Position numbers and translations under genes: made by a program
Part shown: piece by piece, positions 1-64,000 of the stretch
Layout of the letters: each line of letters begins with the position of its first letter
Numbering within the stretch: position 1 is the first letter of the stretch
Notes under the pieces: generated by a model
Told to the model about the DNA's origin: nothing
The model's database searches: none
The model's input: the letters and a program-made list of their open reading frames with translations, nothing else
From: a virus
Direction: 5' to 3' (one strand)
IMG/VR virus record: IMGVR_UViG_3300028883_000032
Coordinates: 142,857-206,856 of that record
Length of the DNA: 64,000 bases

Positions 1-1
1 A

Positions 2-115
2 TATCGTTATTGGAAAGATAAAGACGGTAAAAGAATATCTGAACCCAAAATAACGGTACGTATGGAAATACATAAACCCACAGGAACAACAACAGGATAT
101 TGGAAAAAATACTAA
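2..115 (+). CDS. C-terminal end of an unknown protein (5' truncated)
   Basis: An open frame enters from the left edge and ends at TAA 113-115, giving the last 37 residues of a protein. The visible part is rich in Lys, Thr and Tyr (it contains RYWKDKDGKR and ends GYWKKY). The stop overlaps the next start as TAATG, which is the coupling seen throughout this cluster and argues that the frame is real. Function is unknown. Confidence 0.55.
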   Translation, partial: YRYWKDKDGKRISEPKITVRMEIHKPTGTTTGYWKKY

Positions 116-360
116 TGGAAAACAAATATATAAGTTTGGACATATGTTTAAATACTGGTTTTGAGGGAATGTATAATGGGGTTTATATATTCCCAAATAA
201 CAAGAAGGAAGACAACGCCAGGATCACTCCGGGAAAACTGCTTGGCCCAATACGCTCAACAAGGATATTAACCGTAGATGAGCGAGGAGCAAAAAATTTT
301 ATAAATGTTGCAGTTGAAGTTTTTGGAAAGGAAATATTGCATGGAAGTAGTAATAAATAG
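115..360 (+). CDS. hypothetical protein, 81 aa
   Basis: Start chosen at ATG 115 because it overlaps the previous stop (TAATG); an ATG 15 nt upstream is in frame but lies inside the preceding gene. The protein has no motif I recognise. Its end overlaps the start of the next gene by 20 nt, as in a translationally coupled operon. Confidence 0.6.
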   Translation: MENKYISLDICLNTGFEGMYNGVYIFPNNKKEDNARITPGKLLGPIRSTRILTVDERGAKNFINVAVEVFGKEILHGSSNK

Positions 361-763
361 ATGCTACGGTGGGTTTGGTCTTTCCCCAGAAGGTGAAAAA
401 TATTTTCTTAAGTTAAAAGGTAATGGATGCTATTTTTATAAAAGAGATTATACATCCAAAGAACCTAAATATGATCGTGTGGATAATGTAGAGAAAGATT
501 TAACATTCACGCTTCTTGTCACATCCACAGCAGATCTTGGAAATACAACAAGAGACATACCACAAAACTTCTATTTTTGTTCTTATCTACTGGAAAGGGA
601 TGACCCAGATTTAGTAAAAACTGTAAGAGAGCTTGGATCAGAAAGAGCCAGCTCAAGTTTAGCAAAATTAAAAATTGTAGAAATACCAGATGGAATTTCA
701 TATGATATACAAGATTACGACGGTATTGAATGGGTAGCGGAGTCCCATCGAACTTGGAACTAA
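341..763 (+). CDS. conserved phage protein beginning MEVVINRCYGGFGLS, 140 aa
   Basis: The N-terminus (VVINRCYGGFGLSPEG) matches a widespread phage protein family of unknown function that usually opens with this Cys-Tyr-Gly-Gly stretch. The start at ATG 341 is chosen because the family begins here; an upstream ATG at 305 would add 12 residues inside the previous gene. The C-terminal half (IVEIPDGISYDIQDYDGIEW) is also typical of the family. No enzymatic activity can be assigned from sequence. Confidence 0.75.
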   Translation: MEVVINRCYGGFGLSPEGEKYFLKLKGNGCYFYKRDYTSKEPKYDRVDNVEKDLTFTLLVTSTADLGNTTRDIPQNFYFCSYLLERDDPDLVKTVRELGSERASSSLAKLKIVEIPDGISYDIQDYDGIEWVAESHRTWN

Positions 764-775
764 CCAATTAATAAA

Positions 776-997
776 ATGTATACAGAATTTGACGAGGTGA
801 AAACGTCCGAAGTAAAAGTATACCCTGTGAAAGTAAGAGCATATTGTCCTGAATGTGGTGACGAGCTTGATTTTACGGGATACAGCCATGTAAGGCAGTA
901 CACATCACATCAACATCGGTGCCATAAGTGTGAAAAATTGTACTCCCTGCGGCATCGGTACCCAATAATAGCTCACAGGGAAATAGACCAAATTTAA
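776..997 (+). CDS. small zinc-ribbon protein, 73 aa
   Basis: Two metal-binding knuckles are visible: CPEC near residues 23-26 and HRCHKCE near 47-53, a treble-clef or zinc-ribbon spacing. It likely binds one zinc and either nucleic acid or protein. The start is preceded by AACCAA 8 nt upstream and by no Shine-Dalgarno sequence. It is followed two nucleotides later by the MazG-like gene, so it is probably in the same transcript. Confidence 0.7.
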   Translation: MYTEFDEVKTSEVKVYPVKVRAYCPECGDELDFTGYSHVRQYTSHQHRCHKCEKLYSLRHRYPIIAHREIDQI

Positions 998-999
998 AC

Positions 1000-1329
1000 A
1001 TGAATTTTAATGAGTATCAATTTATGGCAACCGACTTAGCCGTATACCCTGATGCGGGGTCTAACTTATATTATCCCGCATTGGGGCTTGCAGGAGAATC
1101 GGGAGAAGTTTGTGAACGAGTAAAAAAACTTATTCGTAATAAAGATGGAGTTATGGATGAGTTTTTCAAAAACGGAATTAAGTTGGAACTTGGTGATGTT
1201 TTGTGGTACATTGCAAACATGGCCAGAGAAATAGGTGTTACCCTTGAAGATGTTGCACAATCAAATATTAACAAGTTAGTTGATCGCAGAAATCGCGGTG
1301 TATTAAAGGGTGAAGGTGAGAATCGATGA
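1000..1329 (+). CDS. MazG-like nucleotide pyrophosphohydrolase, 109 aa
   Basis: Carries the signature of the all-alpha NTP pyrophosphohydrolase fold: GLAGESGEVCERVKK (EExxE-like metal site) near residues 29-43 and ELGDVLWYIANMARE near 62-76. Members hydrolyse (d)NTPs or (p)ppGpp-like nucleotides to the monophosphate and pyrophosphate. In phages they are thought to cleanse the nucleotide pool or blunt stringent or starvation signalling. The stop overlaps the next start (ATGA). Confidence 0.88.
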   Translation: MNFNEYQFMATDLAVYPDAGSNLYYPALGLAGESGEVCERVKKLIRNKDGVMDEFFKNGIKLELGDVLWYIANMAREIGVTLEDVAQSNINKLVDRRNRGVLKGEGENR

Positions 1330-1589
1330 CGCAGAACGAAAGCGTTCAAAAAGCTCTTGATATAGCAAAAGACGCACTGCGAAAAGCTATGACTGGATAT
1401 ATTGGACAGTACACCGAAGAAGAAACACGGGAATTCCTTAAGCTGCTGTCTGAAAAAATTAAAGAAACTTCGGAAGAGTTAATAAACAACTTGGAAGTAT
1501 TTGGTTCAGTCGAAGTAGAGGCTGATTACGATAAAGAACAGGTAGTCATTACTTACCACATAAAGCTACTAGATGACTTTAAGGAATAA
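1326..1589 (+). CDS. hypothetical protein, 87 aa
   Basis: Overlaps the MazG-like gene by four bases (ATGA). Predicted mostly helical for the first 60 residues, then a short acidic beta-rich tail. No recognisable family. Its position between two nucleotide-metabolism genes is the only hint about its role. Confidence 0.6.
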   Translation: MTQNESVQKALDIAKDALRKAMTGYIGQYTEEETREFLKLLSEKIKETSEELINNLEVFGSVEVEADYDKEQVVITYHIKLLDDFKE

Positions 1590-1593
1590 ACAC

Positions 1594-1983
1594 ATGAAAA
1601 TTGCTGTGGATTTACATGGGACAATTACTCGCTATCCTGAAAAGTTTATGTGGATGATGTCTAGTTGGATAACCGCGGGTGACGAAGTTTTTGTTTTGTC
1701 AGGACCACCAAAAGACGAAGTTCTGGCCGAATTGGAGTCCTTGGGATTTATAAGAGGTATCCACTTCAATCATGTGGTATCCATAGTAGACTACCTCATG
1801 AACGGTAAAAAAGTTCGCATGTGGCAAGATGAGAAGAATAGTTGGTGGTCTGAACCGGAACATTGGTGGTCTGCCAAAGCGGATTTGTGTGAAGAGTTTG
1901 GTGCAGATGTTCTCATCGACGATACCGCGAAATACGCTGAAAAGCTAGACACCAATAGAACCATGTTTTGGTTGGTTATTTAA
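1594..1983 (+). CDS. HAD-like phosphatase, 129 aa
   Basis: Begins MKIAVDLHGTIT, a HAD motif I in which Asp6 is the likely nucleophile and the usual second Asp is replaced by His (DLHGT). VFVLSGPP near residue 35 fits motif II, and DVLIDDT near 109-115 fits motif IV. The short length suggests a capless phosphatase. Start taken at ATG 1594; an upstream in-frame ATG at 1573 lies inside the previous gene. The substrate cannot be told. Confidence 0.75.
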   Translation: MKIAVDLHGTITRYPEKFMWMMSSWITAGDEVFVLSGPPKDEVLAELESLGFIRGIHFNHVVSIVDYLMNGKKVRMWQDEKNSWWSEPEHWWSAKADLCEEFGADVLIDDTAKYAEKLDTNRTMFWLVI

Positions 1984-1995
1984 CCATATAATTTA

Positions 1996-2433
1996 GTGGA
2001 AAAAATAAATATCATTTTTGAGGACAATCTCACCGGGAATGAATATAAGTGCATTGCTTCAGAGTGCAACATTAGCCGCACTAAAGAAATATTTACAGAC
2101 CACTTCGGAGAACACGAAGTATGTGTGCCAGGAAGGACGCTTATATCTGGCAAGATAACAGGTCTTACCAATTTACCAATGGACGGAGTTTTAAACAAAT
2201 CATTTACATGTAATATAAACAACATTGTCCTCCACGACTTATCAATTGTTGAAGTACGTGATGAGACGCGTCTTTATCCTTATGGGTATTCAAGGAACAT
2301 TGAATTTGTTGCGTGTTCTATGGAAACTGTGGACCCAAAACCAGACTCCAAACAAAAAATAAGTATAGATGCGCTCGTAGACCTGTTTAAAACCATAGGA
2401 GTATTTTACCATGATTCGGCAATTCCGGGGTAA
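1996..2433 (+). CDS. hypothetical protein, 145 aa (GTG start)
   Basis: GTG start preceded by AACCAT about 12 nt upstream. The protein looks beta-rich, with Cys at several positions but no CxxC pair. Its last 23 nt overlap the NADAR gene. No family recognised; cotranscription with NADAR and Nudix genes is likely from spacing. Confidence 0.55.
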   Translation: MEKINIIFEDNLTGNEYKCIASECNISRTKEIFTDHFGEHEVCVPGRTLISGKITGLTNLPMDGVLNKSFTCNINNIVLHDLSIVEVRDETRLYPYGYSRNIEFVACSMETVDPKPDSKQKISIDALVDLFKTIGVFYHDSAIPG

Positions 2434-2842
2434 ATACAGCCCCTTTTCAAACTTTTCGTTTCATACTGTTGCTCTTGAAAACATTGTTTTTCCTACAGGT
2501 GAACATGCTTTTCAATGTTATAAGGCAAAAACGGAAGATGGTTTTGATGCTGTGTTGGAGGCACCAACCCCAAGTAATGCAAAGCGCATAGCTCGCCAAA
2601 TTGATATGCGTGACGACTGGGAAGAGGTAAAAGATGAAGTCATGTACAACGTCATTAAGGCAAAGGTAGAACAGCACCGAGATGTTAAGGAACTGTTACT
2701 TTCCACGGGAGACGAAGAAATACAAGAAGGAAATACTTGGGGAGACGAATATTGGGGAGTCTCCTTACCGTCTGGCAGGGGCCGAAACCAACTTGGAAAA
2801 ACGTGGATGCGGGTAAGAAGGGAGTTACAAAATGCCCAATAA
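2411..2842 (+). CDS. NADAR (YbiA-like) N-glycosidase domain protein, 143 aa
   Basis: Has the NADAR fold signature: FRGKYSPFSNFSF near the N-terminus, GEHAFQCYKAK near 30-41, and YWGVSLPSGRGRNQLGKTWM near the C-terminus. NADAR proteins cleave N-glycosidic bonds, either in riboflavin-pathway intermediates (YbiA) or ADP-ribose linked to guanine, which would undo DarT-type DNA modification. Overlaps the Nudix gene by 11 nt, so the two are probably co-translated. A counter-defence role is inference. Confidence 0.88.
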   Translation: MIRQFRGKYSPFSNFSFHTVALENIVFPTGEHAFQCYKAKTEDGFDAVLEAPTPSNAKRIARQIDMRDDWEEVKDEVMYNVIKAKVEQHRDVKELLLSTGDEEIQEGNTWGDEYWGVSLPSGRGRNQLGKTWMRVRRELQNAQ

Positions 2843-3314
2843 AATAACTTGCGCTACCTTCATAATACATGATGGTTCAGTGGGAAAAGAGGTGCTTCTT
2901 GTACAACCTACAGAAAAACCATTTTGGGAACCACCGAAGGGGATTAAGGATGTTGGAGAAAATATAAATGATGCAGCCATGAGAGAAGTTTTTGAGGAAA
3001 CCGGTATCCAACTTCAGCATGACGCATTAATCCATTTAGGAAGATACCCGTATTTAGTGGGAAAGGATATAGCGTTTTTTATGGCTTGTGGCTATAACGA
3101 GCTATTAAGGGCGCAGGAAAGGGTATGTAGAAGCTACTTCTATAAATTTGGAGAAGGGTTCATACCGGAAATCCAAAATTCTGCATGGTTTCAACTTTCC
3201 CAAGTAAAGCATCTTGTCACGGCAAACATGTTAAAAGCCATGAAGTTAATGGCGGAAAGTGTAAAACATCAAAATGAGAAAATTAGTAAGTATACAGAGA
3301 GTTTGGTCAGTTGA
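2832..3314 (+). CDS. Nudix hydrolase, 160 aa
   Basis: A complete Nudix box runs from Gly37 to Ile59 (G-x5-E-x7-REV-x-EE-x-GI), which coordinates Mg2+ and cleaves nucleoside diphosphates linked to another moiety. PFWEPPKG just before the box is typical of the family. Substrate is unknown; ADP-ribose or a dinucleotide is plausible given the adjacent NADAR gene. The 3' end overlaps exon 1 of the RNA ligase by 41 nt in another frame. Confidence 0.9.
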   Translation: MPNKITCATFIIHDGSVGKEVLLVQPTEKPFWEPPKGIKDVGENINDAAMREVFEETGIQLQHDALIHLGRYPYLVGKDIAFFMACGYNELLRAQERVCRSYFYKFGEGFIPEIQNSAWFQLSQVKHLVTANMLKAMKLMAESVKHQNEKISKYTESLVS

Positions 3315-3375
3315 ACCGATTGAGGGCTCTGACTTTATTGAAAAAATAAAAGTCCTTGGGTGGACTTTAGTGGCT
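3274..3375 (+). CDS. RNA ligase (DRB0094/Rnl5 type), exon 1
   Basis: Encodes 34 residues (MRKLVSIQRVWSV...GWTLVA) that match the N-terminus of DRB0094-type RNA ligases, and then meets an in-frame TAA at 3376-3378. The missing continuation, RKGEFKKGDLCVY, is found at 5734. Joining 3375 to 5734 restores the family's GW-x-V-x-RKGEF-x-x-GD core without a frame break and gives a 360-residue enzyme. The exon ends in AGTGGCT, which pairs with GGTCACT in the intron (P1, U-G at the splice site). The start overlaps the Nudix gene. Confidence 0.85.
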
Positions 3376-3532
3376 TAATTCTGGGTCACTTTAAACTCGC
3401 TCAATTGCTGGAAAGCTAAACCGCAGCAAACACCGTGGTAGGCCGATCAGCAGCCAGAGGTTATGGCGACATAGTCAAATGGTTCAGAGACTTATCAAAG
3501 TACTTGGCAGAGGAAATGGTAGAATTGATAGA

Positions 3533-3808
3533 ATGAAAATGAAAACTTATAAACTAAAAGTACAGATTTTTGATAGTAAAAATCGCCCAAAATCAGATTT
3601 AAAGACAATTGCAAAATTTGATTCTAAATATGTATTAGCAAAATATATTGACACTTATAGTAAAGTAAAAAGGCTGACTGTAAATACTGTTCACACCGCA
3701 GATGGTAGCAAAATAATAAAAGGCCCAAAGCTTTTATACTTTGACGAAAATGATAATATACATGAGCTATCTATCGAAGTTCAGGAAGATGGTGGTTGTG
3801 ATGTATAG
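3533..3808 (+). CDS. intron-encoded hypothetical protein, 91 aa
   Basis: Start chosen at ATG 3533, after the intron R element; an ATG at 3479 would translate the catalytic core of the ribozyme and is unlikely. AGAGGAAA lies about 16 nt upstream. The protein is Lys-rich with no known motif and no nuclease signature. It overlaps the next gene by eight bases. Confidence 0.5.
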   Translation: MKMKTYKLKVQIFDSKNRPKSDLKTIAKFDSKYVLAKYIDTYSKVKRLTVNTVHTADGSKIIKGPKLLYFDENDNIHELSIEVQEDGGCDV

Positions 3809-4037
3809 TAAATTCATAGTTGTCTTGTTTAAAACAGAATATAGTTTTACTGTGCATGTTAACAAAGACTTTTTTACAGTTAGTTTTGAATGGGAATCTA
3901 AATATATTGATTGCTTCAAAGGGTATGACAATATTGTAGGGGTTGAATTAAATTTTAAGAACAGGTATTTCTCCGCATATTGTCATATAAAAAACAAAAT
4001 TTATAGCTTCACTTTTCCCCAAAATAATGAGGAATAA
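3801..4037 (+). CDS. intron-encoded hypothetical protein, 78 aa
   Basis: ATG 3801 is chosen over an in-frame ATG at 3741 that lies deep in the previous gene. The sequence is rich in Phe, Tyr and Val in alternating patterns and is probably all beta. No family recognised. It lies within the group I intron insert. Confidence 0.45.
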   Translation: MYSKFIVVLFKTEYSFTVHVNKDFFTVSFEWESKYIDCFKGYDNIVGVELNFKNRYFSAYCHIKNKIYSFTFPQNNEE

Positions 4038-4069
4038 GATAGTAACCATAAAACTAACTGGGGTAAAAC

Positions 4070-4498
4070 ATGGCAGAGGAACAGGTGTTTTCTAACATTG
4101 GTAGAAAATGTTTGTTGGTGATCATGGTAATACTGTGCGGTGTTCAATTCGTGTATTCCCAGGATGCCATTAAAGTATCCGAAGATCGCGGCATAACCGC
4201 AGTGCAGTGCCTGTTGGCGTATCATGGGTATTTTACGTTCGCAGAATATGCAACTGGCAAATACAACAAAGTCACCGATTTGGCACTTAAACTCCACCTA
4301 ATAAAAAATGGCATTGATCCCCATGACGAGGTTATATGCCGGAGATTTATATACCAATCTGTCATGAAATACAAAGAATTTGTTGATTCGTCGCTAGTAT
4401 CGACAGCTTTTAAGAAAAGAGTTAACGAAAGTCTGCGAGGGGTTACTCCTTTCAACATCATAAGTGAAGAGTCTATTTGGGTTCTTGAGGAGGATTAA
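4070..4498 (+). CDS. intron-encoded protein with an N-terminal membrane or signal segment, 142 aa
   Basis: Residues 13-29 (CLLVIMVILCGVQFVYS) are strongly hydrophobic after a short charged N-terminus, either a signal peptide cut near YSQ or a membrane anchor. The remaining ~110 residues are soluble and partly helical. GGGG nine bases before ATG may serve as ribosome binding site. Function unknown; unusual cargo for a group I intron. Confidence 0.55.
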   Translation: MAEEQVFSNIGRKCLLVIMVILCGVQFVYSQDAIKVSEDRGITAVQCLLAYHGYFTFAEYATGKYNKVTDLALKLHLIKNGIDPHDEVICRRFIYQSVMKYKEFVDSSLVSTAFKKRVNESLRGVTPFNIISEESIWVLEED

Positions 4499-4499
4499 A

Positions 4500-4679
4500 G
4501 TGACTCTGGAAGAAAAGTTAAAGTCAGAGACTACGGGGATGCTTCAACAAATACTGTCTTCCATTAAATTCTGCATTCGAAACAACTTGTACTCTTGGAT
4601 TTCTCCAGGGCCTTACGGGTGTCCCACCATGGAGGACTGGTACTTGGAAGTCGAAGCAGAAGTTAATCAGAGGGCCTAG
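4500..4679 (+). CDS. intron-encoded hypothetical protein, 59 aa (GTG start)
   Basis: GTG 4500 has a good Shine-Dalgarno (GGAGG) seven to eight bases upstream and directly follows the previous stop, so it is preferred over an ATG at 4464 inside the previous gene. Contains WISPGPYGCPTMEDWYLEVE but no known motif. Its stop codon lies inside a rho-independent terminator. Confidence 0.55.
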   Translation: MTLEEKLKSETTGMLQQILSSIKFCIRNNLYSWISPGPYGCPTMEDWYLEVEAEVNQRA

Positions 4680-4688
4680 CCCTCTTTT
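4669..4688 (+). terminator. rho-independent terminator overlapping a stop codon
   Basis: AGAGGGC (4669-4675), loop CTA, GCCCTCT (4679-4685) followed by T-run. The TAG stop of the preceding gene is the loop. It would stop transcription inside the group I intron, limiting production of the spliced ligase mRNA unless read through. Confidence 0.75.
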
Positions 4689-4701
4689 AACCAAAAAAAT
4701 C

Positions 4702-4998
4702 ATGAAAGTAAAGCACGAAACAATAATACCTATAGGTTCCCCATTAGTGATGACAGGTTTGCATGAAATCACCGGAGGTCCTTGGGAATGCACAGAAGAA
4801 ACATTTAACTCCGTTGCCCTGCAAATTATAAACAGACAACGCGAGAACTGCGGACTTGAATGTATTGACAAGCTTCCGGTATTAAGGGAAGTTGAAGATA
4901 TTCAAAAGGCTATTATTCCTCATGTGGATAAAAGGTTATTATATGAAGCTGACGGGTTAGTTGTCAGGTTTGATTTTGACTTGGGAAATTGGGAGTAG
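4702..4998 (+). CDS. intron-encoded hypothetical protein, 98 aa
   Basis: Preceded by AACCAA seven nt before ATG and by no Shine-Dalgarno. Contains paired Cys and Trp residues (GGPWECTEE, ENCGLEC) without a zinc spacing. No family recognised. It follows a terminator, so it probably depends on read-through or an unseen promoter. Confidence 0.5.
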   Translation: MKVKHETIIPIGSPLVMTGLHEITGGPWECTEETFNSVALQIINRQRENCGLECIDKLPVLREVEDIQKAIIPHVDKRLLYEADGLVVRFDFDLGNWE

Positions 4999-5030
4999 TT
5001 TCACTCATTTTTATTTAACCAAAAAAAGAA

Positions 5031-5411
5031 ATGGCAAAAAAAATAAATACCGAGCCTAGAACCATAACCGTAAAATTAAAAGAAAGTGGAGAAACAGTCC
5101 ACCATATTTTAGAGTGTGGCAGTATTGATGAGTCTATTGACTTTTTACAAGATATTAAAAATAAATATCCTGAAATGTTCAATATAAGAATAGAAATTGA
5201 AAGCGAACCTGATTATTATGACAATGTTTATCAATATGTTAATTTTTATGGATCTAGGCTAGAAACAGCAGACGAAGTTGCTAAAAGAATTGGAATTGAA
5301 GAAGAGGCTGCTCGAAAGATAAGAGACCAAAGAAAAGCTAAAAAGAAAAAAACTGAAGAAGAGCAGCGGGCACTGTATGAAAAACTAAAAGAAAAGTTTG
5401 GGGATAAATAA
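5031..5411 (+). CDS. intron-encoded protein with charged helical C-terminus, 126 aa
   Basis: AACCAA lies eight nt before the start. The first 80 residues are mixed alpha/beta; residues ~85-126 form a highly charged Lys/Glu helix (AKKKKTEEEQRALYEKLKEK), a likely coiled coil. Stop and next start overlap (TAATG). No known family. Confidence 0.55.
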   Translation: MAKKINTEPRTITVKLKESGETVHHILECGSIDESIDFLQDIKNKYPEMFNIRIEIESEPDYYDNVYQYVNFYGSRLETADEVAKRIGIEEEAARKIRDQRKAKKKKTEEEQRALYEKLKEKFGDK

Positions 5412-5602
5412 TGTCAATAGAAATAAGTGATATTGCATTAGATATGATTATAGATAAGAAATTTGTTGGAAAAACATTAAAAGAAGTATTAAAAAGTACA
5501 CCAAAATATGAACACGAACACTTCTTAAAACATCTTGAGTACGCAGAAGAAACAGTTAATAATTGGCCTGAGTGGAAAAAAATGCATATGATGCTACAGT
5601 AG
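5411..5602 (+). CDS. intron-encoded hypothetical protein, 63 aa
   Basis: Translationally coupled to the previous gene by TAATG. Helical, charged, ends in KKMHMMLQ. This is the last gene before the 3' catalytic part of the group I intron. No motif recognised. Confidence 0.5.
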   Translation: MSIEISDIALDMIIDKKFVGKTLKEVLKSTPKYEHEHFLKHLEYAEETVNNWPEWKKMHMMLQ

Positions 5603-5733
5603 AAGAAAAAATATTTACGAAGAATAAATAATGGAAATTATCAATTAACACGGCGAGCTCTCGGTAGGTGCTGCCACACTGGTGACCGAGATGAAGGTAT
5701 AGTCCACGCCTGCATGAAAATGTAGGGTTAGTG

Positions 5734-6714
5734 AGGAAAGGGGAATTCAAAAAAGGTGATTTGTGTGTCTATTGCGAAATAGATTCCATCTTACCAGAAC
5801 GCGAAGAATTTGAATTCCTACGCAGCAAAAAGTTTAGAATAAAAACACAGAAGATTCGTGGGATATTGAGTCAGGGAATAGCTTTTCCCATTTCAGTGTT
5901 GAATAAAGGAAAAAGCGAAGTAATCGTGGAACTGGTATCCAGTGATGATTCCAAAGATCCAGACCCATATATACACGTAGATGACGATTCAGGCCATGGG
6001 TCGGGCTCCACTTTCTTCTTGGGTGACGACGTAACTGCGTATTTAGGGGTAAAAAAGTATGAAGTCCCTATACAGTTTAAACAAGGCCAGTCCGCGGGGA
6101 ACTTCCCAGCTTTTATACATAAAACAGATGAGACCCGCATACAGACCTGTATAGAATGCTTGGAGGAGCTACATGGTAAGCCGTATTACATAACCACAAA
6201 AGTAGATGGAACTTCAGGAACATTTTATAGGAAAGACGACCACTTTGGGGTATGCTCGAGGAATTTCGAGAAAAAAGAAGGACAAAGCGTGTATTGGGAA
6301 GTCGCAAAAAAATACGACCTCAAATCCAAGTTGGAGAACTACGGCAAGGACGTTGCTATACAAGGAGAACTTGCGGGGCCGGGAATTCAAAAGAACAGGC
6401 TTGGGTTGGAAAGCACATCATTGTTTGTATTCAACATACAGGATATTTCGAAAGGTTGCTTTTTATCCTTCAACGAGGTCAAAGACCTTTGTAATGCCCT
6501 AGGTATCAACATGGTTCCCATTCTAGAAGAAGGTGAACACTTCAATTATACTTTTGAGCAACTTTTGGAATTAGCAGAACACAAGTACCTCAATGGGAGT
6601 CATGCCGAAGGTATTGTGATAAGACCACAAGTGGAAGAATATTCTCGTACCTTACACGGTAGGCTATCATTTAAAGTTATCAACAATAAGTTTCTGTTAA
6701 AAGGCGGGGATTAA
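5734..6714 (+). CDS. RNA ligase (DRB0094/Rnl5 type), exon 2
   Basis: Encodes residues 35-360 of the spliced enzyme. After RKGEFKKGDLCVYCEIDS comes the EFEFLRSKKFRIKTQKIRG segment typical of this family. The nucleotidyltransferase motif I is KVDGTS (Lys near spliced residue 190, the adenylated lysine), motif IV is EGIVIRP near 332-338 and motif V is SFKVIN near 349. The enzyme seals RNA 3'-OH/5'-phosphate nicks by an AMP intermediate. A GTG at 5731 could be mistaken for a start but is the last codon-sized unit of the intron. RNA repair against host nucleases is the likely role. Confidence 0.88.
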   Translation, partial: RKGEFKKGDLCVYCEIDSILPEREEFEFLRSKKFRIKTQKIRGILSQGIAFPISVLNKGKSEVIVELVSSDDSKDPDPYIHVDDDSGHGSGSTFFLGDDVTAYLGVKKYEVPIQFKQGQSAGNFPAFIHKTDETRIQTCIECLEELHGKPYYITTKVDGTSGTFYRKDDHFGVCSRNFEKKEGQSVYWEVAKKYDLKSKLENYGKDVAIQGELAGPGIQKNRLGLESTSLFVFNIQDISKGCFLSFNEVKDLCNALGINMVPILEEGEHFNYTFEQLLELAEHKYLNGSHAEGIVIRPQVEEYSRTLHGRLSFKVINNKFLLKGGD

Positions 6715-6715
6715 T

Positions 6716-6724
6716 TGGAATAAG
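6716..6724 (+). promoter_or_regulatory. TGGNATAAGA-class phage promoter
   Basis: TGGAATAAG followed by A, directly after the ligase stop codon. It is one of about ten near-identical intergenic copies in the window. It would start transcription near 6731, at the 5' end of a small structured RNA. Confidence 0.6.
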
Positions 6725-6730
6725 AACACA

Positions 6731-6825
6731 TCCGGGAAGTTTACCGCGTAGCTTTGTGTCCGGGGGTTGCGGAAACTTCCTACTCACTGATATTCTGCCG
6801 TGCGGACAGCGGCAGATGTTTTTTT
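6731..6825 (+). ncRNA. candidate small structured RNA, ~95 nt
   Basis: Lies between a TGGAATAAG promoter and an intrinsic terminator. GGAAGTTT (6735-6742) pairs perfectly with AAACTTCC (6773-6780), and CTGCCG (6795-6800) with CGGCAG (6810-6815) followed by seven T forms the terminator. There is no convincing reading frame. No known RNA family is recognised; it could also be a leader of the GIY-YIG gene. Confidence 0.5.
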
Positions 6826-6844
6826 GTAGTAACCAAAATTTGCC

Positions 6845-7192
6845 ATGTCGCAATATGTATATTTTATAGAAGCGACAGGACTTAATCGAGTTAAAATAGG
6901 CTATGCTACAAATCCAACAAAACGAATAAAGGACCTTGATACCGGAAGTGCGGTAAATTTGGAGTTGTTGGGAGTTGTTCCCGGCTCTTTGGCCAAGGAG
7001 CGCCAACTTCACCAAAAGTTCGCGCAGTATCGCATTAAAGGAGAATGGTTCAATTATAGCGACGAAATAAAGGATTACGTAAAAGAGAATACTTCGTTAG
7101 AGTTGCAACAGCCTAAAAAACCGCAGACATTTAATAAAGCTAATGCTGACATGTTTAAGGCGCTTGTAGCCTTGAGGATTCTCTCATCGTAG
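6845..7192 (+). CDS. GIY-YIG-like nuclease of the T5orf172/MUG113 type, 115 aa
   Basis: YVYFIEA near residue 4, VKIGYATNPTKRIKDLDTG near 17-36, an RQLHQKF helix near 59 and GEWFNY near 69-74 follow the T5orf172 order (modified GIY-YIG, Arg, His, Glu). This family holds DNA endonucleases of phages, including homing-type enzymes. It stands directly after exon 2 of the intron-split ligase and could act for that intron in trans. AACCAA lies eight nt before ATG. Confidence 0.8.
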   Translation: MSQYVYFIEATGLNRVKIGYATNPTKRIKDLDTGSAVNLELLGVVPGSLAKERQLHQKFAQYRIKGEWFNYSDEIKDYVKENTSLELQQPKKPQTFNKANADMFKALVALRILSS

Positions 7193-7242
7193 ATCTTTGA
7201 TCTACCGACGAAACGACTAATTTTTTAAACCAATTAGTTGTT

Positions 7243-7845
7243 TTGAGAAAACTACTTATTAAAGGCAATTCAAAGATGGGTAAGCAGGTTTTGATTTTTA
7301 ACTTACCTCCAGGGCCACCTAAAATAGGTGGAACTTGTACCCCATCAAGATTTTGTAATGCTGAGTGTTATGCAAGAAAAGGACAACATAATTTACCAAG
7401 CGTAATAGAGGCGAACAAATGGAGGTTAGATGAATCAAAAAAGCCGACATTTGCAGATAGTGTTATTAATGAACTTAAAGCTTCCACTAAGCCTTACGTA
7501 CGCATTCATGCCTCTGGAGATTTCTATAATGTTAAGTATGTTAATAGTTGGATAAAGATTGCAAAGGCCTGCCCAGAAAAGAAATTTAGGTTTTTTACTA
7601 AAAGAAGGAAAGGTAAAATAAAGGAGGCAATTAAAGAATTGGCCTCTTTAGACAACGTGGTTGGAAGCGAAAGTTTAGATCCGTCTAGACCTAACCCGGA
7701 ACCTGATTTTCTTGACAGAACGGCAATGGTGGTCCCAGTTGGGTTTACCTCAAATATTGAAAAAGTATGTCCTGGAGGGTGTGATGACTGTGGTTATTAT
7801 TGCTGGAACCAGCCTCCAGGGAATTTGAATTTGCCTTGGCATTAA
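7243..7845 (+). CDS. Gp88-like phage protein, 200 aa (TTG start)
   Basis: Matches the phage Gp88 family: PSRFCNAECYARKGQH near residues 32-47, YVRIHASGDFYNVKYVNSW near 86-104 and a Cys-rich tail (CPGGCDDCGYYC). The conserved cysteines suggest metal or Fe-S binding, but the activity is unknown. TTG 7243 is chosen because AACCAA lies nine nt upstream; an ATG at 7276 is the alternative. Confidence 0.75.
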   Translation: MRKLLIKGNSKMGKQVLIFNLPPGPPKIGGTCTPSRFCNAECYARKGQHNLPSVIEANKWRLDESKKPTFADSVINELKASTKPYVRIHASGDFYNVKYVNSWIKIAKACPEKKFRFFTKRRKGKIKEAIKELASLDNVVGSESLDPSRPNPEPDFLDRTAMVVPVGFTSNIEKVCPGGCDDCGYYCWNQPPGNLNLPWH

Positions 7846-7846
7846 T

Positions 7847-7884
7847 TTGACAATTCTTATTCTATGTTGTATATTTGGAATAAG
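7847..7884 (+). promoter_or_regulatory. tandem promoter of the tmRNA
   Basis: TTGACA (7847-7852), 17-nt spacer, TATATT (7870-7875), followed at once by TGG (7876-7878), giving a TAnnTTTG-like -7 box. The phage motif TGGAATAAG overlaps at 7876-7884. Both promoter classes would therefore feed the tmRNA gene, one for the host enzyme and one presumably for the phage enzyme. Confidence 0.7.
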
Positions 7885-7947
7885 AATGTGACTAGGTGGT
7901 ACAGGACCTACCTACCACCGATATCATTTTTGTAGCCACTCCAGTCT

Positions 7948-8310
7948 GGGCTCGACTGGAATCGACGGGTGGATATTGAGAATTGGTTGCGTTACTAGTC
8001 CTGTCAAGGACGATAATCCATGACAATCGATAACTGGCGAAACTCCAGTCCTTAAGGCTGCCTAATCCTTCGGGATTATGCACATAAAAGCCACGTTGAC
8101 CGAATCCGATTCCCGTTAGGGTTCGAATCAACGTCGAAAATACGGGATGCTGTCTTACAGGCCTCGCTATAAGACATAAGATTTAGAGGATGGGTAGGGG
8201 TGATGAAAGTCTGGTGCCTGATCCCCGCCGAGATGAAATATCCAGACTAGGTAACGTAGACGCTAATTCTTGAGCCTCTCCGGACCCGGGTTCGAATCCC
8301 GGCGAGTCCA
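7948..8310 (+). ncRNA. ssrA: transfer-messenger RNA (tmRNA)
   Basis: The 5' end GGGCTCG (7948-7954) pairs with CGAGTCC (8303-8309) as the acceptor stem. CTGGAATCGACGGG follows, as in bacterial tmRNAs, and the 3' end has the T arm CCGGG-TTCGAAT-CCCGG. The tag frame GGC...TAA at 8036-8065 reads GETPVLKAA, followed by a CTAATCC-TTCG-GGATTA-type hairpin. CCA is not encoded (ACTA). It rescues stalled ribosomes and tags their products. The Gly start of the tag resembles Bacteroidota tmRNAs. Confidence 0.92.
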
Positions 8311-8312
8311 CT

Positions 8313-8340
8313 AAGCCACTATTATTAGTGGCTTTTTTTT
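8313..8340 (+). terminator. rho-independent terminator of tmRNA
   Basis: AAGCCACTA (8313-8321), loop TTAT, TAGTGGCTT (8326-8334), then T-run. It starts three bases after the tmRNA discriminator base. Confidence 0.9.
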
Positions 8341-8382
8341 GTACTATTAACAAACCCTTAAAATAGATTAGGAGTCACAAAC

Positions 8383-9603
8383 GTGAATAACTACTTCGTA
8401 TTTCGCACGCTTAACCAAATAGCTCCGGGATTACGGGAGAATGTTCAAAAGGGCAACCCTGTTATAATATCGGGAACCATGCCACCAGCGGGGGCAACGT
8501 GGTTACAAGACAATTCCGATGAATGGCATCAAATAACACGAACCTGTCTTGATGAATCGTTGGAATTGTGCCCCTCGTTATTTGTATCCTTTAAAATAAA
8601 AAATGTAAGCGGTATATATTTTCAGCACCTCGAATATTATGATGAGAGAGAAATCTATACTATATTGTTTGGGGCTTCTGACGCCGAATATCGTGAAGTT
8701 ATAAACAAAATTCTAGACGAAGAGCACCAAACCGAGGTTGAAGAAGCAAAAGAAGCAGGGGATACGAGAGAGTGGGATAACACTATTCTTGATGAAGGCA
8801 CCAAGGAAGAAATTGATACAAAATTTAAAATATTTTTAGATTCGAAAGACATGTATGCAGATGAATTACGAGTTCCTTGGAAAATGGGAATGGTTTTTAT
8901 AGGCCCCCCAGGCAACGGAAAAACCCGATCAATTCGTGCGATATGTAAAAAGTATGGTTTAAGACTATCTTCCATATCTGAATATATTACCCCCAATGGG
9001 TTAAATCTCCCAAAGGCCATAGACGAGGGCAGTTCCACCGGCTTAATACCCATCATTGAAATAAATATTTGGGCAAAGTTATATGATGCCAAATATCCTG
9101 AATCTCCCAAACCTACTGTAATTGCCGCCGAGGATCTCGACAAAACATTATACGGTTCTGGAAGAGATGCCGCAACAATAAGACTTTCTGATTTTCTAAA
9201 TCAGGTGGATGGAATAAGCTCCACCCATGGAATAATACTAATTGCTACTACAAACCATCCAGGTGACTTGCCTGAAGCAATTTTCGGGAGACCGGGACGT
9301 TTTGACCATGTATGGGAATTTAATAAGCCCGGTAAAGAACAGTTACAAAAATACTTTGAATCCCGTAATTTCACGGTAAAAGGTGAGACAGATTTGGCTG
9401 AAGTCGTAAGTGAAAACGAGATGTCAATGGCTTTTGCAGAAGCCCTAATCATTTCAGCAAAAACTACTTACAAGAAAAATGAGTTCACTGATGAGGAAAT
9501 ACTTCCTCTTATTCAGAGGTTAAAAGACCATCAGGAACTTGCTAAAAAGTATTGCGCTGATATAGAAAAAAGACAAAAGGATGGATTTGGTTTTTCTAAT
9601 TAA
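8383..9603 (+). CDS. AAA+ ATPase, FtsH/Cdc48-like module, 406 aa (GTG start)
   Basis: Walker A GPPGNGKT near residues 174-181, Walker B VIAAEDLDK near 247-254, sensor 1 IATTNH near 288 and arginine finger GRPGRFDH near 302-309 form a classical AAA module. The first ~160 residues are a unique acidic domain and no protease domain follows, so it is a stand-alone remodelling ATPase rather than FtsH. AGGAG lies about ten bases before the GTG start. Substrate unknown. Confidence 0.85.
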   Translation: MNNYFVFRTLNQIAPGLRENVQKGNPVIISGTMPPAGATWLQDNSDEWHQITRTCLDESLELCPSLFVSFKIKNVSGIYFQHLEYYDEREIYTILFGASDAEYREVINKILDEEHQTEVEEAKEAGDTREWDNTILDEGTKEEIDTKFKIFLDSKDMYADELRVPWKMGMVFIGPPGNGKTRSIRAICKKYGLRLSSISEYITPNGLNLPKAIDEGSSTGLIPIIEINIWAKLYDAKYPESPKPTVIAAEDLDKTLYGSGRDAATIRLSDFLNQVDGISSTHGIILIATTNHPGDLPEAIFGRPGRFDHVWEFNKPGKEQLQKYFESRNFTVKGETDLAEVVSENEMSMAFAEALIISAKTTYKKNEFTDEEILPLIQRLKDHQELAKKYCADIEKRQKDGFGFSN

Positions 9604-9608
9604 TTATT

Positions 9609-9887
9609 ATGGTAAATAAACAAACAAAAAATAAAACAGAATCTGAACCATCTGAAGGGAAAATATACTTTCAAGTATCTGAGGATACAGATAATCCTGA
9701 TAAAATAAATGTTTACATTAACCCCGACGACCCAGGACCCCCAGATATAATGGCTCAGATTTTAGGTAATGCCTCAAATTTTTACTTTGCGGCGTTTCAC
9801 AAACAAAATAAAAATAAGATCATACCAGCCACTCCGGCTGATATGGCAAAAATAAAATTACCACCTGTAAATCCGGGATTAAATTAG
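9609..9887 (+). CDS. hypothetical protein, 92 aa
   Basis: Five bases after the AAA ATPase and probably co-transcribed. Acidic and Pro/Asp-rich in the middle (NPDDPGPPDIMAQ), likely partly disordered. Its stop codon lies inside the following terminator. No family recognised. Confidence 0.6.
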   Translation: MVNKQTKNKTESEPSEGKIYFQVSEDTDNPDKINVYINPDDPGPPDIMAQILGNASNFYFAAFHKQNKNKIIPATPADMAKIKLPPVNPGLN

Positions 9888-9901
9888 CCCGGATTTTTTT
9901 A
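9870..9901 (+). terminator. rho-independent terminator
   Basis: AATCCGGG (9870-9877) pairs with CCCGGATT (9888-9895), followed by a T-run. It closes the AAA ATPase transcript. Confidence 0.88.
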
Positions 9902-9911
9902 TCCCTAATTT

Positions 9912-9920
9912 TGGAATAAG
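9912..9920 (+). promoter_or_regulatory. TGGNATAAGA-class phage promoter upstream of cold-shock gene
   Basis: TTTTGGAATAAGA directly after a terminator. The leader of ~70 nt that follows has complementary GTTG/CAAC and TTGGC/GCCAA segments, so it is structured, as leaders of cold-shock genes often are. Confidence 0.6.
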
Positions 9921-9995
9921 AAAATAATAAGTTGTTGGTAAAAAGCTTGGCATCGGAAGGCCAACACCAACGATAAGTTTTCACGAGGAGGTGTA

Positions 9996-10214
9996 ATGAA
10001 GGGGACAGTTGCGTGGTTTCGAGAGGACCACGGGTATGGTTTTATCCAACCCGATGGCACAACTGAAAAGGAAAACCAGATCTTCGTACATTACTCCTCC
10101 ATCAAGAGTAAAAAGAAGTTCAAAGTGTTGGTCATGGGTCAGAGGGTCGAGTTTACCAAGGAAGTGTCTCCGAAGGGGGCATCGGCAGCTCATGTAGTTG
10201 TTATTGATCAGTAG
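9996..10214 (+). CDS. cold-shock (CspA-family) protein, 72 aa
   Basis: MKGTVAWF start, RNP1-like YGFIQPDG near residues 14-21 and RNP2-like IFVHYSSI near 30-37 define an OB-fold cold-shock domain of normal length. It binds single-stranded RNA or DNA as a chaperone. A strong Shine-Dalgarno (GAGGAGG) lies five bases before ATG, unlike most genes here. The 3' end overlaps the preferred frame region of the NYN gene. Confidence 0.93.
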   Translation: MKGTVAWFREDHGYGFIQPDGTTEKENQIFVHYSSIKSKKKFKVLVMGQRVEFTKEVSPKGASAAHVVVIDQ

Positions 10215-10224
10215 TATATTTGTG

Positions 10225-10758
10225 ATGTTTTGGAAAATAAGGTTAAAGGGCAACAATAGAAAAACCCCCGTACATATTTTCGTTGACTGGGAAAACGTAA
10301 AAGGCGTTGTTCCTCCTCACGGGCGCTTTTCCGCAGATTTTTGGTACGAAAGGCTTTCCTCTATTGTTGGCAGTGATACCTATCCTGACATGCGTGTTTC
10401 CATATATATGCCGAAATATACCAGACATTTTCCTGTGTGGGAAAAACAGAAAAAGTTTTTGACAGAAATACGAAACCACAAAAACATGAGAGCTGTTCTA
10501 GGATACCAACTTTACGACCATTACAGGTTGAGGGAGAAACTAGTTGACACAACTCTTGTGAGAGATGTTGTTGAACTAGCCATTACCTCAAAAACAAAAC
10601 TTGTTGTAATTATAGTATCCGGGGATGGTGATATGTACCCAGCTGTGGAAACTGCAAAAAAATATGGACACCGTGTAATAACGGCGTCCTCATCTTACTC
10701 CACAAGCAATTTAGTAAAAAAAGAAAGTGATTTACATGTCAGACTTGAGCTACCTTAA
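10225..10758 (+). CDS. NYN-domain (PIN-like) ribonuclease, 177 aa
   Basis: HIFVDWENVKG (catalytic Asp) near residue 18, KLVDTTLVRDVVELA near 108-122 and VVIIVSGDGDMYPAVETAKKYG near 130-150 are the acidic motifs of the LabA/DUF88 NYN family, metal-dependent RNases. ATG 10225 is preferred over TTG 10198, which lies inside the cold-shock gene. It ends in a terminator shared with the convergent RNA polymerase gene. RNA processing or turnover is the likely role. Confidence 0.85.
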   Translation: MFWKIRLKGNNRKTPVHIFVDWENVKGVVPPHGRFSADFWYERLSSIVGSDTYPDMRVSIYMPKYTRHFPVWEKQKKFLTEIRNHKNMRAVLGYQLYDHYRLREKLVDTTLVRDVVELAITSKTKLVVIIVSGDGDMYPAVETAKKYGHRVITASSSYSTSNLVKKESDLHVRLELP

Positions 10759-10773
10759 CAGGTAGCTTTTTTT
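10747..10773. terminator. bidirectional terminator between convergent genes
   Basis: AGCTACC (10748-10754), loop, GGTAGCT (10761-10767) and seven T on the + strand. The NYN gene ends within it and the RNA polymerase gene ends at 10772 from the other side. The minus-strand T-run is weak. Confidence 0.8.
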
Positions 10774-13700
10774 ACCAGAATACTCCCTTTTCAGGATCAA
10801 ACTGTGTAGCAAACTCGTTTGCATATAAGTATGCTGGCATGGGGTCATAGCCGTGTATATTTGTTTTGCTTGCTTTTGCTGCAGAGTCTTGAATAACCAT
10901 TTTGATGTTATTACTAGTAACACGGCTTAACCAGTCGTCCCGTTCATGTGGTAAAACATTTATACTCTTGAAATAAGGTTTATATTCTATTTGTGGAAGC
11001 CCTTCTGCTTTTCTCTCTTTATTTTCCTTATCAACTACAGTTTTAAAAACTGTATCCCCCTTTATAAACCTTGAGTTATCTGGAGCATTTGTAATATAAG
11101 CGTTATCGCTTATACCCCTGATTATAGTTTCGAATGTACGCTTGTGGAATTTTCCGTCGTAAACGTTATCCATCCTATCCACAAGAGATTTTTGAGCAGT
11201 AATGAAGTCTGTTAATTCCGCTAATTCTTGCGGTTTTTTTGTACCAGTACTTATAGGTTCTCCACGAGTAACTATATCGTCTATTTTAACCAGCAAGTCT
11301 CTTCCTGGTTTTACGTGGTGAAGTTTTGGACTATTACCATCTCCCATAATGGCAACTTCCCAACCTCCCGCCATTCCGGGTTTTATATTTATTACCCTAC
11401 CTTCTATTTGTGCAAGTTCCGCTTTTCCTGGTAAAATTGCCGGGACCTTTACAGTACGCTCTAATTCTGGGAATCCCGCTGTCACTCCTCCACCGGCTAG
11501 AGCGCTTCCCCCAGAGTGGAAAGTTTGCATGGTCAATTGTGTTGCTCTTTCAGATACAGCCTGTCCGTCTAAAACTCCAGCATTATAACCAATTTGTGGC
11601 AATTTTCCTTCAGGGGTTAGCCCATAACAAAAAGCACACATACCTCGTTCTGTTTCACAAGTTAGAGGGCTTCTAACCTTTATTAAACTGTTACCCAGTT
11701 TTTTAACCAAGTCAGGGTGGATTAAAGCCGTAATAGTATCCCCTACTTCTACCACTCCCGGCACTCTTTGCTGGCTTATACGCCCTATAACGTTTTTGTC
11801 ACTAGCAGATAACTCTATTCCATTTGTTGTACCACAATCTTGTTCGGTTATAAGCACGTCCTTCAGATTAGTTAAAAGCGCCTTATTTAAGGCACCAGTA
11901 TCTTGTGTGTTTACGGCGCGATCAACGGTGCCTTTTCTTGCAGAATACATGTGGTTCCAGAATGAAAAGTCGTCTACTCCCTCTGCCCAGGATTTTTCAA
12001 CAGGAGTGGGGATTGGGCGCCCCTTAACATCCAAAAGAACCCCAGGCATGGTTAGTACTTGCCTAATACTGTCTGGTTTTCCCTGTGATCCAGAATCAAG
12101 CATGTGGAAAAACCTATTATCGCTTTTACGCGCATTTTCATATAATTCTTTTTGAACTTTCTTGGAAGCTTCGTTATATATTTCAGCACGTTCCAGTGGA
12201 GTTTGGACACGGTTTGCTTTTTTGTGAGCAATTTCCATAATAGGACCACGAGCACTACGGTCCATATCCAAGTCCGTTATACTCAAAGTTATAGGTTTAC
12301 GATAAGAGTATTCTTTTCCAAGCTCTTTAAAGTGGTTCATCACCTCAGCAAACTTTTTAGGATGCCTATCGCTTATTTCCTTCATTATACGCTTAACCGT
12401 GTCAGCATCAAATACTAATGTTCTGTCTTTTAAGTCCTCCGGAAGCTTTTCTAAAACAAGCTCCTTACCGTAAGTTGTACGCCCTACTCCTGTTAATTCA
12501 ACTTCCTCCGCTTCGTCAAGTTTGCCGTCTCTAACATCATCAGCCATTTTTTTGAATGTGCTATATTTTTTGCCATCATATTTTCTATCCACTTTTGTAA
12601 GATACCAAAGACCTTGTTGAAATATTTGACTAAATGAGCCAATGATGGGCATAACAGGATCATCAAAATGGGGCCCATGTTGATAAATGTTTTTAGAAGG
12701 AATCATGCCAAACGCTTCACGAACGGCATCAGTGGATACAGGCACATTAACTGACATGGCGTCACCGTCAAAGTCCGCATTAAAACCCTTAACAATAAGA
12801 GGATTTAATTTAATAGCTTGGCCATCAATGCGCTTTGGTATTGCAGCTTGTACACTATGTTTATGTAACGATGGAGCACGATTAAGTAGTACTGGTCTGT
12901 TCTCCATGGCCAAGTCTATTCCACGCAGGCCAAGTTCTGTTTCTTCTTGAATTTCCTTACGTGCAGTCAGGGGACTGTGACCACGTTTGGTCAGCTCCTG
13001 TACGGCAAATGGAAGATAAATTTCTTTTGCCATTCCTGTGGGAATTCCTACCTCGTCTACTCCCAAGTTTGGATCAAGTGTAATGGTGCTGCGAGCAGAA
13101 AGATCCTGTCGTTTGCTCCAGACATTACTTTGTATAAAACCTTCTTTAGGTTCGGACCCAGATAGTGTGCGTAAGGCCCCCTCGTATTTTTCTTTCCCAA
13201 AGTGGGTTAGTTCTGTTAATCCCTGTAACTCCTTAAAATGATCGTAAAGCGACTTACGCACTTCATCAACTTTTATTTTCTCTGTGCCAATTTCCTTATC
13301 GCTAGCTAGGCCATCGTTAAGTTTCGATATGTCCCTATAATGATAATTAATTGGACTTACCATTAAATCACCGGAAGGTAATGGGTAAACTGGCCTAAAT
13401 ACTGGAGGCATGACTGGAATTTTATTTGTGGTATAGGCTTCTTCCGCTGTCATTCCTAGTTTATCTAGAGCTTCTAAGTATCGTACGCGCTTATTAAGTT
13501 TATTTACGCGTGACTCCGGTGCGGTTTTTAATTCATTTTTTGATTCCTGTAATTCTTTTTTTACATCTATAGCACGTAGGTCAGTAATTATTTTATCTAT
13601 TCCACCCTCTTCCCCTTTAAGGCGCGCCTCATACTGAGGGCGGGTAATACCAAGCAATGATTGGATTGCTTTTTCATACATTGGAGAAGGCATGGTATCA

Positions 13701-16700
13701 GTTAATTCTATGTGGCTCCATTTTGTACCTCCATGTCCTCCGGTAATTTTTGAGTCAAACAACCCGCCTTTTAAAGTTGCTAAATTTTTACCCATTAGCA
13801 TTTGTCCGGCATCGTCTAATTTACCGGCACTAATTTCAGATATTTTTTTATCCGTCAAAGGCATTAACTGAATTTCATTACCCTTTTTTTCACTATCAAC
13901 CCCGGCGGCCTTCATGTAGGCTACCATTTTATCAAATACAAAAGATTTTTGGGGAGTTGGTAGTGGCAAACCTAATTGTATTGCTCTCCACAGCTCATCA
14001 TTCTTTTGTGATTTTATAGCAGTGAAATCTCTTAAATTGTGTTTTGCACCATGCGCTAGGAGAACATATGTTTGCATAGGATCGACGGATTGTCCCCCAG
14101 ACTCTCCTCTACCGGGAGCCTCATTTACATTGTAGGAACCATAACTACGGCTTTTTTCTTTATGTTCAACCACATGCATTAGTTTTAGTATGTACTGAGG
14201 ACCAGTAAATACTTTCGATTTAAGAGGCTTACCGTCTTTGCCATCTAATACCACCTCGTCAGGTTCAATTCCTTGTTTTTTAAGTTCGTTAAGGAGTATG
14301 TTTAATTTGTCCTTACCATCGAAATTACGAATGACGTAAGGTTTACCTGTTTTTTCAGCAATTTTAGCCGCTGCTGTTTCTAACAATTGTGAGGGATTCA
14401 TTCTAGAAGGTATTCCAAACGGAGACATTATCATGTCTACACGCTTACCACTAGCGGTATGTGGAGCCTCCTCGTCAGGTATGATCTTAACAACAATCCC
14501 TTTACCACCGTATCTGTTGGCTAGTTTGTCTCCCTCCACTAATGGGTGACTTACTTTCACACGAACTACAATTTTACGGCCCATTTTAGAAACATACATT
14601 ACTTCCCCGGGCTCATCAAAATCATATACAACACTCCGGTCGTCATATAATTTAGACACCTTACGGTTCATATTCTTTAGTATTCTCTGTTCGTCGGTCA
14701 TTTCTCTTGGTTCAAGGTGTGCTATGAGTACATCACCCTTTTTAACTCTTTCACCTTCTTTTATAATTCCTTCCGAATCAAGTTTATTATAACTTCCAGT
14801 ATTTATAAAGGCACCTGGATATTCAGCGGCAAGCTTATCCTTATTAAAAATACCATTAGTGGTTCTATGCGAAGTATAATTGTGCAGACTAGAATGTGTA
14901 AACTTTTTAGCAAACGAATCTGTTACCACCAACCCGTCTTCAAATGAATAGCCCTTGTAAGGCATATAAGCTACTTGGACATTTGCGCCAAGACCTAATG
15001 TCTTTTTTCCACCAAAAGGTGGCTCAGCTTCAAAGTTATTTTTTGCTAATTCTTGTTTGGCCTTAACTACATCACCCGGTTTAACAGTAGGAGTACTGTG
15101 CAAGAACGACTCTTGGTTCATTGGAAAATAGTTATACAGCCCTATTTTAAGGCTTTTTGACTCCCCTTCAGGTTTTATATGAATGTAGTCAGGTGTTACT
15201 TTAGTTACAACACCTGATTTAATGTCGTCGGGAACATATGGATTAAGATAGTCACCAATCGACTCATCAAAACTTTTATCGATTAATGGCCGACCAACTT
15301 GTACTAGAGGAGCTTCCCCATTATCAATGGTAAAAGCTTGTGAAGTGTTTTTAGCAGCCATTAGTGCCCTGTTTCCTTGGGTATGTTCTAAAAATGGCGT
15401 TAAGTTTGTTGGCCACCCAAACAGAGATTGAGGTTTAATGATGTAGCCATCAACATCTTTATGGGCAAAAACTTCTGCTTTTCCCTTATTATATCCCCGT
15501 ATTACCCTTTTTGTAAAGTCCCCGTCATGTGGTATTGGTTTTCCATTTTTTAAGACATACTGCTCACCAAAACCAACTCTCATGTTCCACAACTCATGCG
15601 GAGAGACGTACTTAATATCACCGTCTTTCATAATTACGGGAGTTGTCATCTGTCCTTTACTGTTTTTTTCAACAAACAGACTCAAAGGAAGAGAAATCCC
15701 CACTTTGGAACTATCCGGAGTTTGTACAGGATCAAGAAATCCAATATGAGACGGATGGACGTTACGGGTTTCCATGGTTACCTCATGCATGGAAGGTATT
15801 CCTCCCGTACCTAATACTGAAGTTTTTCTCCATTCTGATAATATTGAGACTGGGTTCGTTTGAGGAGGTGTCGCACTAAGGTCACTTGTAGTAAAGAAAC
15901 TTTTTATGGGCTTACTATAAGTATCTGGACTTATAATATCCCTAATCTGATCCTTTCTGTCCGTACGGAAACGTAAATTACCTGTAATTTGTTTGTCCTT
16001 TTTTTCAAGAAAGAACCCGAGTAGATCATCCACAGTCATGAGGGACTTAAATACTAGCGAGTCACGCTCATCAGGATCTGCATCACCGCGTTGGACAGCC
16101 AGTAACTTTTTACTAACATCCATTAACGTATCTTTATTAACTTTTTTGTGTGATGCACCCAAAGTTATCAGTGTTGTATCTGGGTCGACTGCGGTTGTCT
16201 CAAAGTACTCATATAACATCTTTTTTGCTTCTTGTGGGGTTTTTGGTTTTTGATGTAAAACCTTTTCCACAAGGTTGACCCACATATCGGGCTCTTCTCC
16301 TTTATCGCTATTTTTGGCATAAAGGTCCTTGCCCCACAACTCAAGCATTTCTTGGTCTGTTACACCCAACGCCTTAAGAATGTTGTACAGTCTATAATTT
16401 TGATTCCCAGCACGCAATAGAAAAATTCCTTTTGTCGGGTCTAAAGTAAGTTTAAAATTAAAACCCTTTGCAAGATTAAATTGGGATTCAAAGTCACCAT
16501 TATCTTTCATGCGTGTATATATACCAGACTTAAGGCGCAACTGATTTGTTGTTTGGTATTCATTGCCGTCAATAATAGCACTAAATCTTTGTGTTTGTTT
16601 AGGTATATTGGCTATTTTTATTTTAGGTTTTTCATCAACAATGTCCCCTGTTTTTTTGTCGACAAGTCTTAAATGTCCGTAAACTGGAACAGACCAAGTA

Positions 16701-16912
16701 CTACCACTAACTTTGGCTTTCTTTTGGGCTGGAAGATCGTTTGTGGGGGCGTCCTCGTCCCCTATGTCCAAACTAATCAATTCCAATTTTTTATTTTGTG
16801 CATCAATGGGGTATTGATTGGATATAAAATTACCAATTACATCATAAATTTTAGAATTTTGAACATTAGGATTTAATGAGTCTTTTAATTCTCTGTCTGC
16901 ATTCCTCATCAT
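10772..16912 (-). CDS. single-chain fused RNA polymerase beta-beta' subunit, 2046 aa
   Basis: One uninterrupted frame holds both large subunits. The beta-like part (~1-1010) contains PFLEHTQGNRALM, MPYKGYSFEDG (650-660), a GDKLANRYGGKGIV segment, PFGIPSRMNPSQLLET and the C-terminal GSYNVNEAP...GESGGQ region. The beta'-like part (~1060-2046) has PVMPPVFRPVYPL, the catalytic NADFDGDAM (1378-1386, three Asp bind Mg2+), bridge-helix SARKG (1657-1661), the zinc cysteines C1693, C1752, C1759, C1762 and QLTMQTFHSGG. It is about 700 residues shorter than E. coli beta plus beta'; the beta' N-terminal zinc site is not seen. No alpha or omega gene is present here. The start is preceded by GGGAGAA. It presumably transcribes phage promoters with the sigma factor encoded at 41250-42002. 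Confidence 0.95.
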   Translation of the reverse strand: MMRNADRELKDSLNPNVQNSKIYDVIGNFISNQYPIDAQNKKLELISLDIGDEDAPTNDLPAQKKAKVSGSTWSVPVYGHLRLVDKKTGDIVDEKPKIKIANIPKQTQRFSAIIDGNEYQTTNQLRLKSGIYTRMKDNGDFESQFNLAKGFNFKLTLDPTKGIFLLRAGNQNYRLYNILKALGVTDQEMLELWGKDLYAKNSDKGEEPDMWVNLVEKVLHQKPKTPQEAKKMLYEYFETTAVDPDTTLITLGASHKKVNKDTLMDVSKKLLAVQRGDADPDERDSLVFKSLMTVDDLLGFFLEKKDKQITGNLRFRTDRKDQIRDIISPDTYSKPIKSFFTTSDLSATPPQTNPVSILSEWRKTSVLGTGGIPSMHEVTMETRNVHPSHIGFLDPVQTPDSSKVGISLPLSLFVEKNSKGQMTTPVIMKDGDIKYVSPHELWNMRVGFGEQYVLKNGKPIPHDGDFTKRVIRGYNKGKAEVFAHKDVDGYIIKPQSLFGWPTNLTPFLEHTQGNRALMAAKNTSQAFTIDNGEAPLVQVGRPLIDKSFDESIGDYLNPYVPDDIKSGVVTKVTPDYIHIKPEGESKSLKIGLYNYFPMNQESFLHSTPTVKPGDVVKAKQELAKNNFEAEPPFGGKKTLGLGANVQVAYMPYKGYSFEDGLVVTDSFAKKFTHSSLHNYTSHRTTNGIFNKDKLAAEYPGAFINTGSYNKLDSEGIIKEGERVKKGDVLIAHLEPREMTDEQRILKNMNRKVSKLYDDRSVVYDFDEPGEVMYVSKMGRKIVVRVKVSHPLVEGDKLANRYGGKGIVVKIIPDEEAPHTASGKRVDMIMSPFGIPSRMNPSQLLETAAAKIAEKTGKPYVIRNFDGKDKLNILLNELKKQGIEPDEVVLDGKDGKPLKSKVFTGPQYILKLMHVVEHKEKSRSYGSYNVNEAPGRGESGGQSVDPMQTYVLLAHGAKHNLRDFTAIKSQKNDELWRAIQLGLPLPTPQKSFVFDKMVAYMKAAGVDSEKKGNEIQLMPLTDKKISEISAGKLDDAGQMLMGKNLATLKGGLFDSKITGGHGGTKWSHIELTDTMPSPMYEKAIQSLLGITRPQYEARLKGEEGGIDKIITDLRAIDVKKELQESKNELKTAPESRVNKLNKRVRYLEALDKLGMTAEEAYTTNKIPVMPPVFRPVYPLPSGDLMVSPINYHYRDISKLNDGLASDKEIGTEKIKVDEVRKSLYDHFKELQGLTELTHFGKEKYEGALRTLSGSEPKEGFIQSNVWSKRQDLSARSTITLDPNLGVDEVGIPTGMAKEIYLPFAVQELTKRGHSPLTARKEIQEETELGLRGIDLAMENRPVLLNRAPSLHKHSVQAAIPKRIDGQAIKLNPLIVKGFNADFDGDAMSVNVPVSTDAVREAFGMIPSKNIYQHGPHFDDPVMPIIGSFSQIFQQGLWYLTKVDRKYDGKKYSTFKKMADDVRDGKLDEAEEVELTGVGRTTYGKELVLEKLPEDLKDRTLVFDADTVKRIMKEISDRHPKKFAEVMNHFKELGKEYSYRKPITLSITDLDMDRSARGPIMEIAHKKANRVQTPLERAEIYNEASKKVQKELYENARKSDNRFFHMLDSGSQGKPDSIRQVLTMPGVLLDVKGRPIPTPVEKSWAEGVDDFSFWNHMYSARKGTVDRAVNTQDTGALNKALLTNLKDVLITEQDCGTTNGIELSASDKNVIGRISQQRVPGVVEVGDTITALIHPDLVKKLGNSLIKVRSPLTCETERGMCAFCYGLTPEGKLPQIGYNAGVLDGQAVSERATQLTMQTFHSGGSALAGGGVTAGFPELERTVKVPAILPGKAELAQIEGRVINIKPGMAGGWEVAIMGDGNSPKLHHVKPGRDLLVKIDDIVTRGEPISTGTKKPQELAELTDFITAQKSLVDRMDNVYDGKFHKRTFETIIRGISDNAYITNAPDNSRFIKGDTVFKTVVDKENKERKAEGLPQIEYKPYFKSINVLPHERDDWLSRVTSNNIKMVIQDSAAKASKTNIHGYDPMPAYLYANEFATQFDPEKGVFW

Positions 16913-16926
16913 TTCTCCCGGATTTT

Positions 16927-16935
16927 TGGAATAAG
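16927..16935 (+). promoter_or_regulatory. TGGNATAAGA-class phage promoter
   Basis: TTTTTGGAATAAGAAT, 14 bases beyond the start of the divergent RNA polymerase gene. It leads a ~90-nt leader with two small hairpins (GGCTT/AAGCC and GAGGG/CCCTC) before the next gene. Confidence 0.6.
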
Positions 16936-17026
16936 AATATACATAAGGCTTTCAAATTCGAGCATTGGAAGCCCGCTTTGGGAGGGGGTATTGCCCTCTT
17001 CATAATATACAACACAGGAGGGGTTA

Positions 17027-17188
17027 ATGCAAGTTCTAGCAGGCATTTCTTCAAGAGTACGGCGTGAACACAACAGGACACGTGTTGATTCCCCAGGAAG
17101 GCTACGAAGAACATCAAGTTCCCGTGGGCCGAGAGTGAGAATTAACGTTCCTGAAAACGTACACGCAATGTGCTTCCTGCTACAGTAA
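17027..17188 (+). CDS. small Arg-rich protein, 53 aa
   Basis: ATG 17027 has a near-perfect Shine-Dalgarno (GGAGGGG) three to nine bases upstream. The product is strongly basic (about 11 Arg) with a patch GRLRRTSSSRGPRVRI and is probably nucleic-acid binding. It sits between a phage promoter and a perfect-palindrome terminator, so it is a one-gene transcript. No family recognised. Confidence 0.6.
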   Translation: MQVLAGISSRVRREHNRTRVDSPGRLRRTSSSRGPRVRINVPENVHAMCFLLQ

Positions 17189-17229
17189 GAACTTCATTAC
17201 CACGGCTATTATATTATATTAAATTACTG

Positions 17230-17263
17230 GTGTGGAAAACATGTTTTCCACACTTGCTTTTTT
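17230..17263 (+). terminator. rho-independent terminator with 12-bp perfect palindrome
   Basis: GTGTGGAAAACA (17230-17241) is followed at once by its reverse complement (17242-17253) and then TTGCTTTTTT. Strong hairpin with effectively no unpaired loop beyond the centre. Confidence 0.85.
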
Positions 17264-17306
17264 ACCTCAAAATGAGTATATTTGGGTAGGAAACCAAGTG
17301 TAAATT

Positions 17307-17645
17307 ATGGTAGACACAAAAAAAGAATTAGTAACTATAACAGAAACAGAGCTTTTACGTGAAGCATCGAAACTCATTCCTACTTCGCGGGTGGGAGATA
17401 TCGCTGATAAAAGGCCCACTTATATAACAGTATTTTCTGATTCGGATGCGGAATGCTTTTTAAAATTTTGCATACCAGAAACCATACCAGAAGCCAAAAG
17501 AATTGAAATACAGGAAGTCATGACAATATATTTTGAAAACATGATTAGCTTTCTAACATTTGGTAAATATAATAATAACTCTCTTTTAAGAGCTAAAAGG
17601 TATGTAGAAAGATCGGCCGACAACGGTAATGCCGTTCCAGAATAG
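17307..17645 (+). CDS. hypothetical protein, 112 aa
   Basis: AACCAA lies nine nt before ATG. The upstream GAGTATATTTGGG has the TAnnTTTG form but no good -35 partner. The protein is mixed alpha/beta with no recognised family. It is closed by its own terminator. Confidence 0.6.
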   Translation: MVDTKKELVTITETELLREASKLIPTSRVGDIADKRPTYITVFSDSDAECFLKFCIPETIPEAKRIEIQEVMTIYFENMISFLTFGKYNNNSLLRAKRYVERSADNGNAVPE

Positions 17646-17667
17646 TCGCTTAACAGCGACTATTTTT
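17644..17667 (+). terminator. rho-independent terminator
   Basis: AGTCGCT (17644-17650), loop TAAC, AGCGACT (17655-17661), T-run. Separates the previous gene from the promoter of the large RNA. Confidence 0.88.
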
Positions 17668-17668
17668 A

Positions 17669-17680
17669 TGGTATAAGATT
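17669..17680 (+). promoter_or_regulatory. TGGNATAAGA-class promoter of the large structured RNA
   Basis: TGGTATAAGATT, best match to the motif. The predicted start of transcription (~17684) coincides with the first strand of the stem that closes the 5' domain of the large RNA, which supports both assignments. Confidence 0.7.
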
Positions 17681-17682
17681 TT

Positions 17683-18501
17683 AAGCTGTTAGAGCTCGCC
17701 CCTTATCCTCTAAGGGAACCATAGTGATTCGCTATGGTAATGTACATTCAAACATAATTCAACACGGGCCTTTCGGCCCTATAACATGGTTATGTCCTCA
17801 AATTAGGATAGGATGATTTATAACGCCATCAAAGATGGCTATAATGCGATCCTAAAAATTCTGATCGCCTCCTTCCCCGCGCCCTTCCGGCGATGTAACA
17901 GCTTGTTCTAACCTGTCAATCTAACAGTTGACTACTGGTTTATAGATTATGGAGAGGGGCTACCTCTAGTTTTTATACACTAGAAAGATAAGTGTTACGC
18001 TTATCTTGTCCTTTGTTCATTCCATAGCAGCATAATTCCACTTCTCATCCCCTCGACTTCGGCCGCGTTGGCCTCGTCTCAAGGATTCGAATTGGAAGCA
18101 TTTACAATTTTATGCTGTTATGAATGAACTCGAGTTTTGCCCACCAGCACCCAGTTATTTTCTGGGATCACAATTGCACACGCAGGCCGACGGCCATGGT
18201 CCCTGGGCCGGCTGCCTAACTGCAGGTATAATTCAACGTTTTGAAACGGCGCCAAAATTTAAACAAATTAAAAAGTGGCTAACGCACAATCGATGAGGAT
18301 CCTCCGGATCCTTAAGGATCTAGCGCTAATGCATGCCTCTTTTACTAAAAAAAGCGCTCGCCCTCTCCAATAGAGTAACCTATGAACCGTCAGTTACAGA
18401 ACCATTTGTGTATATTTCCCAATACACAACTGGGTGTTTCGCCCAGAAAGTGAAAAGAGTACTGATTATGTGTAACTGAACCAACTTTGGTTGGTTTTTT
18501 T
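17683..18501 (+). ncRNA. large (~820 nt) structured noncoding RNA upstream of the reverse transcriptase
   Basis: No substantial reading frame, bounded by a promoter and a terminator. AAGCTGTTA (17683-17691) pairs perfectly with TAACAGCTT (17896-17904), closing a 5' domain with hairpins such as ACCATAG/CTATGGT, GGGCC/GGCCC and GCCATC/GATGGC. CATTC...CAGCATAA (from ~18018) pairs with TTATGCTG...GAATG (to ~18128), and CAGTTACA (~18391) with TGTAACTG (~18471) closes a 3' domain. Other hairpins include GATAAG/CTTATC, CTGGG/CCCAG and TTGTGTAT/ATACACAA. It could be an oversized retron ncRNA (msr-msd near the 3' end) or a member of the giant phage RNA classes (GOLLD or ROOL). Confidence 0.75.
18479..18501 (+). 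terminator. terminator of the large RNA
   Basis: AACCAAC (18479-18485), loop TTTG, GTTGGTT (18490-18496), T-run. It lies 20 bases before the reverse transcriptase start, so RT expression probably relies on read-through, keeping RNA in excess over RT. Confidence 0.85.
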
Positions 18502-18520
18502 AGTTAACCAATTTTAACAA

Positions 18521-19450
18521 ATGACTAAACAATCTATAAGCATATATAGTGTCCTTGATAAATCTCAAGAATATATAGAAGATATTATCTCTAACAAAGA
18601 AAAGCATTATATTACTTTTAGAATACCAAAACGTAATGGGCGTTTTCGTAAAATAGAGGCTCCTGACGACGCCTTAAAAGAGTTACAAACCACAATAAAC
18701 GAAAAAGTATTTTCTATTTATAAACCCCATCGTATAGCGCACGGATTTATTTCTAATAGATCGCCGAAAACAAATGCGGAAGCGCATGTGGGGGCAAAAA
18801 TAATCGTGGAAGTGGATATAAAGGATTTTTTCCCATCCATTAAAAAAGACAGGGTTATTAAAGTACTTGAGTACTTATTTGTTCAAAAAGCTGGAATGTT
18901 TAAATCTTCCGCCCATAAGCAGGAAGCAATAAAAGTCATATCAGAATTAATTACTCACCATGATAGGCTACCCCAAGGAGCCCCAACTAGTCCACCGTTT
19001 AGTAATCTATCGGTGCTAGGAATGGATAAAGACTTATTAAAATTAGAAGAGCCTTATGGTGCAACCGTAACTAGATACGCAGATGATATCACAATGTCAT
19101 CAGAATACAATGTACAATTGCCACAAGTTATCCCGGAATTACGTAAAATAGTGACCAAATATGGGTTTAAATTAAACAACGTTAAGACTCGAGTTATTCG
19201 ACAAAATCGTAGGATGTTGGTAACTGGAGTAGTAGTTAACGAAAAACCGAACATTAGAAAGGATGTTCGACGTAGTTTAAGAGCTAAATTACATAATTAC
19301 AATAGGGATCACACCCCTATCACCCAAGAAGAATACCAACGTATTCAGGGGCAAATTGCTTGGATTAAGTATTTAAACCCTCTCCATGGAGATAGGCTCG
19401 GAGAACAATTGGACCGCGTTCAACGAGAAGAACCCACAGTAGTCTTATAG
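18521..19450 (+). CDS. retron-type reverse transcriptase, 309 aa
   Basis: Catalytic YADD at residues 186-189, VEVDIKDFFPSI (first catalytic Asp) near 105-116, and LPQGAPTSPPFSNL near 147-160. The retron hallmarks are both present: NAEAH (NAxxH, 85-89) in region X and VTG (234-236) in region Y. The length matches stand-alone retron RTs. It would reverse transcribe part of a cognate structured RNA, expected directly upstream where the large RNA lies. AACCAA lies nine nt before ATG; there is no Shine-Dalgarno. Retrons serve as abortive-infection systems; in a phage it may act against competing phages. Confidence 0.92.
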   Translation: MTKQSISIYSVLDKSQEYIEDIISNKEKHYITFRIPKRNGRFRKIEAPDDALKELQTTINEKVFSIYKPHRIAHGFISNRSPKTNAEAHVGAKIIVEVDIKDFFPSIKKDRVIKVLEYLFVQKAGMFKSSAHKQEAIKVISELITHHDRLPQGAPTSPPFSNLSVLGMDKDLLKLEEPYGATVTRYADDITMSSEYNVQLPQVIPELRKIVTKYGFKLNNVKTRVIRQNRRMLVTGVVVNEKPNIRKDVRRSLRAKLHNYNRDHTPITQEEYQRIQGQIAWIKYLNPLHGDRLGEQLDRVQREEPTVVL

Positions 19451-19453
19451 GCT

Positions 19454-19624
19454 ATGAAAAAACATAAGTTCTGGTGGATGTACAAATTCACTAACAGCAT
19501 ATTGCTGATGGTCCAGTATTTATTTTATAGAAGAGAGGGTGGTATTGTTGCCTCATTTCAAAGCATTATTAACAATTGGGTTAAAAGAAACAGACCCGGA
19601 CAACACGAGAAGAAAAAGAATTAA
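19454..19624 (+). CDS. small membrane protein candidate, 56 aa
   Basis: ATG 19454 follows the RT stop by three bases. Residues ~6-24 (FWWMYKFTNSILLMVQYLF) are aromatic and hydrophobic, a possible membrane helix with a Lys-rich N-terminus and a basic tail (HEKKKN). No Shine-Dalgarno. It overlaps the next gene in another frame, so only one of the two may be real. Retron effectors are often membrane proteins, so an effector role is conceivable but unproven. Confidence 0.4.
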   Translation: MKKHKFWWMYKFTNSILLMVQYLFYRREGGIVASFQSIINNWVKRNRPGQHEKKKN

Positions 19625-19784
19625 TTATACGAAGGGTAGGGATATTATAAAATGGTATCGTGCCCCTAGTATATCCGATGCAATGGGTATATCTCGTAAA
19701 ACGAGATACTCAAGGATTAAATATATCACTGAAATAAGTCACGATGATTATGTCAAAGGTGTAGCGCGCCACCACGAATATTAA
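19539..19784 (+). CDS. basic hypothetical protein, 81 aa (GTG start)
   Basis: GTG 19539 has GAGAGG immediately upstream, which is tight; a TTG at 19545 is the alternative. The product is rich in Arg and Lys (TRRKRINYTKGRDIIKWYR). No family recognised. It overlaps the small membrane ORF by 86 nt, and either could be a retron accessory gene. Confidence 0.45.
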   Translation: MVLLPHFKALLTIGLKETDPDNTRRKRINYTKGRDIIKWYRAPSISDAMGISRKTRYSRIKYITEISHDDYVKGVARHHEY

Positions 19785-19787
19785 AAT

Positions 19788-19796
19788 TGGCATAAG
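19788..19796 (+). promoter_or_regulatory. TGGNATAAGA-class promoter of the cloverleaf RNA
   Basis: TTGGCATAAGAAT immediately after the preceding stop codon. Transcription would start near 19803 and run to the T-run at 20072-20077. Confidence 0.55.
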
Positions 19797-19802
19797 AATA
19801 TG

Positions 19803-20077
19803 TGGCGAGGGCGGTGCCCACCAGAAACCTCGTGTTTCTGGCCCTAAAATATGTGGGACATAAAAAACATTTAGAAACTATTGAAGAAGTATTTAGTGCA
19901 TTTAGAGAATATTAGATAAGTGTTACTGTAGCTCAATTAGTAGAGCGCCCCGCGATAAAACGGGGAGGTGTTGGAGCAAGGCCAACCAGTAATAGAGAGA
20001 TTGTCCGCCGGGTCTAGCAAATAGATATTCGTAAAGGCAAGCTAGTACTTCCCCGCTGGGGTGGTCTCTCATTTTTT
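19803..20077 (+). ncRNA. candidate structured RNA containing a tRNA-like cloverleaf
   Basis: Promoter at 19788 and a terminator-like end at 20077 define ~275 nt. CCAGAAAC and GTTTCTGG form an 8-bp hairpin near 19817-19840. The cloverleaf occupies 19922-19994. From the next base, GAGAGAT (19995-20001) pairs with GTCTCTC (20064-20070) followed by six T, closing a domain that contains CTAGC/GCTAG and CCCC/GGGG hairpins. A 37-codon frame from GTG 19802 is open but looks incidental. Confidence 0.5.
19922..19994 (+). tRNA. tRNA-like cloverleaf with non-canonical loops
   Basis: Geometry is tRNA-like: acceptor GTTACTG/CAGTAAT (7 bp), D stem GCTC/GAGC, anticodon stem CCCCG/CGGGG, T stem GTTGG/CCAAC with a 7-nt loop. 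However, the anticodon loop has eight bases (CGATAAAA), the D loop lacks GG, and the T loop reads AGCAAGG instead of TTCRAAY. It is probably not an ordinary elongator tRNA. Options are a decayed tRNA, a frameshift suppressor or a tRNA mimic. Confidence 0.5.
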
Positions 20078-20083
20078 AGCCTA

Positions 20084-20112
20084 TTGATTTTTACTACGGA
20101 AATGTGTATATT
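20084..20112 (+). promoter_or_regulatory. host-like promoter TTGATT-N17-TATATT
   Basis: TTGATT (20084-20089), 17-nt spacer ending in TGTG, TATATT (20107-20112). Transcription would start near 20119, between two possible starts of the glycosyltransferase gene, which favours the downstream ATG at 20138. Confidence 0.7.
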
Positions 20113-20137
20113 AATATACAACAACCAAGTATTATAT

Positions 20138-21484
20138 ATGGCTAGAAAACCTAGAATTTTAGCATGGTGTGATACTCCCACAGTAACTACCGGTTTTGGA
20201 AATGTGGCAAAAAATTTGCTTAGAGATGCCCATAAAGAGTTCGATATTGATATAGTAGGTATTAATTACTGGGGGACTAAAAAATATGATACAGACAAGT
20301 GGTTCATTTATTCTACTGGACACAATATGGATCAGATGGGATACAAAGTTCTTCCACTAGCCATGGAAAGCAGTAAACCCGATCTTGTTTTTTTATTCCA
20401 AGACTTGTTTGCTATCGATTTAGCATACCCATTAATACGCAAAGTAGATAAAGATACTCCTGTTGTCATATATTTTCCGATAGATGGTGGACCATTCAGT
20501 CGTACATGGGGAAATGTTTTAGAAGACAAAGGCATAAAGAAAATATTCACCTATTCTGAATTTGCAAACAGAGAAATACTTAAAGTAGTTCCAGATCTAA
20601 ATAAAGAGTTAGAAATAATGTATCATGGAGTTGATGTGGATACATTTAAACTTCTTCCCAAAGAGGAGGTGGACGAATTTAACCGTAGTAGGGGCTGGGA
20701 TGGTAGGTTTGTAATGATGAATCTTAATAAATTTCAGCCTCGAAAAAATATCATGAACACAGTACTGGTGGGGTCACTGTTGGTTCATGGGTACAAGAAA
20801 TGCAGATGCGGGCACTATTATTTATCAAAATATGATACTTGCGATTTAAACGGTTGTGGTCAAGAGGACGTAATAGAAGAAGTTAAACCAAAACGTGATA
20901 TAACTTTATATATGCACATGAACATAATGGAGCGTATAATGGGACCATTAAGATCATGTGGGTTGTCTGCCATTGCATTAAATACAGGATGGACCGATGC
21001 CGATATAGACAAATATGGTACTTTGGCCCTTCTTGATCCTGAAAGGAATTTAGTATCAAACCCCTTCAGTGAAGAAGAATTAAATATGTTATATAACGCA
21101 ATAAGCGTAAATATAACAACAACTTTGGGAGAAGGGTGTGGTTTATCACTGTTAGAAAGTGCCGCCACAGGCACAACTAGTATAGCACCCAACCATAGTG
21201 CAATTCCAGAACAAATAGGTGACACCGGGCACCTTGTAAAAAATGCAGCATACTTCTCTATGCACAATGATAATTCTCACATGCGTCCAATAGTGAGTGT
21301 TCCCGCGATGGTTGATGCGGTTGAAATTGAATATAAGAAATGGCTAGACAATGGCAGGGAAAAAATAATAAATTATGCTGCAATAGAACGGGTTCATGAG
21401 AAGTTTTTATGGGACGATAAACGTGAACAATTAATGTCTGCTTTTAGAGAATTAACCAAAGATGTAAACAATGAAAAAGAGTGA
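20138..21484 (+). CDS. GT4-type glycosyltransferase with zinc-knuckle insert, 448 aa
   Basis: The GT-B C-terminal half is clear: LNKFQPRKNI near 205-214, then TTLGEGCGLSLLESAATGTTSIAPNHSAIPEQ near 344-375, where the EGxGLxLLE-type loop binds the nucleotide sugar. A CRCG...CDLNGCG insert near 230-255 looks like a small zinc knuckle, unusual for the family. Start at ATG 20138 is chosen because the promoter start lies downstream of the earlier ATG 20084, and AACCAA lies nine nt upstream. It probably decorates DNA, virion or host surface. Confidence 0.85.
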   Translation: MARKPRILAWCDTPTVTTGFGNVAKNLLRDAHKEFDIDIVGINYWGTKKYDTDKWFIYSTGHNMDQMGYKVLPLAMESSKPDLVFLFQDLFAIDLAYPLIRKVDKDTPVVIYFPIDGGPFSRTWGNVLEDKGIKKIFTYSEFANREILKVVPDLNKELEIMYHGVDVDTFKLLPKEEVDEFNRSRGWDGRFVMMNLNKFQPRKNIMNTVLVGSLLVHGYKKCRCGHYYLSKYDTCDLNGCGQEDVIEEVKPKRDITLYMHMNIMERIMGPLRSCGLSAIALNTGWTDADIDKYGTLALLDPERNLVSNPFSEEELNMLYNAISVNITTTLGEGCGLSLLESAATGTTSIAPNHSAIPEQIGDTGHLVKNAAYFSMHNDNSHMRPIVSVPAMVDAVEIEYKKWLDNGREKIINYAAIERVHEKFLWDDKREQLMSAFRELTKDVNNEKE

Positions 21485-22043
21485 ATTGTTAATTTATATA
21501 CTGGGTAGAGCTAATAAGATAGTAAACATTACATATGACAAAAATGTCGGCATAGAATATTTAGCACTCCAAGCCGCCATTGAATTATTTAATAGTTCTG
21601 ATATAGGTCATAAATATAAAGCATCATATCTGGTAATGAATCCTAGTGATATTGCTGAACTAAAAAATAAAATGGGGCATGTGGAAGAAAGTTCAATAGA
21701 AGATGAGGCATATCCAATATTATTTGGTATGAAGATTATTGAAACAAATGAAGTGTCTCCAGGATGTGTGATAGCTTCCGCATCAGAAGAATATTTGACC
21801 GAGTTTCCCAATACTGTTGCAAAAGCAGTAAAAGTTGATAAAAACAAAATTAGTAAGTTTTACACTAACGCCACTGCCGATGAGCATGATGGGGAGGAAA
21901 CTGACTTAATGGAAGTGCGTAATGTAATTTATTATCGTAAATTAGTTCCGCACAAGCCGGGATGGCGTGAAGTGATGATAGAAGGAAACCCTCCAAAGGA
22001 ATTGAATGGCTGGCCTTATCGAGTTTTTAAAAAACCAGAGTAA
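21471..22043 (+). CDS. hypothetical protein, 190 aa
   Basis: ATG lies inside the end of the glycosyltransferase gene (14-nt overlap), so it is coupled to it. Mixed alpha/beta with a long acidic middle. No family recognised; association with glycosylation is only positional. Confidence 0.6.
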   Translation: MKKSELLIYILGRANKIVNITYDKNVGIEYLALQAAIELFNSSDIGHKYKASYLVMNPSDIAELKNKMGHVEESSIEDEAYPILFGMKIIETNEVSPGCVIASASEEYLTEFPNTVAKAVKVDKNKISKFYTNATADEHDGEETDLMEVRNVIYYRKLVPHKPGWREVMIEGNPPKELNGWPYRVFKKPE

Positions 22044-22049
22044 CCAATT

Positions 22050-22343
22050 ATGCCTTTACCTTGTTGTGCACTATGTTATGAAAAATACTTAACTATTGAT
22101 GACGTAGATATGGAGAAGTATGGTTCAGAAGGATCATTACCTTTAGAAAAGCGTAGGGATTGGTATTTTAAGGAGCACTTAAAAAAAGATGGTGAAGACT
22201 TAACTTTTCACCAAGACCAGTTCGATGAAGCTTTAGCTAGATATCAGGAAAAATATGGCGATAGATACTGGGTCATGCACAAGGGCAAGAACGGGGTTTG
22301 TGACTGTGACTGTCATGTTCATGGGCTTAATTTACGGCATTAA
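22050..22343 (+). CDS. Cys-rich small protein, 97 aa
   Basis: CCALC near residues 5-9 and CDCDCH near the C-terminus could form one zinc site; the middle is acidic and helical. AACCAA lies only two bases before ATG. Followed by a promoter-like TATAAG and a terminator. Confidence 0.6.
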   Translation: MPLPCCALCYEKYLTIDDVDMEKYGSEGSLPLEKRRDWYFKEHLKKDGEDLTFHQDQFDEALARYQEKYGDRYWVMHKGKNGVCDCDCHVHGLNLRH

Positions 22344-22365
22344 TTTAAGGTATAAGAATTTGTGT

Positions 22366-22391
22366 AACCCCACTAATTGGTGGGGTTTTTT
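22366..22391 (+). terminator. rho-independent terminator
   Basis: AACCCCAC (22366-22373), loop, GTGGGGTT (22380-22387), T-run. A TATAAGAAT element at 22351 lies just upstream, so any RNA from it would be only ~30 nt. Confidence 0.85.
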
Positions 22392-22400
22392 CGGTATAAG
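22392..22400 (+). promoter_or_regulatory. TGGNATAAGA-like promoter (CGGTATAAG)
   Basis: Directly after the terminator T-run; one mismatch at the first base of the motif. Drives the two zinc-protein genes and probably the structured RNA at 22993. Confidence 0.5.
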
Positions 22401-22434
22401 ATTGTATCTTATACATTTACTTCTTGGAGGTCAG

Positions 22435-22620
22435 ATGTCAAAGTTTCAACCACTGCCAGCTCGTTGCCCCAATAAGAAATGTAAGGGGCGAAAACGCAAG
22501 AAATCTACGCTCGTTTGGCATGGAATCGGCATGAAATACGATGGACACTGTACGTCGTGTGGTCATAACTTCAATATAACTCTAACCCATTCCCACCAGC
22601 AACGTTTAACAATGTGTTGA
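22435..22620 (+). CDS. small zinc-ribbon protein, 61 aa
   Basis: CPNKKC near residues 11-16 and CTSCG near 39-43 form a classical zinc ribbon separated by a basic stretch (KGRKRKK). Likely nucleic-acid binding. GGAGG lies nine bases before ATG 22435, which decides this start over earlier in-frame codons inside the previous gene. Confidence 0.7.
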   Translation: MSKFQPLPARCPNKKCKGRKRKKSTLVWHGIGMKYDGHCTSCGHNFNITLTHSHQQRLTMC

Positions 22621-22648
22621 GATTGGGTGAAAAAGAAAGTGAGGTCTC

Positions 22649-22990
22649 ATGGCGTCCAAAAAAAGGTGGTTGGAGGCTAGTGAAAAGATCGCTGTCCTCT
22701 GTGATAGAGAAAGTCAGCCGCGCATCTGCCCTTTTTGTTACCTTGCAAGGTACTCGAAAAATAGCTTTATTTGCGAGATGTGCGTCTATCAGTACATCTC
22801 TGAAGGGCTCGAAATAAACGAGAAGCCTGGGGTTAGCTCTCTTAACGGCTACCACCACATCTGCCTTCATGTCGGACCCGCACTATACACCATACCGCGG
22901 GGGATATGGCACCGTACCGTTGTGCAAGAGAGGATCAAGGCCATGCCTGACGAGCATCCGCTCTTCAAGGTGGGGAATGAAGAAACATGA
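22649..22990 (+). CDS. zinc-binding protein, 113 aa
   Basis: CPFC near residues 27-30 and CEMC near 42-45 form a zinc knuckle or treble clef. GTGAGG lies upstream of ATG. Several frames overlap here; this one is preferred because of its Cys pairs and spacing. Probably co-transcribed with the previous zinc-ribbon gene. Confidence 0.65.
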   Translation: MASKKRWLEASEKIAVLCDRESQPRICPFCYLARYSKNSFICEMCVYQYISEGLEINEKPGVSSLNGYHHICLHVGPALYTIPRGIWHRTVVQERIKAMPDEHPLFKVGNEET

Positions 22991-22992
22991 AG

Positions 22993-23166
22993 TTTTCGTA
23001 AGTAACCCGAAAGGGGAGAAAGGGGCCATAGGCTTAAAGCACAGTGTTTTATGCTTGGGATAAACGTCCGCCGGTAACCCCGCTGGGGCGCCCGAGAAAA
23101 ATTGATCTGCGCTTCCCTACGGCATAAGGGGAAGCCTAAGACCAAATCTTGCCTACCTTACGAAAA
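22993..23166 (+). ncRNA. candidate structured RNA, ~175 nt, closed by a 10-bp stem
   Basis: TTTTCGTAAG (22993-23002) pairs perfectly with CTTACGAAAA (23157-23166). Inside, TAGGCTT (23029-23035) pairs with AAGCCTA (23132-23138), and CCC-GAAA-GGG and CCCC-GCT-GGGG are local hairpins. The intrinsic terminator follows immediately. There is no plausible reading frame. Family unknown; the architecture (long terminal stem plus multibranched interior) recalls regulatory RNAs and retron transcripts. Confidence 0.6.
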
Positions 23167-23193
23167 AGGCTCTCATATTTGAGAGCCTTTTTT
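23165..23193. terminator. bidirectional terminator at end of virion operon
   Basis: AAAGGCTCTCA (23165-23175) and TGAGAGCCTTT (23180-23190) with T-runs on both strands. It ends the structured RNA on the + strand and the long virion operon, whose last gene stops at 23192, on the - strand. Confidence 0.9.
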
Positions 23194-23377
23194 AGTCTAA
23201 GTCTTCTTTAGCCCATTCCAAAAGAACATAGGCTTTTGGGTTGGTTCCTTGAGACATAAATATCCTTTTATCTAGAATAATAACTTCCGGATCGTTTATT
23301 AATGATTCTAACATTTGTTTTTGGTCGTCGATATCTATACAAAATTTATCTACGAAATGGACTAAATTATCATCCAT
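23192..23377 (-). CDS. hypothetical protein, 61 aa
   Basis: Last gene of the virion operon, with GGAGAG upstream of ATG and two bases after the previous stop. Acidic, alpha/beta. No family recognised. Confidence 0.55.
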   Translation of the reverse strand: MDDNLVHFVDKFCIDIDDQKQMLESLINDPEVIILDKRIFMSQGTNPKAYVLLEWAKEDLD

Positions 23378-23379
23378 TT

Positions 23380-23541
23380 TTACTCTCCTTCGCGGACAGC
23401 TTCGGCGAGTTTAGTTTCCTCTTGGGTGTCAGGTTTCCATTCACCGGTTTTTTCTAGCTTTTTTTTCTCGGATGTAGAGACTTCTTTTTTTTCTCCTGTT
23501 TTGTCATTAACCATGACATTAACATCACCATATTTTTCCAT
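23380..23541 (-). CDS. small charged protein, 53 aa
   Basis: Starts MEKYGDVNVMVNDKTG and is very rich in Lys and Glu, probably disordered after residue 15. Twelve bases after the portal gene and two bases before the next gene, so it fits the operon. GGAG lies seven bases upstream of ATG. Function unknown. Confidence 0.5.
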   Translation of the reverse strand: MEKYGDVNVMVNDKTGEKKEVSTSEKKKLEKTGEWKPDTQEETKLAEAVREGE

Positions 23542-23553
23542 TGTTACTCCTGG

Positions 23554-25437
23554 TTACGGATTACCTTTTTTAGGGGCCGTATGTTTTTCTTGTTTAGCTT
23601 TAGCCACTTGTGCGTTAGCTTTTTGTTGATCTATGTCTTGCTTACGGGACTGCTGTTCAGCTTCTATCATTTCTGGCATTGCGGCCATCATTGCATTTTG
23701 TATCATTTGTGCACGCTTCATAACAGCAGATGCAAAGTAAGGAGCACTTTTCTGCATATTTACAACAACTTGCTGTTGTTGTTTTGGTGGCATCGCGATT
23801 AATTGCAAAGCATATTTATGTATAATTTCACTAGTATCCTCGCTTGTATTTCCGGTTTCAATTTTTGTCATTTCTTCTGCCAGCTCTTCATCTATCATCT
23901 TTTCGTCGATTCTTGCTTTCTCATCAAGATACGCCCACTCTGCTCCAGCTTGTGCCCTCCCTTGTTCAATGAAGCCAATTGAAGCTGCGGCAGCATCGCC
24001 CTCCGCCACTTTTGATTTTAGCTTATTTTCAAATTCAATGTCTTTTTCTTTTCTATCTCTATCTTTATCAGGATCAATACCAAATTCTTGTAGAAGAGCA
24101 GTATTGGATATTTTCCCGGCCTCGTTAAGTTCAAAATGAAGTCTCTTCGATTCAGAATCATCGTTCATTTTAAATTTTGTCATTCTTAAACTAATTTTAT
24201 TGTAGCTGAGAATCGCAGCTAGTCTTGGAATGAGAAATTGATTTATGAAATCATGTAAATCTTCACGGTAGGCAATAAAGTCGTTTTCAACAATACGCAA
24301 GGATATACTAGACCCTGTCCATGAAGCTCCCCCTTTAACAAATTCAATAGGAACACCAAAGGAGTTAATAACAGTTTCCTCCAAAAATTTCATTTCAGGG
24401 GTGGTCATTAAAGCTCTGGCATCTCCTCCAAGAGACTGATATCCAATTGGTATTGGGAAAATTCCTATATGGTTAGGGTCCCTTTTCCATTTCTTTATCT
24501 GCTCTTCAATTTGACTTCTCCACTCACCAAGGTTCATTCCTATAATTGGGTTATCTGAACCATTGCTGGCTGGGAATAGAGCTCGTAAAGGAACAACGTG
24601 TTCCATAGCTATCGCTTCATTACCGCGACGCAAAGTTTGCATGTAGTAAATAAGTCCAAGAGCGGGGAGAATCATTGGTTTCCCCCACGCCTCGTCGTCT
24701 TCGCTTAGTGTTGGTTGCTTGAAATGGTAAATATTTTTTGGGTCTAGTTGTATTTTCTTATTAGCCTCTATTGCCTTGATGAATAACCAAGGGGTTTTAT
24801 CTACTATTGGTATGGTTCCTTTTTTTACGTCTGCCTTTAATTCCGGTTTAACATTATAAAAATAGTCGGCTTCTCCTGTAAACTCATCATAATCAATTTC
24901 AATTCTTTCTGGCGCCAAAGCGACAACTTTTACAGAATCTGCTGTTTTTTGTGGAACATCATCCACACCAAACTCGTTAATCTGGGCTTTACATTTAGGG
25001 CAAGTCCCCGAATACTTAAATTGCCTAAATTTACGATCCTTTATTGAATGGAGTTGGTGCTTTTCTCCGCACGATGAGCATGTTAACCATCGTTTAAATT
25101 TAAGGTTAAGGAGTACAATACAGTTTCCAAACACCATAAAATCCAATCCAATTTTTTTCAATAGGGATTTTAGTTTGATTTCAAATTTTAAAAGATTCTC
25201 CCAATTCTCTTTTTCTTCTTGATCTGCGTATTTTTCTATTATTGGTTGTGTAATTGGATAACTTACCATTTTTCCTATTACACTTCTTAAAAATTCATTC
25301 CTATAAAAGAAAATTCTACAATGTTTAAAGAGAGTTTTAATATTCTTTGGCATATATGTTCGAGACATATCAAAGAATGGGCTAGGATATTTGTTACTGC
25401 TGTTTGATGATTTATCTATAAAATAACTAGTTGACAT
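23554..25437 (-). CDS. portal protein with inserted zinc ribbon, 627 aa
   Basis: Portal-like features: an N-terminal FRNEFLRSVIGKMVSYPI region, the VPIEFVKGGASWTGSS segment with a following helix typical of the portal crown/stem, and a long Gln/Ala-rich helical C-terminus. It forms the dodecameric DNA channel between head and tail. CSSCG (near 120-124) and CPKC (near 147-150) form a zinc ribbon inserted in the N-terminal wing, which is not usual for portals. The assignment rests on pattern recognition. Confidence 0.72.
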   Translation of the reverse strand: MSTSYFIDKSSNSSNKYPSPFFDMSRTYMPKNIKTLFKHCRIFFYRNEFLRSVIGKMVSYPITQPIIEKYADQEEKENWENLLKFEIKLKSLLKKIGLDFMVFGNCIVLLNLKFKRWLTCSSCGEKHQLHSIKDRKFRQFKYSGTCPKCKAQINEFGVDDVPQKTADSVKVVALAPERIEIDYDEFTGEADYFYNVKPELKADVKKGTIPIVDKTPWLFIKAIEANKKIQLDPKNIYHFKQPTLSEDDEAWGKPMILPALGLIYYMQTLRRGNEAIAMEHVVPLRALFPASNGSDNPIIGMNLGEWRSQIEEQIKKWKRDPNHIGIFPIPIGYQSLGGDARALMTTPEMKFLEETVINSFGVPIEFVKGGASWTGSSISLRIVENDFIAYREDLHDFINQFLIPRLAAILSYNKISLRMTKFKMNDDSESKRLHFELNEAGKISNTALLQEFGIDPDKDRDRKEKDIEFENKLKSKVAEGDAAAASIGFIEQGRAQAGAEWAYLDEKARIDEKMIDEELAEEMTKIETGNTSEDTSEIIHKYALQLIAMPPKQQQQVVVNMQKSAPYFASAVMKRAQMIQNAMMAAMPEMIEAEQQSRKQDIDQQKANAQVAKAKQEKHTAPKKGNP

Positions 25438-25961
25438 TATTTAAGCTCCTCAAGCTGCATCATGCGGGTATATAGCAAAAGTTCCGCTAATCTTTGTGCT
25501 TGAGTCATGGTTGGAGTATCCGCGTCTACGGGTGTTTCTGGGTCCATTATAATTTTAGCTTTTTCGTAAATAGTTGAATCTGCATCAGGTAGCCTATCAC
25601 AACCGTAGGGGTAAAAAGAATGTATCGCCCCAGAATTAAAAACATGTTTAATATAAGATTGAACTTCCCACGAAAACTCAAAATTTGTTTTTAGTAATCT
25701 ACGCGCAAAGTCTATTGCATACCATATATGTTTTGGAGAAACCTCTTGAATTTCTGTGAAATCAACGGAAAGCCTGTTTATAGCTCTCACAATATTTTCA
25801 AATTGGTACATGTCCTCAAAAAAATATTGGGATTGCATAAGGGCCCTAGCAGCCATTACCCAAGCAAAATCTAGTTCATCTATATCAGGTGGAAGATTTA
25901 TACGAATAGTTTCGGGCTCAAGTTCCTCTGAAGTTTCAATAAGATCTCGAATAGTCATCAT
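25437..25961 (-). CDS. portal-adjacent hypothetical protein, 174 aa
   Basis: Helical and acidic. Stop and portal start overlap by one base, so the two are coupled. Opens MMTIRD; the second ATG has AACCAA eight bases upstream and is probably used. Head-tail connection or portal chaperoning is a guess from position. Confidence 0.6.
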   Translation of the reverse strand: MMTIRDLIETSEELEPETIRINLPPDIDELDFAWVMAARALMQSQYFFEDMYQFENIVRAINRLSVDFTEIQEVSPKHIWYAIDFARRLLKTNFEFSWEVQSYIKHVFNSGAIHSFYPYGCDRLPDADSTIYEKAKIIMDPETPVDADTPTMTQAQRLAELLLYTRMMQLEELK

Positions 25962-25963
25962 TA

Positions 25964-26287
25964 TTATTGGTTTTTACGTTCTACTAGCTTGTTAGATAAC
26001 AAATTAAATAGAGCAAATGACGCGGCAGTTGCCGGAACATTTTTAATTACTTTGGGTATAACACCTTGATACATAACTTTTGTTTTACCAAAAGCGCCGT
26101 TTGCTTTGCGAAGTTTCTTCTGAATAATATGCCAATTACCAGTTTGCTTCGCAGTAGCATAGGTATCTATTGGGTGAGATACAAGTGTGGCTCCAGCTCC
26201 AGCTAATCCACCAATTACAGCATTCTCGGTATCAGTTAGTTCCTTCTTTTTGGTACCAACCTTGTTAAAACCTAAATTCCTAAGCAT
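25964..26287 (-). CDS. mitochondrial-carrier-like single-repeat protein, 107 aa
   Basis: Resembles one repeat of the mitochondrial carrier family: AVIGGLAGAGATLVSHPIDT (GG-x-AGA then the P-x-D signature, residues ~23-42) and, after a matrix-like loop, MYQGVIPKVIKNVPATAASF near 73-92, matching the YxGxxPxxxxxxPxxAxxF pattern. True carriers have three such repeats (~300 aa); this has one. Two membrane helices are plausible. It sits between portal and virion genes in a coupled operon. Role unknown; a virion or membrane-associated protein is possible. Confidence 0.6.
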   Translation of the reverse strand: MLRNLGFNKVGTKKKELTDTENAVIGGLAGAGATLVSHPIDTYATAKQTGNWHIIQKKLRKANGAFGKTKVMYQGVIPKVIKNVPATAASFALFNLLSNKLVERKNQ

Positions 26288-27408
26288 TATAGCTCCGAAA
26301 GCAATCCACTGCGTGTCGGCAAAGGTAAGGATTTTAACACATCTAGTCCTTCCGGCCCTGACAAGTCCTCAGCTGTATCTTTATCTACATAAGCACTAAT
26401 ATCTTTTTCAGATAGCTTCTGTAAATCTGCGGAAGTTACTAATTGCCCGTCCACGATAGCCTCGGCAATTTTTTCTGTCTTGAGAGTAGCAATTAACGGA
26501 TCTTCAATTCTGGTATTATAAAACTTTCTCCCGCCCCACTCTTCATCAAGTCTTTCTAAAAGTGCTGCTATTTTTATAGGACCAAATTCAGCCTTTTTCT
26601 CAATTAGTTTGTCATAGAGCCCCTGCACTTCGTGTTCTACTGGTGCGTATGACTTCCTTATATTGATGTGTTTACCAAAATTTTCGTTAAACTCATCAGC
26701 TATAAGATCGGAGTATTTATTAAATAAGCCTGCAATTTTGACGCCGTCTTCTTTAACTTCCTGCGCATCGACAGCCTTTGCCAAATTCATTGCAAATTCT
26801 AGCCTGTCTCCCAATTCTAATTCTATATAGTTATTATCAAAATAAGAATTGGCTGTTTTTACATATTCCGGGGAATCGAGTCTCCATCTTTTTTCTTTCG
26901 GTAATGCAAAGTCACTGCTGGCCTCCAAACCCGCATTTTTTTGCATTAGCGAATTATTACGACGCTTCTTAGCCCAAGCAACTTTGTCTATTTCATCAGT
27001 ATTTACAATGTTGCCATTATTGGGAATCTCCCCGACATACTGTTCAAGATCTTCAGGGAAGTCGAATCCCCAGCGTTTCGATGCCTTCTTTAAATAATAA
27101 GAAGCTGTTTTACATATCTCGTCTGGAAGACTATCGGCTTTTGCAGCTAAAAGTTTAGCATTTAATTCAGATAAATCTTTAGAAATATGTGCGAATTTAT
27201 TAAAACTCCCAACCCCCGGAATTCGTAGGACAAGAGCCACGTCATGTTTACCTAGCTCTTGTTGTTCTTCATCTGTAGGAACGTGTGCTTCTTTAATGGA
27301 ATCATCCATGGAGTCCATTACTCCGATAATAAGAGTGGTGTCCCCACTAGACAGTTCATCCACTACATCGTACCTAAGCGTTGCCAGTTTGTTCATTTGA
27401 TTCTCCAA
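26287..27408 (-). CDS. virion-associated hypothetical protein, 373 aa
   Basis: Soluble, Lys/Glu/Asp-rich and largely helical, with no recognised domain. One-base overlap with the next gene and 16-nt overlap with the amidase gene show tight coupling. The position between lysis and portal genes suggests a structural or internal virion protein. Function unassigned. Confidence 0.6.
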   Translation of the reverse strand: MENQMNKLATLRYDVVDELSSGDTTLIIGVMDSMDDSIKEAHVPTDEEQQELGKHDVALVLRIPGVGSFNKFAHISKDLSELNAKLLAAKADSLPDEICKTASYYLKKASKRWGFDFPEDLEQYVGEIPNNGNIVNTDEIDKVAWAKKRRNNSLMQKNAGLEASSDFALPKEKRWRLDSPEYVKTANSYFDNNYIELELGDRLEFAMNLAKAVDAQEVKEDGVKIAGLFNKYSDLIADEFNENFGKHINIRKSYAPVEHEVQGLYDKLIEKKAEFGPIKIAALLERLDEEWGGRKFYNTRIEDPLIATLKTEKIAEAIVDGQLVTSADLQKLSEKDISAYVDKDTAEDLSGPEGLDVLKSLPLPTRSGLLSEL

Positions 27409-28073
27409 CTGATAAGTTCATTCATAATTATGTTTCCGGGACAATCTGGTTTCTGGTCTTGTGCTTCACAATGCCCCTTCACATTAAGTTTACTAATAGA
27501 ATATCGATTTGTCAATAGGTCCAATAGGCGTTTTAGACTTCTTAATTGGGGAGGAGTAGGAACTTCTTTTCCTTTATAGCTAGGACCAGCAAAATCTCCT
27601 AACACTAGAACGCCTATCGCCGTGGAATTTTTACCTTTAGTGTGCCATACCAAGTCACTAACTTTGTTAGCTTGGTACAGCCTACCACTTTTACCAATAA
27701 CAAAATGGTAGCAAATATGTGGACAACCATCCGGACTTATATGGTTTCTCTCCCAAGCAGCTATTGTACCATCATGGTCTCTATCGTGTGTTGGAGTAAT
27801 GTGGTACTTATTAATAGCTTCTATTGTCCCTGTGGAGGCTGCTTGATGAACAATAATTGAATCTATGTTTGATACAGTCCTCTTACTCCACTTTCTTCCT
27901 TCTGGGTATTTTTCATTCCCGGAATGCCACGGCAATACATTTATAACATTATAAATGGTTGGTTCTAGATCCCTCTTTACTTTTGGTAAAGATGGTAGTT
28001 CTTGCATGGTCTGTTCATCTTCTTTCTTATTAAATAAAACTGACCACGGTCCTAACAAATTTCGTAAACTCAT
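27393..28073 (-). CDS. N-acetylmuramoyl-L-alanine amidase (endolysin), 226 aa
   Basis: Amidase_2/PGRP fold: DSIIVHQAAS (first zinc His near 76), CPHICYHFVIGKSGRLYQ near 117-134, HTKGKNSTAIGVLVLGDF near 143-160 and the zinc pair VKGHCEAQDQKPDCPG near 199-214. It cuts the amide bond between MurNAc and L-Ala. The N-terminal ~55 residues are linker-like, and no signal peptide is seen, so it relies on the holin encoded downstream. AACCAA lies eight bases before ATG. Confidence 0.9.
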   Translation of the reverse strand: MSLRNLLGPWSVLFNKKEDEQTMQELPSLPKVKRDLEPTIYNVINVLPWHSGNEKYPEGRKWSKRTVSNIDSIIVHQAASTGTIEAINKYHITPTHDRDHDGTIAAWERNHISPDGCPHICYHFVIGKSGRLYQANKVSDLVWHTKGKNSTAIGVLVLGDFAGPSYKGKEVPTPPQLRSLKRLLDLLTNRYSISKLNVKGHCEAQDQKPDCPGNIIMNELISWRIK

Positions 28074-28085
28074 AACTCCCTTTGG

Positions 28086-28337
28086 TTAGTCGATAATGGT
28101 GTTTTGTTCAAAAACATCCATCTTGCGGTTGGCTAGTTTGGCAGTATCGTTTCTAGATTTATCAAGGAAAGAGTAACCTAAAAGGCTTGAAAAAATAAAT
28201 ACTAACGAGGTGTCTATAGCAATAGCTGGTAGAAAGGCTATGATTATCGATGAGATAAATACAGCCCACAGCATTACTCTAGCCAAACTCCATTTTTCTC
28301 CGTCTAATGTTAATAAATCTTTTATTAGTTTCTTCAC
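28086..28337 (-). CDS. holin candidate, 83 aa
   Basis: Two hydrophobic segments (residues ~20-38 and ~42-56) separated by a short turn with an Asp, a charged N-terminus and a charged tail, as in class II holins. It lies directly after the amidase gene. It would form membrane lesions to release the endolysin. Confidence 0.65.
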   Translation of the reverse strand: MKKLIKDLLTLDGEKWSLARVMLWAVFISSIIIAFLPAIAIDTSLVFIFSSLLGYSFLDKSRNDTAKLANRKMDVFEQNTIID

Positions 28338-28349
28338 TGCTTACTCCTA

Positions 28350-29123
28350 TTATCTAAATATTGGATATGTATACTCTAGTTCAACTAAAGCCTGCTTATT
28401 AGTATTTAGTTCTAACATTAATTTGGCCCTCTGAAATTCGATACCACCTAGAGCACCGGCACCCCATATTTTGCCTTTATCCATCACCCACCCAAAATTT
28501 CCGCGGGCCCCAACAAAAAACCCCAATTGTTCCCGCCAAGACGGTTTATATGGGTTAACGGATATGTTTGTTTGTTCGAAACTTACTCCCGGTAAGTTAC
28601 TTTCTATATAACCTGTCCAAGTTTTATTCCTATTTTCACTCAAGGTGAAGGAGATAGGAATACGAGCGGAAATATCCTTCAAATATACTCCATATGGGTC
28701 TTCTATTTGAAAGGCCCCTCTTATACGATACACATTTTCGTGAGCAATGTCAAATGCCCTTATCGGAATAGTATCTGATAAAGTTTCGTATGTGGTGTCG
28801 GAGGAATCGATTGGTTGGGACGAAAACCAAGAATTTATGGTTTGCTTCATCTCTGCCATTGTTTGGGCTTGAGCTCTTATAGTTCCACCATTTTTAGCAA
28901 TATCATCCTTTGCTTCCTTTGTAAGAGCCTCGATATTACCAGCTTGAATTGCTAGTTTACTAATAACACCATCAGCGAGTTCTTGCTGTTCTTTTATTTG
29001 AGCAAGTTGGTTATATAACCCAATACGTTCACTATCTGCTTTTTTATTTTGGTAATACCCAATACCACCTTGAACTAATACTAGGCCTACCAATACAAGC
29101 ATTATTATATATTGTAATTTCAT
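28350..29123 (-). CDS. membrane-anchored lysis-module protein (spanin-like?), 257 aa
   Basis: One N-terminal membrane helix (IIMLVLVGLVLVQGGIGYY), then a predicted coiled coil to ~residue 95, then a beta-rich C-terminal domain ending in LEYTYPIFR, a terminus reminiscent of outer-membrane beta strands. An inner-membrane anchor plus periplasmic coiled coil next to amidase and holin suggests a spanin role. No sequence family recognised. Confidence 0.45.
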   Translation of the reverse strand: MKLQYIIMLVLVGLVLVQGGIGYYQNKKADSERIGLYNQLAQIKEQQELADGVISKLAIQAGNIEALTKEAKDDIAKNGGTIRAQAQTMAEMKQTINSWFSSQPIDSSDTTYETLSDTIPIRAFDIAHENVYRIRGAFQIEDPYGVYLKDISARIPISFTLSENRNKTWTGYIESNLPGVSFEQTNISVNPYKPSWREQLGFFVGARGNFGWVMDKGKIWGAGALGGIEFQRAKLMLELNTNKQALVELEYTYPIFR

Positions 29124-29126
29124 ATT

Positions 29127-29630
29127 TTATGGATGGTTTACATACAACGTATCGTTATCATCTATGTAGAAAAACGCATTTTTATTTGAGTCATAATGAT
29201 AGCTTTTGCTATTATGCATCTCTTCTTTTAAGCCGTGCTTGCTTATTTTATAGTCTATAAGATTAAAGAGGTTTAACCCCAATGAAACAAGTAATACGAT
29301 TAATACTGACCAAAATTGACTATTAGCGCGTTTTTGGGCTTCTATTAATTGCGTACTTTCTGTTTTCCACAATGTATTATCTTTCCCAATCCCATCAAGT
29401 TTTACCTCAAGCGGAGAGTTAGCAACACTTAAATCGATTCCGGCATTTTTTAATGCTTCAGTTTGTGCTATCACAATAGCTTCTAACTTTGGCAAAACCG
29501 TTATCGCATTTTTAAGTTCATGCTGATTTTCAGTAATTTGTGCAATTAATCGAGCAACTCGATTACTAACTTCTATTGATTGCACAAGGTTTTGAGGATC
29601 TATTAATATGTGATTACTAGCATCCGCCAT
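29127..29630 (-). CDS. membrane protein with C-terminal transmembrane helix, 167 aa
   Basis: Helical, coiled-coil-like first 100 residues, a membrane helix at about 108-126 (SVLIVLLVSLGLNLFNLI) and a short polar tail. It overlaps the PAS gene by 14 nt. The topology would suit a lysis regulator or spanin partner. Unassigned. Confidence 0.55.
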   Translation of the reverse strand: MADASNHILIDPQNLVQSIEVSNRVARLIAQITENQHELKNAITVLPKLEAIVIAQTEALKNAGIDLSVANSPLEVKLDGIGKDNTLWKTESTQLIEAQKRANSQFWSVLIVLLVSLGLNLFNLIDYKISKHGLKEEMHNSKSYHYDSNKNAFFYIDDNDTLYVNHP

Positions 29631-30438
29631 ATTTTAAAGATCCCTGTATTTGGTTATCCATATAAGCAATTAGCGACGACATCTCTTGAGATAATTTTGT
29701 TGGCGTATTATAAATACGTCTTCCAGAGATAGCTACGCCCCCGTTGTATTTATAGATCAGAAAATTGTAGTATCTCATTTTTTCTCCTTCTGCCGATTCC
29801 TTTAAACTTATAGGGAAGTTTGTTAACTCCCTTGATTTCCCCGTTAATAAAACTTGGGGTAAAAATTCAAGTAGGTTTTCTATTAAACTGTGCGTACATA
29901 GCGAATTTACTACATTCCATTCTCTGTTTTTAACGGAAACACGTGGCTTATCATCTACAAACTCTATAACCCCAAAAAGGTCTTCCATGTTTTCTACTAT
30001 GCTGTGTAATTTTTTGTTAGCATTTATTAATTCTTGTTCAGTTAATTTCTGTTCTGTTATGTCTTTAGAAATTACTACAAATAGACGCTCACCTCTTAAA
30101 ACAGTAGGATACGCCGACATATTAAATACCTTATCACCATTTTTACTATGATACTTATACTCTAAATTTTTAATTGGTTGACCTGTCTTTGACAGATTTT
30201 TTAAAGCTTGTTTTACTTTTGGGACGTCTTCCTCAAATACATGATCAAACGGGTTGATGTCATCGGAGTACCCTAGAATATTATGCAACGCTGGGTTACC
30301 CCATATGGTTTCCCCATTATTGTTACAAAAACTAACCAAGTCCGTAGAGTGTTCAAACAATATTTTAAAGTTATTGTTTATCTCTTCTGCAACATCTTCA
30401 AATTTTCTTACTTGTTGGGTTTCAAGCTCTTCTGCCAT
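29617..30438 (-). CDS. PAS-domain protein, 273 aa
   Basis: A PAS fold is visible: ILFEHSTDLVSFCNNNG..IWGNPALHNILGYS near 25-60, then FDHVFEEDVPKVKQAL and the PAC part LEYKYHSKNGDKVFNMSAYP..FVVISKDITEQK near 92-131. The C-terminal ~130 residues are another alpha/beta unit with no kinase, cyclase or DNA-binding signature. Start taken at 30438, downstream of the promoter at 30467-30495, rather than at 30495. A sensor within the lysis module is unusual. Confidence 0.75.
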   Translation of the reverse strand: MAEELETQQVRKFEDVAEEINNNFKILFEHSTDLVSFCNNNGETIWGNPALHNILGYSDDINPFDHVFEEDVPKVKQALKNLSKTGQPIKNLEYKYHSKNGDKVFNMSAYPTVLRGERLFVVISKDITEQKLTEQELINANKKLHSIVENMEDLFGVIEFVDDKPRVSVKNREWNVVNSLCTHSLIENLLEFLPQVLLTGKSRELTNFPISLKESAEGEKMRYYNFLIYKYNGGVAISGRRIYNTPTKLSQEMSSLIAYMDNQIQGSLKYGGC

Positions 30439-30466
30439 CTTAAAATTCTCGCACTGTTTATAATAT

Positions 30467-30495
30467 ATAATACACAATTTTAGTGTAAAAATCAA
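30467..30495 (-). promoter_or_regulatory. host-like promoter for the PAS/lysis genes
   Basis: On the minus strand TTGATT (30495-30490), a 17-nt spacer ending in TGTG, then TATTAT (30472-30467). It is an internal promoter in the virion operon and would allow the PAS and lysis genes to be expressed separately. Confidence 0.65.
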
Positions 30496-30498
30496 ATA

Positions 30499-32481
30499 TT
30501 ATTTTGCTAAATACGCTATATACTGTGTCCCACTTCCTCGACCATGTGTTATCCACATCCTGTCTCCATCAAATGACATAGGTACCGTGTATCCTGGGGC
30601 AACTGTTCCAGCATACTTTGGGATATCGTAGCTATCTGCACATTCCAGAGTCCTAGGATTCACCACAAAAATTTTGTAAGCATCATACGTTGTTGGCCCA
30701 CCAACTGCATGCGCATAAACCCACAGATTTATACCGTCAAATCCTATATTTAACGGTTCGTAGGGAGTTGAGAGGCTCCCCAAATCTATGTATGAGTTAG
30801 AGAGTTTTTCTGCCACAGCCCCACCCACTAAATTACCTACAAATCTTCTTATATAATAACACGTTCCGGCCGCAGAGTCTTCGGTTATGCTCCAAATATA
30901 CTGTCCATCAAACACACACGGCGGAGGAATTAAAAATACCTCTGTTAAGTATGGCCCAACAAATGTTCCTGTAGACGTTTTTAAATGAAAAACTGATTTA
31001 CCGGCTCCCTCCGCAACTAACACCCATACAATTTGATTTCCAACATAAACTAGTTTTGTTATACTTGTAACAAGGGCATCAAAAGCGCTTGCAACTATAC
31101 TACCGTCAGTAATGTCAAACGTAGTGACTTCTCGCCTAGTTTGATCGTCGTTGTGCCATATTACGTACACATATTGGTCTTCCATATTAAATTGGATCAA
31201 CCTACCACCACCTACAGAGGCCCCCCCGCCCAAATCTATAGCTGAAAAATCGTCCCCACCGTATGTAGTGTCAAACTCCTGATTAAATGTGAGAGAACCA
31301 TCTGTGATATCAAAATCTTTAATACTGTCCATATCCAATACATACAAATGCTTTGTATTATCGGAAGTATTTATTCCATAACACAAGGAGTGAGGCCCGT
31401 TTAAAGCCCCTGCTCCATCTGGAGTGTAGTCGGTTTCAGATATTTCTCCAGTGACCCCATTTCTAGAAAATCTAACTATTTGGTCTGTATCAAAGGCTAC
31501 TCCCCAAATATACCCGTTACCATATCGTATTTCTTTTACCTCGTCACTTGCGGTTATAGCTGTGTAATCAGTTCCAAGTCCCAATCTTGATGTGGATCCG
31601 TATAACTCTACTGCCATTTCTGGAACTAATATAGACTTGTCGTCTCTGTTTTCTATTAATTTGCCGTATCTATTGAATATTTGTGAAGACGTATCTTCGT
31701 CTAATAAAACAGTTGATTTGACCCCTGTTCTGCTTCCAAGAGAACCTACTCCAATAGTTGTCATGTCTGTTTTTAACGAGTCCAAGTCCAAGAAATCGTC
31801 TTCATGGGGATTTGTTTGTGTAGTTAATGTTAAAACAGTCGAAGCCCCCCGATTAGAACCATCAGGAGCAATACCTACTAGTCTAAAATCGTATTCTGTG
31901 TCAAATTCAACAGGAGTTACCAATGTGTTGGTCTGTAATTTATCGTATATAGTTTCAAAAGTTGACCACGTTTCAGATGTTTTAAGTTTATATTGCACTC
32001 TTACAATTGTAACGTCTCCAGTTGGACTGGGAGACCAGGTAATTCTCACAGCAGGAGTTTCACCGTCTAACTCATCCTCCACACTTAACAATCTTGGCGG
32101 CGAGGGACGCAAATATTGAGAAACAACATTAAACAAATCAGGATTACCAATACTTATATTATACTGGTTGTTTCCTACCCACTTAATGTTTTTATAAATA
32201 ACAGAATAAATGCTATCCCTTAATCCTGTTACTGCGTATTGACCATTTTCCCCAACTGTGAAGGACCTGACGACTTGGCCAGACGCCTTTCCCGTAATAC
32301 GGTTATAAACTCGCCTTAAATTGTCAACAAGAGAGGCTTGAGCACCAGGAACTAACCCAGTAAACACATGTGAGTGAGTTTGAACTGGGTTAGTTGGGTT
32401 TAGTTTATTCGCAGCATCTGCCTGTACAACATGGTGGTCAGACCCCATTAAGGGATCTATTCCGCTAGGTGTAGTTGCCAT
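30499..32481 (-). CDS. tail fibre with FN3 and propeller-like domains, 660 aa
   Basis: An N-terminal virion-binding part is followed by a fibronectin type III domain (about 128-225, PPRLLSVEDELDG..RITWSPSP..TEYDFRLVGI). The C-terminal ~330 residues repeat a pattern of aromatic-rich strands (GYIWGV, QYVYVIW, QIVWVLV, QYIWSI, INLWVYA, DRMWITH) that looks like a beta-propeller. It is the first gene after the internal promoter on the upstream side, and probably binds the receptor. Confidence 0.65.
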   Translation of the reverse strand: MATTPSGIDPLMGSDHHVVQADAANKLNPTNPVQTHSHVFTGLVPGAQASLVDNLRRVYNRITGKASGQVVRSFTVGENGQYAVTGLRDSIYSVIYKNIKWVGNNQYNISIGNPDLFNVVSQYLRPSPPRLLSVEDELDGETPAVRITWSPSPTGDVTIVRVQYKLKTSETWSTFETIYDKLQTNTLVTPVEFDTEYDFRLVGIAPDGSNRGASTVLTLTTQTNPHEDDFLDLDSLKTDMTTIGVGSLGSRTGVKSTVLLDEDTSSQIFNRYGKLIENRDDKSILVPEMAVELYGSTSRLGLGTDYTAITASDEVKEIRYGNGYIWGVAFDTDQIVRFSRNGVTGEISETDYTPDGAGALNGPHSLCYGINTSDNTKHLYVLDMDSIKDFDITDGSLTFNQEFDTTYGGDDFSAIDLGGGASVGGGRLIQFNMEDQYVYVIWHNDDQTRREVTTFDITDGSIVASAFDALVTSITKLVYVGNQIVWVLVAEGAGKSVFHLKTSTGTFVGPYLTEVFLIPPPCVFDGQYIWSITEDSAAGTCYYIRRFVGNLVGGAVAEKLSNSYIDLGSLSTPYEPLNIGFDGINLWVYAHAVGGPTTYDAYKIFVVNPRTLECADSYDIPKYAGTVAPGYTVPMSFDGDRMWITHGRGSGTQYIAYLAK

Positions 32482-32484
32482 AAT

Positions 32485-34617
32485 TTATAATGATGTGATT
32501 GCATCGTTAAGTGAACGAATATTATCAACAGTTGGTAGAGATGCAATTTGTTGTGATACATCCGATACTGCTTTGCTGACTTCTGTTTTCAAAGCTGTTA
32601 ATTCTGCTACTTTTGCAGTTCGTAAAACAACGGCTTCGGCATCTTTTAGATTTCTTAGCGTATTACCAGAAACATTATCAACAAGCGTGTTTGTAACTAT
32701 TTTAAACCCATTACTCCAAGGGCCCGCTACTCCAAGTTCGGATATGGCTTGGACAAAAACGATATAAACTTGATCTATATTTACATCTATCCACTGTGTT
32801 GTAGAACTTGTTGTACTTTGAAGCTCGGTGCGGTAGATAATAATTGTATCACCGGTCTGTATATCCGATACTGACATAACCAATTCTAAAGTAGTAGAAT
32901 CAACCACACTGGCTACAATATTTTTTTGAATTAGAGTGCCCGATCTATCAACTTGGACGTAATCCCCCACTCTGGCAATGGAACTAATTACAGTATCCAC
33001 TACTAAATATTTTGTTGAAGCCGTAACCGAGCTAACAGTGATGGTGGTTCCTTCATGCTGAAGCACCTTCTTTTTTTGAGCCTTTTCTGTTGTAAAGTTA
33101 TCAGTACGCAATACTGTACTGACCTCGTCATCTAAAAATGTAGCTGGCTCCTTTGTGCTTGGATCCACCTCTGTGGCTGAACCAACTAATTTACAAATTT
33201 TTACATTATAATATTCAATTTTCTCATTATCTATTAAAGTGGGTTGTCCCCAAGTAATTTTTACCCTGTATCGGGGTTTAGCGAGGTCGGGTTGTTCTTG
33301 TAAAAGTTCACTATTAGCAGTTATATCCGCAGCAAGTGCATCAAGGTCACTTCTTGCATTACTGGCTTCAGTTACTTTACTGTCCGCTTGTGTATCAACG
33401 TGAGTAATAATGTCCTCTATACTATCTTCGAGCATGTATAACCCACAAGCCTCCGCAGTAGCCCAACCCGCATCCACAATAGTTTGTGCAAATCCAGAAA
33501 TTGATAACTGGTCAGGCCCATATAAACTTGTCTGATCAGTCCATAGCTGATAACCACTAACTGATCCAGTATTTGCTGATCTCCAAGCTAATTGGTAGTT
33601 TCTTAGTCTGCGTAATTGTGTATTAGCTGTTGTTGCTTTTGTAAGATCAAATTCTTTGATTCTATGAGACGTAACTTTGTCTTGTAGAGATCTGGTAATT
33701 GTATCATCTTGCTGGACTTGATACAAGTGTCCTGAAATAGAGCTTACTTGGTTTGGCTCAGAGGGTACCTTAGTAGTGGTTATCCATCTATCACCTTCTC
33801 CATCAGAATAGTTTAAAATACCATGATTCAAGCAAAGGTTAAGAGCTGAAGCGGAAGCTTCTACATCTGAAGGATTAAAAGTATCTGTGGAATGGCTGTG
33901 TCTGTTGTCGTGTGCAAAGACCAGTCCTGATAAAGAAATATCGTAATCCGAGTCTAGTTGTCCTGCAAATGTAACAGAGTGGGCTTCTAGGCTATCGTTA
34001 ATAACCAGCCCATTCATGGTTAAAGTACCGGATACGGTAGTGTCTCTATCTGTTCTAACCACATCGTCTTCGTAATACAAGGCTTCGTTCCAACGCAATA
34101 GATTTGTATCGCGTAAATCAGTAGTAACATCCATGGTGGTGCCACTTACTGTAAATTCAGCTAGGGCCAATCCAGATATTCCCGGATCAACAGTAGTAAA
34201 ATCATAATAGTCTTCTGATCTAATCGGAGTACGAGCAGAGTCTTCTCCGTACTGTATGCCAGCCACTTTTTCCGTATATTCAGTATATATGGCTCTCGGC
34301 TTTATATATAAAGTATATGAGCCATTCGTAGTTAATGTGGCAGTTTTACCGGGAGCATAAACTGTGAGTTGGTGTCCTGAAGGTGTAATAGCCGATCCGG
34401 GGTTAATGAAAAGCTCATTATTCCCATCACCAACCTCTACCTTTAAAGCAGTCTCTGTGGCCGGAATAGAACCATTTCTATATTCTGCAACTACACCAAA
34501 TTCCTTGAAAAGTTTTTGGTATAGTCTTTTAAACTCACTATGAATATTATCTTGCAGATCAGAAATATTATCTGGCATGTTTTGTTTTGTACCGGTAGCT
34601 AAAATTATTCGGTCCAT
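32485..34617 (-). CDS. tail fibre/appendage protein, 710 aa
   Basis: The N-terminus (helical, then beta-rich with LFINPGSAITPSGHQL) resembles baseplate-attached fibre proteins. An FN3-like segment lies near 450-640, followed by a helical C-terminus (~640-710). It lies between two fibre/baseplate genes with three-base spacing. Likely links baseplate and receptor-binding fibre. Confidence 0.6.
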   Translation of the reverse strand: MDRIILATGTKQNMPDNISDLQDNIHSEFKRLYQKLFKEFGVVAEYRNGSIPATETALKVEVGDGNNELFINPGSAITPSGHQLTVYAPGKTATLTTNGSYTLYIKPRAIYTEYTEKVAGIQYGEDSARTPIRSEDYYDFTTVDPGISGLALAEFTVSGTTMDVTTDLRDTNLLRWNEALYYEDDVVRTDRDTTVSGTLTMNGLVINDSLEAHSVTFAGQLDSDYDISLSGLVFAHDNRHSHSTDTFNPSDVEASASALNLCLNHGILNYSDGEGDRWITTTKVPSEPNQVSSISGHLYQVQQDDTITRSLQDKVTSHRIKEFDLTKATTANTQLRRLRNYQLAWRSANTGSVSGYQLWTDQTSLYGPDQLSISGFAQTIVDAGWATAEACGLYMLEDSIEDIITHVDTQADSKVTEASNARSDLDALAADITANSELLQEQPDLAKPRYRVKITWGQPTLIDNEKIEYYNVKICKLVGSATEVDPSTKEPATFLDDEVSTVLRTDNFTTEKAQKKKVLQHEGTTITVSSVTASTKYLVVDTVISSIARVGDYVQVDRSGTLIQKNIVASVVDSTTLELVMSVSDIQTGDTIIIYRTELQSTTSSTTQWIDVNIDQVYIVFVQAISELGVAGPWSNGFKIVTNTLVDNVSGNTLRNLKDAEAVVLRTAKVAELTALKTEVSKAVSDVSQQIASLPTVDNIRSLNDAITSL

Positions 34618-34620
34618 TTT

Positions 34621-35757
34621 TTATACCCCTACGGTTTTCATAAATAAATGTTTTCCTACAAACCTATCTATTGATTCGTCGTATAAAGTCGAATCATATC
34701 CAAACACCCCAGATATGGAAGTGGGTTCTGTAAATACTACGGTGTTTAATGTGTTCACTCCATATCCGTCGTCGTTTTCGATTATTAATCCACTATTACT
34801 AGTGTAATCATGAAGTTGCCAATTGTCAACAATTACTTCATATTGTTCTATTGTCCCTGAAGAACAGGCCTCCAGTACCCCATTTCCCGATTCAAAATAC
34901 ATAGTTTGGGAGCCGATGGTAATTTGGTCATGTGGCGTACCGGACAACTTTGTAAGAGTACCAGAATTATAAGAGAAAGGGTAACCCTTTGCAATACCAA
35001 TAGCATTTCTCACTGCCTTTAATGTTGGTTTTTGCTTTGACCAGTAATGTAAAGCCTTTATGATTTCTAGATAATGGTTGGCTCTATCCACATAACCATC
35101 GTAACCAGAAGTTGTTGTCCAAGTGTCATAGTTGGCATCTTTAAACATTTTTGTTGTCATGCCAACTCTAGCTCCCCACAAGGAAAATAGTACAGGGTTT
35201 ATTGATTCGGTTTTCCCTATATAGATCTGAGTTCTGTATAGGTTGGGGTAATCCAAACTTAAAGTAAATGGGTTGGTTGAATTTAAAAATAAAAGCGTAT
35301 TTAAGTCGTGTATTATGTAATCTACACCTTCCATTAAATCTTCTTCAACCCATTCATTACTTGCATCTTGCCAATATATATTTTTAACGTCAGTAACTCT
35401 TAATATATAAGCATTTAGCGGGAACCCGATAAATCCAGAGCCATCTGTAGCGGTGTATCCCGATACAGAAGAGTCATCAACCGTGTTGCAGTTTATCAAA
35501 CTTCCATACATATCGTCGTCTGTGGTGGCATAGATAACATCATAAAAGTCGTGCCTTGAATCCCATACAGCTTCTATGTCATTAATAAACATACTATTAT
35601 GAACTTGATCTAAATTACGACTTAATTCTGTTAAAACAGATTTATAACCATCCCACACGGCTTCAATGGCGGCTTTATCGGTAACACTAAAATTACCAAA
35701 TACCGTTCTGACATTGTTCCAAAGTTCCGAAACATTACTAAATGGGAAAGAAATCAT
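34621..35757 (-). CDS. baseplate-associated structural protein, 378 aa
   Basis: Helical N-terminal ~65 residues, then a mixed region with a conserved-looking HYWSKQKPTLKAVRNAIGIAKG helix near 235-260, as in phage tail proteins of the gpI/baseplate class. Three-base spacing to neighbours. The exact family is not recognised. Confidence 0.5.
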   Translation of the reverse strand: MISFPFSNVSELWNNVRTVFGNFSVTDKAAIEAVWDGYKSVLTELSRNLDQVHNSMFINDIEAVWDSRHDFYDVIYATTDDDMYGSLINCNTVDDSSVSGYTATDGSGFIGFPLNAYILRVTDVKNIYWQDASNEWVEEDLMEGVDYIIHDLNTLLFLNSTNPFTLSLDYPNLYRTQIYIGKTESINPVLFSLWGARVGMTTKMFKDANYDTWTTTSGYDGYVDRANHYLEIIKALHYWSKQKPTLKAVRNAIGIAKGYPFSYNSGTLTKLSGTPHDQITIGSQTMYFESGNGVLEACSSGTIEQYEVIVDNWQLHDYTSNSGLIIENDDGYGVNTLNTVVFTEPTSISGVFGYDSTLYDESIDRFVGKHLFMKTVGV

Positions 35758-35759
35758 AA

Positions 35760-37601
35760 TTATCCTACTTTGGTTACACCATATAATTCAGTGGTGTCTG
35801 TAAAGAAAGCTTGAAGCCCGCTTAAGCTCACTGTATCAGTAAAAGCATTGTCCTCTAATAACAAAGTGCCAGTATAGTCATAGGCAGTATATTGTAAATC
35901 CAAACTTGTCAGATTTACGTAATCTACCCCATTATTATACAGGTGGTTAATTAAATCTGAGACTTCAATTGTGTCTTCTTTTGCATTTACCCAATTTTTT
36001 ATTGCCGTCTTAACTGCCTCCTCGGAAGCAGTGCCCCTATATTCCAAAGAATTGGCTGTAATAATCAGCGGAGGTCTTATTTTTAATAAGGTGTTAAGGC
36101 CGGGGTTACGGTGAGCCCTGTCAGTCAAGAAACTCTGAACTTCCGTTCCTTGGTCATAATACCTGTAAAGTACTCTAGCGGTCATTGGAGTCCAAGCATC
36201 ACTAAAGTTTATTTGAAGTGAGGCTTGGGAGCTAAACGCATATTTCGAATCAGACACACTTACGGTATAATCTGTGCCCCGTGTTAACTCGGCCCCAGTG
36301 GCGGCGGAACTAACTGAGATAATGTCCATAACTGGTAATGAAAAGCCGTTAGCCGAACTAACATTAACTGTACCAGAAGAATTTGGTACATCTATTGTAG
36401 CTTGTAATATCCTACTGGGGGCATTAACATATATATCGGACATTCCACCAATGTGTATTCCGTCCGTTTGTACATTGTCAATTTCAACATAATGGGTGTT
36501 AATTGTGCTTGAAGAGGTTGCTTCGGTAGGAACAGCAACCAAAGTAACATAGTTGTCACCATCAATGTATTCAGTTAGCTCATCGTAAGATGCTGTTATT
36601 TCTTGTTGTGAAGATGGGGAAGAAGAGGAAGCGGTATTCGATCCAACTAATTCCCAATTTCCGTCGGTGTTGTTCCATATAAATAGTTTTGCTCCCGTCC
36701 CGGACGTAACCCCATTATCGTAGGTTCCCCATCCGCGCCAATATACATGAAAAGGATCCCCAGCCGTAAACTTCGACGGGTCTGCATCTAGTTTCATTAA
36801 GGAAGACGGGTAGTCATTACCTAGTGAAGCCACCACTAAATCATTATAATACCAACGACTATTTTTAGTACCTAAAACAGATATTCCAAAGTTTTCTCCT
36901 GACGCATTGGGGGAGTACAATGGGTCTGATGAGCTCTTCTTCAATACATACCCATATTGATTATCGGGCGATCCCGTAACAGAATCTGCATCATAAGGAA
37001 GATCTACAGCTTGTGAGTAATTGGCACTATCGTCAAGTATCCATACCGTTACCTGGTAATTGGTGGTAATTTCTATAATAAATTTATACCAAGTGTTTAT
37101 TTCTATTATTCTGCGGCCAAATGTTAAATTATTATCACCGCCAATATAATTATTGATTCCGCCGTCCGCTAAAATTAAGTTTTCGCTGTTAATGAAAGTA
37201 TCTGTACTTAAAAAACTATTATCCACAATAGCTAAGTTGTAATTTAACACGGCAGCTCCCTCTTGACTAGTGGAGCCATTAATGGTAATATCTTCAGACG
37301 TATCTACTGCATCATACGAACTTGTCCCGAAAGTACTTTTTCTCCAAGCAAGTCCAAGCCCTTCTGGTCCAAAAACTTCTGAACTTTGTCTTCCGACCGT
37401 AATATAACTCATTACTCCGTTATCTGTACTATCATCCGTGTAAAATCTTCCACGTATTTGGATGTTACTCTTTCTTGCGATTGCTCGGTGAAATACAGGA
37501 TAGTAATTTCCGGCGTTGTCGATATTAATAGTCTGTTGTATAGACGATAATAGAGTAGTAACGCTTCGACTATCTGAAGCTGACATAATTGTAGAAGGCA
37601 T
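35760..37601 (-). CDS. baseplate/tail structural protein, 613 aa
   Basis: Beta-rich and Ser/Thr/Asn-rich throughout with few Lys, typical of extracellular virion proteins; a lectin-like (concanavalin-type) fold for residues ~40-270 is possible. The C-terminal ~130 residues (LTDRAHRNPGLNTLL...) look like a baseplate-J-type domain. Lies next to the baseplate J-like gene. Confidence 0.5.
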   Translation of the reverse strand: MPSTIMSASDSRSVTTLLSSIQQTINIDNAGNYYPVFHRAIARKSNIQIRGRFYTDDSTDNGVMSYITVGRQSSEVFGPEGLGLAWRKSTFGTSSYDAVDTSEDITINGSTSQEGAAVLNYNLAIVDNSFLSTDTFINSENLILADGGINNYIGGDNNLTFGRRIIEINTWYKFIIEITTNYQVTVWILDDSANYSQAVDLPYDADSVTGSPDNQYGYVLKKSSSDPLYSPNASGENFGISVLGTKNSRWYYNDLVVASLGNDYPSSLMKLDADPSKFTAGDPFHVYWRGWGTYDNGVTSGTGAKLFIWNNTDGNWELVGSNTASSSSPSSQQEITASYDELTEYIDGDNYVTLVAVPTEATSSSTINTHYVEIDNVQTDGIHIGGMSDIYVNAPSRILQATIDVPNSSGTVNVSSANGFSLPVMDIISVSSAATGAELTRGTDYTVSVSDSKYAFSSQASLQINFSDAWTPMTARVLYRYYDQGTEVQSFLTDRAHRNPGLNTLLKIRPPLIITANSLEYRGTASEEAVKTAIKNWVNAKEDTIEVSDLINHLYNNGVDYVNLTSLDLQYTAYDYTGTLLLEDNAFTDTVSLSGLQAFFTDTTELYGVTKVG

Positions 37602-37612
37602 ATTTAATATCC

Positions 37613-38869
37613 TTAAGTTACAGTAGAATTTACTGGTGGCAGACCAGCTATTTGGGTAACCATACTCATAATTTGATTAGCGTCTCCTAAAGTAATTATG
37701 ATTGGCTCGTCCGCTTTAATTATAGCTCCTGTGGAACTTCGCACCTGCCTACCTAGGCGAACTTCTCCGTCCAATACCTCAATTTCATTTGGGTGCTTTA
37801 GTTCACCGGAATCGGTGTTACTATCACTGTAGCTCCAAATGACACTGGTAGATGCTCCTGCAAAACTTTCATTTAACAAGTGCTCGATTCCGACTGTTTG
37901 GTAATAGGCATCATTGTTTTTCCAAACGGATCTATACCACGCATCACTCCATTCAATACTCCAGCTTGAAGGATCAGGTAAATCCGTAGCGACTAAACCG
38001 CTTCCAGTTGGAACTAAAATACTCAATAAACTCCAATAGCCTATGCTTCTATTTGCTGGCGGATCTATATACCCAGAAACAGCACCAAAAAAATCAGAAG
38101 TAGAAAAAGTTGTTGGTAGCATGTTTAGATTTTCAGAACTACCCGATACAGTATATGCAACATCTCTTGTCATTTCTTCATCTCCGACCCCCTTCACCAC
38201 AACATCAGTTAGGGTTGGAAAATTTCGCATTAAAGATGCACGTATACCATCTGATGAGGAGATGCTCTCGTTTATACCTGTTGTTAAAATTTTAGATTTA
38301 AGCTGGGTATTTGTATCTCTTGTGGTCCCTCCGGTTATACTAACTGGATTATCAACCAGAATATAACCAGTTTTTAACCCCTTTACAATTTTTATTGTGC
38401 CCGGGTTAGTTTCTCCCGAAGAACCATAAGATTCAGCTGTAATTGGAATAGATCCAGTAGAATATAAAGGATATCTTTCAATATTCTGACGCATCTGTTC
38501 TTCAGTTATACTGAAGGTTCTAGTGGGATGATACTTCTTACCATCTTCAGTTTCAAATGTTATATCTGTAGTGAATATTTCGGTTCGCGGAGATTGGTAG
38601 TATACATACACGTTACCGGTGGCCTTGCTCCCAACCGTACGATCAACGTAAAAGTTAGCGGAAAATTTATCCATGGCAGATTCAGATATCGCATTTTCAT
38701 CTTCCATGGTCATCTCACGCATTTTTTGCTCGTGATCTTCTTCATATGGTGCCAGTATTGTGCTTAATGGACTGACTTGAAGATCTATCAGAGGGGATGA
38801 CTCGGTAACACTTATAGTGCTATCGTGTTCTTTTAGCTTCTTTTTTACATACTGTACTATATTGTTCAT
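37613..38869 (-). CDS. baseplate J-like wedge protein, 418 aa
   Basis: The N-terminal helical part is followed by TVGSKATGNVYVYYQSPRTE, ITFETEDGKKYHP and IPITAESYGSSGETNPG, the order seen in baseplate J/gp6-type wedge proteins. Then comes GINESISSSDGIRASLMRNFPTLTDV, also typical. It joins with the gp25-like protein to form the contractile-tail baseplate wedge. Overlaps the gp25-like gene by four bases. Confidence 0.72.
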   Translation of the reverse strand: MNNIVQYVKKKLKEHDSTISVTESSPLIDLQVSPLSTILAPYEEDHEQKMREMTMEDENAISESAMDKFSANFYVDRTVGSKATGNVYVYYQSPRTEIFTTDITFETEDGKKYHPTRTFSITEEQMRQNIERYPLYSTGSIPITAESYGSSGETNPGTIKIVKGLKTGYILVDNPVSITGGTTRDTNTQLKSKILTTGINESISSSDGIRASLMRNFPTLTDVVVKGVGDEEMTRDVAYTVSGSSENLNMLPTTFSTSDFFGAVSGYIDPPANRSIGYWSLLSILVPTGSGLVATDLPDPSSWSIEWSDAWYRSVWKNNDAYYQTVGIEHLLNESFAGASTSVIWSYSDSNTDSGELKHPNEIEVLDGEVRLGRQVRSSTGAIIKADEPIIITLGDANQIMSMVTQIAGLPPVNSTVT

Positions 38870-39285
38870 AGCTTAATAACCTCAACCTTATTTGCCTCTG
38901 TTAAGACAGCTAAAATAACTTCCCAAGCTAAATTATTAGGATCGTGTCTAATGTTCACTATTTCAATTCTTCTTAATTTTTCTTCGGGATCTATGTTTTG
39001 AGTTTTTTGTTCACGCAATATTTGCTCTTCAACTTCGTCTATTGCTAAAGCTATTTCCACACGAAATATCTCTTCTTGGTCCGGCGTGTACGCTAAACCA
39101 ACCATATCGCCAACCCTATTGCCGGTGGAAGGGAAATCTTTATTAGAGCCTTTAGCACTTAATAGGTTTAGATACAATTTTTGTAATAAACTTATTTTAT
39201 TATTTGACCTTTTTTGACCCTTTTGGTAGTCAAGGGTTACCTTTTTAGTAACCGGGTCAATGCTGATAATGTCAATATCTTTCAT
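38866..39285 (-). CDS. gp25/W-like baseplate wedge protein, 139 aa
   Basis: Size and pattern fit the gp25 lysozyme-like wedge family: LYLNLLSAKGSNKDFPSTGNRV near 34-55, a helical region IFRVEIALAIDEVEEQILREQ, then LRRIEIVNIRHDPNN with a following beta strand. Coupled to the J-like gene by a 4-nt overlap. Supports a contractile tail. Confidence 0.65.
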   Translation of the reverse strand: MKDIDIISIDPVTKKVTLDYQKGQKRSNNKISLLQKLYLNLLSAKGSNKDFPSTGNRVGDMVGLAYTPDQEEIFRVEIALAIDEVEEQILREQKTQNIDPEEKLRRIEIVNIRHDPNNLAWEVILAVLTEANKVEVIKL

Positions 39286-39288
39286 TAT

Positions 39289-41250
39289 TTACGCCAATTC
39301 CGGTGTGTTTGCTAACCAAGGTGATACAGAATCCTCATTACTATCTTCAGAAAATTCAAAACCGGCATTTGGGTCTTCATCTGAAGTAAAAGACTCATTA
39401 ATAGCAGTAGCCCTGTTTGATGCCAACTCATCTTGTTGTGCTAGCGCAACATTTTCTACTTCTGGAGTATGGTCTGCCATTTGCGATGCCGCTGCCTGAC
39501 TTTTATTTCTAGAAGATAAATAGCATGTCGCATCAGCGGCAGCTTCCCCTATACTAACAATTTGGCCAGCTAGAGACATAGAAGCGGACATTACATTTAC
39601 AGCGGTTCCAATAGCATTTCCCAAATCTCCGCTTGAAATAAATTTACCAACAGAACCTCCCATGCTTTCTAAAAATGCAATTGCTTCTCGTATTAGGGGG
39701 CTGTTTTCATCGAACTTATTCAAATAACTTAAAGTAACCTTATCTTGATTAATTCCGGCTTCTATAACCCTTCTTAAATCTGACATCCTAACGACAGCAT
39801 TTATTAGGGCTTGTTTTCCCAGCCCTTCTGTCACATTACCTTTTACATTTGATACTACTGTGGATATTAAGTCTATTATTGAACTTAAAAACATTGCTTT
39901 AAGAACATGATAATTATTATCAAAATCGTTTTGCGACTGCAAATACTTAATTATTTCTTTAAATTGCGCAGCTTGCTCTTGCACCGCAGCAAGATCGGCT
40001 GCCGCTGCACCGATAAACCCACCACTTTGTCCTGTTTGCCATATAGCTTCTAAAGCAATAGTCCACCCTGGAATAGCTAAAGCAGCCTCTGTCTTTTTAG
40101 GGGGTACAGATTCTGTTTTATCTTCCATCTCTTCTCTAACGTCTTTTACTGTTCCTCTTTCTCTAATAATGAAGTTAAGTAACAAATTCATTGTTGTGCT
40201 TAATCCACTAATTGTGGCATCAAGGTTTTTCATAGAGTTTAATGTTAAGTTAACAGCTACGCCTTGGGCTTCCAAACTTGGCTCGCGGGTTTCTACTGTA
40301 ATTTCGTTTAATTTATATTCTCCAGTATCCGTGATTGTCCAACTTTTGCCACCGCTTGCAAATTGCCATGTACCATCAGAAAAAAACGACTGAACTGACA
40401 TATCAGGATTTGATGGTCTGTCAACAGTTAGTTTCAATAGGTTAATAACGTCTGGAGTGGGAGTAACGCGATATGTTGCTCCTAAAGCTGCCAATCCCAT
40501 CAATTTTACTGTGTCATTTAGTCTCCTAATATATTGTTTATAGTGCTCGTCTAGGAATTTTTTAGTATATGCCCAGTTTGTTTTTATATTTGGGTCTCCC
40601 TCGTCGTTATCTGTAAATTCATTAAAACCGCTCTTTAGAGTTCCTTGTATGGTATCTCCGCCCGTTTGTGTGCGTGCCCTACCTGTCCCGCCATTAAGAA
40701 AGTCAATGGCTGAACTTACATTATCCATTGCGCTACTGTGCAAACTCGAAGCAAAAATACCGGTTGTGCGAGCTCTCTCGTATACGGCCGAAATTGTTTT
40801 TTCTGCCGATTTAAGTTTTCTCTCAGCAGCTCTTACGCGATCAATAATGTTGGTTGCCCCATCAAAGGTTCCAAGATAGGCTAATTCACTTAATGCCCCT
40901 ATTAGTGCATTCACCATTACAATTGCATCTTCCGCCGTGCTAATTCTTTGTTGTACCTGTTGCTTCGCAACTCGGTTAGCTAGTGCAAATAATGCTAATT
41001 TCATTTGTGGTAACAAAGTCATGGCCATAGCAAACATTGCAACCCCTCCGGATATTATTTGGCCTAATCCGGTTTCTGTTAAAACTGTTTGTATAGCTTG
41101 AGATAGTAAAGTAGATGCAGCACTAGAAAGTAGACCCAACAGAGCTTCAACTCCTAACCACCCATTATCAGCAGCATTCGCTAAAAGGGAAGCTTCTCTA
41201 TCACTCATGTACTCTGCATATCTCTGATTTAATCTGTCTTGGCAGGACAT
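39289..41250 (-). CDS. large helical virion protein, 653 aa
   Basis: Ala/Ser/Leu-rich helices with long hydrophobic stretches near 30-95 and 540-580, and an acidic Ser/Glu-rich C-terminal tail. Such proteins are often tail-tube lumen, internal or ejected proteins. No domain recognised. One-base overlap with the sigma factor gene. Confidence 0.5.
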   Translation of the reverse strand: MSCQDRLNQRYAEYMSDREASLLANAADNGWLGVEALLGLLSSAASTLLSQAIQTVLTETGLGQIISGGVAMFAMAMTLLPQMKLALFALANRVAKQQVQQRISTAEDAIVMVNALIGALSELAYLGTFDGATNIIDRVRAAERKLKSAEKTISAVYERARTTGIFASSLHSSAMDNVSSAIDFLNGGTGRARTQTGGDTIQGTLKSGFNEFTDNDEGDPNIKTNWAYTKKFLDEHYKQYIRRLNDTVKLMGLAALGATYRVTPTPDVINLLKLTVDRPSNPDMSVQSFFSDGTWQFASGGKSWTITDTGEYKLNEITVETREPSLEAQGVAVNLTLNSMKNLDATISGLSTTMNLLLNFIIRERGTVKDVREEMEDKTESVPPKKTEAALAIPGWTIALEAIWQTGQSGGFIGAAAADLAAVQEQAAQFKEIIKYLQSQNDFDNNYHVLKAMFLSSIIDLISTVVSNVKGNVTEGLGKQALINAVVRMSDLRRVIEAGINQDKVTLSYLNKFDENSPLIREAIAFLESMGGSVGKFISSGDLGNAIGTAVNVMSASMSLAGQIVSIGEAAADATCYLSSRNKSQAAASQMADHTPEVENVALAQQDELASNRATAINESFTSDEDPNAGFEFSEDSNEDSVSPWLANTPELA

Positions 41251-42002
41251 TAAAAGTATTCCATATGGTTTTCTACATCAACAGCTATTTGACTTCGTAT
41301 TTTTCGTACTTGCGATTCAGGCATGTTCAGTCTGTCTGCTATTTCAGCGGTCGTCAATTGTGGATTACCTCCCCAACCAAAGGTATACTCCATTATTTTC
41401 TTTGTTTTATTGGGGGCCGTGTGATAAATAAGTCTAGCTATTTCCAGAGCTTTATTTTTAGAATGAAATCCTGCATCAAAGAAAGAACTGGTATCTTCTT
41501 TTCCGGTTCCTATGCTCAAATCTTGCCTTAATTCGGCATTCATTCTTTCGACTTCTTTCGGGGACCAAGCCAAGGCGTCAGCTATTTCGTAAGTTGTTGG
41601 AGGCCTGTTTAACTCATCTTCTAGATTTGATTTAATGTTCTGAAATCTAGAAATTGCAATCCCACGATGTTCAGGTATTTTTCCGACATTTTGATATTGC
41701 AAAACGTATCTTTGAAGATGCTTTAAGTGATTAGTTACGTGTGTATTTAAAGCTGCACCTTTATTAGGATCGTAGGTATCAAAACTTTTTACTGTAAGTC
41801 TTCTCGCCTCTGATTCTAATGCAGGTCTTGGTAATGGCGCACCAGTAAATTTATTTACATTACTTTGTATAACAGGATCGAGGCTTTTTAATAGATAAGG
41901 CACAACGGCTTTATCACCCATATGATACTGCTTCCAGAGATCAACTTCGCGTTCTTTGAGCTGGGATCTAGACAGATCCACCGGTATTTGAAAGCTCTTC
42001 AT
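41250..42002 (-). CDS. sigma-70-family RNA polymerase sigma factor, 250 aa
   Basis: Region 2 lies in about residues 38-110 (LKSLDPVIQSNVNKF...YDPNKGAALNTHVTNHLKHLQRYV), region 3 in ~112-165 (ISRFQNIKSNLEDELNRPPT followed by YEIADALAWSPKEVERM), and a region 4 helix-turn-helix in ~215-240 (LTTAEIADRLNMPESQVRKI). ATG 42002 is preferred (AAGGAA ten bases upstream) over ATG 42023. It overlaps the preceding virion gene by 35 nt. It is the only sigma-like protein in the window and the obvious partner of the fused RNA polymerase. Position among tail genes implies late synthesis. Confidence 0.85.
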   Translation of the reverse strand: MKSFQIPVDLSRSQLKEREVDLWKQYHMGDKAVVPYLLKSLDPVIQSNVNKFTGAPLPRPALESEARRLTVKSFDTYDPNKGAALNTHVTNHLKHLQRYVLQYQNVGKIPEHRGIAISRFQNIKSNLEDELNRPPTTYEIADALAWSPKEVERMNAELRQDLSIGTGKEDTSSFFDAGFHSKNKALEIARLIYHTAPNKTKKIMEYTFGWGGNPQLTTAEIADRLNMPESQVRKIRSQIAVDVENHMEYF

Positions 42003-42870
42003 AAATTCTATTTCCTTCATCAATGGCCGCAGTTATATCTTCAAGATATGCTGCTTGTAGGTCTTCATTTTCAAAAATAGTTTCTCCGCCGCTTGTAAAC
42101 GTGGAGGAAACGACCTGTCTCCAATTAGATGTCAGTTCTGCTGACTGTTTTTCTAAATATGTAATCTGCGCATCATACCCTATTATACTATGTATCAATT
42201 GGTTTATTAATTGCGCATCCTGTTGTCCTTTACTTTTCTCTTCTTGCAGCCTATCGTCTTCCTCCGCCCTAGCTTTAATAATATCAGGAAGTAACAAATC
42301 CTTTGAGACATCAATACCAAATTGGTACATCATGTATAATTTTTCATTATGCAGTACTTTATGTTTTGTAACAATCATTTGCATATTGAAAGACGATGTG
42401 TGAGGAGAAGCAGCAACCTTGTTAATACTAAAATTAGTTGGGTAGAAATAAATTAAGTTCTCCCCTACTACTAATATAGCAATTTTTTTCTTTCTTGCAA
42501 GTTGTGTTCCACGTAAATGTTTATCCCAAAACTCTCTCCACATGGATTCCCACCTATATTTATTATGCGGTTTAGCTTCAAGAAGTGTTCCCGACAACCC
42601 ATAAACTTTTGTTTTCTCATCAAAGAAAGATAATACAGATGTGCCACTAAATGTTTCCATAACTTGAACCTTCTCTATATGCGTTTCTTGAAATTGCTGC
42701 AAAATAAAATGGTCAGTTAGGAGGATTTCAGTAGATGGCATGTCCTCTGTTACAAAAGCAGGATTTGGTACTACCAGTATCATAGCTGGTTTTTTTATCA
42801 AAGATATATTGGATAATGAAGGTTTGGAATCCCACCCATCTTGAATTGAACTTAATGGTAGGTTAGACAT
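41968..42870 (-). CDS. tail/baseplate protein, 300 aa
   Basis: Alpha/beta N-terminal ~190 residues, including VYGLSGTLLEAKPHNKYRWESMWREFWDKH, then a helical charged region. Eight-base overlap with the hub-like gene. Several contractile-tail phages have a similar-size protein between hub and wedge. The exact role is not known. Confidence 0.5.
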   Translation of the reverse strand: MSNLPLSSIQDGWDSKPSLSNISLIKKPAMILVVPNPAFVTEDMPSTEILLTDHFILQQFQETHIEKVQVMETFSGTSVLSFFDEKTKVYGLSGTLLEAKPHNKYRWESMWREFWDKHLRGTQLARKKKIAILVVGENLIYFYPTNFSINKVAASPHTSSFNMQMIVTKHKVLHNEKLYMMYQFGIDVSKDLLLPDIIKARAEEDDRLQEEKSKGQQDAQLINQLIHSIIGYDAQITYLEKQSAELTSNWRQVVSSTFTSGGETIFENEDLQAAYLEDITAAIDEGNRIYEELSNTGGSV

Positions 42871-44890
42871 TATATACGTTTCCTTGTATTATAGCTTGAT
42901 ACACTCGATCCTGTCTTTCCTTAACAAAAGGCTTTCCTTCGGCCTCGTTTCCCCAGGAGTTATAATCCCCATCATCCACAGGAGAATCGCCAAGAGAGGT
43001 GGCCATGTATGTATGTTCTTCTGAATTTAATGGTTTAGTTGGATCGGCTAGCACAAAATTCCAAAAATCTGATTCCTTTACCAAACTTCGTTTTAACAAT
43101 GGTTTTATTGTTCTGTTAATATCTGCTTCAGATACTCCTTGAGTAATTGTTTTAATATAAGTTACAAAAGCTTGCATAACTTTCGTAGGATCATTTGTTT
43201 CTTCTGTTACTTTATCTAAGTAGTCTTTTAAGTTGGAATCCTCTAATTCTCCAGTAATTTGTGGATAAGTTTCACTGTAAATTTTGGATGCCCCATATTT
43301 TGAGTCGTCAAACAAAGCAGGAAATGAGGGTATGTAGTCATTGTAATATAACCCAACATTTTTAGTTTGTGAAGAGCCTATAACAGCATTCTCGCTTACT
43401 AGTTTTGGTGCTCTTATGCTAAGTGTTTGAGTTGCTGTTCCTCCAGCACTTATTATAGTAGTAATCCCAGCAATGGTGCCATATACAGAAGGGAATATGG
43501 GGTCAACTATTAAAGCGGGAAAGCCAACTAGCCTGTGCGGGCTATAAACGGTTGTAATATCAAAAGTTCTGTATCTATACCTTTGGTCAAAAAATTTCAA
43601 ATCAACCATTTTTTGGATAACCCCATCTCCTGCTTTGGAGTCATCTTCTCCAGTAAAAATGTCATCAATGATGGTTAAATCATTTATACCTAGTATTGGG
43701 CCTTCGGGATCTTCTGTTGGTTCCTGATTGTTTTTCTTTGCAGAATATACATCTGCCAAAGTATACGCTAATCCGCTGGATGCCTTTGCCCTTGTGGCAT
43801 TGATTCCTCTTATCTTTTCTTCGTCGGTCATTTTTCCACTTAGCTTGTTTTCGGATTCTCTAAAAATTAACTTTGGGCTTACCCACTCATGTAAACCAAA
43901 AGCATTTTCTGCCGCTCCAAGCGATATTTGGAGTGGGTCAAGACGCATTATGTGACGAGTTGGCTCACTAGCCATATTCCGCGCATAAGACATGCGTACG
44001 ACTTCGTTTGGTAAGACTACATTGCATAAGGCAGGTAAAAAATAATCAGTTCTTGGTTTTATGAACAAGCTTATTGGCGCTTTATTTCCTGTATCATCAT
44101 CTGTATAACTTGGTGCTGCTACTGCATTGAATTCATAATTAAGAAACGATGTTAATTCTGTTAATATGGAATTTAATGGCACGTAAACTGGCCATCTAAC
44201 CACATTATCTTTTAACAATTTATTTAGTGCTGCTTGACTTATATTATCATTTCCTATATTATTGTCTAAAGTTATAATTCTATTAGAGATCTTTAGTGAT
44301 TTATCCAGTAACTTTGGATAAGGGTTGTTCGCTAGAACTAGTGGTATTAAACCGTTTTCTCCTGTAAAGAATTCTTTTAGTGTTGACCCTTCATTAAGAG
44401 CGGTTACTAAAACAGATGTGGCTGTATTAGTAGGCACTTCATCTGACATCACTAGTTTTTTAGGGGGTCTGGATCTTTTGCCTCCGTCTACTCCCCCGGA
44501 ATCCATATCCCCATTCATAACAACCATGTGGCCATCAAAGGTAGCTGGATTTTGAATTGTTCCCTTTTTCAAGTAAGCTCTATTTAACTCATCTACCAAA
44601 CTAGTAAATGTTGCCTCAATACCCCTGTTGGATCCAGAACGAGAAAAACTTATACCGGCTAAACTCCCCTCAAAAATCAGGTAGTATTCCGGCTCTCCCC
44701 CATCGCTGGTAGCATCGCTATAAAATACATGCGCTAGTGTCTTTGGTAGCATGTATAAAAACGCATCGCTAAGAGGTAAAGATACAACAGCTGATGGCGG
44801 GCCACCAGTGCTCTCCTGAATAGAAATACTGTTAAAGGGTACTTCCAACCCTTCCAAATATAATTTACATTGTATATAACTTGCTGACAT
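42863..44890 (-). CDS. baseplate hub-like protein, 675 aa
   Basis: Opens with CKLYLEGLEVPFNSISIQES and has LIFEGSLAGISFSRSGSNRGIEATFTSLVDELNRAY near 72-108, a pattern typical of gpD/gp27-type hub proteins (beta barrel domains). The rest is mixed with a helical C-terminus. It lies directly after the tape-measure candidate, the usual position of the hub. Confidence 0.55.
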   Translation of the reverse strand: MSASYIQCKLYLEGLEVPFNSISIQESTGGPPSAVVSLPLSDAFLYMLPKTLAHVFYSDATSDGGEPEYYLIFEGSLAGISFSRSGSNRGIEATFTSLVDELNRAYLKKGTIQNPATFDGHMVVMNGDMDSGGVDGGKRSRPPKKLVMSDEVPTNTATSVLVTALNEGSTLKEFFTGENGLIPLVLANNPYPKLLDKSLKISNRIITLDNNIGNDNISQAALNKLLKDNVVRWPVYVPLNSILTELTSFLNYEFNAVAAPSYTDDDTGNKAPISLFIKPRTDYFLPALCNVVLPNEVVRMSYARNMASEPTRHIMRLDPLQISLGAAENAFGLHEWVSPKLIFRESENKLSGKMTDEEKIRGINATRAKASSGLAYTLADVYSAKKNNQEPTEDPEGPILGINDLTIIDDIFTGEDDSKAGDGVIQKMVDLKFFDQRYRYRTFDITTVYSPHRLVGFPALIVDPIFPSVYGTIAGITTIISAGGTATQTLSIRAPKLVSENAVIGSSQTKNVGLYYNDYIPSFPALFDDSKYGASKIYSETYPQITGELEDSNLKDYLDKVTEETNDPTKVMQAFVTYIKTITQGVSEADINRTIKPLLKRSLVKESDFWNFVLADPTKPLNSEEHTYMATSLGDSPVDDGDYNSWGNEAEGKPFVKERQDRVYQAIIQGNVYNV

Positions 44891-44891
44891 A

Positions 44892-47813
44892 TTAGTACAT
44901 ACTGCCTTCTGGAGACACGTAATTTTTGGTTGTTTGAGCCCATGGGGCGCGTTTAAGAATTGATATTAAATCTTCCAATTGCATGCTAAGAGTAAATTGC
45001 ATTTTACCTGCTGCATCCAAATCTGCATTTTTTAATTGGTCCGCTAAAGAACCTTTAGCGGCATCTTCTGGAAGAGACTGAACCAAGCTATCAAATCTAT
45101 TCAAGGATGAAAATACTGTTTCTGCTTGCGAGGTTAGTTTTTCTGTATCTCCGTAAGCTGCTTTTATTGCAGATCTAGTTTGTTCGTCCGTTTGTAATAT
45201 AGCTTTGTTGCTCTGATTGTTTGCTGCCCCAATGGCAAATTCAGCTAGCTGCTGTCTGGCATCTGCTCTGTTTTCATAAGTAAGGCCTATTTTGCCGAAG
45301 GCATCTGGGTTGTTAAAAGTTAGGTTTGCTGTTTGTACAAGCCTATCATAATCTTCTTTTGTTTCCGTTTTGGCTATTGTATCCATCATAGTCATGCCAA
45401 TACTTGAATTTACATCAAATGCTGACATACCAACATCAATAGCTGCCGCAACTTCCAAATTTGCCAAACTTTGTTGGGTAGATTGTACCGCTAATTTGGG
45501 AATAACTTTACTTCGCCCCTTAGCCCACCTTGGCAGATTCGCATCTTTTACATTAAATTCGCCGGCTGTCCAATAATTGTATAATTGTGTACCAAGAGTT
45601 TCTTGATCACTAAATTTTTCTAGGAAAGATTCTTTAGTCAAATTTCCCTGCATTACCGCATCTTGTAATTCTCTTAAAGACCCACCAGTTAAATTCTTAA
45701 ATTCCCTGTTTGTTATATTGTTTTCATTAAGTATAAGTTCTGACCAGCTTTGTACAGTATCTCCACCTATGGTCGCCAAATTATCTAATTTATCTCTATC
45801 TGCGGATGAGCTCCATACGGATACAGCTGCTCGACGGGCTGCTTGTTCGGATGTACTTAAATCTCCATATGATCTGGAAACCCTTAAATTATTTACAGTC
45901 GTATCACCAGTAAACCAGTCAGAAATATCTTGTGCCATTTCTCCTATTGCGGAACGAGGACCCCTAGTTGCCCTTTCAACAAATTCCCCTGTTGGACGAG
46001 TAATATGTTGTCCAACAGTTTCATCCCAACCAATGGCAAAGTTTCTCCAGATTCTTTCTAGTCCACCTACTCTACCTCTAGCATTTTGTGCAACTTCCAT
46101 CAAGTTTGGAGCTAAATCCATTAAGGAGTCTCTATACTCCTCTGGATTTGCAGCTATTGCGGACCATCTTTCTGCTTGTGAGGAATTTATTCCTTGGGTC
46201 AGTAAGAAGCCTTTAAAGGCTGTTTGGTTATATTCCCTACCTCCAGAAGCCCAAGAAGCTAGTTGCATGTATTGACTTAAATTTTGGGCGTCATATATAG
46301 TAGATGGAGTTGTATTTATGATGTCTTCTTGCCCACCCACTGCTGTTAAATACCCCATCATTCCAGTACGGCCTATGAAATTTGATGCGGTATAAAACTG
46401 ATCTACTACTCCGGCTCCGGCCATTCCAGGACCACCGGCCATCATTGCCGTATTCATTGCAAAACCGGAAGAGCTGCGCGCAAAATTTAATGCAGACCTC
46501 TCCATGTCAAGAGCCATTTGGGAAACCCCGCCACTATTTCTAATAACATTCGGGTCTATCAATCCTTGTGCGGCCATCCCATGAATAGCGCCAGCTGCGG
46601 TTAATGCTCCTGTAAAAGCCGCCCCCATGCTTAAACCGGTACCTTGCACTATATTGGTAGCGGATCGTCCCATTTGCAGAGCTTCACCTGGTGTAAGTCC
46701 CATAGTAGTGGGGGCGTTTCCTAATAAGCTCGTTATACTAGTAATGGTTCCAGCATCTGTCACTCCAAGACTTGACATCTCCCCCATAAAGTTTGAAGCC
46801 TCTTTTGTGGACATATGTAAAGTATGCATGACCGTGCGGGCATTTTCTATCAGATTGTCGATGTTTCGCTTAAACTCGTCTGCGGTTCGGCTGTAATCAA
46901 ATCCTCCAGCTGCTGCAAACTCATTTACCATTGTGTCTATTTCTCCTGGACGGAAACCTTGTTCGATTCCCATTCCTGAATATTCCCACTCCCCCATTCT
47001 GGTTGCTAATTGTCTTGATTCAAATTGATCAAGAGGACCTCCTACCGATCTAAAAGATATGTTTTGTAGATAGTTGGCTCTTTGTAAAACTCGTTTATCT
47101 TCGTGATAATCGGGTCTGAATATAGCATCAGCCCCTAGCCCAGCGGCCAGTCCTGCTACAATTCCAAGAGGCCCGCCTATTGACCCACCAAGCGCTGAAG
47201 CCAATGGAGCCGTTATTCCTAAACTTAATACGTCATAAGCCAATTCTTGTCCAGCTATGCTTCGCATTCCTCGATCTCCGTGAAGTGTGGTGAATTCTTC
47301 ACGGCTTAATGGCATTGACGGGTGATAACCTAACCCAAGAGCTCCTGTAAGCGTGTTCCCCATTACTGTGCCCGATTCTGCCCCGAGCCTTATTTGGTTC
47401 CAATAATCTACTCCAGCCATATTAGAGCCAATGCCAACAGTATTTAAATCAGAGGTGCTTACGTATGGGGCAGGAGTGAGTAGACCACTCATCTCCATTG
47501 CACTGCTAAACTTTTCGTAACCCAATCTTGCACGATTGATCATTGAATCAAACTGATTTGCAATGCTCGTCCCCATGTCGGGTGAAAACGAAGGAGAAAT
47601 TTGTGGAGGGGGCCCAATTGGAGCCGCTACGCCGCCTCCTATGTCTCCACCGCTAAATGGGTTAAAAGTAAAAGCAGTAGGATCAAGTCCCATGCCGCCA
47701 AAAGCAGACGCTCCGGATTCAAGCGCTACTTGATCCCGAAGTGCCTGTAATTGACCAGCAATATCAGATGCGTCTAGTTCTACTTTATAGGTTAGTTTAT
47801 CTTCTACCGGCAT
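44892..47813 (-). CDS. tape-measure protein candidate, 973 aa
   Basis: Long protein rich in Ala, Gly, Met and Ser with a hydrophobic Gly-rich segment (ALGGSIGGPLGIVAGLAAGLGADAI is near 208-233) and extended helices. It lies between the tail-assembly-chaperone pair and the hub, the standard tape-measure position. It would set tail length and be ejected first. It lacks obvious repeats or an enzyme domain. Confidence 0.65.
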   Translation of the reverse strand: MPVEDKLTYKVELDASDIAGQLQALRDQVALESGASAFGGMGLDPTAFTFNPFSGGDIGGGVAAPIGPPPQISPSFSPDMGTSIANQFDSMINRARLGYEKFSSAMEMSGLLTPAPYVSTSDLNTVGIGSNMAGVDYWNQIRLGAESGTVMGNTLTGALGLGYHPSMPLSREEFTTLHGDRGMRSIAGQELAYDVLSLGITAPLASALGGSIGGPLGIVAGLAAGLGADAIFRPDYHEDKRVLQRANYLQNISFRSVGGPLDQFESRQLATRMGEWEYSGMGIEQGFRPGEIDTMVNEFAAAGGFDYSRTADEFKRNIDNLIENARTVMHTLHMSTKEASNFMGEMSSLGVTDAGTITSITSLLGNAPTTMGLTPGEALQMGRSATNIVQGTGLSMGAAFTGALTAAGAIHGMAAQGLIDPNVIRNSGGVSQMALDMERSALNFARSSSGFAMNTAMMAGGPGMAGAGVVDQFYTASNFIGRTGMMGYLTAVGGQEDIINTTPSTIYDAQNLSQYMQLASWASGGREYNQTAFKGFLLTQGINSSQAERWSAIAANPEEYRDSLMDLAPNLMEVAQNARGRVGGLERIWRNFAIGWDETVGQHITRPTGEFVERATRGPRSAIGEMAQDISDWFTGDTTVNNLRVSRSYGDLSTSEQAARRAAVSVWSSSADRDKLDNLATIGGDTVQSWSELILNENNITNREFKNLTGGSLRELQDAVMQGNLTKESFLEKFSDQETLGTQLYNYWTAGEFNVKDANLPRWAKGRSKVIPKLAVQSTQQSLANLEVAAAIDVGMSAFDVNSSIGMTMMDTIAKTETKEDYDRLVQTANLTFNNPDAFGKIGLTYENRADARQQLAEFAIGAANNQSNKAILQTDEQTRSAIKAAYGDTEKLTSQAETVFSSLNRFDSLVQSLPEDAAKGSLADQLKNADLDAAGKMQFTLSMQLEDLISILKRAPWAQTTKNYVSPEGSMY

Positions 47814-48120
47814 TTGAAGTTCCTACAGACAGTTTAAATTCTTTTGATCTATCTATCTCTTTAAACTTAAATTTCTTATTTTTTAGTTTGTGCTGAATTT
47901 TTTTAAATTCTGCAAATTTAGCTTGGCTTTCTTCCACAAAATCTTTTCGTTCTAGTGCCATGTGTGGTTCAAACCAATTTTGGTATTCTAGTAAAATTTG
48001 ATTTAATTTTTCGATCTTTTCTTGAGAATCTGGAGCCGAAGAATACAGATCCAATTGTGCCTTATATGCATCTAGCATTTCCAGTCGTTTATGTGCGAAT
48101 GCCAAGCCTTTTTCAAGCAT
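47797..48120 (-). CDS. tail assembly chaperone, downstream frame (107 aa from its own ATG)
   Basis: Helical, charged protein. Upstream of ATG 48120 the same frame stays open through 48121-48205, passing the stop of the 139-aa gene, and it is the -1 frame of that gene. This is the arrangement of lambda G/GT-type chaperones, where a frameshift makes a fusion. It overlaps the tape-measure gene by 17 nt. Confidence 0.6.
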   Translation of the reverse strand: MLEKGLAFAHKRLEMLDAYKAQLDLYSSAPDSQEKIEKLNQILLEYQNWFEPHMALERKDFVEESQAKFAEFKKIQHKLKNKKFKFKEIDRSKEFKLSVGTSNAGRR

Positions 48121-48167
48121 AGAGCCGGGTTCAGCTTTATATTCTAGAGCCCCTCTTAATATAAGAT

Positions 48168-48587
48168 TTAGTCGCTGGAGGACGAGGGGCTCTCTGAAAA
48201 ATCCTCTGCCATCTCCAAAATATCGTGGACATATTTGTGTAGTTCTGTTTGTTTTTGTACTAATTTATCAACTAAATGATCGCCGCTATTTCTTATAAAT
48301 ATGTCGGCATCTTCAGGCTTGTCAAAGGCAATATCATTAAATTGTTTTAAAGAGTATTTTAGCAACTGTACCTGAAATTCATTAGCTAATAAAGCCCCAA
48401 TAGCTTTGGGATTTACTTCGGACATTTCCTCTTTTGCTGCTAAGTTTTCCCTAACCGTAATTGTTTGAAGCACTACTGGGACATCAAGAATTTTATATTC
48501 CTTTTGAATCCGACCGTTTAGCATGTACTCCATAAGGGTTGCTTTATCCTCAGGAGTGAGTTTCGTTTTCTTTTCTGTTTCTGCCAT
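48168..48587 (-). CDS. tail assembly chaperone, 139 aa
   Basis: Helical protein with ITVRENLAAKEE in the middle and an acidic Ser-rich end (SESPSSSSD). First gene of the virion operon in the window, upstream of the tape measure, the usual place of the G-like chaperone. Its 3' end overlaps an open -1 frame leading into the next gene. AACCAA lies ten bases before ATG. Confidence 0.6.
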   Translation of the reverse strand: MAETEKKTKLTPEDKATLMEYMLNGRIQKEYKILDVPVVLQTITVRENLAAKEEMSEVNPKAIGALLANEFQVQLLKYSLKQFNDIAFDKPEDADIFIRNSGDHLVDKLVQKQTELHKYVHDILEMAEDFSESPSSSSD

Positions 48588-48623
48588 AATTCTTTCTTTG
48601 GTTTATAGTTTAGGCTCTAGTAT

Positions 48624-48652
48624 AGTATACTATTCCTTGAAACGAATTTCAA
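48624..48652 (-). promoter_or_regulatory. host-like promoter of the virion operon
   Basis: On the minus strand TTGAAA (48652-48647), a 17-nt spacer, TATACT (48629-48624). It drives the tail chaperone gene and all virion genes downstream. The -35 box lies inside a palindrome (48635-48654). Confidence 0.7.
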
Positions 48653-48654
48653 GG
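48635..48654. promoter_or_regulatory. palindromic operator candidate between divergent promoters
   Basis: CCTTGAAA-CGAA-TTTCAAGG, perfect 8-bp arms. It covers the -35 of the minus promoter and ends four bases before the + strand TGGTATAAGA motif. The T-run after it could make it look like a terminator, but no + strand gene precedes it. Confidence 0.5.
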
Positions 48655-48658
48655 TTTT

Positions 48659-48667
48659 TGGTATAAG
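48659..48667 (+). promoter_or_regulatory. TGGNATAAGA-class promoter of RNase H operon
   Basis: TTTTTGGTATAAGATT; the ATG of RNase H begins at 48673, so the predicted start of transcription falls on or next to the start codon and the mRNA would be leaderless. Confidence 0.6.
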
Positions 48668-48672
48668 ATTAC

Positions 48673-49068
48673 ATGGATTTAACAGTTTATTGTGACGGAG
48701 GGTCTTTGGGAAACCAAGGGCCTGACCGTAAAGCGTATTATTCTTTTAAGATATACGACGGTGGCATAGAGGTAAAGCATGTAAATAAAAAAGACATTCC
48801 TGGAAATGCGACAAATAACGAAGCCGAGTATCAAGCTCTTATTCAAACTGTAGAGTATCTTCTACATTTGGAAACAAAAATTAACTCTCTAACCATATAT
48901 ACCGATTCTCAACTTGTTGTTAAACAGCTATCCGGAGAATATAAAGTAAGAAATCCTAATCTCTTAAAACTACATGAAGCCTTTAAAAATAAGTGTAAAG
49001 AACTAGGAACCCATGTTACTATTGTTTGGGTTTCCAGAGATGTAACAGAAAAGGAACTAGGACACTAA
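48673..49068 (+). CDS. RNase HI, 131 aa
   Basis: CDGGS near residue 7 (first catalytic Asp), NNEAEYQAL near 48-56 (Glu) and YTDSQLVV near 76-83 (second Asp) are clear. The fourth acidic residue, normally in a NxxAD motif, is missing: the protein ends VSRDVTEKELGH. It would remove RNA from RNA-DNA hybrids during replication. Stop overlaps the next start (TAATG). Confidence 0.88.
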   Translation: MDLTVYCDGGSLGNQGPDRKAYYSFKIYDGGIEVKHVNKKDIPGNATNNEAEYQALIQTVEYLLHLETKINSLTIYTDSQLVVKQLSGEYKVRNPNLLKLHEAFKNKCKELGTHVTIVWVSRDVTEKELGH

Positions 49069-49532
49069 TGATTGTAATAAAGCCACCAAAAGTTGTATTA
49101 AATGCAACGGAAGAATTTACAGTATTCGCAGCCGGTAGTATAGAAATGGGCAAAGCACGAAATTGGCAGGAAGAATTAGCAGAACAAGTAAGTGATGTTG
49201 ATGGATATTTACTAAATCCCCGAAGAGACGACTGGGATTCTAGTTGGGAGCAGGATATTAGTAACAAGTTTTTTAAGGATCAGGTAGAGTGGGAATTAAA
49301 GGCATTGGAAGAAGCAAGTCTAATTGTAATGTACCTTCAACCTGGTACAATGTCTCCTATATCTCTTTTGGAGTTGGGAAAATTTGCAAAACCGGAAAAA
49401 CTATTTGTTTGCTGTCCTAAAGGATTTTGGCGTAAAGGTAACGTAGATATTTTTTGTAAAAGGTATAAGATATTTAATACTGATAATTTTGACCAGCTTT
49501 CATCTGTAATAAGAACATTCAAAGACAACTAG
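49068..49532 (+). CDS. nucleoside 2-deoxyribosyltransferase-like protein, 154 aa
   Basis: VFAAGSIEMGKARNWQEELAE near 19-39, LNPRRDDWDSSW near 50-61, DQVEWELKALEEASLIVMYL near 72-91 and SPISLLELGKFA near 97-108 follow the nucleoside 2-deoxyribosyltransferase-like (TIR-like Rossmann) family; Glu103-equivalent is the nucleophile candidate. It may exchange or remove bases of nucleosides, or act on nucleotide signals. Start at 49068 overlaps the RNase H stop. Confidence 0.8.
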   Translation: MIVIKPPKVVLNATEEFTVFAAGSIEMGKARNWQEELAEQVSDVDGYLLNPRRDDWDSSWEQDISNKFFKDQVEWELKALEEASLIVMYLQPGTMSPISLLELGKFAKPEKLFVCCPKGFWRKGNVDIFCKRYKIFNTDNFDQLSSVIRTFKDN

Positions 49533-49542
49533 TAACACCTTC

Positions 49543-49890
49543 ATGGAGAGACTCGTGGAACATAAAGACAATCCAGAAAAAGAAAATAGGAGCAATCCTG
49601 ATATTCTTGCTCAGATTTCAACGGCATTCGCTGCCCTGGGCGCTCTTGATTTAAGAATTTGTCAAGTATTTGAGGGTTTGAGAACTCAAAAAGGCGGTGA
49701 TTTGTTTTATGTCGAAAATAGCGAGTTAGCAAAACTCATAATTGAATATTATGGGGATTTGTTAACGCCGACTATAAAACAGGTTGTGTCTGGAGAATTA
49801 AGATACCGAGATTTAATTGAAGAAAAAGACGAAGTTACCCTAAAAAAGATGGCGGAGGAAATGGCAAATGGACCTTTACGAAATAGCTGA
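49543..49890 (+). CDS. hypothetical protein, 115 aa
   Basis: Helical, acidic. Overlaps the RNA ligase gene by 23 nt. GGAG-like bases near ATG are weak. No family recognised. Confidence 0.6.
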   Translation: MERLVEHKDNPEKENRSNPDILAQISTAFAALGALDLRICQVFEGLRTQKGGDLFYVENSELAKLIIEYYGDLLTPTIKQVVSGELRYRDLIEEKDEVTLKKMAEEMANGPLRNS

Positions 49891-50974
49891 GTTCTTTTCT
49901 GATAAACCTGATGGGGTTTATACAAAAGGTGAAAGCCCAATTCCGGGAGTACATTTTCATAAATCTAGGCATCTGGTCAAGGGAAACTACAGTGAAATAG
50001 AAGTGTGGGAGGGGATTGGATGGACTCCGGACGTCATGCAGTGGCGTGGGCACGTAGTGTACACGGAAGGCGCGTATTATGGTACTTATGCTGCTCAACC
50101 CTTTGACAAATTTTTTAATTATGGTGAAGAGACGGCAGATGCCAGATATGTGAATAAGCTAATGGATGCGTGTGCATCAATGTGGAAACTTGAAAAAGTA
50201 AACGGCACCTTGATTATATTTTTCTATGACCAAATCGACAAAAGATGGAAAGCCAGCACACGTGGAAGATTAACATCATACCTACCTGAAAAATATACGG
50301 ATTTCATTACCATAGCTGAAAAAATAGGTAAAAGTTTTTCAAACCACCTCAACGTAAATAACACATATCTGTTTGAACTAGTAACTCCGGAGGAAGACCA
50401 TATAACAGATTATGGTGATACTGAAGAACTAGTTTGGATAGGCATGCGTGAAGAAAACGGAAACGACCAACTAATCACGGACTTCGTTCATGGTGCATTC
50501 GCACGACGCATGGGAGTTAGGATAGCAAAGAATGAAAGAATCACTGACATAAATGTCGATGAATTAACTGGTTATTCGGACGGCTGTGCAAGCGAAGGAT
50601 TTGTAGTTGCATTTGTTGATCCACATGGTTATATTATGGACAGGGTCAAGATAAAAACAGATCAATACAGAGCCCTTCGTCAGTTTAGAGACAAGTCGGG
50701 AAATCACAACTATCTCCTAAAAACTTTACAACGAGAAGACGGGTTTGAACGATTATTCCTTTTTGTAGCGGAATGCCCGGATAAATGGAGACCAAAAGTA
50801 GCTAAATGGTTTGGAGAAATACTAATAAAGATGGGAAGTGCTTTAGAACACTACTCTCTCTATCATGATACTTCAAGAAAAGAGTACGCTTTATTATGTC
50901 AAAACAGGGATTGGAGTGGGCTGGCATTTATGCTACTAGACGGAAAAAACCTCAAAACAAGTTTTGATAAATGA
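49868..50974 (+). CDS. T4 Rnl1-type RNA ligase, 368 aa, with KVNG in place of KxDG
   Basis: AAQPFDKFFNYGE near 76-88 is typical of T4 RNA ligase 1 relatives. Motif I is KVNGT near residue 110, so the Asp of KxDG is replaced by Asn. GRLTS, TYLFELVTPEED near 164-175, EGFVVAFVD near 239-247 and VKIKTDQY near 256-263 correspond to the following motifs. Rnl1 enzymes reseal tRNA anticodon loops cut by host defence nucleases. No polynucleotide kinase gene is next to it in the window. Confidence 0.82.
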   Translation: MDLYEIAEFFSDKPDGVYTKGESPIPGVHFHKSRHLVKGNYSEIEVWEGIGWTPDVMQWRGHVVYTEGAYYGTYAAQPFDKFFNYGEETADARYVNKLMDACASMWKLEKVNGTLIIFFYDQIDKRWKASTRGRLTSYLPEKYTDFITIAEKIGKSFSNHLNVNNTYLFELVTPEEDHITDYGDTEELVWIGMREENGNDQLITDFVHGAFARRMGVRIAKNERITDINVDELTGYSDGCASEGFVVAFVDPHGYIMDRVKIKTDQYRALRQFRDKSGNHNYLLKTLQREDGFERLFLFVAECPDKWRPKVAKWFGEILIKMGSALEHYSLYHDTSRKEYALLCQNRDWSGLAFMLLDGKNLKTSFDK

Positions 50975-51171
50975 AGGAAGCAACAGCATACGACGTAAAT
51001 AGCTTGGTTTCAGAACTAGAAAGCAGCTTACGAGCATACTTGGAAAATGTTTCAAAAGCAACACTTAAGCAACTTCGAGTATCTTATTGTAGGCTGGTTG
51101 AGTTGGAACCAGCAACAGCAGATATGAGACTTGGATACATTAAATTGCACGTACCAAGTTTTTCACCTTAA
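50971..51171 (+). CDS. hypothetical protein, 66 aa
   Basis: ATGA overlap with the ligase gene indicates coupling. Helical and Leu/Ser-rich. No family recognised. Confidence 0.6.
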   Translation: MKEATAYDVNSLVSELESSLRAYLENVSKATLKQLRVSYCRLVELEPATADMRLGYIKLHVPSFSP

Positions 51172-51183
51172 CCAAGATTAGTA

Positions 51184-51993
51184 ATGCAACATATTGATAT
51201 TAGCATCATTATGCCTATATGGAATGGTGCGGACACGTTGGATAGGGCAATTCATTCATTAATAGATCAAGAATACTTTAAAGCAATTCCGCTGCCACAA
51301 GTAGAATTGGTCATGGTTGACGATTATTCGAATGAACAAACTCGATCCAAAATTAAGGATTGGGTCCGCAGACTCAAAGCCGGCATCACAAGTAATCTTC
51401 ACGTAACAGCCTTAAGACATCTCCGTAACGAGGGCACATCAGTAGCTAGAAACACAGGTATTGATGCGTCCTCAGGGGATGTTATTGGTTATTTGGATGT
51501 AGATGATGAGTATGACCCCTTTCGTATTGTTGACGGCTATTTAGCACTTACAAAGTATTCAAATGCCGACATTTGTTTGAGCCCTTATAGGCTAGACGAC
51601 GGGTCGAAATTGGGAGAATGGCACCCGGAAAGAATTGAAAATATTAATGGTAGGGAACGTGAATTTTTACAAGTATCAAGTATAACAATACCCATCGGTT
51701 TAATGCACACGAGAAAAATATTTGATAAGTGTGTAAATAAATTTGGACATGGGTTTCCACCAGGAATAGTATGTGGTGAAGATGGAGTATTAGTTCGTAG
51801 AATGGCAGATTTGGGTGCAAAATTTACATATACACAATCTCTAGCTGGAACTTACCATATTTCTCAATTTGGTCAAAGTAGAACCCAAAGAAGGCCAGAC
51901 AGCGGTTTGGGTTATGCCTATGATAACCAAGACCCAAATGGAAGTAACGGACAGTACCTAGATAAAATAGCCTTGGAGGCAAAAAATGGTTGA
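51184..51993 (+). CDS. GT2-family glycosyltransferase, 269 aa
   Basis: GT-A fold: ISIIMPIWNGADTLDRAI near the N-terminus, VMVDDYS near 44, RNEGTSVARNTGIDASSGDVIGYLDVDDEYDP near 81-112 with the DxD metal motif (DVDD). An inverting transferase using a nucleotide sugar. AACCAA lies eight bases before ATG. Could glycosylate phage DNA, virion or host surface. Confidence 0.88.
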   Translation: MQHIDISIIMPIWNGADTLDRAIHSLIDQEYFKAIPLPQVELVMVDDYSNEQTRSKIKDWVRRLKAGITSNLHVTALRHLRNEGTSVARNTGIDASSGDVIGYLDVDDEYDPFRIVDGYLALTKYSNADICLSPYRLDDGSKLGEWHPERIENINGREREFLQVSSITIPIGLMHTRKIFDKCVNKFGHGFPPGIVCGEDGVLVRRMADLGAKFTYTQSLAGTYHISQFGQSRTQRRPDSGLGYAYDNQDPNGSNGQYLDKIALEAKNG

Positions 51994-52267
51994 TAACCCC
52001 GCCCAACACCCAATCAATGTTCAAAATTTCCTGCGAATCCTTGCCGTTCACGGGTCATATAAGACATTCAAAAAGTTTATGAAAAACCCTGAAGGTTGGG
52101 CAAAAGCAAGAACACATGAAATATGCAGCGGTAACCCAGAGTTAACACGAGCAAATTTGATAGTATTGGCAAGAACGGCAAAAAGATATATAACTGACCC
52201 GGAAGGGTTTTCGATACCACAATCCAGTTATAATAATATGTTTGATTCCCTTAAAACCAAATTTTAA
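51986..52267 (+). CDS. hypothetical protein, 93 aa
   Basis: Overlaps the glycosyltransferase by eight bases. Basic, helical, with WAKARTHEICSGN in the middle. No family recognised. Confidence 0.6.
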   Translation: MVDNPAQHPINVQNFLRILAVHGSYKTFKKFMKNPEGWAKARTHEICSGNPELTRANLIVLARTAKRYITDPEGFSIPQSSYNNMFDSLKTKF

Positions 52268-52268
52268 T

Positions 52269-52550
52269 ATGTTTGACGAGTTTCAAAAGTCTTTTACAGA
52301 AAGAGATTACTTCGATCAAGAGGAAACTCTTTTTGGTGATGGATTTGAACCTATCCTGATAGCTTGGTATAACGTAGAAAATAAAGATTTGAGAGTGTCT
52401 ACTCCTCCATTTGATGATGGTGTGATATTGACTACTGAATCCATAGTTGCAGTATTAAAAGCCAGTTTAGAAGAATTTGAAAATAAACTTAGTAGTCAAA
52501 AATCAGACAAAGATTCTGAAGAGTCAGATTCCGAATCACCAAAGAGCTAA
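52269..52550 (+). CDS. acidic hypothetical protein, 93 aa
   Basis: ATG 52269 is chosen because it starts right after the previous stop and has AACCAA eight bases upstream; ATG 52242 lies within the previous gene. The C-terminus is a Ser/Asp/Glu-rich acidic tail. Its end overlaps the helicase gene by 74 nt if the helicase starts at 52477. Confidence 0.6.
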   Translation: MFDEFQKSFTERDYFDQEETLFGDGFEPILIAWYNVENKDLRVSTPPFDDGVILTTESIVAVLKASLEEFENKLSSQKSDKDSEESDSESPKS

Positions 52551-53958
52551 AATACGGGATGATCTAACACTAACTAATCCAAAATATGTCGACTCAATAA
52601 AACTTGATAAGTGGTTTAAGCCTTCCCCAAAATTAAAGTTTTATGAAGAAGACCATGATTTTATGTATTTGCCAGTAGGTTATACTTCAAAATTAATAAG
52701 TATTTTGGGTAAAGACAATATTGTTATTAGTGATGAGAGAACAGTATCGGATCTTGATATAAGTTTTACCACAAATATAACCCTTCGTGACTATCAGGAA
52801 AAGGCCGTATCCGAATTACTAAAAAGAACCTGTGGTATAGTGGAGGCTCCGACGGGTACGGGTAAAACCTACATCCTCATAGAAATGATAAAAAGGAGAA
52901 ATCAGAACACATTAATTTTGGTCGATAGTTATGAGTTAGCCGAAGACATGATTCGCAAACTTGTAGAAACAACCAATTTAACAGAAAAGGATATTGGAAA
53001 ATTATGGGGCGGTACACGCTGGAATATAGGACATCAGGGACATCAGGCTCAACACGGACCTTCGGTTACGGTGGGATTGCTACAGACAGTCCGCCTACTA
53101 TCAACGCAAGAGCTAAACCATTTAAACCAAAAATTCGGCCAAGTTCTTGTGGACGAGATACACATCATTGCCGCTCCGACTTATTACGACTGCATGAATC
53201 GGTTGCATATGAGGTATCGGTACGGATTTTCCGCCACACCAGAAAGAACTGACGGGTTAACACCGGTACTTTTCTTTATCACTGGACCAAAAGCAATAAC
53301 TGTAACTAATGAAGAAACACAGGATGTTACGGTGCAACCCACTATTACGGTGATAAACACAGATTTTACGTGGCCACTCATTGACACTGAAGAATACTCA
53401 TACATGGTAAGTGACCTCGGAGTGGATAAAAACAGGAATAAGTTAATTGTTGATCATTATAATTCCATGGGATTTGAGAATACAATGACAGTATTTTTGT
53501 GTTCGAGGCGGAGTCAAATATATGAGCTATGGACCATGCTGGGGAAAGATGGTGGGGTTTTAATATCTAGAATGGATGCGGATGCAAAGCAATCTATGAA
53601 AGAATACTGCGGGTTATCTGACGAAGAAATAATGGAATTCAATAAGTTTTGTAATAAGTCTCACCGTAAAAAGATATTAAGTCATTTACAAACTGGAAAA
53701 ATTAATAAGATTTTTGCCACCATAAAAAAGTTTAACAAAGGAATTGATGCAGATTTACTAGAAAAGATGTATATATGCGGTCCTACAAAATCTCCCATTT
53801 TGCTGCGACAATCAAAAGGTCGTCTTGTGAGAAAATTTAAAAATGGTACTGAAAAGCACCCAGAGATTTTCTTTTTTCATGATATAAAACAATCCCTATT
53901 AAAAACTCAGGGATATCAAGCTATACGGATATTAAAAGAAGCCGTAAAGACACAATAG
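52477..53958 (+). CDS. SF2 DNA helicase (UvsW-like), 493 aa
   Basis: Motifs in order: Q-like RDYQEKAV near 105, Walker A APTGTGKT near 123-130, DEIH near 226-229, SATPER near 251-256 and QSKGRLVRK (motif VI) near 445-453. Closest in layout to T4 UvsW-type branch-migrating helicases for recombination and fork rescue. The start is uncertain: the ATG at 52477 overlaps the acidic gene, and the first ~30 residues may be untranslated. Confidence 0.87.
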   Translation: MKINLVVKNQTKILKSQIPNHQRAKIRDDLTLTNPKYVDSIKLDKWFKPSPKLKFYEEDHDFMYLPVGYTSKLISILGKDNIVISDERTVSDLDISFTTNITLRDYQEKAVSELLKRTCGIVEAPTGTGKTYILIEMIKRRNQNTLILVDSYELAEDMIRKLVETTNLTEKDIGKLWGGTRWNIGHQGHQAQHGPSVTVGLLQTVRLLSTQELNHLNQKFGQVLVDEIHIIAAPTYYDCMNRLHMRYRYGFSATPERTDGLTPVLFFITGPKAITVTNEETQDVTVQPTITVINTDFTWPLIDTEEYSYMVSDLGVDKNRNKLIVDHYNSMGFENTMTVFLCSRRSQIYELWTMLGKDGGVLISRMDADAKQSMKEYCGLSDEEIMEFNKFCNKSHRKKILSHLQTGKINKIFATIKKFNKGIDADLLEKMYICGPTKSPILLRQSKGRLVRKFKNGTEKHPEIFFFHDIKQSLLKTQGYQAIRILKEAVKTQ

Positions 53959-53970
53959 AGGAAAATGATA

Positions 53971-54171
53971 ATGTTACGTTGGCAAATTAACATAGTTTTA
54001 CACGACAACTCCGAATACTTGTTTTTTGATAATTTTGCGAATACGTTTAGTAAGATAGCAATTGCAGATTTTTATTTTAGACATGGGGTAACTTCGAACA
54101 TCTCCCATGATCTTGGTAGGACAATTCGTGGTGTAGAAATAAAATATGTTACAGTAACCAAACCTTCGTGA
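53971..54171 (+). CDS. tandem paralog 1 (small W-x-I-x-V family), 66 aa
   Basis: Starts MLRWQINIVLHD and ends VEIKYVTVTK. Shares with the next four genes an N-terminal strand (W/F-x-I/V-x-I/V), a central helix (here IAIADFYFRHGV) and a C-terminal strand. ATG 53971 is preferred over 53965 because AGAGG is then well spaced and the length fits the paralogs. Most diverged member. Function unknown. Confidence 0.6.
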   Translation: MLRWQINIVLHDNSEYLFFDNFANTFSKIAIADFYFRHGVTSNISHDLGRTIRGVEIKYVTVTKPS

Positions 54172-54186
54172 CAAAGGCGGTAAATC

Positions 54187-54432
54187 ATGTCTAGAAAGCA
54201 CACGTCAAAATTTTGGCAAGTCACTCTTTGGTTCAAGTATAACCGTCCACCAATAACGTATATTGCCGAAATGGATTACGGGTATTCGAATCCGAAATTA
54301 GTAGCCCAAAGTATTATAGACATTGGGGCAAAAGTTAAAACATCCTCCGGTGCGGGCGGCTACACGCTCTTTTCAGGAAGTTTAATTGATAAGTTAAAGG
54401 TATGTAAACTTATTAGTAGGAGAATAACATGA
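54187..54432 (+). CDS. tandem paralog 2, 81 aa
   Basis: KFWQVTLWF strand, then PPITY, then the helix NPKLVAQSIIDIGAKV and a C-terminal strand. Clearly related to paralogs 3 and 5 (PPMTY/RPLTW; KEVAQEVVDGGI/SEIAQSIVDEGI). Overlaps paralog 3 by four bases (ATGA). Confidence 0.65.
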   Translation: MSRKHTSKFWQVTLWFKYNRPPITYIAEMDYGYSNPKLVAQSIIDIGAKVKTSSGAGGYTLFSGSLIDKLKVCKLISRRIT

Positions 54433-54644
54433 CTAAATCCCGTATGAGATCGGAAATATGGGAAATAGAAGTCGAATTCTATCCTGAATTTATGCGGCCG
54501 CCGATGACATATAGAGATACATTTCCAGTGGGCATGACTTCAAAAGAAGTAGCCCAAGAGGTGGTGGACGGTGGGATATTTACCCGCTATATTGATTATC
54601 CGGGTTCTGACATTGAACGACTATTTGTAAAGAGGGTATCATGA
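54429..54644 (+). CDS. tandem paralog 3, 71 aa
   Basis: EIWEIEVEF strand, RPPMTY, helix SKEVAQEVVDGGI, and C-terminal IERLFVKRV. TAGGAG lies seven bases upstream of ATG. Four-base overlaps on both sides show a translationally coupled array. Confidence 0.65.
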   Translation: MTKSRMRSEIWEIEVEFYPEFMRPPMTYRDTFPVGMTSKEVAQEVVDGGIFTRYIDYPGSDIERLFVKRVS

Positions 54645-54853
54645 TAAGTAATGTTTTTAGAATTCGAATACGCCGTATTATCGGTACAGGCGATTATACT
54701 ATATATGTAGTTGTACCAATAAAAATATCAAAACTAGAATTAGCGGAACTTATTTTTGAAAGTGGGATAGTTACACAACAAAACATACACATTAAAGCCA
54801 GTAATATTAAATTGATTAATATTACAAAAAAAGCTGAAATATTGGAGGGCTAA
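54641..54853 (+). CDS. tandem paralog 4, 70 aa
   Basis: VFRIRIRRI strand, helix SKLELAELIFESGI, and a C-terminal IKLINITKK strand; the PPxTY segment is missing. Overlaps paralog 3 by four bases. Confidence 0.62.
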   Translation: MISNVFRIRIRRIIGTGDYTIYVVVPIKISKLELAELIFESGIVTQQNIHIKASNIKLINITKKAEILEG

Positions 54854-54861
54854 AAGATACT

Positions 54862-55104
54862 ATGAGTACTATGAATAGGTGGAAAATAACGGTGATAATA
54901 AAGGACGATAGTGTGGGTGAACGTCCTTTAACTTGGACATCAGAATTTCCAAGTGGTTACACTAGATCGGAAATAGCCCAAAGCATTGTAGATGAAGGAA
55001 TAAGGTTAACTTTAAAAAAGTCAAGAAAGGTCTTTAACTGTAATAAGGATAATATACTTAGGATAACAGTGAAGAATGATGGGGTTGTGTTTTTAGGTGA
55101 CTAA
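54862..55104 (+). CDS. tandem paralog 5, 80 aa
   Basis: NRWKITVIIKD strand, RPLTW, helix RSEIAQSIVDEGI and C-terminal ILRITVKND. The ATG at 54871 (MNRW) would make its N-terminus equal to paralog 1. Best-preserved member together with paralog 3. Confidence 0.62.
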   Translation: MSTMNRWKITVIIKDDSVGERPLTWTSEFPSGYTRSEIAQSIVDEGIRLTLKKSRKVFNCNKDNILRITVKNDGVVFLGD

Positions 55105-55106
55105 TA

Positions 55107-55526
55107 ATGAATAAACTACAGATAGACGATCCAGTTAGTAGGTTGTTAAAAGTACAAGAACTTGCTGATGAATCTAAGGATCTTCCACCAACTAGCCCAA
55201 AAAGAACAGAAGAACACCCTTTAAAACCCAAGGATGGGAATGATAAAAGACCTAATTTTAGAATAGTTAGAACGTGCTTAACTTGTAAGCATGGTGTAAC
55301 CTCTGGTCCAAGTGCTGTAAGAATGGCTTGCGCTTGGCCTTATACTACAATAACAATGAAGAAAAAGTTAGGTTGGGAAGGACGAGTAACAAAAAAGTTT
55401 CTTGCCCTTTTAGCCCCAACACACGCAAGCTGTGTTTGCAAAGCTCATAAATTTAGAGGAACCGCAATGAACGGTATTAAGAGAATAGAGCTTTACTGTG
55501 GTGCAGCATATTACGGAGACGACTAG
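55107..55526 (+). CDS. Cys-containing hypothetical protein, 139 aa
   Basis: A disordered Pro/Lys-rich N-terminus (~1-50) precedes CLTCKHG near 58, C near 71, CVCKAHKF near 109 and a final Cys, compatible with one zinc site. Three-base gap from the paralog array. Function unknown. Confidence 0.6.
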   Translation: MNKLQIDDPVSRLLKVQELADESKDLPPTSPKRTEEHPLKPKDGNDKRPNFRIVRTCLTCKHGVTSGPSAVRMACAWPYTTITMKKKLGWEGRVTKKFLALLAPTHASCVCKAHKFRGTAMNGIKRIELYCGAAYYGDD

Positions 55527-55528
55527 TA

Positions 55529-55930
55529 GTGTTTAGTATAATTTTTGGTATTTTAGGTATTGTTTCTTTTATAGGGGCAGGAGTGCTTTTTCTCATAATA
55601 AGAAAAAAGATAATAGCACAAAAGTTGGAAACACAAAAAGTATTAAGTAGAGTTAGAAGTAGTGAAGTTCGTACTGGCCTCATTACTGAAAAATTTATTC
55701 CTCTTTTCAAGGAGTTCCCGTTCAACCCGGGCGATGAGGGGGTATCGGTGGTACCCATTTGGCAACCTATCGATGTCATAGGGTTTTTGCCAGAAGAAAT
55801 TGCCTTTGTGGAAGTAAAGACTGGTAATTCCAGACTCAGCCCTTCACAAAGGAATATTAAGAGATTAGTAGAGGAAAAGAAAGTCAAATGGTATACGGTG
55901 AGATTAAAAGGCGAATCCCCGAAGGATTAA
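55529..55930 (+). CDS. membrane-anchored PD-(D/E)XK nuclease, Holliday-junction-resolvase related, 133 aa (GTG start)
   Basis: A membrane helix at residues ~2-24 (FSIIFGILGIVSFIGAGVLF), a short linker, then FNPGDEGVSVVPIWQPIDVIGF, IAFVEVKTGNSRLSPSQRN (the E-x-K core) and VKWYTVRL. This is the predicted endonuclease family distantly related to archaeal Holliday junction resolvases. It would cleave branched DNA, perhaps at the membrane. GTG 55529 follows the previous stop. Confidence 0.75.
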   Translation: MFSIIFGILGIVSFIGAGVLFLIIRKKIIAQKLETQKVLSRVRSSEVRTGLITEKFIPLFKEFPFNPGDEGVSVVPIWQPIDVIGFLPEEIAFVEVKTGNSRLSPSQRNIKRLVEEKKVKWYTVRLKGESPKD

Positions 55931-58728
55931 GCGTAGCGTTCATACGTAGGATGTTTGTTCACAGGGATGACGTTTTTGCGGTTCAAAAAAGCGACGGAAG
56001 CTATACTGTATTACGGCGACCATTTACCGATCAAGATATTATAGACCACTTAAGAGGACAACACACAATTGGACTATATTGCCTCAAACACGACGGCGAT
56101 GAATCCACGTTAAAGTGGGCTGTGCTCGATATAGATATACATAAAAGTGTGTGGTCAAAAGTTGGATACAAAGAGTCTGATTGGAAAGAGCAGCTGGATG
56201 AACAAGTAGCAAGAGCTCAAACCGAACTGTCCCAATATGGGATTTATAGTTATGTAGAAGAATCAGGTAACAAGGGCAGACATATATGGGTATTTTTTGA
56301 TAAGCCTATAAACGGTATGTTGGCAAAACGTTGTATGGAAGCAATGTTTGGTAGTATGCGAAGTGTTGCTCCCGGCACAATCGACTGGGAAATTTTTCCA
56401 AAACAAGGTAAATTAGTTAACGAAGACAGCCTTGGCAACTTAGTAAAACTTCCTTTTGGTGTCCATCAAAAGTCGCAGAGAGAGTCAGTATTCCATGAGT
56501 TGGAAGACTTTGTTTCCCAGCCAAAATTTGCAACAGAGCAACAACTTACTTCTGCTTTAAATCCAATGGACGCAATATTTCAAAGATGTGAAGCCTTTAG
56601 AATGTTGCGTGATAAAGGTCTGTCAGGTAAGAAGCACTTAATACATGATGAGCGTTTAGCTCTTGCATACATATTTTGGAACTTACCAGATTCTGAAGTA
56701 AAGGAGTATGATGCGCATGAGGGGGCTAAATATATAGAAGAAAAGATATTTAGCAAGCTGTCCGACTATGACCCAAAGATAATTAGAGATTACTACCAGC
56801 ACCACAAATTGGAAAAAACTGATGATAGCGGTGGTATAAAACAGGGTTACAGTCCTATAACTTGCGCAAAATTACAGGAGCAGAAAATATGCCCAGGACC
56901 ATGTGCTGCAATAGGAAACTCAAAATCTCCGATCGCCTTATATTATAAGGCTCTTGGAAAAGAGCGTAAAGAGGACGACTATGACTTTTCTAGAGCCATA
57001 TATAGACCAGATAGATATTTTATTGCCGGTAGAAGATACATGCTGCGCGGAGAAAGAAAGAAAAATCAAAAGACGGGATCCTATTTTCTTGAAGATGATA
57101 CAGTATTGAGTAATTTTGTAATTCGCTGGGACAGGCATATTCGTTATGATGACGGGATTGTGACAAATTCTGAGTTTGAAGGAGTCGTCATGACTCCGGA
57201 GCATGATAGGCCCATACCAATACGGATAGAAGCCGAGAAATTTGCGAATGAGCTTAAATTCCGTACAGAATTGTATAACATTATTGGTACGAGTGTCTAT
57301 ATTGAAAATGATAAAAAACTTAGAGAGGCAGTTTCATCGCTTACAAATCCAGAAACCATTGAAGTAAGAAAGATGTTTGGATATAATGAGGAGTTAACTA
57401 CCTACTATTCACCAAGTGTGATGGTTACCGCAGATTTTGTTAGAGAGAATGATGAATTAACAATTGATCTTTCGGGCACACAAAAGGCAGAACACCTTGA
57501 CTTGGTATTGTTGAAAGATGTTGATTTTAGAAATCTTGTTCAACACATCAAGGACGATGTACTTCAAATACACAACCAATGGTTTATAGGTCATACAGCT
57601 TTCGCGCATGCTATGATGCCAATAATAGCTCCATTTTTAGAGGGAGAAGGAAATCGTTACATATTCCATTTAAAAGGATTAACTGGTTCTGGAAAAAGTT
57701 TTGTAATGAAGCATATGCAGAATTTTTATGGAAATTACAAGGAAAAATCTGTAAGTTTTACATCAACTCCCAACTCAATCCAATATCAGGGGTACTACTT
57801 TAAAGATGCAGTTTACTTGGTTGATGATTATAAAGAAGGAAATATAAAAAACATAAAGGACCTAAGGGGCGTATTACAGAATTATACAGATGAGGGATCT
57901 AGAGATAGACTAAATGCTGATGCAACTGGAAAACCCTCCAGATGGATAAGAGGGTGGTTATGTATGACTGGAGAAGATACAGTAGAAGGAGAGGCTTCAA
58001 ATCTTGCACGAATGATAACTATCACCATACCCAATGCTAAAAAGCGGATGGATAAAGGTAATAGGATGAGGATGAATAGGCATATGTATCCCGGTTATAC
58101 GGCTCGATATATACAGTATATTTTAAATCATAATCGTCACGAAATATCAAAAGTATTTAATGACTACATTCCGTTTTTCTATAAGTTCGTTGAAGGAATG
58201 CAAAACGATGCCAGAATGGCGCAAAATGTAAGCATGCTGATGACATCGTATAAATTTGCGGTATCGTTTCTTTACGACGATAACCGTGAAGTTGTCGATG
58301 AATTGGTGGCACGCATGGAAGAGTTTTTAAAGGATCTTATGCTAAGCCTAATTGAAGAGGCTGCTGGAGAAAGTGCGGCGGAACTATTCTGGGACCAATT
58401 AACAACAATGCTTGCAAAGGATCAAATCTATTTTCAGAGTGGCGCAATCGCCCCTTCTGACGCCATGCCTAAACGCGGAGAATGCATTGGATACTCTGAT
58501 AAGAGGGGAAATTTGTTTATACTTGGCCGTGAAAGCTTTGACATGGTTAAGCGCCGATTGAGAATGGCTGGAAGAGATATAGAACACTCGCAGAGATCGG
58601 TTTTTGAAGATCTTTATAATGACGGCAAAATAATGAGCAACAAGGCTGTTCCTAGAAAAATGAATGGTAAAAGTGTAAAAGTTTATCAATTATCAGAAGG
58701 AATATTGGATAGCCTTGAGGACGAATAG
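55888..58728 (+). CDS. primase-helicase (archaeo-eukaryotic primase plus ATPase), 946 aa
   Basis: The N-terminal part is an AEP primase like that of TOTE systems: VLDIDIH (catalytic D81, D83), EESGNKGRHIWVFF near 125-138, IDWEIFPKQ and NLVKLPFGVHQK near 183-194. Residues ~320-345 hold CAKLQEQKICPGPC, a probable metal site. The C-terminal part is an AAA-like helicase with Walker A GLTGSGKSF near 596-604 and VYLVDDY as Walker B near 643. It would prime and unwind at the origin candidate immediately downstream. Overlaps the nuclease gene by 43 nt; ATG 55951 is a possible alternative. Confidence 0.85.
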   Translation: MVYGEIKRRIPEGLSVAFIRRMFVHRDDVFAVQKSDGSYTVLRRPFTDQDIIDHLRGQHTIGLYCLKHDGDESTLKWAVLDIDIHKSVWSKVGYKESDWKEQLDEQVARAQTELSQYGIYSYVEESGNKGRHIWVFFDKPINGMLAKRCMEAMFGSMRSVAPGTIDWEIFPKQGKLVNEDSLGNLVKLPFGVHQKSQRESVFHELEDFVSQPKFATEQQLTSALNPMDAIFQRCEAFRMLRDKGLSGKKHLIHDERLALAYIFWNLPDSEVKEYDAHEGAKYIEEKIFSKLSDYDPKIIRDYYQHHKLEKTDDSGGIKQGYSPITCAKLQEQKICPGPCAAIGNSKSPIALYYKALGKERKEDDYDFSRAIYRPDRYFIAGRRYMLRGERKKNQKTGSYFLEDDTVLSNFVIRWDRHIRYDDGIVTNSEFEGVVMTPEHDRPIPIRIEAEKFANELKFRTELYNIIGTSVYIENDKKLREAVSSLTNPETIEVRKMFGYNEELTTYYSPSVMVTADFVRENDELTIDLSGTQKAEHLDLVLLKDVDFRNLVQHIKDDVLQIHNQWFIGHTAFAHAMMPIIAPFLEGEGNRYIFHLKGLTGSGKSFVMKHMQNFYGNYKEKSVSFTSTPNSIQYQGYYFKDAVYLVDDYKEGNIKNIKDLRGVLQNYTDEGSRDRLNADATGKPSRWIRGWLCMTGEDTVEGEASNLARMITITIPNAKKRMDKGNRMRMNRHMYPGYTARYIQYILNHNRHEISKVFNDYIPFFYKFVEGMQNDARMAQNVSMLMTSYKFAVSFLYDDNREVVDELVARMEEFLKDLMLSLIEEAAGESAAELFWDQLTTMLAKDQIYFQSGAIAPSDAMPKRGECIGYSDKRGNLFILGRESFDMVKRRLRMAGRDIEHSQRSVFEDLYNDGKIMSNKAVPRKMNGKSVKVYQLSEGILDSLEDE

Positions 58729-58736
58729 TAGGGGAA

Positions 58737-59032
58737 GTAGTAAAGTAGTAAAACGGTAGTATTTCGAGGGTTTGCAACTTACTGTAAATCCTCGATTTAT
58801 TTTGTAGTTACTACTTTACTACCAAAACTACTTTAAAAATATGTAGAGTCTGTGGAATAAGAGTATGCAATTAGGTTTACTGGTACACAACTCACGCGAG
58901 TATATAAAAATAGTAGTAGTAAAGTAGTAAAGTAGTAAGTAGTAGTATAAGTATATATAATATAATATATTAACCCCCTAAATTTTTACTACCTTTTATA
59001 CCGAAAATACTACCTTACTACCTTCAACCTAA
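58737..59032. repeat. iteron-rich AT-rich region, candidate replication origin
   Basis: About 320 nt without a gene. GTAGTAAA-type units are repeated at 58737-58761 and 58911-58947 and inverted (TTACTACTTTACTACC) at 58808-58822 and again as ACTACC units at 58988-59032. Between them lies a run of ATATAATATAAT (58948-58972), a likely easily melted segment. A phage promoter motif lies at 58853. Position directly after the primase-helicase supports an origin. Confidence 0.65.
58853..58861 (+). promoter_or_regulatory. TGGNATAAGA-class promoter inside the origin candidate
   Basis: GTGGAATAAGAGT. It would transcribe through the distal iterons and AT-rich segment toward the next gene, possibly activating or priming the origin. 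Confidence 0.5.
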
Positions 59033-59046
59033 AACCGGGAGAATGT

Positions 59047-59274
59047 GTGAAAGATTTTTACGACTTGAATCCGGGTGATCCAATGCTTAATTGTCACACT
59101 GGAAAGATTTTGGTTATCAGGGAATTAGTGACGGAACACGATGAATTCGGTAATCCTATATGCAATTACATTATTACAAATGAGGGTACGTTTTTACCCA
59201 AGGAGTTAATTTATGTCAATGAAGCTCAACGACTTAGTAGTACAAGTGGAAAAGATGGAAATGATTTTAGCTGA
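59047..59274 (+). CDS. hypothetical protein, 75 aa (GTG start)
   Basis: GTG with GGGAG seven bases upstream. Beta-rich, with GDPMLNCHTGKILVIREL, which resembles small SH3-like phage proteins. Overlaps the next gene by 62 nt. No family recognised. Confidence 0.5.
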   Translation: MKDFYDLNPGDPMLNCHTGKILVIRELVTEHDEFGNPICNYIITNEGTFLPKELIYVNEAQRLSSTSGKDGNDFS

Positions 59275-59623
59275 CCAAGAGTCGTTGCTACAGTTTTTAT
59301 CAGAAGAAACAGATTCTGTTAATGAACTATTAGAAGAAATATCAGACCATATAGATAGGAAATTAGTACTGCAAACTTTGCTACTAGATACTGATGTCGA
59401 GTTGGCAGAGGAGAAATTTTCTATCTTTGAAGCAATGCTGAAATTAGATCATTTAGATTTACTAATTTTAGTTGAAGCACAAAGTGGAAGAAGAGACAGC
59501 ATACCAGGACTAATTCAGTATGCAACAGCATTGAAATCTATCGTAGATAATGCAATGCTGACTACAGAAGTTCCAGTATTTGACAAAGACGACGAAGGGG
59601 GTGATGCATATAGTAACCAATAA
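59213..59623 (+). CDS. helical acidic hypothetical protein, 136 aa
   Basis: Almost all helix, rich in Glu, Leu and Asp, possible coiled coil over 1-70. GGAG lies about ten bases before ATG. Function unknown; it lies between the origin candidate and the MBL gene. Confidence 0.6.
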   Translation: MSMKLNDLVVQVEKMEMILADQESLLQFLSEETDSVNELLEEISDHIDRKLVLQTLLLDTDVELAEEKFSIFEAMLKLDHLDLLILVEAQSGRRDSIPGLIQYATALKSIVDNAMLTTEVPVFDKDDEGGDAYSNQ

Positions 59624-59629
59624 AACACT

Positions 59630-60382
59630 ATGCACATATTACCAATTGCATCGTCGTCAGAAGGAAACAGTTCTTTCATTTATACAGACGAGGTAAATAT
59701 AGTTATTGATGCGGGTGTACCACTTAAACGTGTTCTCCCGCACATTACAAAATTGAATGCAATTTTTGTTTCGCATGAACATTCTGATCACATAAAGAAT
59801 GCCGGGGTATTTGGGAGAAAATTTAAGTGTCCTGTATACATCCATGCTCGCACGAAAAATAAAACAAAACACCTCGAAGATACTTTAAAAGGATGTGAAA
59901 TTAGAGAGGTACTACCTGGAACTCGAGTATCAATAGGAGACTTGGAGGTATTCCATTTTTCTACTAAACACGATGTTCCAAGTTTCGGATACCTGATAAA
60001 ACAAAAAAATGGTCCAACTCTTTGCTATCTTACAGATTCTGGGATGCTTACCAAAGTAATGGTAAATTATGCCAAGAAAGCAGACGCCCTACTCATAGAA
60101 GCTGATTATGACGAACAGTCTTTAAGTAATTACGAAGGATACGACGACTACTTGAAAGGCCGTATATCGGGCCTAACTGGGCACCTATCCAATCAACAGA
60201 CGATACAGTTCATAGAAACGCTGGGAGTTGATCGTTTTACAAATATTATATTTGCACACCTATCACCGAGAACAAATTCTCCGGAACTACTCAAAGAGCA
60301 AGTTTTAGAGAAATTAGGTGGGCTACAGAAAAAAATGTATATAGCCCCATTTGATACCCCATTGGAAATTATCCAAAGGTAG
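59630..60382 (+). CDS. metallo-beta-lactamase-fold hydrolase (YycJ/WalJ-like), 250 aa
   Basis: The zinc motif HEHSDH at residues 49-54, FSTKHDV near 105, LTDSG near 129-133 and AHLSPRTN near 206-213 match the YycJ/RNase-Z-like branch of the MBL fold. YycJ relatives are 5'-3' DNA exonucleases; another phage MBL group (Apyc1) degrades cyclic nucleotide defence signals. The genome position among replication genes favours a DNA-processing role. AACCAA lies nine bases before ATG. Confidence 0.85.
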   Translation: MHILPIASSSEGNSSFIYTDEVNIVIDAGVPLKRVLPHITKLNAIFVSHEHSDHIKNAGVFGRKFKCPVYIHARTKNKTKHLEDTLKGCEIREVLPGTRVSIGDLEVFHFSTKHDVPSFGYLIKQKNGPTLCYLTDSGMLTKVMVNYAKKADALLIEADYDEQSLSNYEGYDDYLKGRISGLTGHLSNQQTIQFIETLGVDRFTNIIFAHLSPRTNSPELLKEQVLEKLGGLQKKMYIAPFDTPLEIIQR

Positions 60383-60385
60383 GGT

Positions 60386-60414
60386 TTGACTTTTTGGTGA
60401 TTTTTGTGTATGTT
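60386..60414 (+). promoter_or_regulatory. host-like promoter TTGACT-N17-TATGTT
   Basis: TTGACT (60386-60391), 17-nt spacer ending in TGTG, TATGTT (60409-60414). Starts transcription near 60421, upstream of the exonuclease ATG at 60442 and after the in-frame ATG 60394, which it therefore excludes. Confidence 0.65.
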
Positions 60415-60441
60415 ATACATAACAGCCTAACCAACAAAATT

Positions 60442-61134
60442 ATGGCTAACACCTCAATTACTTTTGACATAGAAACAGTTCCAAAACAAACACCATATAC
60501 AGATCATGAGCAAGTTTTCTTTGAGCGTAAGTTTGGCCAAGAACTCAACTATCAAAAAATTGATACAAAAACAGCCAGCCAAGAACAACTTGATGATATT
60601 GCTAGAATGGTAAAAGCTACGAACCCGTATCTTGGTGAAATAGTTTGTATTGGCATGTATGATAGTGGGTCAGATAAACAATATGCTTTATCAGGTAGCG
60701 AAAAAGAAATATTAGAAGAATTTTGGAGAATACTTGAACCACATAATTGGTTCATATCATTCAATGGGTTAAATTTTGATATCCCATGGATACTGATAAG
60801 GTCTGCAAAATATGATCTAAATCCACCTAGACCCGGTAATGAAAGCCATCCGTTTCTAAATAGAAAACGCTTTCAGCTCAAACCACACTTTGATTTATAT
60901 CAGTGGATGTGCGATTGGTCAGCAAGGATGGCCGTTACTCTAGAAGTTGCCGCCGAACATTTAGGGTTCGACTCACCTAAAAGCGGTACTGTTGAAGCGG
61001 CTTCCGTAGAAAAAGCCTTTAAAGATGGTCGTATAGAAGAAATAAAGAAGTATTGCTTAAGGGATATAATGACCACTTTTAAAGCTTCACAGAAATATGT
61101 GAAATTTGTATACCAACCATATTATATTACGTGA
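60442..61134 (+). CDS. DnaQ-fold 3'-5' exonuclease (PolB exonuclease-like), 230 aa
   Basis: ExoI FDIETV near residues 8-13, ExoII FNGLNFDIPW near 104-113 and ExoIII YCLRDIMTT near 209-217 are all present. FDLYQW lies between them. It is a stand-alone proofreading-type or end-processing exonuclease. AACCAA lies seven bases before ATG 60442. Stop overlaps the next start. Confidence 0.88.
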   Translation: MANTSITFDIETVPKQTPYTDHEQVFFERKFGQELNYQKIDTKTASQEQLDDIARMVKATNPYLGEIVCIGMYDSGSDKQYALSGSEKEILEEFWRILEPHNWFISFNGLNFDIPWILIRSAKYDLNPPRPGNESHPFLNRKRFQLKPHFDLYQWMCDWSARMAVTLEVAAEHLGFDSPKSGTVEAASVEKAFKDGRIEEIKKYCLRDIMTTFKASQKYVKFVYQPYYIT

Positions 61135-62090
61135 GTTTATTTCAAAAAGCAGAAGAAGCAAGTGTAAGACTTAAGACCTGTATCTATGGAAAAAGTGGTA
61201 TTGGTAAAACATTTGCAGCTTTACAATTTCCTAACCCTGTAGTGATAGATTTTGAAAAAGGAACTGTTGCCTACGGCGGTCAATTTGAATTTAGTGTGTT
61301 AAAAACCCAAGATCCAAAAGTTGCCGAAGACGCCGTTAAGGAATTATTGGAAGACCCTCAGGGTTATAAAACAATTGTAGTAGATCCAATAAGTATATAT
61401 TGTGATTTGGTAACCGAAGCGCAGTTGAGAAAGCTTCGAAAAATGCACGGACAAGCTTATGAACTACGTCCTCCAGATTACAGGCCAATAAAAAATAGAA
61501 TTCGTAATTTTGTACGCAACTTGTTGGCTCTTGATATGAATGTGGTGGTTACTGCAAGAACAGCAGAAAAATATGCCGAGGGCGAATTCATGAAAGTCAT
61601 AGGTGCTCGCCCCGACATGCATAAAGAAATACCATACATGTTCGATACCGTTATTTACCTTTCTCGTAAAGGCGGTAAAAGGTGGGCAATAACCGATGAA
61701 GACGCAAGCCCAGATTTTGACATAATAGCCAAGGATAGAACAAGGCTACCTGCTGAATTTGAGTTTAGTTATAGTGAATTGGTAAAACACTGGGGAGAAG
61801 CCGGACTAATAAGGGATGCTGAACCAGTGACTACCGAACAAGCGCCGCTTGATGAGACTGTTTTAGAGAGGGACGTTGAAATAGAATTAGCAAATGGTTC
61901 AACTCTGCTAACTGCCGGAGTAACCGGAGAACAAGTTGATGCAATTCAAGAGGCAGCTAAAGATAGTAAAATAAAAGCTGATATAAAAGCTTACATAATG
62001 GAAAACTACGGTATTGACTCCGTTCTAGATTTGCGCGAAGATGAAGCGGAAGAAATGCTAACAGCATTAGGATTAGTACAAACCAATTAA
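61131..62090 (+). CDS. RecA-like ATPase, Sak4-type, 319 aa (GTG start)
   Basis: Walker A YGKSGIGKT near residues 19-27, TIVVDPIS near 82-89 as Walker B, and VVVTARTAEKY near 140-150 match the phage Sak4/AAA_24 single-strand annealing ATPases. The C-terminal ~90 residues are acidic. The neighbouring DUF669-like SSB gene is its usual partner in phage recombination. Confidence 0.82.
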   Translation: MSLFQKAEEASVRLKTCIYGKSGIGKTFAALQFPNPVVIDFEKGTVAYGGQFEFSVLKTQDPKVAEDAVKELLEDPQGYKTIVVDPISIYCDLVTEAQLRKLRKMHGQAYELRPPDYRPIKNRIRNFVRNLLALDMNVVVTARTAEKYAEGEFMKVIGARPDMHKEIPYMFDTVIYLSRKGGKRWAITDEDASPDFDIIAKDRTRLPAEFEFSYSELVKHWGEAGLIRDAEPVTTEQAPLDETVLERDVEIELANGSTLLTAGVTGEQVDAIQEAAKDSKIKADIKAYIMENYGIDSVLDLREDEAEEMLTALGLVQTN

Positions 62091-62094
62091 ATTA

Positions 62095-62529
62095 GTGGCA
62101 CGTAATCTTAATTTTAAAAAGGCTTCAGAAGAAAAACCGGAATTCAAACCTCTGCCTTCTGATGCATACAATGTAGTTGTGGATGAAGCAAAAGCGGATA
62201 AGTCCAAAAAGAAAGAGGACATGGTTACCATAACTTGGAAAGTTGTTGATGGTGACTACAAAGGCCGCCTCCTATGGGATAGGATTCTATGGAATGATAG
62301 CCTCATTTGGAAATTACAAAATGTTTTAATAGCTGGTGGGTTGGAAGAACTAGCAGAAGACGAAGATTTGTCAATGGCAGGATATATTAAGGCATTAAAT
62401 GATGGCTTGAAAGTAACGGTTTACGTAGAGCAATCTACTTACGACGGAAATCCAAGCAACAACATTAAAACGTATAGACCTTTTGAAGGTGAAAACGAAG
62501 AGTCTTCTAACGGTGGAGAACTCTTTTAA
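62095..62529 (+). CDS. DUF669-like single-stranded DNA-binding protein, 144 aa (GTG start)
   Basis: SDAYNVVVDEAKADKSKKKEDMVTITWKV near 20-48, YKGRLLWDRIL near 55-65 and NIKTYRPFEGE near 124-134 follow the DUF669 OB-fold pattern. The acidic C-terminus (ENEESSNGGELF) is typical of SSBs. Follows the Sak4-like ATPase by four bases; AACCAA lies eight bases before GTG. Confidence 0.8.
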   Translation: MARNLNFKKASEEKPEFKPLPSDAYNVVVDEAKADKSKKKEDMVTITWKVVDGDYKGRLLWDRILWNDSLIWKLQNVLIAGGLEELAEDEDLSMAGYIKALNDGLKVTVYVEQSTYDGNPSNNIKTYRPFEGENEESSNGGELF

Positions 62530-62533
62530 TCAG

Positions 62534-62558
62534 AGCCCTCAGTAGAGGGCTTATTTTT
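62534..62558 (+). terminator. rho-independent terminator before tRNA-Gly
   Basis: AGCCCTC (62534-62540), loop AGTA, GAGGGCT (62545-62551), T-run to 62558, directly abutting the tRNA. Confidence 0.75.
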
Positions 62559-62631
62559 GTAGGTATAACACAGCTGGCTAGTGTGTCGGGCTTCCAACCC
62601 GGTTACGCGGGTTCGAATCCCGCTACCTACT
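62559..62631 (+). tRNA. tRNA-Gly (anticodon TCC)
   Basis: Acceptor GTAGGTA/TACCTAC, D stem ACAC/GTGT, anticodon stem TCGGG/CCCGG with loop CTTCCAA (anticodon TCC, Gly), T arm GCGGG-TTCGAAT-CCCGC, discriminator T. CCA is not encoded. Canonical in all loops, unlike the cloverleaf at 19922. It reads GGA/GGG codons. Confidence 0.93.
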
Positions 62632-62652
62632 CTTAACTACATTGGAGATGAA

Positions 62653-63033
62653 ATGGCGCACAGACGTAGTAACTGGAGGTCCTCACAAGGAGGATCGAAG
62701 AAAGTTTCCCGTCAGACACGAGATGGCTCTGGTAGAGGCACATTAAGAGATCATGCTCTTCCAAAAGGTGTTGATTATGTAATGAAAGGGTCCGCAACTC
62801 GCCGTAACAGGCGAAAAGATGCGGAAGCAAGACAAGTAGAATATGAAAAACTAACCACTCAACAAAAACTCGAAAAGCTAGATGCCGGCGGTTTTACGGC
62901 TACTAAGCAACGAGCAAGATTGGGACGTGAGCTTGATAAACCTATTACAATTGGCCAAGAGCCGGAACCTGTTTTAAAGACAGCGCCAAAGAAATCTCGG
63001 TGGAAAAAACATCGTAAGAAAATGAACCCATGA
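62653..63033 (+). CDS. basic hypothetical protein, 126 aa
   Basis: ATG 62653 is chosen because earlier in-frame codons lie inside the tRNA; GGAG lies seven bases upstream. Very rich in Arg, Lys and Ser with a basic C-terminus (KKSRWKKHRKKMNP), a likely nucleic-acid-binding or virion-internal protein. No family recognised. Confidence 0.65.
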   Translation: MAHRRSNWRSSQGGSKKVSRQTRDGSGRGTLRDHALPKGVDYVMKGSATRRNRRKDAEARQVEYEKLTTQQKLEKLDAGGFTATKQRARLGRELDKPITIGQEPEPVLKTAPKKSRWKKHRKKMNP

Positions 63034-63054
63034 CGACCTCCATGGCATAGTTTT

Positions 63055-63090
63055 GCCCGAGTTCTATGATAAAAAAACTCGGGCACTTTT
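63055..63090 (+). terminator. rho-independent terminator
   Basis: GCCCGAGTT (63055-63063) pairs with AACTCGGGC (63076-63084), followed by ACTTTT. Confidence 0.85.
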
Positions 63091-63156
63091 CTGTTTCGAA
63101 AAGAGTAATTTTATTAAAATTACCGCCAATAAGTGCAATAGATAAAGGAGAAGGAA

Positions 63157-63282
63157 GTGGGTTGGATAATAGCCATAATCATACTTGGGATACTAATATT
63201 ACTAACAATTCCTCCAACCAAAATGCTTATTTTAGCGATTGTTGAAGACTTGTTATACCGCATTGGTAATCTTTTGGATTAA
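63157..63282 (+). CDS. single-pass membrane peptide, 41 aa (GTG start)
   Basis: GTG with AAAGGAG seven bases upstream. VGWIIAIIILGILILLTIPP is one hydrophobic helix, followed by a short amphipathic tail (LAIVEDLLYRIGNLLD). Its own terminator follows at once. Possible holin-like, antiholin or superinfection-exclusion peptide; not assigned. Confidence 0.6.
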   Translation: MGWIIAIIILGILILLTIPPTKMLILAIVEDLLYRIGNLLD

Positions 63283-63302
63283 TGGGCCTAACCCATTTTT
63301 TT
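63281..63302 (+). terminator. rho-independent terminator
   Basis: AATGGG (63281-63286), loop, CCCATT (63292-63297), then T-run. The stop codon of the membrane peptide overlaps it. Confidence 0.8.
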
Positions 63303-63313
63303 AACCACTGGTA

Positions 63314-63342
63314 TTGACTATGGTAATACAATTGTGTATATT
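63314..63342 (+). promoter_or_regulatory. host-like promoter TTGACT-N17-TATATT
   Basis: TTGACT (63314-63319), 17-nt spacer ending TTGTG, TATATT (63337-63342). Nearly identical to the promoters at 20084 and 60386. Transcription would start near 63349. Confidence 0.75.
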
Positions 63343-63346
63343 TATA

Positions 63347-63462
63347 TTAGGAGGTGATATTTTGACGTCTAGTCGGGCGGAGTGCACTACCTCCTAAATC
63401 CGATCGGTTATATCACAACCTTACCGAACCCCAGTCAGCCTGACGCTGGGGTTCGTACTTTT
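63347..63462 (+). ncRNA. candidate ~110-nt RNA with a self-masked ribosome binding site
   Basis: The RNA starts at or in TTAGGAGGT (63347-63355), a perfect Shine-Dalgarno, which is complementary over nine bases to ACCTCCTAA (63389-63397). GTGATAT (63354-63360) also pairs with ATATCAC (63410-63416), so two foldings compete. A TTG (63362) would start an 11-codon peptide that stops inside the masking sequence. GAACCCCAG/CTGGGGTTC (63426-63454) is the terminator. Confidence 0.6.
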
Positions 63463-63463
63463 A

Positions 63464-63472
63464 TGGAATAAG
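63464..63472 (+). promoter_or_regulatory. TGGNATAAGA-class phage promoter
   Basis: TTTTATGGAATAAGAT immediately after the sRNA terminator, 24 bases before the next ATG. Confidence 0.6.
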
Positions 63473-63495
63473 ATCAAGACTAACCATTTAATCCA

Positions 63496-63819
63496 ATGAC
63501 TACTAAATTTAAAGAAGGTGATAAGATATTACAAGTATCTGGTTATCCAAATGCGATATGTTACTCACCATATACCACGAAACCGGCGGTAGCAACTGTA
63601 GAAAAAATTACGCCGAAAATGTATCGATTAAACGTCGATGAAGGTATTGACACAGCAGAAATACAAGATGTTAGAATAGAAGAAGTTGAGCGAGACTTTT
63701 GTTTTTACACTATTGATAGGTTTGAGGAATTGAGCAAACTATATAACTCACTTCGTAGTCAATGGAGCACACTTTACCTTTTACAGCTCAACTACCACAT
63801 GGAAGACAAGGTAATGTAA
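63496..63819 (+). CDS. hypothetical protein, 107 aa
   Basis: Beta-rich N-terminus (FKEGDKILQVSGYP...PAVATVEKITPKMYRL) resembling small SH3-like barrels, helical C-terminus. AACCAT lies eight bases before ATG. No family recognised. Confidence 0.6.
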   Translation: MTTKFKEGDKILQVSGYPNAICYSPYTTKPAVATVEKITPKMYRLNVDEGIDTAEIQDVRIEEVERDFCFYTIDRFEELSKLYNSLRSQWSTLYLLQLNYHMEDKVM

Positions 63820-63932
63820 ACAGGTCTTTCGTTTAGTACCACCCGACACGCCATGTCGGGAACATGGGGTGGTTCCCCCCCCCATCACCTCAGAGCACTC
63901 TACTTTACATGAATTTTTCAAAGGAGAGCGTC
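63820..63932 (+). other. structured leader without a gene
   Basis: CCCGACA-CGCCA-TGTCGGG nested in ACCAC/GTGGT makes a strong hairpin near 63838-63874, followed by a run of nine to ten C. No T-run follows, so it looks like a leader element of the next gene rather than a terminator. Confidence 0.4.
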
Positions 63933-64000
63933 ATGTCTAGAATTAAAGAGGCCATTAGCGGAATTATTGAAGACATCGAACCAGATTTTGTTTTAATTGA
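63933..64000 (+). CDS. N-terminus of an unknown protein (3' truncated)
   Basis: ATG with GGAGAG seven bases upstream; reads MSRIKEAISGIIEDIEPDFV and runs off the window. Helical start. Function not inferable. Confidence 0.55.
   Translation, partial: MSRIKEAISGIIEDIEPDFVLI

Follow-up and report, generated by a model that had tools for sequence, protein, structure and literature searches.

The window analysed here (a stretch of 64,000 nucleotides, positions 142,857 to 206,856 of a virus record of 206,856 bp; coordinates count from its first letter unless stated otherwise) carries an RNA ligase gene whose two parts are separated by a predicted group I intron filled with small open reading frames (ORFs). 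The ligase ATG at 3274 lies inside the 3' end of a NUDIX gene (2832-3314). Exon 1, which ends at T3375, reads ...GWTLVA and is followed by TAA as the next DNA codon; the frame resumes at 5734 with RKGEFKKGD, and the segments 3274-3375 and 5734-6714, once joined, form a single open frame of 360 aa.

3274-3375, plus strand: first exon of the RNA ligase gene, whose 34 codons (MRKLVSIQRVWSVEPIEGSDFIEKIKVLGWTLVA) begin the OB-fold domain; PF21189 covers residues 4-87 of the spliced protein.
3376-5733, plus strand: IA-like group I intron (P7.1 and P7.2 present), 2,358 nt, identified by leave-one-out covariance model, helix check and covariation.
5734-6714, plus strand: second exon of the RNA ligase gene, with 326 codons (981 nt, fully open) and the KVDG motif of the nucleotidyl-transfer lysine.

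The predicted spliced protein matched the Pfam OB-fold family PF21189 (E = 5.9e-31) and RNA ligase family PF09414 (E = 5.9e-30), and was matched over its whole length by the RNA ligase family PHROG 968 (E = 2.3e-70); with an N-terminal OB-fold domain and an RNA ligase domain containing KxDG, it has the make-up of an Rnl5-type RNA ligase. The closest solved protein was the Naegleria gruberi RNA ligase (5cot, E = 2.1e-55), a member of the Rnl5 family together with Deinococcus DRB0094, which shares the OB-fold and nucleotidyltransferase domains and aligns colinearly and without a gap over the junction, whereas its own gene is uninterrupted. Uninterrupted relatives of the ligase, 39-44% identical to it, were found in twelve viral contigs, together with a distant relative that shares 23%. 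Nine of these genes were aligned (L006, L009-L013, L016-L018), and the junction was gap-free and colinear with all of them (in L017, WDLVA runs directly into RKGEFKKGD); the alignment of the spliced protein with uninterrupted ligases, at about 40% identity, continues through the junction, and the junction adjoins a GEFKKGD motif invariant in these nine relatives. An earlier sequence-only reading of this DNA had placed the insertion exactly here, between GWTLVA and RKGEFKKGD at 5734, and had suggested comparison with an intronless relative; the open joined frame, the nine uninterrupted genes and 5cot, all continuous over the junction, agree with that placement. Its description of the product as a DRB0094-type ligase of 360 aa is also supported by the Pfam and 5cot matches, the nearest solved relative being the Naegleria enzyme. 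In a six-frame ORF listing, exon 2 appeared as an ORF of 327 aa that begins with GTG at 5731, the very annotation hazard of which the same reading had warned.

The elements of the predicted ribozyme lie at both ends of the intervening sequence:

3369-3390, plus strand: P1 (3369-3375, AGTGGCT, with 3384-3390, GGTCACT), with a U.G pair at the splice site.
3379-3382 with 5734-5737, plus strand: P10, by base-by-base check.
3396-3476, plus strand: 5' core, comprising the P3 5' strand (3396-3401), P4 (3406-3411/3447-3452), P5 (3415-3417/3441-3443), the P6 5' strand (3453-3456) and P6a (3459-3465/3470-3476).
3480-3492, plus strand: P6 3' strand (3480-3483) and P7 5' strand (GACT, 3489-3492, the R element), by coordinate check.
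3523-3530, plus strand: P7.2 5' strand, AATTGATA, pairing with 5639-5646, all the ORFs lying in the loop between.
5639-5657, plus strand: P7.2 3' strand (5639-5646) and P3 3' strand (GGCGAG, 5652-5657), by consensus fold and coordinate check.
5660-5726, plus strand: 3' part of the intron, comprising P8 (5660-5665/5685-5690), the P7 3' strand (AGTC, 5701-5704, the S element) and P9 (5709-5715/5720-5726, GAAA loop).

Checked base by base, P1, P10, P3, P4, P5, P6, P6a, P7, P7.2, P8 and P9 are all intact, with T3375.G3384 as the 5' splice site pair and 5733 as the terminal G. The P7 guanosine-binding helix with its R and S elements, together with P3, P4, P6 and P8, is that of a group I intron, and the presence of P7.1 and P7.2 between P7 and the P3 3' strand is the mark of subgroup IA; P7.2 has 8 bp with covariation, while P7.1 is predicted in the consensus and pairs more weakly in the window. 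A covariance model built from six aligned rtcB introns of Bacillus and Bacillus phages, with the window excluded, recovered both intron ends: 3402-3560 scored 68.7 bits (E = 1.8e-20), and 5554-5728 scored 45.6 bits (E = 4.7e-13). In an RNAalifold consensus of seven sequences (window included), compensatory change, defined as both sides changed with pairing kept in at least one sequence, occurred in 29 of 69 pairs, among them pairs in P3, P7.2, P8 and P9; the rows are related, and these figures are counts, not independent events. The window's own compensatory changes in P7.2 are A-U to G-C and U-A to A-U. Rfam scans gave no relevant match at the gathering threshold, nor did a local scan of 3250-5850 at E 10, and in a search of the virus's own genome RF00028 scored 21.2 bits at the intron (E = 3.2e-4; cut-off 50 bits), apparently owing to the 2.1 kb that lies between the intron halves. 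Taken together, independent homology, covariation and the covariance model built without the window bear out the earlier proposal of a group I intron in the ligase gene, including its length of 2,358 nt and the placing of P1, the R and S elements and the terminal G. We thus regard 3376-5733 as confirmed to be a group I intron within a 360-aa Rnl5-type RNA ligase gene, from which it would be removed by splicing.

The same core was found in other introns. Searching with 3440-3493, blastn identified Bacillus phages Goe20 and CM1, Proteus phage PM135 and Providencia phage PR1, the interrupted gene being rtcB in the Bacillus cases and DNA polymerase in PM135 and PR1. Pattern scans located the intron in additional viral contigs and in four chromosomes of the Bacillus group, the sequence flanking the compact copies again reading as rtcB; two more scans for introns with the same core gave no new locus. 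One compact Bacillus intron (L028) scored 49.9 bits against Rfam Intron_gpI (E = 7.2e-12), where the cut-off is 50. The rtcB introns of Bacillus and Bacillus phages (L002 from Goe20, L003 from CM1, L019, L020, L028-L031) share with the window the core sequence, the helices, the P7.2 ORF slot and an RNA ligase as host gene. They differ in that rtcB encodes an unrelated ligase and that P7.2 either is a hairpin with a short loop (L020, L028) or holds a single ORF of HNH type, 164 or 170 aa long (CM1, Goe20), with no row of ORFs; HNH was assigned to these two ORFs by eye from a histidine and cysteine pattern, Pfam finding nothing in them. The Demerecviridae DNA polymerase introns (PM135, PR1) have recognisably the same P3-P7 core, yet differ in having no ORF in P7.2 and a single LAGLIDADG gene in P8 (in PR1, and in PM135 by the same placement). 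Goe20 also carries a second group I intron just downstream of its rtcB intron (L002 2987-3234, RF00028 72.2 bits), in surroundings annotated as hypothetical proteins only.

The P7.2 loop of the window (3531-5638) is occupied by about seven small ORFs, all on the plus strand, which overlap or are separated by gaps of at most 32 bases and of which the sequence-only reading made no mention:

3533-3808, plus strand: ORF 1, 91 aa, with its ATG two bases into the P7.2 loop; codon score above all shadow ORFs.
3801-4037, plus strand: ORF 2, 78 aa; codon score not distinctive.
4070-4498, plus strand: ORF 3, 142 aa, with a hydrophobic N-terminal stretch; codon score not distinctive.
4500-4679, plus strand: ORF 4, 59 aa, GTG start after GAGGAGG; codon score not distinctive.
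4702-4998, plus strand: ORF 5, 98 aa, preceded by a TTTAACCAAAAAAA leader.
5031-5411, plus strand: ORF 6, 126 aa, preceded by a TTTAACCAAAAAAA leader like ORF 5.
5411-5602, plus strand: ORF 7, 63 aa, overlapping the ORF 6 stop by one base.

Plus-strand ORFs of at least 55 codons cover 95.7% of 3536-5602, against 47% for the opposite strand, and none of 1000 dinucleotide shuffles reached that coverage (mean 8%, maximum 44%). Codon use was phage-like in ORFs 1, 5, 6 and 7, with ORFs 6 and 7, like ORF 1, scoring above every shadow ORF and ORF 5 above 98% of them; the scores of ORFs 2-4 were also attained by 16-27% of shadow ORFs. Searches of Pfam, PHROGs and NCBIfam gave no convincing family match for any of the seven, no homing-endonuclease domain and no transposase, and the recognisable endonuclease gene that usually marks a homing intron was absent from all of them in these libraries. 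They were not similar to the endonuclease ORFs carried by related introns; searches of viral contigs turned up no relative of ORF 3 or ORF 6, tblastn against phages with ORFs 1, 3, 5, 6 and 7 returned nothing meaningful, ORF 6 was absent from eight contigs with uninterrupted ligases in which it was looked for, and the virus record held no second copy of ORF 3 or ORF 6. PDB matches to ORFs 3 and 6 were weak and were judged to be chance, and single-sequence AlphaFold models (pLDDT 54 for ORF 6, 43 for ORF 5) were too poor for use. Promoter-like sites in the region numbered 16, against 11.6 (sd 3.4) in shuffles, and we therefore claim no internal promoter; no convincing repeats, the mark of a nested element, flank the cargo. 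Across the 207-kb record, the TAACCAAAA leader followed by ATG has six occurrences, compared with two for a reversed-pattern control; three of the six fall in a 2.2-kb stretch (4688-4704, 5016-5033, 6830-6847), where they precede ORF 5, ORF 6 and the GIY-YIG-type gene after the ligase.

That gene is a free-standing T5orf172/MUG113 (GIY-YIG-type) gene at 6845-7192, directly 3' of the ligase. Elsewhere, the virus has a tmRNA gene (7948-8311, tag GETPVLKAA) and, on the minus strand at 10772-16912, a single 2046-aa ORF with RNA polymerase beta and beta-prime domains; a pattern search of viral contigs for such a fused RNA polymerase gave no match and no near relative of the virus. Group I introns also interrupt two tRNA genes of this virus. 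One (667 nt) splits a tRNA-Ser(UGA) (L036 2544-3300, G000:C1:61500-68500), scores 49.2 bits for RF00028, just under the cut-off, and has an HNH-like ORF at 2608-3039. The other (790 nt, RF00028 71.1 bits, with an antisense ORF inside) interrupts a tRNA (L035 2290-3177, G000:C1:6500-13500) that by eye is probably tRNA-Leu(UAA), the junction placement by ARAGORN leading to a SeC call.

We interpret the locus, with a probability of about 0.78, as an rtcB-lineage intron that interrupts an Rnl5-type ligase gene and would be spliced from it, the old endonuclease slot being taken by about seven phage genes and the homing gene probably having been lost. Among the alternatives, it is possible, though unlikely, that this is an ordinary mobile intron in which one of the cargo ORFs is the homing endonuclease, either diverged or of a new family, and the remaining small ORFs were added later. 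ORF-bearing group I introns usually encode endonucleases (PMC3984707), the P7.2 slot holds HNH-type ORFs in the Bacillus-phage relatives, and ORFs 1, 6 and 7 combine a strong coding signal with no known fold; however, no HNH, GIY-YIG, LAGLIDADG or PD-(D/E)XK match appeared in the three libraries, and at 59-142 aa the ORFs are small for most homing endonucleases. It seems improbable that the intron is mobilised in trans, as in collaborative homing, by the product of the 6845-7192 gene: this gene starts 130 bp past exon 2, matches MUG113, T5orf172 and a PHROG named homing endonuclease, and has the TAACCAAAA leader in common with ORFs 5 and 6, but phages commonly have T5orf172/MUG113 proteins with no link to introns, no cleavage site is known for its product, and tblastn found no copy of it beside uninterrupted ligase genes. 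That the ligase gene is dead, its decayed intron broken by the cargo insertion and no longer splicing, is highly improbable, since although the P7 halves and the P3 halves lie 2.1 kb apart and splicing is inferred from sequence, every core helix is intact, P7.2 retains compensatory changes, the 981 nt of exon 2 form an uninterrupted frame that encodes ligase motifs, and the exons meet exactly.

Under the preferred reading of an rtcB-lineage intron with phage cargo, an intron of the Bacillus and Bacillus-phage lineage would have come to interrupt the phage ligase at a highly conserved OB-fold motif, with its ribozyme core (P1, P10, P3-P9) folding from both intron ends. Guanosine-initiated self-excision, as expected from group I intron biology, would then join the exons into the 360-aa ligase. 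Phage genes would have entered the vacant P7.2 slot with the ribozyme kept, and the cargo would presumably be translated from the unspliced transcript, from the excised intron or from internal promoters. Since the ancestral homing gene was probably lost, the intron would be inherited with the phage and would not home by itself.

The usual view of group I introns in phages is that they either lack genes or bring a homing gene with them. Huge gut (Jug) phages are rich in group I introns, and RNA reads have confirmed that some of these are spliced (PMC12363816); gp210 of PhiPA3 is likewise split by one (PMC11620839). Because such intron-rich huge phages are known, a split gene alone is ordinary. 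These cases resemble ours in that phage genes, there essential ones, are split by group I introns, but the intervening genes reported there encode endonucleases or intein-type proteins. Group I introns tolerate long peripheral loops, since an ORF placed in a loop can leave the core undisturbed (PMC3984707). Non-homing genes within a group I intron are found in IStrons, in which an IS transposon joined to an intron is made harmless by splicing (PMC4227781); unlike these, the cargo ORFs described here match no transposase family. Fungal mitochondria likewise house an ordinary gene, not an endonuclease, in a group I intron, the intronic rps3 of an rRNA gene (e.g. PMC5529405), although that is one known ribosomal-protein gene as against about seven phage ORFs here. 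Our literature search found no phage group I intron described as holding several genes other than endonucleases, which does not prove their absence, and, with about a dozen related introns sampled, a multi-gene P7.2 loop was seen in one genome only. The multi-gene content is, as far as these comparisons indicate, the unusual part of the intron.

A wider interpretation, which we put forward as rather doubtful, is that the intron acts as a splicing-silent cassette, its peripheral loop collecting rows of accessory phage genes and carrying them harmlessly into conserved genes, so that intron and genes travel together. For annotation, the locus is a pitfall in which exon 1 is lost, exon 2 is taken for a truncated gene and the intron is missed by a standard Rfam scan. 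If the loop is indeed filled with small, ordinary-looking genes, as its sequence suggests, then accessory genes could be housed in an intron within a conserved gene.

Follow-up and report, generated by a model that had tools for sequence, protein, structure and literature searches.

Can one viral gene carry both catalytic subunits of a cellular-type RNA polymerase (RNAP), and what would such an enzyme do for its phage? The question is raised by a 64,000-nucleotide stretch of the viral record IMGVR_UViG_3300028883_000032, here called the window, in which a frame of 2046 aa runs uninterrupted from an ATG start to a TAA stop. The Pfam domains RNA_pol_Rpb2_3, Rpb2_6 (1.2e-62), Rpb1_1, Rpb1_2, Rpb1_4 and Rpb1_5 are all located on this single polypeptide. 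Residue numbers and landmarks were assigned by alignment with E. coli RpoB and RpoC (Table 1). According to this mapping, beta ends at about residue 1012 and beta' starts at about 1018. GYSFEDG occupies residues 654-660, PFGIPSRMN is also present, K796 and K804 correspond to E. coli beta K1065 and K1073, the lid and switch 2 can be located, and the zinc-2 cysteines are found at 1693, 1752, 1759 and 1762. Both lysines and D1380, D1382 and D1384 are invariant in 80 aligned rows, and the segment 1004-1021, which spans the junction, comprises 18 residues in each of them. A few residues (approximately 1058-1063) stand in for the beta' N-terminal zinc-binding domain in 80 of 80 sequences, as the first-pass annotation had noticed for this protein.

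The chain hence combines the elements of a cellular-type core, i.e., both double-psi barrels (DxDGD and two lysines), bridge helix and trigger loop. AlphaFold2 returned a confident model for residues 560-1700, a segment that contains the two barrels together with the junction (pLDDT 87.6, pTM 0.82), and its top PDB matches are bacterial beta' chains. Judged from its sequence, the product is a DNA-dependent RNA polymerase of the beta/beta' kind, complete and apparently intact, on one polypeptide. This is in good agreement with the first-pass annotation, which had recognised complete beta and beta' with their landmarks in one frame.

Table 1. Features of the window, with positions counted from its first nucleotide.
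Feature	Position	Strand	Evidence
Single-chain RNA polymerase gene, 2046 aa, beta to beta'	10772..16912	-	frame, Pfam, E. coli alignment, homologues
Beta half, residues 1-1012	13877..16912	-	E. coli RpoB alignment; Rpb2 domains
Beta' half, residues 1018-2046	10775..13861	-	E. coli RpoC alignment; Rpb1 domains
Beta/beta' junction, five residues, no linker	13862..13876	-	E. coli alignment; 80-row alignment
Beta double-psi barrel active-site lysines K796-K804, invariant	14501..14527	-	E. coli mapping; 80-row alignment
Catalytic NADFDGD, residues 1378-1384	12761..12781	-	E. coli mapping; 80-row alignment
Beta' clamp helices, residues 1187-1232, kept	13217..13354	-	E. coli mapping
Bridge helix, residues 1649-1689	11846..11968	-	E. 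coli mapping
Trigger loop region, residues 1778-1805, no SI3 insertion	11498..11581	-	E. coli mapping
Site of absent beta' N-terminal zinc-binding domain, residues ~1058-1063	13724..13741	-	E. coli mapping; 80-row alignment
Split point of ~20 relatives into two genes, residues ~1465-1478	12479..12520	-	relatives' sequences
Divergent sigma factor, 257 aa, Sigma70 r3 + r4, homologue of Arash virion protein Gp10	41250..42023	-	
Portal protein homologue (Arash gp204, 30%), marker of common phage lineage	23554..25437	-	
Candidate phage promoter GGAATAAGA	4031..4039	+	
Candidate phage promoter GGAATAAGA	6717..6725	+	
Candidate phage promoter GGAATAAGA, directly upstream of phage tmRNA	7877..7885	+	
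Candidate phage promoter GGAATAAGA	9913..9921	+	
Candidate phage promoter GGAATAAGA, right outside RNAP start codon, opposite orientation	16928..16936	+	
Candidate phage promoter GGTATAAGA	17670..17678	+	
Candidate phage promoter GGCATAAGA	19789..19797	+	
Candidate phage promoter GGTATAAGA	22349..22357	+	
Candidate phage promoter GGTATAAGA	22393..22401	+	
Candidate phage promoter GGTATAAGA, at head of + strand genes past structural block	48660..48668	+	
Candidate phage promoter GGAATAAGA	58854..58862	+	
Candidate phage promoter GGAATAAGA	63465..63473	+	

To our knowledge, all cellular RNA polymerases join beta and beta' via alpha or an equivalent. The alpha N-terminal domain (PF01000) had no match in the 206,856-bp record (G000) or in 33 relatives, and omega (PF01192) had none in 33 related contigs and D69; the controls of both searches were positive. 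The earlier observation that neither subunit is visible thus holds for alpha in the record of the window and for both in the related contigs, and we infer that the window RNAP works without host alpha. It had also been proposed that this is a minimal alpha-independent enzyme. The compact, alpha-less, multisubunit-type character stands, but "minimal" is incomplete, as two sigma-70-type factors and a repeated promoter-like motif come with it.

Both sigma factors are encoded by the window phage. The divergent one is located inside the tail/baseplate operon; Pfam finds Sigma70_r3 above the cut-off (3.7e-11), r4 slightly under it, and no match to region 2 in this protein. Its AlphaFold2 model (pLDDT 88) matches bacterial sigma factors (7e-10). 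The second factor (267 aa) is more canonical (r1.2-r4) and lies among plus strand genes. The divergent sigma occurs in 22 of 33 RNAP contigs (weakly in G016) and in D69, and the RNAP in 24 of 26 large contigs retrieved by searching with this sigma. Against 50,697 phage records, strong matches were obtained in D69, D181, D148 and Arash, which are carriers of this RNAP family. An iterated sigma HMM mixed both sigma types and was left out of these counts. In L294 and L320, what looked like fusions to sigma were spurious GC-rich frames and were set aside. The co-occurrence could possibly reflect a shared core genome and not an interaction.

The promoter-like motif TGGNATAAGA is found 29 times on the plus strand and 0 times on the minus strand of the window phage genome, i.e., only on the strand opposite to the RNAP and structural genes, and its sites avoid ORFs. 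It is similar to the extended -10 element (TGnTATAAT), and it ends with G at the position of the final T of the sigma70 -10, which is near-invariant. The motif is likewise one-stranded and opposite to the RNAP in Arash, G010, G034, G053, G054 and G055. As a family-wide motif, TGGTATAAG was rejected; it is present in some subclades only and is missing or rare in the family members G004, G012, G019 and G030, where another motif must serve. A sigma70-like TTGACA-N17-TATATT stands immediately before the candidate promoter next to the tmRNA, and such boxes also occur upstream of some minus strand operons. The putative motif could also be read by the sigma of the host or with the help of an activator from the phage.

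A relative with virion data is Salmonella phage Arash, whose Gp206 and Gp216, with sigma Gp10, belong to the same family as the window RNAP at approximately 31% identity (PMC10585845). The two phages share the fusion of beta to the N-terminal part of beta', a homologous divergent sigma, and the same TerL, portal and capsid lineage, and Arash has the GGTATAAG motif on the strand opposite to its RNAP, as in the window phage. They differ in that the C-terminal part of beta' is a separate gene in Arash, about 5 kb off. In mass spectrometry of Arash virions, the fused subunit Gp206 was the most-detected protein, above the capsid protein (3516 spectra, 128 unique peptides), the C-terminal piece Gp216 gave 1210 spectra and sigma Gp10 gave 467 spectra and 24 peptides, while the second sigma, Gp196, is unmentioned (PMC10585845). 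The virion list comprises 116 proteins with metabolic enzymes among them, and lysate carry-over is therefore possible according to its authors; neither the fusion nor a promoter was found mentioned in the text of that paper (PMC10585845). As an analogy, the Arash enzyme has two chains rather than one and is only ~31% identical to the window RNAP.

These observations point, with fair probability, to an alpha-independent, single-chain, sigma-directed polymerase that travels in the virion to transcribe early genes. By analogy with Arash, the window RNAP would be a virion component, and the divergent sigma presumably guides it to the TGG(A/C/T)ATAAGA-type candidate promoters. The covalent linkage of beta and beta' would take the place of the assembly platform provided by alpha (and omega). 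The retained clamp helices, which in bacteria are the docking element for sigma region 2, would bind one of the phage's own sigmas, most probably the divergent factor. This factor would be produced with the tail genes and packaged alongside the polymerase. After injection, the holoenzyme would initiate at these promoters, which lie on the opposite strand with the early genes, and would act ahead of the host RNA polymerase or in parallel with it.

It is less probable, though worth serious consideration, that the chain is synthesised only once infection is under way and serves middle or late genes with either phage sigma, while the host RNAP reads the early genes and the Arash virion protein is carry-over. 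Phages of the phiKZ/AR9 type do transcribe later genes with non-virion RNAPs (PMC7598289), and the more canonical sigma among the plus strand genes as well as the TTGACA-N17-TATATT boxes, readable by host RNAP, would suit such a role. However, Gp206 is detected more often than even the capsid protein in Arash particles, for which the second sigma goes unmentioned, the phage-specific motif is restricted to the early-type strand, and the RNAP gene lies on the structural strand. We regard it as improbable that the divergent sigma instead retargets the host RNAP to TGGNATAAGA and that the phage polymerase relies on another factor or on host alpha. Sigmas for host RNAP are common among phages and the motif is akin to the extended -10; against this, its G replaces the final T of the sigma70 element, it recurs in a Salmonella phage and in environmental phages with the same RNAP and sigma families, and the Arash sigma and RNAP appear on one particle list.

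The single-chain polymerase is not a singular oddity, as the first-pass annotation might suggest, but belongs to a phage family of wide distribution, with the full-length chain in at least 105 other IMG/VR contigs; the scan used patterns drawn from alignments, since patterns from the lone protein were poor and gave 0 matches. "Phage" records with separate rpoB and rpoC (OR84xxxx, MD-2021a, Salmonella records) represent host contamination or bacterial genes and were treated as bacteria only. The top PHROG matches, phrog_25354 and phrog_24349, have lengths that suit Firmicutes RpoC and RpoB; they are therefore probably contamination and not kin.

Fusions of rpoBC are known from bacteria of the Helicobacter/Wolbachia type, have the same beta-beta' order and still assemble with alpha. 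A recent capture of a fused host rpoBC, or a merger of neighbouring host rpoB and rpoC through deletion, is nevertheless highly improbable. Such a fusion does occur in Woesebacteria L140 (2342 aa), but in the beta' tree this protein clusters with its bacterial relatives, inside the bacterial tree, whereas the phage chains are outside. Separate trees of beta and beta' both recover the phage family as a single, fully supported clade that excludes the 27 bacteria, and the two trees have 18 of 33 within-family splits in common (shuffled mean 0.36). Among the bacterial rpoBC sequences retrieved, the best identity is 26-31%, a scan of GTDB genomes for a host or prophage copy gave bacterial rpoBC only among the best 80 matches, and the zinc domain is absent across the whole phage family. 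A join of two genes by assembly or sequencing, for which nothing speaks beyond the metagenomic nature of the record, is practically excluded because of the at least 105 other contigs with the full chain, and also conflicts with the constant junction length and the beta-beta'N fusion in the isolates Arash and D69.

The lineage was probably already published in 2020 as mReC, the multi-subunit RNAP-encoding Caudovirales of Weinheimer and Aylward (PMC7481178). These are, like the window RNAP, metagenomic phage beta and beta' with NADxDGD in one deep clade beside bacteria, and two of three named examples come from metagenome 3300017989, also the source of the single-chain member L063/L223 (PMC7481178). 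In our own trees, built without sequences identified by name as mReC, phage beta/beta' with NADxDGD form one clade outside bacteria. The main text treats beta and beta' as two subunits, names fusion for crAssphage only, and gives no sigma, promoter or virion role (PMC7481178). The mReC capsid family PF07068 had 0 matches in 35 records searched here, without a positive control for the model; the paper itself had only 8 capsids (PMC7481178). No published account of the one-chain form, a dedicated sigma or a promoter was found in a literature search.

The RNAPs of the phiKZ/AR9 jumbo phages, whose virion form serves early genes, are likewise phage-encoded, of beta/beta' type and without alpha or omega (PMC7598289, PMC7824862). 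They consist of four or five very divergent polypeptides and no sigma was found (PMC7598289, PMC7824862), in contrast to one gene, near-cellular motifs and two sigma factors here; the distinction from these split enzymes had been drawn correctly from the start. QDE-1, YonO, crAss phi14:2 gp66 and P23-45 gp64/gp96 also carry both barrels on one chain, and some such enzymes are virion-packaged, but they form a clade of their own, which is highly divergent and shows little resemblance to beta/beta' in sequence (PMC10770324). Unlike them, the window RNAP aligns with bacterial beta and beta' over nearly its whole length, and its Pfam Rpb1/Rpb2 domains and PDB matches (bacterial beta/beta') place it outside that class.

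More tentatively, and at somewhat less than even chance, this may be a phage clade with a self-contained virion holoenzyme: a one-chain cellular-type core that needs neither alpha nor omega, a dedicated divergent sigma and its own TGGNATAAGA-type early promoters, with the one-chain form ancestral to the split forms. Under this reading, fission at the beta' barrel boundary would have given the two-gene enzymes. If true, an enzyme built by fusion, with a near-complete cellular active site and a sigma, would represent a minimal model for transcription initiation that a single gene could potentially supply. Three questions would become testable: whether sigma-directed initiation needs alpha, how ~2000 residues of polymerase and a sigma are packaged by a virus, and whether the split polymerases of phages derive from fused ancestors. 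In about 20 relatives, among them Vibrio phage D69 and Salmonella phage Arash, the chain is divided just once, at a point further along that lies past the catalytic beta' barrel. Among relatives with broken frames, five become whole when TGA is read through and none when TAG is.

The window forms the final 64 kb of a 206,856-bp IMG/VR virus record, and its polymerase gene is a single uninterrupted reading frame (see the table). Pfam recognises Rpb2 domains 3 and 6 and then Rpb1 domains 1, 2, 4 and 5 along the chain, and alignment with E. coli RpoB and RpoC recovers all core landmarks: GYSFEDG, the barrel lysines K796 and K804, and PFGIPSRMN in beta; the lid, clamp helices, switch 2, NADFDGD, bridge helix, second zinc site and trigger loop in beta'. 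The identity of the core is close to certain, in good agreement with the first-pass annotation, which had recognised both subunits in one frame. The alignment puts the last residue of beta near 1012 and the first of beta' near 1018, and thus the chain has no linker. The flap tip is slightly shorter than in E. coli, while SI3 and the beta' N-terminal zinc domain are missing relative to RpoC. Structure prediction, proposed earlier for the whole chain, was run on residues 560-1700 from 61 sequences and gave a confident fold (pLDDT 87.6, pTM 0.82). This model spans the beta barrel, flap, junction, N-terminal part of beta', beta' barrel and bridge helix, with the whole crab-claw extending beyond it; its top PDB matches in Foldseek are bacterial beta' chains (E ~1e-40).

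Features of the window, its record and related loci
Feature	Coordinates	Strand	Remarks
Fused beta-beta' RNA polymerase	window 10772-16912	-	ATG to TAA, 2046 aa
Divergent sigma factor	window 41250-42023	-	regions 3 and 4; in tail/baseplate operon
Second sigma factor	record 67465-68268		regions 1.2-4
tmRNA, phage-encoded	window 7948-8311	+	tag GETPVLKAA; directly behind one candidate promoter
Reverse transcriptase gene	window 18521-19450	+	RVT_1, 2.5e-23
Boxes TTGACA/T-N17-TATATT or similar	record 88248, 91251, 98475, 110562		sigma70-like; upstream of - strand operons
Vibrio phage D181, fused polymerase gene	L007:4459-5408		interrupted near residue 510, adjoining homing endonuclease gene
Woesebacteria (Patescibacteria) genome contig, fused beta and beta'	L140:7785-14813		one 2342-aa ORF

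The single-chain polymerase is a family and not an accident. Two alignment-based scans of IMG/VR yielded 158 locus entries and, after removal of duplicates, 105 distinct contigs on which a single frame encodes all of beta and beta' (1974-3192 aa, median 2086), a result that answers the earlier call for phage proteins covering both subunits. Among 80 aligned full-length chains, no catalytic aspartate or lysine varies, 76-77 retain the zinc-2 cysteines, the junction stretch measures 18 residues in every one, and none carries the beta' N-terminal zinc domain, as had been noted for the window chain. TGA must be read as an amino acid in five of the 105 (L036, L041, L202, L215 and L253), and all of these except L215 rank among the closest relatives of the window (44-46%); in the window itself TGA is a stop. 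Intein-like inserts of ~310-535 aa occur at active-site motifs in 15 loci (L041, L042, L060, L065, L072, L079, L091, L219, L228, L246, L250, L256, L257, L264 and L265, the last with three), at window residues 401, 798, 809, 836, 1386 and 1796-1800. In many of them Cys is the first residue and GN or HN precedes the Ser that follows the insert; by comparison with these relatives, the window gene has none.

About 20 contigs and two isolates, Vibrio phage D69 and Salmonella phage Arash, carry the polymerase in two pieces. The split point always lies near window residues 1410-1480, directly after the beta' catalytic barrel; none was seen at the cellular beta/beta' boundary, although the way matches are ranked may favour long co-linear ones. 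An interruption beside a homing endonuclease gene, as in D181, can be one way in which such polymerases become split.

Each half was placed in its own tree, built from 36 sequences of the family and 27 of bacteria and lacking an archaeal or eukaryotic root. Both trees agree, with full support, in setting the phage family apart from the bacteria, and 18 of 33 within-family splits are common to both, against 0.36 after shuffling, so that the halves travelled together. That the gene was recently copied from a host, an objection raised by the first-pass annotation, is ruled out by this separate clade together with the identity of only 26-31% to the best bacterial matches listed. The split members form a single clade, the place of which does not by itself prove whether the first state was fused or split. 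The Woesebacteria fusion, met by chance, clusters with bacteria and is apparently independent.

The search for an alpha N-terminal domain was negative in the whole record and in 33 related contigs, as was that for omega in these 33 and D69, with positive control searches in both cases; the earlier impression that both are lacking thus stands for alpha in record and relatives, and for omega in the relatives and D69. Two sigma factors are present. The divergent one, in which Pfam recognises no region 2, has Arash Gp10 as a homologue (36%); bacterial sigma factors match the predicted structure of this sigma (pLDDT 88). Its type occurs in 22 of 33 polymerase contigs (weakly in one, G016) and in D69. 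Searching with this sigma alone returned 57 contigs, and 24 of the 26 large ones tested carry the polymerase; strong matches among 50,697 phage records are exactly D69, D181, D148 and Arash, all carriers of this polymerase. Common core-genome ancestry could explain this linkage, too.

No other protein was detected as often in Arash particles as Gp206, the homologue with beta fused to beta'N (3516 spectra and 128 unique peptides). It is accompanied by Gp216 (1210 spectra), the adjacent helicase Gp217 (1148) and the sigma factor Gp10 (467 spectra, 24 peptides); Gp196, the second sigma, goes without mention (PMC10585845). A Gp217 homologue is present in the window record. The authors propose early transcription or carry-over (PMC10585845), and with 116 proteins listed, carry-over is a real concern.

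TGG(A/C/T)ATAAGA is over-represented in upstream regions of the window phage genome, in many cases with TA directly after it. The candidate motif TGGNATAAGA occurs 29 times on the plus strand of the record and never on the minus strand; GGHATAAGA occurs 13 times in the window, always on the plus strand (2.1 expected). Sites are depleted in ORFs (8 of 31 inside, against 84% expected); those near a start lie at a median distance of 41 nt from it. Replication genes and the tmRNA are on the plus strand; the polymerase, divergent sigma and structural genes are on the minus strand. The motif is likewise (nearly) confined to one strand, opposite the polymerase, in Arash and five related contigs (G010, G034, G053, G054 and G055), and is absent or rare, in the form searched, in other subclades. 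It resembles an extended -10 element with G as its final base, the position of the most conserved T in sigma70 promoters. Some minus-strand operons have TTGACA-N17-TATATT-like boxes instead, a candidate second promoter class.

The most economical reading is that the virion carries a holoenzyme: the one-chain core and the divergent sigma would be assembled late and, once injected, would need no alpha to read the TGGNATAAGA promoters of the early strand. For the window phage, packaging, sigma pairing and promoter use are suggested by its relatives and by the strand pattern.

The deep phage lineage is very probably the one published as mReC in 2020, in a text that presents two subunits, beta and beta', and says nothing of their fusion in mReC (PMC7481178). 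The phiKZ and AR9 enzymes are split and have no sigma (PMC7598289, PMC7824862), whereas the window phage has one chain and two sigmas; known single-chain two-barrel enzymes belong to a different clade (PMC10770324). In the open-access literature searched, we found no paper on a family of single-chain beta-beta' enzymes that have a sigma and a promoter of their own, which does not establish priority. PHROG families 25354 and 24349 and several OR84xxxx phage records resemble bacterial rpoC/rpoB contamination in phage resources.

What the first reader, a model, noticed from the sequence alone, without database searches (positions are those of the whole stretch)
17669..20077. Retron-type locus with an oversized ~820-nt RNA
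An RT with true retron hallmarks (NAxxH, VTG, YADD) lies 20 nt after a terminated, heavily structured RNA that is several times longer than ordinary msr-msd transcripts (about 100-250 nt). It is followed by two overlapping small genes and another structured RNA with a cloverleaf. No known retron effector (ATPase, ribosyltransferase, large toxin) is present. This may be a new retron architecture carried by a phage.
Basis: partly seen in the sequence, partly recalled or inferred. Interest (0 to 1): 0.9.

Follow-up and report, generated by a model that had tools for sequence, protein, structure and literature searches.

The report
Phage retron carrying restriction-site polylinker
A family of giant phages carries a retron-type reverse transcriptase beside a long RNA whose would-be DNA-copied segment is a natural 'polylinker', a dense, almost non-repeating list of the sites that bacterial restriction enzymes recognise, which suggests that the phage makes decoy DNA against restriction, something we could not find described.

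Summary
In detail: a true retron RT (18521-19450) follows a terminated, highly structured ~820-nt RNA. The RNA is not one oversized msr-msd. It is three tandem retron-like units, each with an a1/a2 stem, a G right after a1, a G right before a2, and a YG-NNN-CG hairpin like that of retron Eco1. The middle unit (17950-18369) holds, in the msd position, a natural restriction-site polylinker: 20 palindromic hexamers, 18 distinct, in 311 nt (about 5.8 expected). It is the only such outlier in the 207-kb phage contig. The feature recurs near the RT in 12 of 14 members of the RT's well-supported clade, in two members of a second clade, and at the predicted place in a phage found later. Over 15 loci only palindromes with a known restriction enzyme are enriched (293 vs 79 expected; without one 7 vs 9), and non-palindromic sites are not. 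Repeats within a locus are half of chance, and the segment turns over faster than its flanks. Best reading: the RT makes DNA that acts as a multi-specificity decoy for host Type II restriction-modification enzymes. The anatomy is strongly supported; the function is inferred. No expression data exist and no effector gene was found.

The parts
17669..17678 (+). promoter-like motif TGGTATAAGA before the RNA; similar (TT)GGTATAAGA motifs precede the arrays of L012, L014 and L368
   Evidence: sequence; inference, no expression data
17682..17905 (+). retron-like unit 1: a1 17682-17691 (TAAGCTGTTA, then G), hairpin 17718-17738 (ACCATAGTGATTCGCTATGGT), a2 17896-17905 (after G, TAACAGCTTG)
   Evidence: (fold z -6.6)
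17950..18369 (+). retron-like unit 2: a1 17950-17958 (TGGAGAGGG, then G), hairpin 17985-18007, polylinker payload, a2 18361-18369 (after G, CCCTCTCCA); an outer helix extends the closing stem to about 17936-18390
   Evidence: (fold z -6.65)
18055..18365 (+). polylinker: 20 palindromic hexamers, 18 distinct (CGGCCG, TTCGAA, CTCGAG, CAATTG, CCATGG, GCCGGC, CTGCAG, AACGTT, GGCGCC, AAATTT, TTTAAA, ATCGAT, GGATCC twice, TCCGGA, CTTAAG, AGCGCT twice, ATGCAT, GCATGC)
18390..18479 (+). retron-like unit 3: a1 18390-18398 (TCAGTTACA, then G), hairpin 18430-18446 (CTGGGTGTTTCGCCCAG), a2 18471-18479 (after G, TGTAACTGA)
   Evidence: (fold z -3.6)
18481..18507 (+). terminator-like hairpin and T-run ending the RNA
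   Evidence: sequence and fold
18521..19450 (+). retron-type reverse transcriptase, 309 aa
19539..19784 (+). small conserved ORF, up to 81 aa (start uncertain), with homologues after the RT in L011, L012, L014, L015; function unknown
19454..19624 (+). 56-aa ORF overlapping the previous one; no match found; may not be a gene

Best explanation
This is a phage-borne retron without a recognisable effector, whose RNA is an array of msr-msd-like units and whose main msd payload has been selected to hold many different Type II restriction sites. Shown by sequence: retron RT; units built as a1 stem, G, YG-NNN-CG hairpin, payload, G, a2 stem; the polylinker in the msd position; recurrence in a phage family; enrichment only for real restriction sites; non-redundancy; fast turnover. 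Inferred: the RT binds the hairpin, primes from the G after a1 and copies the payload into many DNA copies; these present the sites (as RNA-DNA hybrid, or after second-strand synthesis) and titrate host Type II restriction endonucleases and/or their methyltransferases during infection, a broad decoy against restriction.
For: Retron RT. Unit anatomy matching Eco1, with the array enclosed in nine loci. Array unique in the 207-kb contig (log10p -6.3, next -2.1), in 12 of 14 rows of the RT clade, and in a phage found later. Only palindromes with a known enzyme enriched (293 vs 78.7; without 7 vs 9.3, p=0.0005). Known interrupted sites enriched, non-palindromic ones not. Repeats within loci 35 vs 76 expected. 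Array replaced between L008 and L009, and SNP-rich between L013 and L064. Precedent that RT-DNA sites matter to DNA-modifying enzymes: methylation is proposed as retron trigger (PMC12548924).
Against: No RNA, RT-DNA or infection data. Most sites occur once, so a self-folded single strand cannot present them as duplex; a hybrid or second strand has to be assumed. Units 1 and 3 of the window and the L006/L007 RNAs lack the array, so it is not the whole story. Phage genomes avoid hexamer palindromes only mildly, and not those listed in particular. Core limits were set by eye.
Confidence: 0.55

Rival explanations
1. Trip-wire rather than decoy: the RT-DNA is a multi-specificity sensor, and cutting or methylation of any one site by a host or competing-phage enzyme triggers a response through an effector not yet recognised (for example the small conserved protein).
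For: Known retrons appear to be triggered by methylation of GATC in RT-DNA (PMC12548924); one copy of each site is enough for a sensor; a small gene follows the RT in several relatives.
Against: No effector family found for the small ORFs; the small protein has no significant fold match.
Confidence: 0.17
2. The target is the methyltransferase: decoy DNA soaks up methylation so that the host's own restriction enzymes act on host DNA or fail to be balanced.
For: The same sites are recognised by the methylases of the same systems; the sequence data cannot tell the two apart.
Against: No direct evidence; would need very many copies.
Confidence: 0.1
3. The array acts in the phage DNA or as RNA, independent of reverse transcription, for example as a sacrificial or recombination-prone stretch; the RT is a neighbour only.
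For: The array is also phage DNA; in several relatives it lies 2-4 kb from the RT.
Against: It sits in retron units with a1/a2, G and hairpin, in the msd position; it tracks the RT clade.
Confidence: 0.1
4. The palindromes serve RNA structure, such as kissing-loop dimers of an ornate large RNA (in the manner of GOLLD or ROOL).
For: Large structured phage RNA; palindromic loops can dimerise.
Against: Only 18 of 268 palindromes have their centre in a predicted hairpin loop, and palindromes are no more unpaired than the rest; many overlap each other; palindromes without a restriction enzyme are not enriched; no such Rfam family matches.
Confidence: 0.03
5. Chance, assembly error or cloning-vector contamination.
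For: Pattern was noticed after the fact; one bacterial locus scored high within a coding gene.
Against: Different arrays at the RT locus of many independent contigs; z about 20-29 against shuffles; later-found phage.
Confidence: 0.02

Closest known systems
Retron Eco1 (Ec86) and other msr-msd retrons
   Same: RT family and fold; a1/a2 stems with G after a1 and before a2; hairpin capped YG-NNN-CG (Eco1: TG-TTT-CG); RNA beside the RT
   Different: Several units in one RNA; payload of hundreds of nt that lists restriction sites; no known effector; in a large phage
Retrons apparently triggered by methylation of RT-DNA (Retron-Asa1, -Squ1; PMC12548924)
   Same: a DNA-modification site in the retron RNA seems to matter for function
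   Different: one motif (GATC) in a bacterial defence retron, not tens of different sites in a phage
Phage anti-restriction proteins such as T7 Ocr (from general knowledge, not tested here)
   Same: a phage product thought to occupy restriction enzymes in place of phage DNA
   Different: here the decoy would be nucleic acid that lists Type II sites, not a protein DNA mimic of Type I enzymes
Ornate large phage RNAs GOLLD and ROOL
   Same: long structured RNA in a phage
   Different: no Rfam match; retron units and an RT are present

Membership tests
retron | RT of the retron clade with NAxxH and VTG motifs and YADD catalytic site | tested here: met
retron | non-coding RNA beside the RT with a1/a2 inverted repeats | tested here: met
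   for the window; compensatory changes in a 20-bp closing stem of L008/L009
retron | priming G directly after a1 | tested here: met
   position met in all three window units and many relatives; use as primer not testable
retron | msr stem-loop recognised by the RT | tested here: inconclusive
   hairpin with the Eco1-type cap present and enriched; binding not testable
retron | RT-DNA (msDNA) made from the msd | not testable with these tools
   needs DNA extraction and sequencing
retron (defence type) | effector gene of a known retron type | tested here: not met
   small ORFs have no Pfam or PADLOC match and only marginal PHROG matches; MoxR and VWA genes of relatives are not at the window's locus
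ornate large RNAs (GOLLD, ROOL and other Rfam families) | covariance-model match | tested here: not met
   only tRNA and a sub-threshold sRNA match on the other strand
diversity-generating retroelement | template and variable repeats with a target gene | not tested
   RT is nearest to retron RTs in sequence and fold; repeats were not searched for

The most novel reading that the evidence does not exclude
Phages use a retron to manufacture a DNA 'polylinker' that neutralises many Type II restriction-modification systems at once, with the site list evolving under selection for non-redundancy: a nucleic-acid-based broad anti-restriction system.
Probability: 0.5. Interest if true: 0.97.

Novelty: new variant of a known kind. 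Interest (0 to 1): 0.94.

Why it matters
If true, it is a counter-defence strategy we found no description of: a virus making decoy DNA that lists the recognition sites of its hosts' restriction enzymes. It gives a likely function to a retron in a phage without an effector, and it may offer a readable record of which restriction specificities a phage family meets.

Tried and rejected
Single-protein scans with the RT (viral and genome collections) and with the RNA polymerase (viral) found nothing; an alignment of distant phage RTs worked. Known RNA families: none but tRNA; one group I intron in L013. Cloning artefact: rejected, since different arrays sit at the RT locus of many independent contigs. 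Kissing-loop RNA. Chance: genome-wide scan and a later-found phage. One bacterial locus, L244 (Rhodococcus), scored log10p -5.8 but the stretch lies mostly within a GC-rich coding gene: counted as a false positive. Special avoidance of the listed sites in the phage genome: not seen. A closing-stem test without the G constraint was weak in single loci. Small protein: no significant fold match; weak resemblance to RNA polymerase epsilon subunit.

Full report
Observation. The window is bases 142857-206856 of a 206,856-base virus record. The ORF at 18521-19450 is a retron RT by motifs, PADLOC, PDB sequence and fold comparison. The RNA before it folds far better than shuffles (z -8.8) and ends in a terminator-like hairpin at 18481-18507.

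Relatives. An alignment of distant phage RTs brought in large-phage contigs with RTs about 34-48% identical to the window's. The locus is partly syntenic: RNA polymerase gene on the other strand, often a MoxR ATPase and a VWA protein, the RT, often a small conserved gene and a GP88-like gene, and a glycosyltransferase. The MoxR gene was not found in four of eleven records searched, and the window has neither MoxR nor VWA gene here. The RT therefore looks like a resident gene of this phage family rather than a passing insertion.

The polylinker. Non-coding DNA at the locus is packed with palindromic hexamers: 43 in 620 nt in L008, of which 32, all different, lie within one 426-nt core. Over nine loci the count is 191 against 61+-6.5 in dinucleotide shuffles; perfect six-base palindromes stand out (z=20), and other spacings with three-base arms are far weaker. 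In the whole window contig the RT locus is the only outlier (log10p -6.3, next -2.1), likewise in G003, G007 and G008; G001, with the L006 RT, has none. In an RT tree (FastTree, local support), 12 of the 14 rows of a clade with support 99 carry the array; the two without it (L006, L007) sit inside the clade; two more carriers (L029, L047) form a second group. L101 also carries it but was not in that tree. Eighty bacterial relatives show none except one hit that lies mostly within a coding gene. A further phage, L305, turned up in a later scan; its array lies before the glycosyltransferase, as expected, with 23 palindromes, 20 distinct, all having known enzymes.

Why restriction. The list of enzymes in Biopython's REBASE copy allows a specific test. 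Over 15 loci, palindromes with a known enzyme are present 293 times (summed over loci) against 78.7 expected; the eight palindromes without one 7 times against 9.3 (GC-stratified permutation p=0.0005). Interrupted palindromes are enriched if they are known sites (CCTNAGG, GCTNAGC, GGTNACC, TCCNGGA: 20 vs 6.3; the four known gap-4 sites: 18 vs 4.6) and hardly otherwise. A gap-2 excess (146 vs 88), for which the list holds no site, probably reflects hexamers with complementary flanks; this was not tested. Non-palindromic sites are not enriched (1718 vs 1721). Within a locus, repeats of the same site number 35 against 76+-6.3 if drawn at random from the pooled frequencies: the array is selected for variety. 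CTGCAG is in 13 of 15 loci and GGCGCC in 12.

Turnover. L008 and L009 align at 77% and 90% on either side of the array and not within it. L013 and L064 differ by 8 substitutions in 8.8 kb; three lie in the 266-nt array (Fisher p=0.0014), one making CTGCAG and one removing CAGCTG in L064 relative to L013.

Retron anatomy. Hairpins with a YG-NNN-CG cap are rare (14 in 207 kb, both strands) yet three lie in the window RNA, at 17725, 17993 and 18435. Retron Eco1 of E. coli has the same cap (TG-TTT-CG) in GGATGTTGTTTCGGCATCC, found between an annotated retron effector and RT gene, and an a1 stem ending CCCTTA before G and a2 starting TAAGGG after G (sequence; that this locus is Eco1 is from general knowledge). 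The same frame (stem, G, hairpin, payload, G, stem) fits all three window units and many units of relatives, and in L009, L014, L015, L088, L094, L098, L101 and L368 it encloses the array. Among flanking letters that cannot pair, G/G gives 9 strong stems against at most 2 for any other combination. In the L008/L009 pair a unit without the array is closed by a 20-pair stem with 5 double changes. The array is thus in the msd position.

Function, inferred. The RT should copy the payload into DNA, and a DNA listing many Type II sites is best read as a decoy for restriction-modification enzymes. Retron-Asa1 and -Squ1 appear to be triggered by methylation of their RT-DNA (PMC12548924), which makes a sensor the main rival. 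Because most sites occur once, self-folded single strands cannot show them as duplex; few are fully paired in predicted folds. A hybrid or a second strand must be assumed, and this is the weakest step.

Caveats. Core limits were drawn by eye after the pattern was seen; the genome-wide scan, clade distribution and later-found phage do not depend on them, but effect sizes may be somewhat inflated. Contigs are metagenomic; hosts are unknown. Literature searches of the held open-access library found no description of such an array; subscription papers were not searched.

Noticed in passing
10772-16912 (-): A 2046-aa ORF that matches both the beta and the beta' subunit of RNA polymerase, so the two are apparently fused in one protein.
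   Followed up: partly
7948-8311 (+): tmRNA gene in a phage contig, tag peptide GETPVLKAA.
   Followed up: no
19921-20077 (+): tRNA-like gene with an 8-nt anticodon loop (CGATAAAA) and an unusual T-loop, followed by a terminator-like hairpin; perhaps a frameshift-suppressor tRNA.
   Followed up: no
17742-17895: Payload of unit 1 and the L006/L007 units lack the array; what they encode is unexplained.
   Followed up: no
L079:3500-3860: Three near-repeats around a hairpin with the YG-NNN-CG cap upstream of a related RT, without an array.
   Followed up: no
L013:7030-7160 and L064: Tandem repeats of a CCTAGG-bearing unit in the array RNA; copy number differs between the two near-identical phages.
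   Followed up: partly
window 18192-18202; L012, L013, L098: A shared string CCATGGTCCC in arrays that are otherwise unalike; convergence or a relic.
   Followed up: no
L011:1013-3614: The VWA gene is split by an insert with an endonuclease-like ORF; L013 has a group I intron after the RT at 5017-5279.
   Followed up: no
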